From a virus: a DNA stretch of 21,609 nt. Under the pieces are notes generated by a model, which worked only from the letters and a program-made list of their open reading frames with translations, had not been told where the DNA came from and did no database searches. Shown in pieces: positions 1-21,609 of the stretch. The position numbers and the translations under genes are program-made. Each line of letters opens with the position of its first letter. Position 1 is the first letter of the stretch. The stretch is taken from the IMG/VR virus record IMGVR_UViG_3300034062_005659, positions 1 to 21,609 of that record; one strand, written 5' to 3'.

Positions 1-687
1 GCAGCGGTAGCTGATGTGATGCTGAGCGTTGAGGGTGATATGTCGTTACCTCCGCGTTTGGATAACGTGATTCTGGTGCGGTTTGATATGAGCGAGTACC
101 GGCAGCTGGCAAAAGAGATGACCTACGGCGAGATCACTGCCGCTAACGCCGGTGTATTGGCGGGGAAGTTAGCGCAGATGGCGAACGGCGCGGTGTACGA
201 CGCGATGCAGGGTGTTCATCGGGTGCATGACGCAAAGCTCGACGCGTTGGCCGAGATTGCGGAGCAGGGCGAACCGGTACTGGTGTTTACGAGCTATCGG
301 CATGACCAGCAGAGGATTTTGGCGACGTTCCCTGATGCGGTTGTGTTTGACGGCGAGGGGACGTTAGCGCGCTGGCAGCGCGGTGAGATTTCGATGCTGC
401 TGATGCACCCTGCCTCGGGTGGCCATGGGGTGGATGGGTTGCAAGTCGGTGGTCGGGTCGCTGTGTGGTTTGGGTTGCCGTTTAGCTTGGACTTGTATGC
501 GCAGGCGAATGCACGGTTGTATCGAAGTGGTCAGCGCCAGAGTGTAGTGATCCATCACCTTGTGGCCGCAGAGACGATTGACGAGACGATTATGTCGGTG
601 CTTGCGACGAAGGGTGATATGCAGCGGGCGCTACTGGATGCAGTACGGGTGGTGGGCAGCAGTACGCTGAACGACGCAGCAGCTTAA
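1..687 (+). CDS. SNF2-type helicase, C-terminal part (5' end cut by window)
   Basis: The frame is open from base 1, so the gene begins outside the window and only the second RecA-like lobe is present. Seen: TSYRHDQQRI (motif IV-like, following VLVF), a motif V-like stretch HPASGGHGVDGLQ, and QANARLYRSGQ at 502-534, which matches the SNF2 motif VI pattern QxxxRxxRxGQ with its arginine finger. The C-terminal ETIDETIMSVLATKGDMQRALLDAV is the usual helical tail of small phage SNF2/DEAD-like helicases. Known: in many proteobacterial phages such a helicase lies at the end of the early or replication block, just before a Q-type regulator, and that is the arrangement here. Inferred role: ATP-driven DNA remodelling during replication or recombination. 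Walker A and B motifs would lie to the left of the window and cannot be checked. Confidence 0.85.
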   Translation, partial: AAVADVMLSVEGDMSLPPRLDNVILVRFDMSEYRQLAKEMTYGEITAANAGVLAGKLAQMANGAVYDAMQGVHRVHDAKLDALAEIAEQGEPVLVFTSYRHDQQRILATFPDAVVFDGEGTLARWQRGEISMLLMHPASGGHGVDGLQVGGRVAVWFGLPFSLDLYAQANARLYRSGQRQSVVIHHLVAAETIDETIMSVLATKGDMQRALLDAVRVVGSSTLNDAAA

Positions 688-700
688 ATGGGTGGGTGAC

Positions 701-1102
701 ATGAGCGATAAAGACCTGCATGAGTTTTGTTTGCGGTGGGTGACTTGGCGTGAGTCACGGCATTTGTACGTGAAGCCCGGCGTGGGCAATGTGCTGGCGC
801 GTTTACAGCCTTCACGCGTCGGCACTGAACCGGACGCGGCGCTTGATCCGCAGATGCCGTGTTTTGAGATGGCGGTAGCCGCGATGCGGGAGATGCCGGA
901 GCATGAAGCGGCGGCAGTCTGTTTCTGGTTGTTTTATGTGGAGCGGGTGCGTCGGATTAAGGTGGTGGCAGGGCGGCTAGGCATCGGGCGACGGACGTTT
1001 TACGATCGGGTGCATCGAGCAGCATTAGCTGCTTATACGTTGAGTAAAGCCATCGCAAATGCACAAGCAAAAGAAAACGAACGAATGGCTATTCTTTTGT
1101 AG
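701..1102 (+). CDS. HTH late-transcription regulator, probable Q-type antiterminator
   Basis: A 133-residue basic protein. An in-frame GTG nine bases upstream (692) is possible, but the ATG at 701 with GGGTGG upstream is the better start. The N-terminal half (EFCLRWVTWRESRHLYVKPG) resembles small phage regulators. The C-terminal half has an acidic helix (MPEHEAAAVCFWLFYVERV), then VVAGRLGIGRRTFYDRVHRA, a sigma-70 region-4-like helix-turn-helix seen in phage antitermination Q (phage 82 type) and ArpU/DUF1133-like late regulators. Its position at the end of the early block, ahead of the late genes, is the classic place for Q. Several intrinsic terminators inside the late operon (2824, 2868, 9348, 11427) would need such a factor. 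Its end overlaps the convergent gene by 14 bases. The HTH is seen; the Q role is inferred from family resemblance and position. Confidence 0.65.
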   Translation: MSDKDLHEFCLRWVTWRESRHLYVKPGVGNVLARLQPSRVGTEPDAALDPQMPCFEMAVAAMREMPEHEAAAVCFWLFYVERVRRIKVVAGRLGIGRRTFYDRVHRAALAAYTLSKAIANAQAKENERMAILL

Positions 1103-1322
1103 GAAAGTCCCGGTCGCTTGGTATGCCGAGGATTCCGCGAACAATCCAGCCGAGTGATCGCGCAAAAGCGTAAAACACTGCCGCAGTGGCAAAAGCGGCA
1201 AAAACAATTTCGCTCCATTGAGTTGAATCAAGTGTGAAAAGTAAGATAAAAAAACAGATAAAGATCAACCAAAGCACGCATTTCATTGCTCTTCGTCCGC
1301 CTTCAAATAAGTTGATCTTCAT
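1089..1322 (-). CDS. small two-helix membrane protein, unknown function
   Basis: About 77 residues on the minus strand. Two hydrophobic segments are clear: CVLWLIFICFFILLFTL and then IVFAAFATAAVFYAFARSLGW, followed by a short polar tail (IPSDRDFPTKE). A TTG three codons upstream (1331) and an internal ATG at 1286 (MKCVLWLIF, preceded by GAAGAG) are alternative starts; none has a strong ribosome site. The gene runs against the late transcripts and its end overlaps the antiterminator-like gene tail-to-tail. With the secreted-protein gene at 1387-1977 it forms an opposite-strand pair with visibly more A/T than its neighbours, as is typical of phage moron genes. No family recognised. Superinfection exclusion is one possible role for such membrane proteins, but nothing in the sequence proves it. 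Confidence 0.55.
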   Translation of the reverse strand: MKINLFEGGRRAMKCVLWLIFICFFILLFTLDSTQWSEIVFAAFATAAVFYAFARSLGWIVRGILGIPSDRDFPTKE

Positions 1323-1386
1323 TTTAGTCAATAGCTAATTTGGCGACAGATACGCTGGCGTTGGTGTGCGCGGATTGATCCGTGGG

Positions 1387-1977
1387 CTATTTGTCGAATG
1401 CCCCGAACTGATCGCTTTTTGGATTGGTGAGCGAGTACTCAAAGTACCGAATACCTTTTCCATCTACCGTGGGATAGCCAAGAATGCGGTTATTCCAGTG
1501 GATGTACACGTTACCATCGACCTTGTTGATGCCGTCACCGGTGTGCTGGCCATAGCGCTCGAATGCTTTACGCAGCGGCATGGGCGTGTGCGGCATCCAG
1601 ATAATGGAGCTCAGCAGAAGCTGATCAGCAAAGGGTCGCGCAGCGAGTTTCTCGAATTTAGCGATGGATTGACGCGCGCTACTGCGCTCACTGTCGGTTG
1701 CGCTTAGTAGCAGTCGCTGTTGGAACTCGCTGATGAGCGCGTGATTGAGCGCGTACTCGTTAAGGAAGATGAGTACAACCCGACCCGCTGGGGTGAAGTT
1801 GCTGATCTCATACGCTTGATTGGTTTTGTCGGTCGCGGGTGAGTTGGGTATTTTTATTTGTGCGCCGGGATTGGCGCGTCGAAACTCGGTAAAACTCATT
1901 CCGGGTTTCAAGGCATCGAAGTTTTGTGCATTCGCGAATTGTGCGATGAACAGAACGAATGTAAATATCAGGCGCAT
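1387..1977 (-). CDS. secreted (periplasmic) protein with signal peptide, unknown function
   Basis: A 196-residue protein. It starts with a textbook Sec signal peptide: M-R-L, a hydrophobic core IFTFVLFIAQF, and a signal peptidase I site ANA|QNF, giving a mature protein of about 178 residues. There is no lipobox cysteine, so it should be free in the periplasm or secreted. The mature start LKPGMSFTEFRRANPGA resembles the 'xxGMSxxEvrxxlG' opening of small periplasmic domains of the SmpA/BamE kind, but the rest matches nothing I recognise. No Shine-Dalgarno precedes the ATG; a TATACT box lies only 4 bases upstream, so a leaderless mRNA is conceivable. It is transcribed against the late genes and away from the regulatory region at 1978-2143. 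Inferred: an accessory gene expressed in the lysogen or early in infection, possibly altering the host envelope. Confidence 0.7.
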   Translation of the reverse strand: MRLIFTFVLFIAQFANAQNFDALKPGMSFTEFRRANPGAQIKIPNSPATDKTNQAYEISNFTPAGRVVLIFLNEYALNHALISEFQQRLLLSATDSERSSARQSIAKFEKLAARPFADQLLLSSIIWMPHTPMPLRKAFERYGQHTGDGINKVDGNVYIHWNNRILGYPTVDGKGIRYFEYSLTNPKSDQFGAFDK

Positions 1978-2011
1978 AAAAGTATAAAAAGAATTCTGTA
2001 CATCAAGATGA

Positions 2012-2022
2012 GGAACAGTTCC
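2012..2022. promoter_or_regulatory. short palindrome GGAAC-A-GTTCC in the divergent intergenic region
   Basis: A perfect 5-1-5 palindrome lies between the secreted-protein gene and the next rightward gene, 58 bases from the larger palindrome at 2070-2090. It is short enough to arise by chance. I list it because it shares the region with a half-site-like TCTGTAC at 1995-2001 that matches one arm of the larger palindrome. It may be a minor operator or nothing. Confidence 0.25.
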
Positions 2023-2069
2023 AGAGCAAAGCTGCGATGTATTTGTGATGTATCAATTTCGATCACTTG

Positions 2070-2090
2070 AAGGTACAGAATCTGTACCTT
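2070..2090. promoter_or_regulatory. perfect 10-1-10 palindrome, candidate operator
   Basis: The left arm is AAGGTACAGA, the centre a single A, and the right arm TCTGTACCTT; all ten pairs match. It sits 6 bases upstream of the -35 box of the rightward promoter at 2097-2125 and about 90 bases from the divergent minus-strand gene. A repeat of the right half (TCTGTAC) occurs at 1995-2001. Odd length with a central unpaired base is common in operators of dimeric HTH proteins. The core TACAG-N3-CTGTA is not the LexA pattern CTG-N10-CAG. The binding protein is unknown; the small HTH protein at 2508-2705 is the nearest candidate. Confidence 0.6.
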
Positions 2091-2096
2091 ACATTG

Positions 2097-2125
2097 TTGA
2101 CACTTCTTGGCGCGGTGCTGAGAAT
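2097..2125 (+). promoter_or_regulatory. sigma70-type promoter
   Basis: The -35 box TTGACA (2097-2102) is a perfect consensus match. The spacer is exactly 17 bases and the -10 box GAGAAT (2120-2125) matches TATAAT at four of six positions. The predicted transcript start is near 2132, immediately before GGAG (2132-2135), which is spaced 8 bases from an ATG at 2144. This supports translation of the next gene from 2144 rather than from the weaker upstream ATG. Confidence 0.55.
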
Positions 2126-2143
2126 TTGAATGGAGTGATTGTG

Positions 2144-2578
2144 ATGGATATCTCTCGCATTAGCGATGTTGATGATGCTCAGTACTCGGTGACGTTGTAT
2201 GGAAGCAGCGATTTCAACGCGGAGGAACGCGCAACCTTGTGTAAAGTGTTTGCTGAGGTAATGGAATCAGTTTTAGGTTCACCGAAGCAACTACTGGAGA
2301 CGCAGTACGACTACAACCGAATTGCGAATAAGTATTATGGGACGCCATTACCACTCAGCGCGGGCGGCGATGAGGTGGCGCTGGTTCACCGCTTTGAGAA
2401 CGCGTACCGAGCAGCCTGTGATGCGGCGTTCGTGGCAGTGTTCGGCGACCTGTCGTTTATTAACGAAGACATACACTTTGAAATCCAAGCTGAGGCTGTT
2501 TCTGTAGATGAGTCCGGATCCGACCGAGATAAAAAGCGCACGGCTTCGGGCTGGCCTGACGCAGGTGCAGGCCGCTGA
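2144..2578 (+). CDS. hypothetical protein next to the regulatory region
   Basis: 144 residues from the ATG at 2144, chosen because GGAG lies 8 bases upstream and a good promoter ends just before it. The frame is also open from an ATG at 2048 (176 residues) without a ribosome site; in that version the palindrome at 2070-2090 would be coding. The body alternates predicted strands and helices (AQYSVTLYGSSDF, then a helix ERATLCKVFAEVMESVLGS, later a helix VALVHRFENAYRAACDAAF and a strand INEDIHFEIQAEAVS). I recognise no family. The last 24 codons overlap the next gene's start; there the residues (DRDKKRTASGWPDAGAGR) look unlike a natural fold and may be a drifted tail. Co-transcribed with the small HTH gene. 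Confidence 0.55.
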   Translation: MDISRISDVDDAQYSVTLYGSSDFNAEERATLCKVFAEVMESVLGSPKQLLETQYDYNRIANKYYGTPLPLSAGGDEVALVHRFENAYRAACDAAFVAVFGDLSFINEDIHFEIQAEAVSVDESGSDRDKKRTASGWPDAGAGR

Positions 2579-2705
2579 AGTTATTTATTCAACGAAGCGT
2601 ACATGGCAGGATTGGGAGCGGGGGCTTAACTCGATGCACCCCGCTCTTTGGGAGTTGTTCAAGCTGAAGGTGAGCCATAGTGCCCGCCCGCCACTTGGGC
2701 AGTAA
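2508..2705 (+). CDS. small XRE-type helix-turn-helix protein
   Basis: A 65-residue protein that is almost entirely one DNA-binding HTH domain: EIKSARLRAGLTQVQAAEVI (scaffold helix and helix 2), then YSTKRTWQDWERG (recognition helix) and LNSMHPALWELFKLK. This 'RTWQxWE...MHPAxWELF' form is a recurrent small regulator in proteobacterial phages, often near the terminase genes. A GAGG lies 12 bases upstream of the ATG, which is rather far, and the start overlaps the previous gene by 71 bases, so translation may be coupled. It probably binds DNA as a dimer. The palindrome at 2070-2090 is a possible target, giving autoregulation of this two-gene unit; that is inference. Confidence 0.75.
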   Translation: MSPDPTEIKSARLRAGLTQVQAAEVIYSTKRTWQDWERGLNSMHPALWELFKLKVSHSARPPLGQ

Positions 2706-2725
2706 GCGAGTCCTTTGGGTGCATA

Positions 2726-2776
2726 AAGTGTGCGGCGCTTCACGCACAATTTTGTAGTGGCGCTGCCCGCACACTT
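2726..2776 (+). repeat. inverted repeat with alternative pairing in the terminase leader
   Basis: The arms AAGTGTGCGG (2726-2735) and CCGCACACTT (2767-2776) are perfect 10-base complements. Inside, CGCAC (2743-2747) can instead pair with GTGCG (2730-2734), which lies within the left arm. The two folds are mutually exclusive. The element lies in the 214-base non-coding stretch between the HTH gene and terS, ahead of two terminators. It could be an RNA switch or attenuator, a protein-binding site or a packaging-related site; the sequence alone does not decide. Confidence 0.45.
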
Positions 2777-2823
2777 CGCCCTAGAATCGGGCTCATCTAG
2801 CTAGTCTGTCTCACTGTCTCTGG

Positions 2824-2848
2824 CCCCGCTGTTTGTGCGGGGTTTTTT
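2824..2848 (+). terminator. intrinsic terminator upstream of terS
   Basis: The stem CCCCGC (2824-2829) / GCGGGG (2837-2842) has a 7-base loop and six T's immediately after. This is a canonical rho-independent terminator for transcripts arriving from the promoter at 2097. Confidence 0.85.
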
Positions 2849-2867
2849 ATTGGTTCTCTCCCCTTTG

Positions 2868-2909
2868 ACCCGGTTCGGGCGCTTTGCGCTGTGCCGGGTT
2901 TTTCTTTTT
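2868..2909 (+). terminator. second intrinsic terminator directly before terS
   Basis: The outer stem is ACCCGG (2868-2873) / CCGGGT (2894-2899), with an inner stem GCGC (2879-2882) / GCGC (2886-2889). Then come TTTT, C and TTTTT up to 2909. It ends only 10 bases before the terS start codon, so readthrough is needed to express the late genes unless a promoter lies in between. Two stops in series suggest tight control of late transcription. Confidence 0.65.
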
Positions 2910-2919
2910 CTGGAGTCGT

Positions 2920-3381
2920 ATGAGTGTCGGTCGTCCGAGTGCTTTTTCACAGGCGCAGGCGGATTTGATTTGTGAGGAGATCGCAAATGGTCGCAGCCTC
3001 CGGTCGATTTGCGCTGACCCGTCGATGCCGAGTAAAGCGGCGGTGTTTCGCTGGCTGGCGTCGCAGGAGGAGTTTCGAGACCAGTACGCACGCGCGCGCG
3101 AGGCGCAAGCGGATGCGCTGGCGGATGAGATTCTGGATATTGCGGATGATGGCGCGAATGACACGTTCACAGATGAGGACGGTCGTGAGCGTGTGAATTC
3201 GGATGTGATTGCGCGATCGCGGCTGCGGGTGGATGCGCGCAAATGGGTCGCCGCAAAACTCAAACCACGGGTTTATGGCGACCGGATTGCGACGGAGCTG
3301 TCGGGTGTTGAAGGCAGGCCGATCGAGCATCGGGTGATTGAGCGGGTGATTGTCGATCCGCAGGAGCCAGCAGCCGAATGA
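2920..3381 (+). CDS. terS: terminase small subunit
   Basis: 153 residues from the ATG at 2920, which has GGAG five bases upstream; the longer frame runs back into the terminator and is not credible. The N-terminal half is an HTH-like DNA-recognition domain (RPSAFSQAQADLICEEIANG, SLRSICADPSMPSKAAVFRW). It is followed by the signature ARAREAQADALADEILDIAD and DVIARSRLRVDARKWVAAKL of the Sf6 gp1-type small terminases, including the helical oligomerisation core and a beta-strand C-terminus (HRVIERVIVDPQEP). Role: it recognises the pac site on concatemeric DNA and hands it to the large subunit for headful packaging. The stop overlaps the large-subunit start (ATGA, 3378-3381), so translation is coupled. 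Confidence 0.9.
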   Translation: MSVGRPSAFSQAQADLICEEIANGRSLRSICADPSMPSKAAVFRWLASQEEFRDQYARAREAQADALADEILDIADDGANDTFTDEDGRERVNSDVIARSRLRVDARKWVAAKLKPRVYGDRIATELSGVEGRPIEHRVIERVIVDPQEPAAE

Positions 3382-4637
3382 CGCAGGCCGCGCCAGCGGC
3401 GCTGAGTATTCCGACGCCGCGAGTGTTTAAGCCGCTGCTGTCTCCGGCGCGTTACCGGGGCGCTTATGGCGGTCGTGGCTCGGGCAAGTCGCATTTCTTT
3501 GCAGAGCTGCTGATTGAGCGTTGCCTGCAGCAGCAGACGAATGCGGTCTGTGTGCGTGAGGTGCAGAAATCGCTGGCGCAGTCGGTGAAGCGTTTGCTGG
3601 AGCTGAAGATTACTGATCTGAGCGTTGGCCAGTTTTTTGAGATTCAGGAATCCAAAATTCTGTGCCCGCACGGCGGGATGATTATTTTCCAAGGTATGCA
3701 AAACCATACAGCGGAGTCGATCAAGTCGCTGGAGGGTTATGACATTGCGTGGGTGGAGGAGGCGCAGTCGCTCTCGCAGCGCAGCCTTGATCTACTACGA
3801 CCGACGATTCGTAAGCCTGGCAGTGAGCTGTGGTTTAGCTGGAACCCGAATCTACCGACTGATCCGGTGGATGCGCTGTTGCGTGGCGTAACTCCGCCGC
3901 CGAATGCGGTGGTGGTGCAGGCGAATTATCGCGACAACCCGTGGCTGCCGAATGTATTACGCGACGAGCTGGATTATGACCAGCGGCGTGATCCGGATAA
4001 GTTTTCGCATGTCTGGCTGGGTGAGTACCAGCAGAACAGCGAGGCACGCGTATTTAAGAACTGGGTGATTGAGGAGTTTGAAGCGCCAGCGGGTACATCG
4101 TTTCGCTTTGGTGCGGATTGGGGCTTCTCTGTCGATCCTTCAGTGCTAGTGCGTTGCTATCTTGATGGGCGACGGCTGTATGTGGATTATGAGGCGTGGA
4201 TGGTGGGCTGCGAGATTGATCAGCTACCTGACTTGTTTGATCGCGTACCTGAATCACGTAAGTGGTTTATCACCGCTGACAGTGCACGACCAGAGACGAT
4301 CAGCTACATGCAGCGGCATGGCTTCCCGAAGATTAATCCTGCGCGTAAAGGGCCGGGATCGTTGGAAGAGGGCATTGAGTTTTTAAAGAGCTTTGACATC
4401 GTGGTGCACCCGCGCTGCCAACACGTGATCGATGAGCTGACGCTGTACCGATACAAGACGGACTCACTGACCGGGCAGGTGATGCCGGTGCTGGACGATA
4501 AAGACAATCACACGATCGATGCCTTGCGCTACGCCTGCGAGGCAGCGCGGCAGGCGTCGGTGCCGACTACGACGATTCGTCATTTTCTGGATTCCCACGA
4601 AGGCGCGGGTGTGGGTAGTGGCTGGATGGGAGGATAG
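3378..4637 (+). CDS. terL: terminase large subunit (ATPase and nuclease)
   Basis: A 419-residue packaging motor of the PBSX/Sf6 type. The ATPase domain has Walker A GGRGSGKS at residues 31-38, Walker B YDIAWVEEA at 121-129 with the catalytic glutamates at its end, and a coupling-motif-like FSWNPNLPTDPVD. The nuclease domain has the three expected acidic positions of an RNase-H-like fold: D247 in FGADWGFSVDPS, D301 in ITADSARPE and D381 in NHTIDALRYACE. The length fits the family (about 410-470). It docks on the portal, pumps DNA into the procapsid and cuts the headful. All key residues appear intact. Followed after 5 bases by the portal gene. Confidence 0.95.
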   Translation: MTQAAPAALSIPTPRVFKPLLSPARYRGAYGGRGSGKSHFFAELLIERCLQQQTNAVCVREVQKSLAQSVKRLLELKITDLSVGQFFEIQESKILCPHGGMIIFQGMQNHTAESIKSLEGYDIAWVEEAQSLSQRSLDLLRPTIRKPGSELWFSWNPNLPTDPVDALLRGVTPPPNAVVVQANYRDNPWLPNVLRDELDYDQRRDPDKFSHVWLGEYQQNSEARVFKNWVIEEFEAPAGTSFRFGADWGFSVDPSVLVRCYLDGRRLYVDYEAWMVGCEIDQLPDLFDRVPESRKWFITADSARPETISYMQRHGFPKINPARKGPGSLEEGIEFLKSFDIVVHPRCQHVIDELTLYRYKTDSLTGQVMPVLDDKDNHTIDALRYACEAARQASVPTTTIRHFLDSHEGAGVGSGWMGG

Positions 4638-4642
4638 CGGTG

Positions 4643-7063
4643 ATGACGGATAAGGAGCTGGTGAACAAGGCGCATGAGCGCTTTACGCTGGCGGTGGAAG
4701 ACGCACGTCAGAACCGCGAACGCTATATTGAAGATTTAAAATTTTATGCTGGTGAGCAGTGGCCGGATCGGGTACGACGTGATCGTGAGATTCAGGATCG
4801 CCCCGTCTTGACGATCAATCGTCTGCCGATGTTTGTTCGGCAGGTGACGAATGACCAGCGTATTAATCGCCCGTCGATCAAGGTGAAGCCGGTGGACTCG
4901 GGCGCGGACATTGAGACGGCAGATGTGCTGTCGGGCGTGATCCGACATATCGAGCGCAACTCGAACGCTGACATCGCTTATGACAATGCTTTCTTCTATG
5001 CCGTCACAGGTAGCTTTGGTTTCTTCCGAATCGTTACAGATTACTGCGATGACCAGAGCTTTGATCAAGAAATACTGATTAAGCCAATCGTCAACTCACT
5101 GACCGTGTACTACGACCACGAGGCGCACTCGATTGACGGCAGTACGTGGCGCTACGCGTTTATCACGGAAGAAATCACCAAAAAAGAATTCGAGAAAAAA
5201 TACCCCGGCAAAAGTGGTGGCTGGGATCAGACCACAGGCGACACGCAGACATGGGTTATGGCCGACTCGGTACGCATCGCCGAGTACTGGTGGGTGACGG
5301 AGGAAGATCGCACGCTGCTGCAGCTGGAAGACGGCACGGTGATTGAGCAGAGCGAGTACGACAAGCTGCCACCTGAGGCGCAGACCGAGCCAGTGGATCA
5401 GCGCGTGACAAAGATGCGCGTGGTGAAGTGGGCAAAGATCGGTGGCAATGAGGTGCTCGAGCGCGGTGACTGGGCAGGCAAGTGGATACCGATTGTGCCG
5501 GTGTTTGGCGATATGGTGTTCATCGAAGGCAAGATGCAGCTGTTCTCGCTGATCCGCTTCGCTAAAGACCCGCAGCGACTTTTGAATTACTTTAGATCGA
5601 CCGAGACTGAGCTGTTAGCTCTGCAGCCAAAGGCACCGTATATCGCTGCTGAAGGTCAGATCGAAGGCTACGAGCAGATTTGGGCAAAAGCGAATCGAGA
5701 AAATTACTCGGTGTTGCCGTATAAGCCGACTACAGTCTCAGGACTGGCAGTACCAGCACCGCAGCGTCAGGCATTTGCCTCGCCACCGACAGGTGTGCTG
5801 CAAGGCGCAGAGAATGCGCAGCGCGACATGATGGCCACGACCGGTATTTATGAGTCGAGCCTTGGCATGCGCTCCAACGAACAAAGTGGTCGCGCGATTA
5901 TGGCGCGGCAGCGAGAGGGTGATGTCAGCACCTATCACTTCATCGACAACATGACCAGGGCGATCACGCACGCGGGTCGCATTCTGGTTGATCTAATTCC
6001 AAAAATTTACGACACCCCGCGCATCGTTCGCATTTTGGGTGAGGACGGTGCTGAAGAGATGGTGCAGGTCAATCAGCCGTTTGCAGCAAAAGATGACTAC
6101 GGCCGCGCGATTGAAAAAATATACGACCTGAGCACTGGGCGCTACGACGTGGTGGTCGAGGCCGGTGCCTCATTCAGCACCAAGCGCGAGGAAGCGGCAA
6201 TGTCGATGATGGAGATGGTAAAAACCAATCCACAGATCATGAGCATCGCCGGTGACCTGATCGTGAAGAGCATGGACTGGCCGGGTGCGGAGCAGCTGGC
6301 GGAGCGGCTGCAGATGATGCTGCCACCAAATTTGCAAAAGCCGAAAGAGGGTGAGTCGCAGATGCCGCCCGAGGTACAGGCGCAGCTGCAGCAGAGCGAA
6401 CAGATGATTCAGCAGCTCGATCAGGCGATACAGGCGATGACCGCCGAGCTTGAGAAAAAAGACCTTGAGCAGAGAAAACTCGAGATCGAGCAGTTTAACG
6501 CGCAGACCCAGCGTCTGAAAGTGCAAGGCGAGCTGGAGCTGAAGGTCGAGGAGATGTTCAAGGAGAAGCAGCAGGACACGACCGAGATGGATAAGGCCGA
6601 GCTGGATGCACAAGTCAGGCTGCTGACACTGGAAAAAACACTCGAGGCCAACAAAGAATTGAAATCAATCGAGCTGCGCGCAGAGATGCTCAAGGAGCGT
6701 ATGGCACGCGGGCTGATTGATATGGACATCGAGGGCAATGTCATTCCGGGCACAACGCTGCGCGAGATGATGAAAGAGATGGCCGCGCTCAGGCGCTCAG
6801 TCACTGGCACGCGCGAGATCGTGCGTGATGAGTCAGGTCGCGCCGTCGGGCTGCGCCCGGTCGAGGAGATCGAGGCGATGAAAGAGGAAGAGGAAGAGAG
6901 CAACACGCCATTAGCCGAGCTAGATGACGTGATCGGCGACCTCGCTAATCTGAAGGCGATGCTGGCGGCACCGAAAGAGATTGTGCGTGATGACACTGGC
7001 CGCGCGATTGGTGTGCGTCTGGCGCAAATGAATCAGGAACAAGGAGACGATGATGGGGATTAA
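4643..7063 (+). CDS. portal protein (P22 gp1-like)
   Basis: 806 residues from the ATG at 4643, with GGGAGGA 8 bases upstream; GTG at 4640 is too close. The N-terminus (RYIEDLKFYAGEQWPD, RPVLTINRLPMFVRQVTNDQ) is diagnostic of P22-type portals. The clip and wing region follows, with YDNAFFYAVTGSFGFFRI and later RSNEQSGRAIMARQREGD, where DNA and tail contacts lie. From about residue 570 the protein becomes a Q/E-rich coiled coil, corresponding to the barrel that reaches into the P22 head. P22 gp1 has 725 residues; the extra length is C-terminal and includes a duplicated 14-residue motif. Role: dodecameric gate for DNA entry and exit and docking site for terminase and tail. Its last 11 bases overlap the next gene. 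Confidence 0.93.
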   Translation: MTDKELVNKAHERFTLAVEDARQNRERYIEDLKFYAGEQWPDRVRRDREIQDRPVLTINRLPMFVRQVTNDQRINRPSIKVKPVDSGADIETADVLSGVIRHIERNSNADIAYDNAFFYAVTGSFGFFRIVTDYCDDQSFDQEILIKPIVNSLTVYYDHEAHSIDGSTWRYAFITEEITKKEFEKKYPGKSGGWDQTTGDTQTWVMADSVRIAEYWWVTEEDRTLLQLEDGTVIEQSEYDKLPPEAQTEPVDQRVTKMRVVKWAKIGGNEVLERGDWAGKWIPIVPVFGDMVFIEGKMQLFSLIRFAKDPQRLLNYFRSTETELLALQPKAPYIAAEGQIEGYEQIWAKANRENYSVLPYKPTTVSGLAVPAPQRQAFASPPTGVLQGAENAQRDMMATTGIYESSLGMRSNEQSGRAIMARQREGDVSTYHFIDNMTRAITHAGRILVDLIPKIYDTPRIVRILGEDGAEEMVQVNQPFAAKDDYGRAIEKIYDLSTGRYDVVVEAGASFSTKREEAAMSMMEMVKTNPQIMSIAGDLIVKSMDWPGAEQLAERLQMMLPPNLQKPKEGESQMPPEVQAQLQQSEQMIQQLDQAIQAMTAELEKKDLEQRKLEIEQFNAQTQRLKVQGELELKVEEMFKEKQQDTTEMDKAELDAQVRLLTLEKTLEANKELKSIELRAEMLKERMARGLIDMDIEGNVIPGTTLREMMKEMAALRRSVTGTREIVRDESGRAVGLRPVEEIEAMKEEEEESNTPLAELDDVIGDLANLKAMLAAPKEIVRDDTGRAIGVRLAQMNQEQGDDDGD
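6815..7018 (+). repeat. duplicated 14-residue motif in the portal C-terminus
   Basis: The motif EIVRDESGRAVGLR (6815-6856, residues 725-738) recurs as EIVRDDTGRAIGVR (6977-7018, residues 779-792). Ten of 14 residues are identical and the differences are conservative. The copies are 162 bases apart and flank an acidic stretch with a KEEEEES run. Known pattern: E-x-V-R-D-x-x-G-R-A repeats occur at portal and other structural protein ends in several phages, as short beta-turn segments. Function unknown. Confidence 0.8.
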
Positions 7064-8489
7064 GCACACGTTTGTCTGCGGTATTGGCGATGACCCGAAC
7101 GCCGCAGCAGCCGGTGAAGTACTGCCAAGCCACTGGAACGCCGATCACGACATGTCGGGGCTGGCGCTGACCGGTGATGTCACATCAGCCGGGCTGGTGA
7201 CGACACTGGCAAACTCGGGTGTCACGGCGGGCACCTACGGCAACGCCGGTAACTCGGCGCAGATTACGGTTGATGCAAAAGGGCGCGTCACTTCAGCGTC
7301 GCAGACAGCGCTGCAGCCGACCTTTGCAAATATTCAGAGTAAACCCACCACGCTCGCGGGCTACGGCATCACTGCGTCGGCGTCGGATCTGACTAACGGC
7401 ACCACGGGTGTCGGTGCGATTGTGTTGGCGAGTAACGCCGCACTCACCAACCCGACAGCGACTACGCAGATTAATAACGACAACTCGACCAGGGTCGCAA
7501 CTACCGCCTATGTAGATCGCATCATGGGATCATTCGGCAGCATCGCCGAAGACCCGATCGTGATCAACGGTGATTTCTCTGCTGATCAGCGCAACAACGG
7601 TGCCGGTGTGACGGTGGTGGGTGCCAGCACCTATATCGTGGACAACTGGCAGGACACGTCTACTAACGCGACCATTGTCTCAAACCGTCAGCTGGAAGCG
7701 TTTCCGAATCTGGAGTATTCGTACAAGCGTGACGTCACCGTACGCTTCGACCCGACCACCAACCCGACCAATGCGCATCTGATCACGCACTTTGTGGAGG
7801 CGTACAAGCTGGCGATGTTGGGCTGGGGATTTGGTAACCCGTACCCGTTCGTGCTGTCGTTTGAGGTCAAGTGTAATTTCACAGGTTTTTTCCCGGTCGC
7901 GGTACAGAACCTGCTTTCACCAACCCGACGCAGTTTTGTACAGGACTACCAGATCACCGCCACTAACCAGTGGCAGCGCTTTCAGCTGGCGGTACCTGTA
8001 GATGGTGCAAGCTCGCTCGGTAGTGCAGCGACTGCTGCCGGCCTTGCGATACGTTTTTCGATTGGATCAGGATCGCAGTGGCAAGTGCCGACCTCCGGTC
8101 TGTGGACGAACGGCGATTTTTTCACTACTAACTTATCGGTACCGTTTGTGAACTTTGCCGGTACCCGAAACTGGTTTATCCGGCGTGTAAAAATCACCCC
8201 CGGCTCTGCCGCTACGCAATGGTCGGTGCCGTCGGTGCTGAGAGTGCTGGATGAGTCACGTCGCTACTTTGAGAACGGCTACTCGATACAGCGGTTAGGT
8301 AATAACGCGAATGTAAACTTTACGATTCGCTTCCAGTCGCAAAAGCGTATAACGCCATCGATGACCGTGAACATGCTGCAAGGTACGCTGACCAGCGTCA
8401 CTGCGACACAGGACTACCTTACCGTGATCGGGTCGGCAACTAACTCCGGCGTATTTGAATTCAACTGGGCAGCTTCGGCTGTAATGTGA
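7053..8489 (+). CDS. tail fibre / receptor-binding protein
   Basis: 478 residues from the ATG at 7053, with AAGGAGA 6 bases upstream; the ATG at 7050 is less well spaced. The N-terminus IKHTFVCGIGDD...PSHWNADHDMSG is a common tail-fibre beginning. Then come fibre repeats: LANSGVTAGTYGNAGNSAQI-TVDAKGRVTSAS, PTTLAGYGIT, and TRVATTAYVDR, the usual end of a fibre shaft. From about residue 168 (INGDFSADQRNNGAGVTVVG...IVDNWQ) comes a beta-sandwich, lectin-like distal domain of the 'NGDFxxxQR' type, ending in a beta-rich tip. Inferred role: host receptor binding. It is oddly placed between portal and scaffold, where P22 has no gene. A second fibre gene lies at 18459-19961. Confidence 0.8.
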   Translation: MGIKHTFVCGIGDDPNAAAAGEVLPSHWNADHDMSGLALTGDVTSAGLVTTLANSGVTAGTYGNAGNSAQITVDAKGRVTSASQTALQPTFANIQSKPTTLAGYGITASASDLTNGTTGVGAIVLASNAALTNPTATTQINNDNSTRVATTAYVDRIMGSFGSIAEDPIVINGDFSADQRNNGAGVTVVGASTYIVDNWQDTSTNATIVSNRQLEAFPNLEYSYKRDVTVRFDPTTNPTNAHLITHFVEAYKLAMLGWGFGNPYPFVLSFEVKCNFTGFFPVAVQNLLSPTRRSFVQDYQITATNQWQRFQLAVPVDGASSLGSAATAAGLAIRFSIGSGSQWQVPTSGLWTNGDFFTTNLSVPFVNFAGTRNWFIRRVKITPGSAATQWSVPSVLRVLDESRRYFENGYSIQRLGNNANVNFTIRFQSQKRITPSMTVNMLQGTLTSVTATQDYLTVIGSATNSGVFEFNWAASAVM

Positions 8490-8490
8490 C

Positions 8491-8649
8491 ATGTATAGAA
8501 AAACACCGAATGAGGGCTGGGTCTACAAGATCGAAGAAAATCTGTTTATCCCACCCGATGACAATAATCTTGATTACCAAAATTATTTGGCTTGGCTCGA
8601 GGCCGGTAACAAGCCAAAGGCATGGGTACCGCTTGATGCGCCGAATTAG
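8491..8649 (+). CDS. small tail-fibre-associated protein (possible fibre chaperone or tip)
   Basis: 52 residues, starting one base after the fibre stop codon. The core IPPDDNNLDYQNYLAWLEAG followed by NKP is the well-known 'xDxxNxDYQxYLAWLAEGNxP' element found at fibre C-termini and in small proteins encoded right behind fibre genes. The start (YRKTPNEGWVYKIEENLF) is a short beta-rich lead. Known family members are annotated as fibre assembly or hypothetical proteins; which applies here is not visible. No ribosome site is obvious, so translation probably depends on coupling to the fibre gene. Confidence 0.7.
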   Translation: MYRKTPNEGWVYKIEENLFIPPDDNNLDYQNYLAWLEAGNKPKAWVPLDAPN

Positions 8650-8682
8650 ACACGCGACTAGCGAACGCTAAAGGTACGCTGA

Positions 8683-9327
8683 ATGGATGCGTTCCAAAGC
8701 CCGGGGTTTCAGCCCTCGGCTTTTCAGGCGCTGGACGCAGCCAGTAACGTCGTCGCGTTTCAGTGCGGTGCTTGGCAAAGGACGGCCTTTCAGAGCTGCG
8801 GCGGCAAGTCCGGTTGCAACACTGCGTTTCAGCGCTCGGCGTTCCAAGACTCTGCTTTTCAGACGTGCTCACCAAAACCATCCACGCAGATTAGTGGCGG
8901 TGGTTTTGTAAAGCACCCGTTTAAGCAGCCGGTCTTTGCGCCGATTGTTCTGTCGCCCGAGCAGCTGATTGAAGAGCGGGTCAGGGCACGTGTCATACCG
9001 GCACCGGTAAAGCAGCTCGTTAAAAAAGTCGCCAAGCGCGCGCTGAGCGATCTGCAAAAGACCGATAGCGAGATCGAGCGCGAGCTACGCATCGAACTCG
9101 CGCAGCAGCAGATTGCGTATGACCGCGCCTACGCCAGAGCGCTTGAGCAAGAGCGTGAGCGACAGGTCACGGCAGAGATCAGGCGTCTGATGGCGCTGCA
9201 GGCGCAGCAGCAAGAGACCCAGCGCATCGCCGCTATTGCGACGCAGCTGGCTGAGCTGAAGCGACAGATTGATGAATTTAAGCGACGCGACGAGCAAGAG
9301 ATCGAGCTCTTGCTGATGTACAGCTGA
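8683..9327 (+). CDS. A(F/W)Qxx-repeat protein with a coiled-coil tail, unknown function
   Basis: 214 residues, with AAGG 8 bases upstream of the ATG. Residues 3-60 carry nine copies of A/G-F/W-Q, mostly spaced every five residues (MDAFQ-SPGFQ-PSAFQ, AFQCG-AWQRT-AFQSC, AFQRS-AFQDS-AFQTC). Four cysteines are interspersed (28, 39, 45, 62). A linker follows (ISGGGFVKHPFKQPVFAPIVLSPEQLI), then a long charged helix from about residue 115 to the end (LQKTDSEIERELRIELAQQQ, RRLMALQAQQQETQRI, LAELKRQIDEFKRRDEQEIE), a likely coiled coil. I cannot assign a function. Being third in the inserted fibre cassette and just before its terminator suggests a virion or fibre-linked protein. The repeat may form a stacked beta structure and the coiled coil may oligomerise it; both are inference. 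Confidence 0.75.
   Translation: MDAFQSPGFQPSAFQALDAASNVVAFQCGAWQRTAFQSCGGKSGCNTAFQRSAFQDSAFQTCSPKPSTQISGGGFVKHPFKQPVFAPIVLSPEQLIEERVRARVIPAPVKQLVKKVAKRALSDLQKTDSEIERELRIELAQQQIAYDRAYARALEQERERQVTAEIRRLMALQAQQQETQRIAAIATQLAELKRQIDEFKRRDEQEIELLLMYS
8689..8862 (+). repeat. A(F/W)Qxx amino-acid repeat region
   Basis: Nine copies of A/G-F/W-Q (AFQ seven times, GFQ and AWQ once each) in 58 residues, in three blocks of three with a strict five-residue period. Blocks are separated by 9-10 non-repeat residues. At DNA level the units are diverged (TTCCAA, TTTCAG, TGGCAA), so the protein pattern is kept under selection rather than being a recent expansion. Confidence 0.8.
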
Positions 9328-9347
9328 ATCGAAATTTTTCCATGAAG

Positions 9348-9377
9348 CCCGCACCGCGAGAGCGCTGCGGGTTTTTT
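9348..9377 (+). terminator. intrinsic terminator after the fibre cassette
   Basis: The outer stem is CCCGCA (9348-9353) / TGCGGG (9366-9371), with an inner stem CGC (9355-9357) / GCG (9362-9364) closed by a GAGA tetraloop. Six T's follow. It separates the portal and fibre block from scaffold and coat. The rest of the gap (9378-9433) shows only AAGGA ahead of the scaffold start and no convincing promoter. Confidence 0.85.
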
Positions 9378-9433
9378 CATGTGCGAGTAAGACCGACCGC
9401 AGCGGCACTGCGAGACATCCACCAAGGATAGCT

Positions 9434-10219
9434 ATGCAAACAGAGACTACCGGCGCAGCAGCGACCGAGAACGCGCTTGATCAGGATACGACCGAGCACG
9501 AAGAAAGTACCCACCCGGAGCACGACACCGGAGATGAGGAGCAAGGCTCCCAAGACAACGACAACGAATCTGCCAAGGAAGAGCGCAAGCCCAACCATCA
9601 GCAGCGACGTTGGGAACGGCTTATACGCGAGAAGTACGAGGCGAAGGCACGGGCTGAGTATCTGGAGAAGATGCTCGCCATGCAGCAGTCGCAGCGAGGT
9701 GATAGTTCGGGTTCTGATCGGCCCTCGACTGAGCAGTTTGAATCACAAGAGGACTACGTCAAGGCGCTGGTTCAGCACGAGCTGACGCAGCGTGAACGCG
9801 CCAGTCAGGCGCAGGAGCGCGCGCAGCAGGATCAGCAGCAGGCAGCACGACGTGAGAAGTTGCTGTCAGAGGCCGAAGAGCTTGGCGATTTTGATCGCGA
9901 TGATTTTTTACAGAGTGTGCAGATCAGCCCGTTAATGGCCGATGCCATTCTGGATTCAGACATCGGCGCAAAAATCGTCGTGCACCTGAACGCTCACCCG
10001 CAAGAGGCAAGCCGCATTAGCGCGCTGCCACCCGCACGACAAGCCGCAGAAATCGGCAAACTGGAGATGAAACTTACCAGCGCGCCCCCTAAGAAATCCG
10101 CCGCACCGAAACCGATCCAACCCCTACAAGGCAAGGCACCGAGCAGTGATCTGAGCGATGAATTGTCACCTGATGAGTGGATGCGGCGACGGAACGCACA
10201 AATTTTTGGAAAGAGGTAA
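9434..10219 (+). CDS. scaffolding protein
   Basis: 261 residues with AAGGA upstream. The N-terminal 55 residues are very acidic and disordered-looking (EHEESTHPEHDTGDEEQGSQ). The middle is helical and Q/E/R-rich (YEAKARAEYLEKMLAMQQ; TQRERASQAQERAQQDQQQA). The C-terminus is proline/lysine-rich (APPKKSAAPKPIQPLQGKAP) and ends in a basic helix SDELSPDEWMRRRNAQIFGK. This matches the layout of P22 gp8-type scaffolds (303 residues), in which a basic C-terminal helix-turn-helix binds coat. It lies directly before the coat gene, as in P22. Role: directs procapsid assembly and portal incorporation, then leaves the head. Assignment rests on position and composition, since scaffold sequences diverge fast. 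Confidence 0.85.
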   Translation: MQTETTGAAATENALDQDTTEHEESTHPEHDTGDEEQGSQDNDNESAKEERKPNHQQRRWERLIREKYEAKARAEYLEKMLAMQQSQRGDSSGSDRPSTEQFESQEDYVKALVQHELTQRERASQAQERAQQDQQQAARREKLLSEAEELGDFDRDDFLQSVQISPLMADAILDSDIGAKIVVHLNAHPQEASRISALPPARQAAEIGKLEMKLTSAPPKKSAAPKPIQPLQGKAPSSDLSDELSPDEWMRRRNAQIFGKR

Positions 10220-10225
10220 ACCATC

Positions 10226-11404
10226 ATGGCAAATACAATCCTTACCCCCACCATGGTCACGCGCGAGGCTTTGCGCATCCTGCACCAGAAGTGTAATTTT
10301 ATTGGTTCGATCAACCGCCAGTACGATGACTCATTTGCACGCGAAGGCGCGAAGATTGGTGACTCACTGAAGATTCGTCTGCCAAACCAGTACACCGTGC
10401 GCGACGGTGTCACGATGTCGATTCAGGACACTATTGAAAACTCGGTCACGCTACAGGTGGCGAAGGTAAAGGGTGTCGATCTCTCGTTCACCTCGCAGGA
10501 ACTCACGCTCTCGCTCGATGATTTCAGCAAGCGCATTCTCGAGCCTGCGATGGCAGTGCTGGCCGCGAACATCGAGGCCGATGCATTGACGATGAAGAAC
10601 GATGTCTACAATCAGGCCAACAACACCGGCAACCCGATGAACCTATCAACGGCGCTGCAAGCAGGTCGCAAGCTGACTGAAGAGCTGACACCGACGGGCG
10701 ACCGAACTGCTTTGCTATCGCCTGCTGACAATGCGGCATTTGTCAGCTCGGTATCGGGCCTGTTCAACGACACCACGACCATCGCGAAGCAGTACCGCGA
10801 GGGCTACATGGGTCGCACCGCAGGCTTTGACTTTATGCAGAATACGCTACTGACACCACAGAACCGTGGCTCTGGTACTGGCTTTACCGTCACTAGCGTC
10901 ACTGGTAACAGCGTCATCACTGTCGCTGGTACGGGTCAGATCGTGGTGGGTGATGTAATCACCATCGCTGGTGTCAATCGTGTGCATCCAGAGACCAAGG
11001 TCAATACCGGCATCTTGCAGCAATTCGTGGTGACAGCCGCCACCGGCGCGCCAAACACCACCTCAATCACGGTATCACCGGCATGGGTCACCACCGGCGC
11101 ACTGCAGAACGTCACCGCCGCACCAGCCGCTGCCGCCGTAATTAGTATCGCTGGTACTGCAAGCACACCGTACTCCACCTCGCTTGCGTACCACCGTGAT
11201 GCTTTTACTTTCGTCACGGCCGATCTGGTGCAGCCGCAGGGTGTGGACTTTGCGGCGCGTGAGGTTATGGACGGCATCTCCATGTCGGTGGTGCGTCAGT
11301 TCCAGATCAACGACCGCAGCTTCCCGTGCCGTGTTGACGTCTTGTATGGCTACAAGACCATCCGCCCGCAGCTCGCGTGTCGCATCGCGAACCAGATCAG
11401 CTAA
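10226..11404 (+). CDS. major coat protein (P22 gp5-like)
   Basis: 392 residues, six bases after the scaffold gene, with GAGG upstream. The N-terminal part is typical of P22-family coats: TPTMVTREALRILHQKCNFI, RQYDDSFAREGAKIGDSLKI, and KVKGVDLSFTSQELTLSLDD followed by ILEPAMAVLAANIEADAL. This is the HK97-type shell fold with its long spine helix. From about residue 210 a valine/threonine-rich beta insertion follows (FTVTSVTGNSVITVAGTGQI...) and corresponds in place to the P22 I-domain. The C-terminus (EVMDGISMSVVRQFQINDRS, FPCRVDVLYGYKTIRPQLAC) closes the shell domain. P22 coat has 430 residues. A strong terminator follows, which suits a gene needing a very abundant message. Confidence 0.93.
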   Translation: MANTILTPTMVTREALRILHQKCNFIGSINRQYDDSFAREGAKIGDSLKIRLPNQYTVRDGVTMSIQDTIENSVTLQVAKVKGVDLSFTSQELTLSLDDFSKRILEPAMAVLAANIEADALTMKNDVYNQANNTGNPMNLSTALQAGRKLTEELTPTGDRTALLSPADNAAFVSSVSGLFNDTTTIAKQYREGYMGRTAGFDFMQNTLLTPQNRGSGTGFTVTSVTGNSVITVAGTGQIVVGDVITIAGVNRVHPETKVNTGILQQFVVTAATGAPNTTSITVSPAWVTTGALQNVTAAPAAAAVISIAGTASTPYSTSLAYHRDAFTFVTADLVQPQGVDFAAREVMDGISMSVVRQFQINDRSFPCRVDVLYGYKTIRPQLACRIANQIS

Positions 11405-11426
11405 TCACTGACTTGGCGATGAAATC

Positions 11427-11455
11427 TCCCCCGCCTCGTGCGGGGGATTTTTTTT
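11427..11455 (+). terminator. strong intrinsic terminator after coat
   Basis: A perfect 8-base stem TCCCCCGC (11427-11434) / GCGGGGGA (11440-11447) has a 5-base loop and eight T's. It is the strongest terminator in the window and lies between coat and the co-directional tail-accessory genes, so these need readthrough, antitermination or a promoter of their own. Confidence 0.92.
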
Positions 11456-11466
11456 AGGGGATCGGA

Positions 11467-12165
11467 ATGGCCACCGCACTGGACATTATCCAACGCGCGC
11501 TGCGCACGATTAATGTGCTCGGCGATGGCGAGACCGCGAGCGCGTCACAGGCACAAGACGCGCTCGATGCGCTGAATGATGTGATCGCCAGCTGGTCGAA
11601 TGAAAACCTGATGATCTACGTCACGACCAAGGAGCAGTTCAGCCTGATCTCGGGACAGGCCGAGTACAGCATTGGTATCGGTGGCAATTTCAACACCGTG
11701 CGGCCTGAGACGATTATGTTCGCCTTCACTCGGCTCAACGGCGTGGATTTCCCGCTTGATCTGTGGACGTATCAGCAGTACGACTCGATCTCGCTCAAGA
11801 GCTTAACCGGCAGCATACCCAGCGTGCTCTACTACGAGCCGAGCTACCCGCTCGGCAAAATCCGTATCTGGTGCGCGCCGGATTCAGGCGCACAGGTGCT
11901 CTACATCGAGTCACTCAAGCCGCTCACGCAGCTGCCATCACTCACCAGCGTGATCTCGCTACCGCCCGGCTACGAGCGCGCGCTGCGCTACGCATTAGCG
12001 CAAGAGCTGATGCTGGAGTACGGCACCGCAAATGTCGCTGTGATCGAGCTGGCCAAGAGCAGCAAGGCCGATCTGAAGCGACGCAATTTTGTGCCGCCGG
12101 TGATGGGTATCGACGCCATGATCCCGCGCGGTAAACAGGTATTCACGATCTATGAGCGGTTCTGA
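11467..12165 (+). CDS. tail accessory / packaged-DNA stabilisation protein (P22 gp4-like)
   Basis: 232 residues, with AGGGGAT before the start. The N-terminal helical part ALDIIQRALRTINVLGDGET followed by DALDALNDVIASWSNENLMI is the hallmark of P22 gp4-type head-completion proteins. The middle is beta-rich (FSLISGQAEYSIGIGG, RPETIMFAFTRLNGVDFPL, LYYEPSYPLGKIRIWCAP). The C-terminal helices (PPGYERALRYALAQELMLEY, AKSSKADLKRRNF) are also typical. P22 gp4 is shorter (166 residues). Role: it binds the portal ring after packaging and forms the platform for the rest of the tail. It is in its P22 position after coat. The stop overlaps the next gene by 14 bases. Confidence 0.9.
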   Translation: MATALDIIQRALRTINVLGDGETASASQAQDALDALNDVIASWSNENLMIYVTTKEQFSLISGQAEYSIGIGGNFNTVRPETIMFAFTRLNGVDFPLDLWTYQQYDSISLKSLTGSIPSVLYYEPSYPLGKIRIWCAPDSGAQVLYIESLKPLTQLPSLTSVISLPPGYERALRYALAQELMLEYGTANVAVIELAKSSKADLKRRNFVPPVMGIDAMIPRGKQVFTIYERF

Positions 12166-12706
12166 TCTGGTTGCTGCCGGCAGCCTCGGCATGCAGATAC
12201 ATGGCGAGACACTGCCGGTCGAGGGTCTGCTGCAGATCGAGCGTGATGGCGGTGTTGCGTTTCGGTTCGATGGTACCGATTCGCTCCTGCTACGTGCGCG
12301 CATTCAAAAAATTGGCGAGCGGCTGCTCGCGCTGTGCGGTCGGTGCGAGCTACCGGTTGAGCATGAGTTTGGTGATGGTCTCTACATCCGGCGGCTGCTG
12401 ATCCCAAAGGGCACGCTGATCGTCGGGCGTGTGCATAAGCTTGGCTGCGTCAACGTGGTTGAGCAGGGCGACATCGCGGTGCTCACCGAAAGCGGTGCGA
12501 TGCGCGTGCGCACGGGATTTTTAGTTCACTCACCCGCTGGCTTACAGAAGCTCGGCTATGCCAACGAGGACACCGTGTTCACGAATATTTTTAGCACCAA
12601 CGAGACCGACATCGAGACGCTCGAAGCAATGATTGTCTGTGACACGCACGATCAGATCGAGCTGGCGCTGGAGGATAGCAGCATGATGATTGAAGAGGGG
12701 GCTTGA
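12152..12706 (+). CDS. cupin-like virion-region protein
   Basis: 184 residues starting inside the end of the gp4-like gene. The core GLYIRRLLIPKGTLIVGRVH, CVNVVEQGDIAVLTESG, MRVRTGFLVHSPAGLQKLGY and ANEDTVFTNIF follows the cupin pattern: a beta-barrel with a glycine-rich turn, a GRVH histidine in the first motif and a proline-glycine turn in the second. A single-domain cupin of this kind with the wording 'xxIPxGxxxVGxxH' is common near structural genes of proteobacterial phages. A full set of metal ligands is not obvious, so enzymatic activity is doubtful. Function unknown; P22 has no gene here. It may be a small structural or head-tail component, but this is inference. Confidence 0.75.
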   Translation: MSGSDLVAAGSLGMQIHGETLPVEGLLQIERDGGVAFRFDGTDSLLLRARIQKIGERLLALCGRCELPVEHEFGDGLYIRRLLIPKGTLIVGRVHKLGCVNVVEQGDIAVLTESGAMRVRTGFLVHSPAGLQKLGYANEDTVFTNIFSTNETDIETLEAMIVCDTHDQIELALEDSSMMIEEGA

Positions 12707-12707
12707 T

Positions 12708-13496
12708 ATGTCACTCGGACTTAGCGCAGGCGCGATCGGACTGATCGGTGCCGGTGCCAGTATCGTCGGCGGCGCGATGGCCGCAGATGCCGCTGGTGAC
12801 GCCGCTGATGCGCAGCTGCAATCGGGTCGCGAGGCCAATGCCACGCAGCGCTACATGTACGACACCACGCGCGCGGATCAGGCACCGTACCGTGATGTTG
12901 GTTACTCCGCGCTCGATGCGATGCGCGCGCGGATGGGGCTACGCGTTGCGAACCCCTCGGTCATGCCCGGCGGTGTGGGTAGCGCGCAGTTCAATCCGCA
13001 GCAGCTGATGCAGGAAGACCCGAGCTATCAGTTCCGACTGGGTGAGGGCGAGAAGGGAATCAACCGCAGCGCCGCCGCCGGCAGCGGGCAGCTATCCGGT
13101 GCAACCCTTAAAGCACTGTCTCGCTTCAACCAGGACTACGCATCCAACGAATTCAACAACTCATTTAATCGCTTAGCTGCACTCGCCGGTGTTGGGCAGA
13201 ACGCGACCAATCAGGTCGGCGCTGCGGGTAGTGCCATGGCCAACAACGTCGCGAATTTGCAGACACAGATGGGCAATGCGCGCGCAGCGGGTTACGTAGG
13301 TCAGGCGAATGCGTGGAACCGTGGCATCGGCGGCGCGTTCGGCGCGCTGCAAGACCAGTCCATGCTGAACGCTTTTAATCAGTCGCGCAACCAGCCGTCA
13401 TGGGTGAACGCGCTCAGCGCGGGCTACGGCGATACCTCGCGCTACGACAGGTACGCGCCGACAGCCATCGCGAATGGCGGATGGGGGATTGAGTAA
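12708..13496 (+). CDS. DNA transfer / ejection protein (P22 gp7-type position)
   Basis: 262 residues from the ATG at 12708, with GAGGGGG about 8 bases upstream; the frame extends to an upstream TTG that is not convincing. It starts with a glycine/alanine-rich hydrophobic stretch (SAGAIGLIGAGASIVGGAMA) able to enter a membrane. Then comes the characteristic phage pattern PYRDVGYSALDAMRARMGL, GEGEKGINRSAAAGSGQLSG and LKALSRFNQDYASNEFNNSF. Known: homologues are annotated as 'DNA transfer protein' or internal virion protein and are ejected with the DNA to bridge the periplasm. It lies first in a row of three ejection-type genes; the stop and next start overlap (TAATG). Confidence 0.75.
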   Translation: MSLGLSAGAIGLIGAGASIVGGAMAADAAGDAADAQLQSGREANATQRYMYDTTRADQAPYRDVGYSALDAMRARMGLRVANPSVMPGGVGSAQFNPQQLMQEDPSYQFRLGEGEKGINRSAAAGSGQLSGATLKALSRFNQDYASNEFNNSFNRLAALAGVGQNATNQVGAAGSAMANNVANLQTQMGNARAAGYVGQANAWNRGIGGAFGALQDQSMLNAFNQSRNQPSWVNALSAGYGDTSRYDRYAPTAIANGGWGIE

Positions 13497-14296
13497 TGGC
13501 GATTGATGCATCCATTCCGCTCGGCGTGCAGCCGATGGAAGTACAGAGCCCGGTCAATGCATTTGCGAAGATGCAGCAGCTGCAGGGCATGCAGCAGCAG
13601 AACGCGATCAACGCGCTGGCGCTACAGGAGCGGCAGCGTGCGATTGCGGACGACGCAAACCTCAACCGAATCTACGGTCAGGCGTATGACGAGCAGGGCA
13701 GATTAGATCGAAACAAATTATTCAGCGGTATGGCCGGGGCCAACCTTGGCTCAAGAATCCCAGCAGCGCAAAAGCTGCTGAGCGAGCAGGACAAGGCACA
13801 GCTTGAGACCAGAAAAATCGAGCTGGATAACACCGGCAAATTAGTCGGCGGTATCGCCAGTCTCATGTACGGCGTGAAAGACCAGTCCAGCTACGACGCC
13901 GCGCGCAACGCCGTCGCGCAGCAGTACGGCGCAGAGGTGGCAAACCGGCTACCGCTGATGTTTAACCCGAATGATGTACAGCGCCGGGTGAATCAGGCGA
14001 TGACAATCAATGAGCAGATACAGCGCCAGCAGAAAGAGATTGATCAGCGGCTGAACCAAGAAAAATTCGACTGGGAAAAATCCTTCAACAGCGACAAGTT
14101 CAACTGGCAAAAATTCAATGACACCGCAAATCGCAATGTAACGATACGTGGTCAGAACCTCACCGATGACCGCGCGAGACAAAACATCGAGATCGCGAGA
14201 GAAAACGCTGCGCAAGGAAAAGCTCCGACCGAGGATGAGCGTAAGGCAGCGGGTTGGTACATTCAGGCCGTCGATGCTTACAACAACATGAGCTGA
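13496..14296 (+). CDS. internal virion / ejection protein, N-terminal part before an in-frame TGA
   Basis: 266 residues. The content is Q-rich helical (PVNAFAKMQQLQGMQQQNAI, ALALQERQRAIADDANLNRI), then a domain with AAQKLLSEQDKAQLETRKIE and YDAARNAVAQQYGAEVANRL, and aromatic repeats (FDWEKSFNSDKFNWQKFNDT). This layout is typical of phage internal virion proteins of about 400 residues. It ends at TGA (14294-14296) within TEDERKAAGWYIQAVDAYNN-MS. The same frame stays open after it for 151 codons that look like the missing C-terminal part, so this is probably one gene of 417 codons interrupted by a single stop. Options: a real nonsense mutation, programmed readthrough giving a short and a long form, or a sequencing error. 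Role inferred: delivered into the cell with the DNA. Confidence 0.8.
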   Translation: MAIDASIPLGVQPMEVQSPVNAFAKMQQLQGMQQQNAINALALQERQRAIADDANLNRIYGQAYDEQGRLDRNKLFSGMAGANLGSRIPAAQKLLSEQDKAQLETRKIELDNTGKLVGGIASLMYGVKDQSSYDAARNAVAQQYGAEVANRLPLMFNPNDVQRRVNQAMTINEQIQRQQKEIDQRLNQEKFDWEKSFNSDKFNWQKFNDTANRNVTIRGQNLTDDRARQNIEIARENAAQGKAPTEDERKAAGWYIQAVDAYNNMS

Positions 14297-14749
14297 GCGG
14301 TTAATCAGAAAAAGGATGTGCTCAGCCCGGGACTTTTTGAATCGATGGCGTCCGGTCTCGGTATGGAGGGCACCGCGAACGTGCTGCGCTCTAGCCCTCG
14401 TCAGCAGTTTTACACAGCGGCCTCTGCGCTGAGCGAGGCCGCGCTACGTGCCGCAACTGGTGCTGGTTATAACATGACCGAGTACCGTCAGAAGATTAAT
14501 CAATTCACCCCGACGCTAACGGATAGCGATAAAACACTGCAGCAGAAGATGCGCAGCGCGCGCAGTTTCATTGAGTCGTTGAGGCCACGCGCCGGGCGTG
14601 CGCTGAGGGATGTGACCGTGCCTGACCTTCAGCCGATGCCGGGGGTGGATGATATGAGCGGCCTACCGACGAATTCATCAGGGGCATTTGCTGACAACCC
14701 ATTTAGCGGGCACCCAAAGGCGATTCAGGACATCTTGAGGAAATACTGA
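14297..14749 (+). CDS. internal virion / ejection protein, C-terminal part after the in-frame TGA
   Basis: Continues the reading frame of the preceding gene directly after its TGA: A-V-N-Q-K-K-D and then VLSPGLFESMASGLGMEGTA, followed by SPRQQFYTAASALSEAALRA and ATGAGYNMTEYRQKINQFTP, then KTLQQKMRSARSFIESLRPR. The pattern 'QxxYxAAxxxxEAALRAATGAGxN' is a known C-terminal block of phage internal virion proteins, where it is joined to an N-terminal Q-rich part. Independent translation could start at GTG 14318, but the AAGGA there is only one base from the codon, too close to work well. I therefore read this as the other half of an interrupted gene rather than a separate one. The following gene starts 7 bases after the stop. 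Confidence 0.75.
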   Translation, partial: AVNQKKDVLSPGLFESMASGLGMEGTANVLRSSPRQQFYTAASALSEAALRAATGAGYNMTEYRQKINQFTPTLTDSDKTLQQKMRSARSFIESLRPRAGRALRDVTVPDLQPMPGVDDMSGLPTNSSGAFADNPFSGHPKAIQDILRKY

Positions 14750-14756
14750 GGCCGAG

Positions 14757-16676
14757 ATGACTGATGTGATGAATAGAGAGCGTCTGTATGAGGCGCTGAT
14801 CAAGGCCGACAAAGCGGGCGACGTCAACGCAGCAAAAACACTCGCTAACTATATTCGCGGCTTACCCGATCAAAGCGGCAGCCGTGTCTCTCAGATTCCA
14901 AACGAGTACGCCACTCCGGAAACTGAGCGTGCGATGCGTTTACGTGCGCAGCAGCCAGACCCTCCGAAAGACAATCTGCTGCAAATGGCGCAAGGCACGA
15001 TCATCGAAACGCCACTGACGCTCGCGACCGGCGCGGTAGCGATGCCGCTGGCAGCAGTGATCAAAGCGGGTGAAGGACTCTATAACTTCGCCACCGGCCA
15101 ACCACAAGCAGACCCCAAGCAACCCGGTAATAGCCTCGGTGATCTGGCATCACGCATCATCTACAAGCCGCAGACACAGACCTCGCGTGATCAGATCGGC
15201 GCGATCGCACAATTCATCGATGCATCAAAGCTCGAGGGCATGACCGGGCTACCCATTCTCAACGCACCGCGTAACGCGATGGCTGCTGTTGAGGCATCGA
15301 ATGCGCTACGCGTTCCGGTTGCGTCAGCGGGTGCTGCGGCCACTGCTAAAACCAAAAACGCTTTATCAACCGTGGCGCAATTGCCAGAGCGGGTCGGAAA
15401 CAGAATTGAAAACGCGATGGCCGCGAGAGACCCGCAGCTCGCTGGCGCGGGCGCGGCGATGACACCGGTTGCGACGCAACGCGTGGTCACCGCGCAAAGT
15501 CTGCCGGTGCCGATTCAGTTAACGCGTGGTCAGGCAAGCCGTGATTTTGGGCAGCAGCGTTTCGAGCGCGAGACCGCCAAGCTGCCGCAGGGTGAGCCGC
15601 TGCGTAATCGTTTCGCCGAGCAGAACCAGCAGCTGCTACAAAACTTTGAGCTGATGGCCGACGAGACCGGCATGCGCTCACCCGCATTGCGCCAGACCGG
15701 TACCGCCGTCGATAGCGCGCTGCGCGACAAAATTAAAGAGGCGACACAGAACATCAACCGAGCCTACGATGACGCGCGCGCTGCGGGTCATATGAGCGAG
15801 CTGGTAGATGTAAAACCGCTGGCCGACTTTTTAGAGAAGAACCGCGCGGCATCGATTAACGCGCCGATTCTGCGCTCGGCACGCAGCGAGCTAAAAATCG
15901 TTGACCCGGGCAGTACGCGGATGGTCTCGATCAATGATCTGGAAGAGCTGCGCAAGAGCCTGCGCGCGCAGATCGAGCCCGGCACACCAAACTCAAACTA
16001 CGGTAACCAGATGATCGCGATGATCGATAACGCGACCAAGGGCCGTGGTGGTCAGCTGTACAAAGAGGCGCGAGGCTTGTACGAGGATTTTGCGAGAACC
16101 TTCATCGACAAGGGTGCAGTCGAGAAAATCACCCGCTTCAAAAAAGGCACCACCGATCGCGCGGTCGCGCTTGAAGATGTGTTCAAGCACTCGGTGTTGG
16201 ACGGTAGTCTTGATGATGTAAGCGCGCTGCGGCAGGCGCTGGCGCAGTCCGGCAAGAATGGTGAGCAGGCATGGCGCGAGCTACAGGGCGAGACGCTGCG
16301 ACATATTCAGGATCAGGTGATGAAGAGCGCGGCGCTGGATGTGAACGGTAACCGCGTGGTCTCACCGGCCATGCTGGATCGTACGATTCGCTCGCTCGAC
16401 GCCGACGGCAAGCTGGAGTTTTTATTCGGTTCGCAGAAGGCGCAGCAGATTCGTGATCTGAACGAGATCGCAATGCACGTGCTGACCGCACCACCGGGCG
16501 CGGTAAACACCTCAAACACTGCGACGGTGCTGGCCGGTATCGTTGATCTGATGGGCTCGAGCATGACCGGGGTGCCGCTGCCGGTAGCCAGCGCAGTGCG
16601 CTACGGACGCGACGCGCTGCGCAACCGTGCGATCAAGCGCAAGGTGGATAGCGCGCTTAGCCCAACTATGCCGTAG
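14757..16676 (+). CDS. large ejection / internal virion protein (P22 gp16-type position)
   Basis: 639 residues, with GAGG before the ATG. The N-terminal helix-hairpin RLYEALIKADKAGDVNAAKT followed by LANYI is a repeat-like element common in phage ejection proteins ('A-x-AGDxxAAxxLA'). A hydrophobic stretch TPLTLATGAVAMPLAAVI at about residues 85-102 could insert in a membrane. The rest is long alpha-helical with alanine-rich segments (AGAAATAKTKNALSTVAQLP) and a central domain (QRFERETAKLPQGEPLRNRF, IKEATQNINRAYDDARAAG). No lytic transglycosylase motif is visible. Role inferred from size, helicity and position after two other ejection-type genes: released into the host envelope to help DNA cross it. 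Confidence 0.75.
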   Translation: MTDVMNRERLYEALIKADKAGDVNAAKTLANYIRGLPDQSGSRVSQIPNEYATPETERAMRLRAQQPDPPKDNLLQMAQGTIIETPLTLATGAVAMPLAAVIKAGEGLYNFATGQPQADPKQPGNSLGDLASRIIYKPQTQTSRDQIGAIAQFIDASKLEGMTGLPILNAPRNAMAAVEASNALRVPVASAGAAATAKTKNALSTVAQLPERVGNRIENAMAARDPQLAGAGAAMTPVATQRVVTAQSLPVPIQLTRGQASRDFGQQRFERETAKLPQGEPLRNRFAEQNQQLLQNFELMADETGMRSPALRQTGTAVDSALRDKIKEATQNINRAYDDARAAGHMSELVDVKPLADFLEKNRAASINAPILRSARSELKIVDPGSTRMVSINDLEELRKSLRAQIEPGTPNSNYGNQMIAMIDNATKGRGGQLYKEARGLYEDFARTFIDKGAVEKITRFKKGTTDRAVALEDVFKHSVLDGSLDDVSALRQALAQSGKNGEQAWRELQGETLRHIQDQVMKSAALDVNGNRVVSPAMLDRTIRSLDADGKLEFLFGSQKAQQIRDLNEIAMHVLTAPPGAVNTSNTATVLAGIVDLMGSSMTGVPLPVASAVRYGRDALRNRAIKRKVDSALSPTMP

Positions 16677-16694
16677 CCACACCTCAGCCACGCA

Positions 16695-18095
16695 ATGATT
16701 ATCCCGCTGTTTGACATCGGCCTGAAAGGCAAGAGCACGCAATCGACCGTGCAGCGGCACCTGAATCTTTACGCCGAGATCGTGCCGCAGCCCGACAAAA
16801 GCGCGCTGATGTTTTACCCGACACCGGGGCTAAATCTGTTCAGCAGCTTCGGCGCGGCACCGATACGCGGCATGATCAGCGCCGGTGATTTTTTGTATGT
16901 GGTGTATCGCGATCGTCTGTACAAAGTTAATAGCATCGGCAGCGCGACTGATGTCGGCACGCTGCTGACGAGTGAGGGTCGGGTTGATCTGGCATTCAAC
17001 GGGTTTCAGGTCGGGCTGGTCGATGGCCAGTACATGTACATGTACAGCGTGGCGCTGAATAACTTTAACGCGGTAGCGGCTGGCTTGATCGGTGTCCCGC
17101 AGACGATCACGTATCAGGACTCGTACTTTATTGCGACGTTTAAGAACTCGCAGCAGTTTCAGATTTCTGCGTCATATAACGGGCTGGTCTGGGATCCGCT
17201 AGATTTTGCGTCGAGCGAATCCAGCCCGGACAATCTGGTGCGCGGTTTTGCTGACCATGGCGAGCTGGTGCTGCTGGGACAGCAGACCACCGAGTTCTGG
17301 GGTAACAGCGGCGGGGCGGATTTTCCGTATCAGGTGATTCGCGGTGCGACGATTGAGTTCGGACTCGCCGCGCCATGGAGCTTGTGCAAGTTTAATGACA
17401 CGCTCGCGGGTTTGTTTGCGAACCGGCTCGGGCAGGTGCAGGTGATGATCATCGCTGGTCATGCCCCACAAAAAATCTCCAGCCCGGAGCTGGACTATCT
17501 GATCAACGGCTACGGCAATGTCTCGGACGCGACCGCGTTTGCGTACAACTTGGGTGGCCACCCGATGTACCAGATTAATTTTCCGACCGCCGGTAAAAGT
17601 TGGCTGTACGACGCCAGCACGACGATGTGGTCAGCGCTGGAGTATGGCTTTGAGGGCGAGCGGCACCGCGCCGAGATGCAGGCGGTATTCAACGACGCGA
17701 CGCTGGTCGCAGACTACGGCAACGGCAATATCTATCAGCTGAAGCCGGATGTGTACACCGACAACGGTCAGCAGATCGCGCGCGAGATTATCGGCAAACA
17801 TTTTTTTGCGAATTACCGCTACGTCGCGATTCATCGGCTGCAGGTAGATTTTGAGACAGGCGTCGGGCTACCGAGTAACACCACACCGCAGGTGATGCTG
17901 CAAATCTCTCGGGACAATGGCCGCACATGGGGCAATGAGCTGTGGCAGTCGATCGGCAAGATCGGCGAGTACCTGACCCGTGTGATCTGGTGGCGGCTGG
18001 GCACAGCGCGTGACTTTGTGTTCAAGCTGCGCGTGACTGATCCGGTGAAGGTGGTGATTGCAGGCGCGAGTATCGAGGCGGAGACGCGCTCGTGA
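16695..18095 (+). CDS. packaged-DNA stabilisation protein / tail hub (P22 gp10-like)
   Basis: 466 residues, nearly the 472 of P22 gp10. The N-terminus PLFDIGLKGKSTQSTVQRHL followed by NLYAEIV, then FYPTPGLNLFSSFG, and the repeated beta-blade pattern (DFLYVVYRDRLYKVNSIG; GYGNVSDATAFAYNLGGHPM; SWLYDASTTMWSALEYGFEG) are characteristic of this family. VRGFADHGELVLLGQQTTEF followed by WGNSG is its signature. Role: binds the gp4-like ring and carries the fibre or spike and tail plug. No clear ribosome site precedes the ATG, unusual for a structural gene of this region. In P22 this gene follows gp4 directly; here four to five genes lie between. It overlaps the next gene by 4 bases (the ATG of the next lies in its stop region). 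Confidence 0.9.
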   Translation: MIIPLFDIGLKGKSTQSTVQRHLNLYAEIVPQPDKSALMFYPTPGLNLFSSFGAAPIRGMISAGDFLYVVYRDRLYKVNSIGSATDVGTLLTSEGRVDLAFNGFQVGLVDGQYMYMYSVALNNFNAVAAGLIGVPQTITYQDSYFIATFKNSQQFQISASYNGLVWDPLDFASSESSPDNLVRGFADHGELVLLGQQTTEFWGNSGGADFPYQVIRGATIEFGLAAPWSLCKFNDTLAGLFANRLGQVQVMIIAGHAPQKISSPELDYLINGYGNVSDATAFAYNLGGHPMYQINFPTAGKSWLYDASTTMWSALEYGFEGERHRAEMQAVFNDATLVADYGNGNIYQLKPDVYTDNGQQIAREIIGKHFFANYRYVAIHRLQVDFETGVGLPSNTTPQVMLQISRDNGRTWGNELWQSIGKIGEYLTRVIWWRLGTARDFVFKLRVTDPVKVVIAGASIEAETRS

Positions 18096-18445
18096 ACAAC
18101 AACCCACCGCTGCGCGAGCCCGCTGGCGCGCGCTGGTCACCGTCCTGGTCGATCTGGTTTCAGCAGGTATTCAACTGCCTTGCATGGAACAACGCGATCA
18201 GCATCACGACCACACTGAATTTTTCATCGGTGCCGAGTGCAGGGCAGCTATCGCTGACGGTACCCGTGCCGGGCGCGCGCGTTGGTGATGCGGTGCTGCT
18301 GAGCGCAAGAACGGATGTCGCCGGATTGATTTTTTCTGGCTTCGTCAGCGTCAACAATATTGTCACGGTGGTCGCTAAAAACTTTACCGCTGCGCCGATT
18401 GATCCGGCAGCGGTGGTGTTTCGCATCATCGTGATTCAAGACTGA
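18092..18445 (+). CDS. small beta-rich tail protein, unknown
   Basis: 117 residues, translationally coupled to the gp10-like gene. The N-terminus (NNNPPLREPAGARWSPSWSI, WFQQVFNCL) has tryptophan/proline-rich segments. The C-terminal 70 residues form an alternating beta pattern: QLSLTVPVPGARVGDAVLLS, VAGLIFSGFVSVNNIVTVVA, and PIDPAAVVFRIIVIQ. The 'GaxVGDxVxxxx...xxxxGxVsxxxxVTVxxxNxtxxxIDPAxxxfrvxV' layout occurs in small beta domains that sit between hub and fibre genes or at fibre ends in many phages. It may be a linker or decoration of the tail. P22's needle gp26 should lie near here, but this protein has no coiled coil, so it is not a needle of that type. Confidence 0.7.
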   Translation: MNNNPPLREPAGARWSPSWSIWFQQVFNCLAWNNAISITTTLNFSSVPSAGQLSLTVPVPGARVGDAVLLSARTDVAGLIFSGFVSVNNIVTVVAKNFTAAPIDPAAVVFRIIVIQD

Positions 18446-18458
18446 GGATACCTAGACC

Positions 18459-19961
18459 ATGCCCAGCGTTTCTATTTCACCGATTCTGAATGCGCAGGTG
18501 GTGACCGATGCCGGTGCCCCGGCCTCCGGCTGGAAAATCTACAGCTACGTCGCAGGCTCAACGACGCCGCTGCCGGTGTACACCGACGCCACGGGTACGG
18601 TGGCGCAATCGAACCCGGTGATCCTGAATGTCTCTGGCTTCCCGACTCAGGGGCAGCTGTGGCTGGAGGACGCGAAGCTGTATAAATTTGTGCTGACGGA
18701 TCAGAACGATGTGCTGCAGCGCACGTTTGATCAGATCAGTGGCGTGAATGATCCGTCGCTGGTCTCTGCGGAGCAGTGGCAGGACATCGGCACTATCGCG
18801 ACGTTTGTCAGCTTAGATAGCTTTAGTCTGGCCGGTGATCTGGTGAGCGAGTACCACGTCGGGCGACGGGTGCAGCTGAAGCAGGGTGTGAGCTTTGCGT
18901 ATGGCTATATCACCGTCTCGAGTTACTCGCCGCTGACTCAGCTGACCACGGTGACCGTGGCACTGGACGCTGGGCCGGTGCTGACGACGGCGCTGTCACA
19001 GTCAAACCTGAGCCTGCTGCGGGCGGATCATCACGCGCTGCCGAAGATTAATTATGAGCTGAACTCGCTGCTGGTGGGTACGGTGAGCACCAGCACCGTC
19101 AATGCGACCACCATCAATGCGACCACCATCAATATGAGCGGCGCGATTAATGAGTCGCCACAGGTCACGCTGGCCTCTGCCGCTACGGTGGACATCGGCG
19201 CTGCGGCATCGAACAGCATCCTGATCACCGGCACGACCACCATCAATTCCTTCGGCACCGCCGCCGCTGGTATTTTGCGGATGGTGGAGTTTCAGTCGTC
19301 GCTCACGCTGACGTATAACGCGACGTCGATGCAGCTACCCGGCGCTGCAAACATCATCACGCAGCCGGGCGATGTGCTGTTTGCGTATTCAAAGGGTGGC
19401 GGTAACTGGAAGATCGTGAATTACGCGGCGGCCTCGGGTGCAGCTATCAGCAGCTCGGGCATCTCGCGGGTGCAGGTGTTTACGACACCGGGCTCATTTG
19501 ACTTCACAGTACCTGCTGGCGTTACGCGAGTGAAAGTAACGGTGACGGGAGGCGGGAGTGCCGTCACTATATCTGGCGAGCAGCCTCGTGGTGGATATGC
19601 TGCGGGCACAGCGATTAAATGGATTAGTGGATTGACGCCGGGGCAGGTCATACCGCTGGTGGTGGGGCGAGGTCAGATAGTCTCCGGCCCCGGCCCATTC
19701 CCGCTATCGACGAATTCTTCATTCGGTGCGTTTTGCACAGGTACTGCCGGAGGGTTTTTTCCCACCCCCGCCCCCGGCATTGGTATCGGTGGCGACATCA
19801 ACATAACGGGCTCCAGTGGGGATATAGGTGGTTCTGGAGAAGCTCAGAACGGTGGGTCTAGCTACTGGGGCTCAAATAGGAGCTTTGGGGCTGGAGGTAG
19901 CGGCACTGGGACAGCCTTCGATGTCGATGGCAAAAACGGCATCGTCGTGGTGGAGTACTGA
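18459..19961 (+). CDS. tail fibre with head-binding N-terminus and glycine-rich tip
   Basis: 500 residues, with GAGGA upstream. The N-terminus (SPILNAQVVTDAGAPASGWK, IYSYVAGSTTPLPVYTDATG, then VILNVSGFPTQGQLWL, KLYKFVLTDQNDVLQRTFDQ, ISGVND) is the widespread virion-binding domain of podovirus fibres. A shaft follows, with short V/T/N repeats (NATTINATTINMSGA), then a beta domain (VQVFTTPGSFDFTVPAGVTR, VKVTVTGGGS). The last 120 residues are very rich in glycine and serine (GGDINITGSSGDIGGSGEAQ, GGSSYWGSNRSFGAGGSGTG) and end in GIVVVEY. Such glycine-rich tips bind receptors in other phages. Role: adsorption. The stop overlaps the next start (TGATG), coupling it to the lysis genes. Confidence 0.88.
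   Translation: MPSVSISPILNAQVVTDAGAPASGWKIYSYVAGSTTPLPVYTDATGTVAQSNPVILNVSGFPTQGQLWLEDAKLYKFVLTDQNDVLQRTFDQISGVNDPSLVSAEQWQDIGTIATFVSLDSFSLAGDLVSEYHVGRRVQLKQGVSFAYGYITVSSYSPLTQLTTVTVALDAGPVLTTALSQSNLSLLRADHHALPKINYELNSLLVGTVSTSTVNATTINATTINMSGAINESPQVTLASAATVDIGAAASNSILITGTTTINSFGTAAAGILRMVEFQSSLTLTYNATSMQLPGAANIITQPGDVLFAYSKGGGNWKIVNYAAASGAAISSSGISRVQVFTTPGSFDFTVPAGVTRVKVTVTGGGSAVTISGEQPRGGYAAGTAIKWISGLTPGQVIPLVVGRGQIVSGPGPFPLSTNSSFGAFCTGTAGGFFPTPAPGIGIGGDINITGSSGDIGGSGEAQNGGSSYWGSNRSFGAGGSGTGTAFDVDGKNGIVVVEY
19101..19130 (+). repeat. 15-base tandem repeat in the fibre shaft
   Basis: Two perfect tandem copies of AATGCGACCACCATC (19101-19115 and 19116-19130), each coding NATTI, with a partial third AAT and a related GACCACCATCAAT at 19236-19248. 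A unit length divisible by three keeps the frame, so copy-number change would only lengthen or shorten the shaft. Confidence 0.85.
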
Positions 19962-20293
19962 TGCCCGGCGCGCTCACCACAAGTACGTCGATCACCCATC
20001 TGATTGATTTGCTGCCCGCGCTTGCGGGCGCAACTGTCGCGCTGCAGTTTCTCGGGCGTGATCTGCCGCTGCGGCATCAGCTCTCTAGCGTGGTCGTTGG
20101 CACGGTCTGCGCTATCTATCTCACGCCTGCGTTCACGATCTGGCTGGCGATCGACGGCGCGGCGATGCATGAGTCACTTGAGTTTTTAGTGGGGCTGTTC
20201 TCGGTCGCGATCGGTCGCGAGATTTTCAGAGAGATCGAGAGCGGCTTGCTGGAACAGCTACGCAATAAATTCTTCGGAGGAGGTGGCTCATGA
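19961..20293 (+). CDS. holin candidate (membrane protein)
   Basis: 110 residues with hydrophobic segments LIDLLPALAGATVALQFLG, SSVVVGTVCAIYLTPAFTIW and SLEFLVGLFSVAIG, and a basic-mixed C-terminus (REIFREIESGLLEQLRNKFF). It is the first gene of a compact lysis cassette and small enough for a class I or class II holin. Start and stop overlap neighbours (TGATG and ATGA). Known: holins open the inner membrane so that endolysin reaches the murein. Because the next gene is a second small membrane protein, one may be the holin and the other an antiholin; the sequence does not say which. Confidence 0.7.
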   Translation: MPGALTTSTSITHLIDLLPALAGATVALQFLGRDLPLRHQLSSVVVGTVCAIYLTPAFTIWLAIDGAAMHESLEFLVGLFSVAIGREIFREIESGLLEQLRNKFFGGGGS

Positions 20294-20580
20294 TCTGGTG
20301 GCTTCAGTGTGCCTGTGGCGCAATCGCGCTGGGTGTCTCGTTGTGGGCGGTGCTTGATAAGCGGGTGAAGACGCGGGTCTTTGGCACGCTTGCTTTTTCT
20401 GGTGTCGGGCTGATTGCGGCGCTACACATGCAGCAACGACCGGTGCTGATCAAGCAGATGCCGGATGCGGTAGTGCTGATGTTTAGCATCGCGCTGGCGC
20501 TACTCGCGGTTGCGATGCTGCTGCACTATCTCGAGCGATCATTCACGCAAGATTTCTACGAGCACCGTGAAACTCTCTGA
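20290..20580 (+). CDS. second small membrane protein of the lysis cassette (holin or antiholin)
   Basis: 96 residues with three hydrophobic stretches: WLQCACGAIALGVSLWAVL, FGTLAFSGVGLIAALHM and VVLMFSIALALLAVAMLLHY. The C-terminus is charged (LERSFTQDFYEHRETL). Its start overlaps the previous stop by four bases (ATGA) and its end overlaps the endolysin start by 14, so the three are almost certainly made from one message with coupled translation. No family recognised; a role in lysis timing is inferred from position. Confidence 0.65.
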   Translation: MIWWLQCACGAIALGVSLWAVLDKRVKTRVFGTLAFSGVGLIAALHMQQRPVLIKQMPDAVVLMFSIALALLAVAMLLHYLERSFTQDFYEHRETL

Positions 20581-21004
20581 GCATTTTTCGCTGGCCGAGC
20601 TGTGCTTTTCGCAGACGGCAGCACGACACGGTATCGATAACCAGCCACCGGCTGAGGTCATCGAGAATCTGCGCAAGCTGACCGGGTATCTGGAAACGAT
20701 TCGCGCTGCACTCGGCGACGCGCCACTACGCATTAGCAGCGGCTACCGTAGCCCGGCGCTGAACGCGCTAATAAAAGGTAGTGCCGCGAACAGCGCGCAC
20801 ACGCGCGGTCTGGCAGCGGATATAAGTAGCGACCGTTTCTCTCCCGCTGAGCTGGCCCGAGCGATCGCCAAGATGAATCTCGATCTGGATCAGATCATTC
20901 TTGAGTACGACGCGTGGGTGCATATCGGCCTCGCCAACAAAAACCCACGCCGTCAGCTACTGAGCGTGCGACGCGGCACCGGGTTCGTGACGGGGCTGGG
21001 CTGA
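20567..21004 (+). CDS. endolysin, peptidase M15-type
   Basis: 145 residues started at GTG 20567 (reading VKLSEHFSLAELCFSQTAAR); upstream codons are out of keeping with the family and overlap the previous gene. The M15/D-Ala-D-Ala carboxypeptidase zinc pattern is complete: H78 and D85 in SAHTRGLAADI, with E113 and H119 in LEYDAWVHI. LRISSGYRSPALNALIKGS is the usual strand-loop before the first motif. Role: cleaves peptide stems or crosslinks of the murein after the holin opens the membrane. No signal peptide, so it depends on the holin. It overlaps the spanin start by one base (TGATG). Ribosome site weak, consistent with coupling. Confidence 0.85.
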   Translation: MKLSEHFSLAELCFSQTAARHGIDNQPPAEVIENLRKLTGYLETIRAALGDAPLRISSGYRSPALNALIKGSAANSAHTRGLAADISSDRFSPAELARAIAKMNLDLDQIILEYDAWVHIGLANKNPRRQLLSVRRGTGFVTGLG

Positions 21005-21513
21005 TGGGTCTGCCGCTGATGTGGCGCATCACCGCTGGCGCGCTGTTGATCGGTGGCTTCGGACTTGGCGCGGGGTGGTGCTACCGACAAGGCCATGCCG
21101 CTGGCGTCGCCGAGGCCACACTGACTTACCGCACCGAGCAGTCGCAGATCGATAACGCGACTCGGGCGCAGACAGAGTCAGCGCAGCGCACGATCACAAA
21201 AACCGTCACCAAGTTCGTGCAGCAAGCCGCTCAGGATCGGGTGCTGTACCGCGACATCATCAAGGAGGTACCGATCTATGTCCCGTCTGATCTGCCTGTG
21301 CTGTCTGGTAGTTTCCGCGTGCTCCACGACGCCGCCGCCAGTGGCCGTGCGCTGCCCGATGCCGGAGATTCCAGCCGAACTGATGCTGCCACCGTCACGG
21401 CTCAAGAGCTTGCCGTGACGCTGGTGGATAACTATGCGGCGTGCCGGGAAGATCAGGGGAGGTTGGAGGCGTTGCAGAGGGTGGTGCGGGTATTGTCGCC
21501 TCAAGACCGATAA
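21004..21513 (+). CDS. inner-membrane spanin (Rz-like)
   Basis: 169 residues from the ATG at 21004, which overlaps the endolysin stop; the upstream frame is shadow. One N-terminal transmembrane helix (ITAGALLIGGFGLGAGWCY) is followed by a periplasmic helical domain (IDNATRAQTESAQRTITKTV, TKFVQQAAQDRVLYRDIIKE) and the C-terminal VTLVDNYAACREDQGRLEAL typical of Rz. Role: spans the periplasm and, with the outer-membrane lipoprotein encoded inside it, disrupts the outer membrane in the last lysis step. This gene requires a Gram-negative host. Confidence 0.85.
   Translation: MGLPLMWRITAGALLIGGFGLGAGWCYRQGHAAGVAEATLTYRTEQSQIDNATRAQTESAQRTITKTVTKFVQQAAQDRVLYRDIIKEVPIYVPSDLPVLSGSFRVLHDAAASGRALPDAGDSSRTDAATVTAQELAVTLVDNYAACREDQGRLEALQRVVRVLSPQDR
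21278..21418 (+). CDS. outer-membrane spanin lipoprotein (Rz1-like), embedded in the Rz gene
   Basis: A 46-residue protein in another frame wholly inside the Rz gene. It has the best ribosome site in the window, AAGGAGGT (21262-21269), 8 bases before the ATG. The sequence is a short lipoprotein: MSRLICLCCLVVSAC with a lipobox VVSA|C, so lipidation would fall on cysteine 15. A proline-rich mature part follows (STTPPPVAVRCPMPEIPAEL) and continues LPPSRLKSLP. This is the lambda Rz1 plan. Mature length is about 32 residues, small but normal for Rz1. Together with Rz it forms the spanin complex. Because it is very short and nested, gene finders will usually miss it. Confidence 0.88.
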   Translation: MSRLICLCCLVVSACSTTPPPVAVRCPMPEIPAELMLPPSRLKSLP

Positions 21514-21541
21514 GCTGGATGAATCAGTCGAATGGCAGTAC

Positions 21542-21609
21542 TTAAAATTTTACCCAAAGCGTGATCAACAGAATCACTAGAAGAAATCTGATCCAGCGCA
21601 GGATGACGT
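21542..21609 (-). CDS. possible C-terminal end of an opposite-strand membrane protein (partial)
   Basis: On the minus strand one frame is open from the window edge to a TAA at 21542-21544. Its 21 residues are almost all hydrophobic, with a few basic ones (ILRWIRFLLVILLITLWVKF), as in a membrane segment. The gene would run towards the lysis cassette and end 28 bases from the Rz stop. It is too short for a firm call. The remaining gap bases 21514-21541 hold no clear terminator. Confidence 0.3.
   Translation of the reverse strand, partial: VILRWIRFLLVILLITLWVKF

Follow-up and report, generated by a model that had tools for sequence, protein, structure and literature searches.

An in-frame TGA in a putative P22-type ejection-protein gene of an uncultured phage is most probably an isolated point lesion

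A reading frame for a presumed virion protein that is interrupted by one TGA codon raises the question of whether the stop is a device for making two forms of the protein or an accident in an otherwise ordinary gene. The case considered here lies in a virus contig of metagenomic origin in the IMG/VR collection, and the window, that is, the whole stretch of DNA analysed, is 21.6 kb long. The features on which the argument turns are as follows; L002 is the nearest relative.

13496–14749, plus strand: whole ejection-protein gene, assigned by position to gp20; 417 codons in the nearest relative, interrupted here by one TGA
13496–14296, plus strand: 5' part, 266 aa from an ATG start; the N-terminal part of single-gene relatives is homologous to it
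14294–14296, plus strand: in-frame TGA; AGA (Arg) stands at the same site in L002
14297–14749, plus strand: 3' part, 150 sense codons and the terminal TGA; it holds most of the family's conserved C-terminal domain
14318–14320, plus strand: GTG, the first in-frame restart codon of the usual kinds, with AAGGA 1 base away, unusable as a ribosome site by standard spacing
12690–13496, plus strand: upstream neighbour, gp7-like DNA ejection protein (phrog_598 match, 1.6e-45)
14757–16676, plus strand: downstream neighbour in the gp16 position, 639 aa, intact, related to the same-position protein of MW202710

Behind the TGA the frame runs through 150 sense codons to the TGA at 14747–14749, which makes 418 triplets with both stops counted; the joined protein is 417 residues long. 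Of 5000 base shuffles of this 450-base stretch, only 13 stay open, and each of its remaining five frames contains 5–12 stops; the open frame is therefore more than chance and continues a conserved gene. The original prediction that one TGA splits a single gene, with both parts in the same phase, is borne out, as the frame is open to 14749 and the homologues are single genes.

The same stretch bears on the idea that there are two separate genes, or that translation restarts at GTG 14318 to give a split, two-chain protein. This codon is in frame, 24 bases past the start of the TGA, which is the point in favour of the idea. However, the Shine-Dalgarno-like AAGGA (14312–14316) is just 1 base from it, and the second half thus has no usable ribosome site, as had been noted at the outset. 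The break would also fall inside a predicted helix, and in no relative is the protein encoded by two genes; the relatives have single ORFs, so a restart is unused there. Taken together, these points make a two-gene or restart arrangement very improbable.

Late genes of a short-tailed phage are found in the window. They encode the small and large terminase, a P22-type portal, a scaffold, a P22-type coat, an adaptor and the phrog_598 ejection protein, and further include the interrupted gene, the 639-aa gene and genes for head closure, the tail fibre and lysis. The other structural genes that could be matched to families are full-length open frames. The PHROG of the 12690–13496 product also includes P22 gp7, and the three consecutive genes, the first of them related to P22 gp7, agree with P22 in order and sizes. 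Because the upstream neighbour shares its PHROG with P22 gp7 and the P22 order is 7-20-16, we place the interrupted gene second in a P22-type ejection-protein cassette (gp7-gp20-gp16), as an assignment of position rather than of proven membership. The position of an internal virion or ejection protein proposed for the gene is thereby supported, and by that position its product would be packaged in the virion and ejected with the DNA. Salmonella phage P22 gp20, a DNA ejection protein, occupies the same place in the cassette and is of similar length (471 aa), but its gene is uninterrupted and its sequence similarity to the family (alignment A5) is weak (hhalign probability 45.5%, 103 columns), so that the gp20 assignment is positional only. 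Neither half of the interrupted gene had a PHROG match. In Rhodoferax phage P26218 (P26218_28), Phage DSL-LC05 and podovirus MW202557 the second ejection gene likewise lies between gp7-like and gp16-position genes. The N-terminus of these proteins is homologous to that of the window gene, and the C-terminal domain is common to the window, P26218 and MW202557; unlike the window gene, all three genes are uninterrupted (462–470 aa).

The most direct evidence on the nature of the stop comes from L002 (IMGVR_UViG_3300044621_000888), the sole IMG/VR contig that covers the stop site closely, and the comparison at this site rests on that one close relative. An exact pattern over the stop site found only L002 in IMG/VR and nothing in GTDB genome contigs, and the joined query had no relative among the latter. 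L002 has the same gene order as the window phage, is 97.7% identical to it over 2081 bases and encodes a 98% identical ejection protein, but there the gene is uninterrupted: positions 3409–4662 form a single ORF of 417 aa with AGA (Arg) where the window has TGA. One base separates the two codons, and the flanking frame keeps the same register with no gaps. Upstream of the stop, 20 codons differ synonymously and 6 nonsynonymously between the window and L002; behind it, the figures are 6 and 0. The downstream half has thus been under selection at the protein level over most of the divergence of the two phages.

We searched for further relatives with a profile (A4) built from four single-gene relatives; a seven-sequence alignment (A3) was too diverse for scanning. 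The A4 profile matches the window gene over almost its full length, and the segment past the stop, taken by itself, matches the family C-terminus (hhalign E=1.3e-5). Scanning IMG/VR with A4 gave 80 loci. No internal stop was found in any of the 88 loci with a profile match; 82 of them are complete single ORFs of 381–820 aa (67 clusters at 90% identity), and the other 6 are incomplete only because the contig ends. The gene is likewise single in the named phages P26218, DSL-LC05, MW202557 and MW202710. Distant named-phage relatives emerged with the joined L002 protein as query, and tblastn with either half gave no hit among named phages at 1e-5. The comparison of homologues with the joined protein, suggested as a check on the split-gene reading, thus returned single genes and no homologue encoded as two.

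In an alignment of 42 sequences, 28 of the 34 near-invariant columns lie behind the stop. The stop itself corresponds to column 267, which is occupied by D, E, Q, G, K, S, R, T, A or N, and never by Trp or Cys. An AlphaFold model of the L002 protein (mean pLDDT 77.7, pTM 0.44) places residue 267 inside a predicted helix spanning residues 246–270, with a local pLDDT of about 88. Since the residue falls within this helix and most of the near-invariant columns follow it, the stop does not coincide with a natural protein boundary and interrupts the conserved C-terminal domain. A profile search against solved structures found no credible match, Foldseek had no meaningful match in the PDB, and its 22 low-TM matches (E up to 0.001) were to viral proteins, nearly all uncharacterised.

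These data also bear on the most consequential alternative, programmed UGA readthrough yielding a short and a long ejection protein. The two parts share one frame with no usable internal start, and the downstream half shows only silent differences from L002; its conservation would be expected under readthrough as well as after a point lesion, though the divergence can predate the stop. On the other hand, the stop is absent from every relative examined, that is, from L002 with its sense codon and from the 88 family loci, and it falls within a predicted helix ahead of most conserved columns. The window contains no tRNA gene, suppressor tRNAs included; the stop site has no match in Rfam, hence no SECIS-like RNA, and the fold of the RNA behind it is no more stable than that of shuffled sequence (z 0.39), giving no sign of a stimulating structure. 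The proposal that readthrough makes two forms finds no support, given the sense codon in L002, the 82 uninterrupted genes among 82 complete relatives and the location of the stop in the conserved domain, and we regard it as highly unlikely. We give equally little credence to a real but leaky stop, with host UGA readthrough or suppression leading to two packaged forms where relatives package the long form only.

The least probable explanation of all is that the phage or its host reads UGA as sense (Trp, Gly or Sec). Nothing beyond the in-frame TGA itself speaks for it, and TGA terminates 13 of the 23 other plus-strand ORFs listed for the window, in accordance with the initial observation that about half of the genes end in TGA and the code is standard. 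Homologues never have Trp or Cys at the corresponding position, and neither a suppressor tRNA in the 21.6-kb window nor a SECIS match was found. We therefore rejected a recoded UGA, TGA being a normal terminator here, and selenocysteine, on the basis of the SECIS search and of column 267. Readthrough, selenocysteine and an alternative code are all without positive support.

The gene is whole in L002 and in all complete family members examined, and the stop removes part of a conserved C-terminal domain; because of this, we consider it very probable (about 94%) that the TGA is a single-base nonsense lesion in an ordinary P22-type ejection gene, being either an error in the consensus or, in a defective phage or prophage, a genuine nonsense allele. 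Such a stop would have no programmed role. The alternative of a nonsense mutation or base-call error, already raised in the original prediction, is thus the one favoured by the AGA codon of L002 and the intact gene of the relatives. A change of one base would turn the Arg codon into TGA, and this change may be a wrong base in the metagenome contig, a minority read taken up at low coverage, or a true allele.

A consensus error, or a rare read taken up at low coverage, with the phage population keeping the sense codon, has roughly an even chance of being correct. Substitution errors in short-read consensus sequences are rare, which counts against it. In its favour, the source is a metagenome contig, the lesion is isolated among intact genes and one base suffices; moreover, this protein class is reported to be required for infectivity (PMC8954989, a review, and PMC4992974), and a lethal allele in the majority would be unusual.

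A genuine nonsense mutation, carried by a defective phage or a decaying prophage and too recent for other decay, is a serious but somewhat less favoured possibility. Stop-creating changes make up about 3.6% of all single-base changes in the gene (134 of 3753), and alleles of this kind thus arise regularly; in P22, particles of normal appearance form in the absence of gp20 (PMC4992974). Against it, no other checked gene is disrupted, and the 21.6 kb showed neither an integrase nor a host flank nor any other sign of a prophage. We favour the contig error slightly, since a majority allele that is lethal would be unexpected in a phage intact in other respects.

Were the stop real, the product would be only 266 residues long and would lack most of the conserved C-terminal domain. 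In P22 the ejection proteins are reported to be dispensable for building particles but needed for DNA delivery, and loss of their genes by deletion is reported to be lethal (PMC4992974). By analogy, particles could still form, DNA delivery would fail and the phage would be non-infectious, unless the host suppresses UGA. Amber mutants of P22 gene 20 resemble the window gene in having a nonsense codon inside the ejection gene and an N-terminal fragment left, and encapsidation of gp20 amber fragments is mentioned in PMC4992974; the ambers, however, are laboratory mutants, and the stop described here is a TGA in an uncultured contig.

Overall, there is no evidence of a new expression strategy at this locus, only of an ordinary gene with an isolated nonsense mutation or error, and when a phage contig from a metagenome shows a single in-frame stop, comparison with relatives should come before any proposal of readthrough. 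As a by-product, the survey defines, from 88 loci with a match, a little-annotated family of podovirus ejection proteins that share a conserved C-terminal domain. Its members L014–L093 are widespread and carry a C-terminal block like EQAQRDFINAVLRRESGAAI...EFDNAxKQYFPQPGDS; no scanned member had a Pfam match, and PHROG matches were weak for most.

Several minor observations concern the rest of the window. Identity to L002 rises from 94.3% at 10118–12940 (coat region) to 97.7% at 12989–15069 (ejection genes), and the gp7-like proteins of the two phages are a 10-residue insertion apart and otherwise nearly identical; this pattern resembles mosaic exchange among the late genes. At 8683–9327 there is a 214-aa protein whose first third consists of AFQ-type repeats (SPGFQPSAFQALD...VVAFQCGAWQRTAFQ...NTAFQRSAFQDSAFQT), with no match in Pfam, PHROG or named phages. 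Two minus-strand ORFs, 1089–1331 and 1387–1977, oppose the direction of the other genes; neither had a Pfam match, and the longer one had none in PHROG. One of the pair has a signal-peptide-like start (MRLIFTFVLFIAQFANAQ) and one has membrane-like stretches, and they are possibly an insertion of the moron or superinfection-exclusion type.
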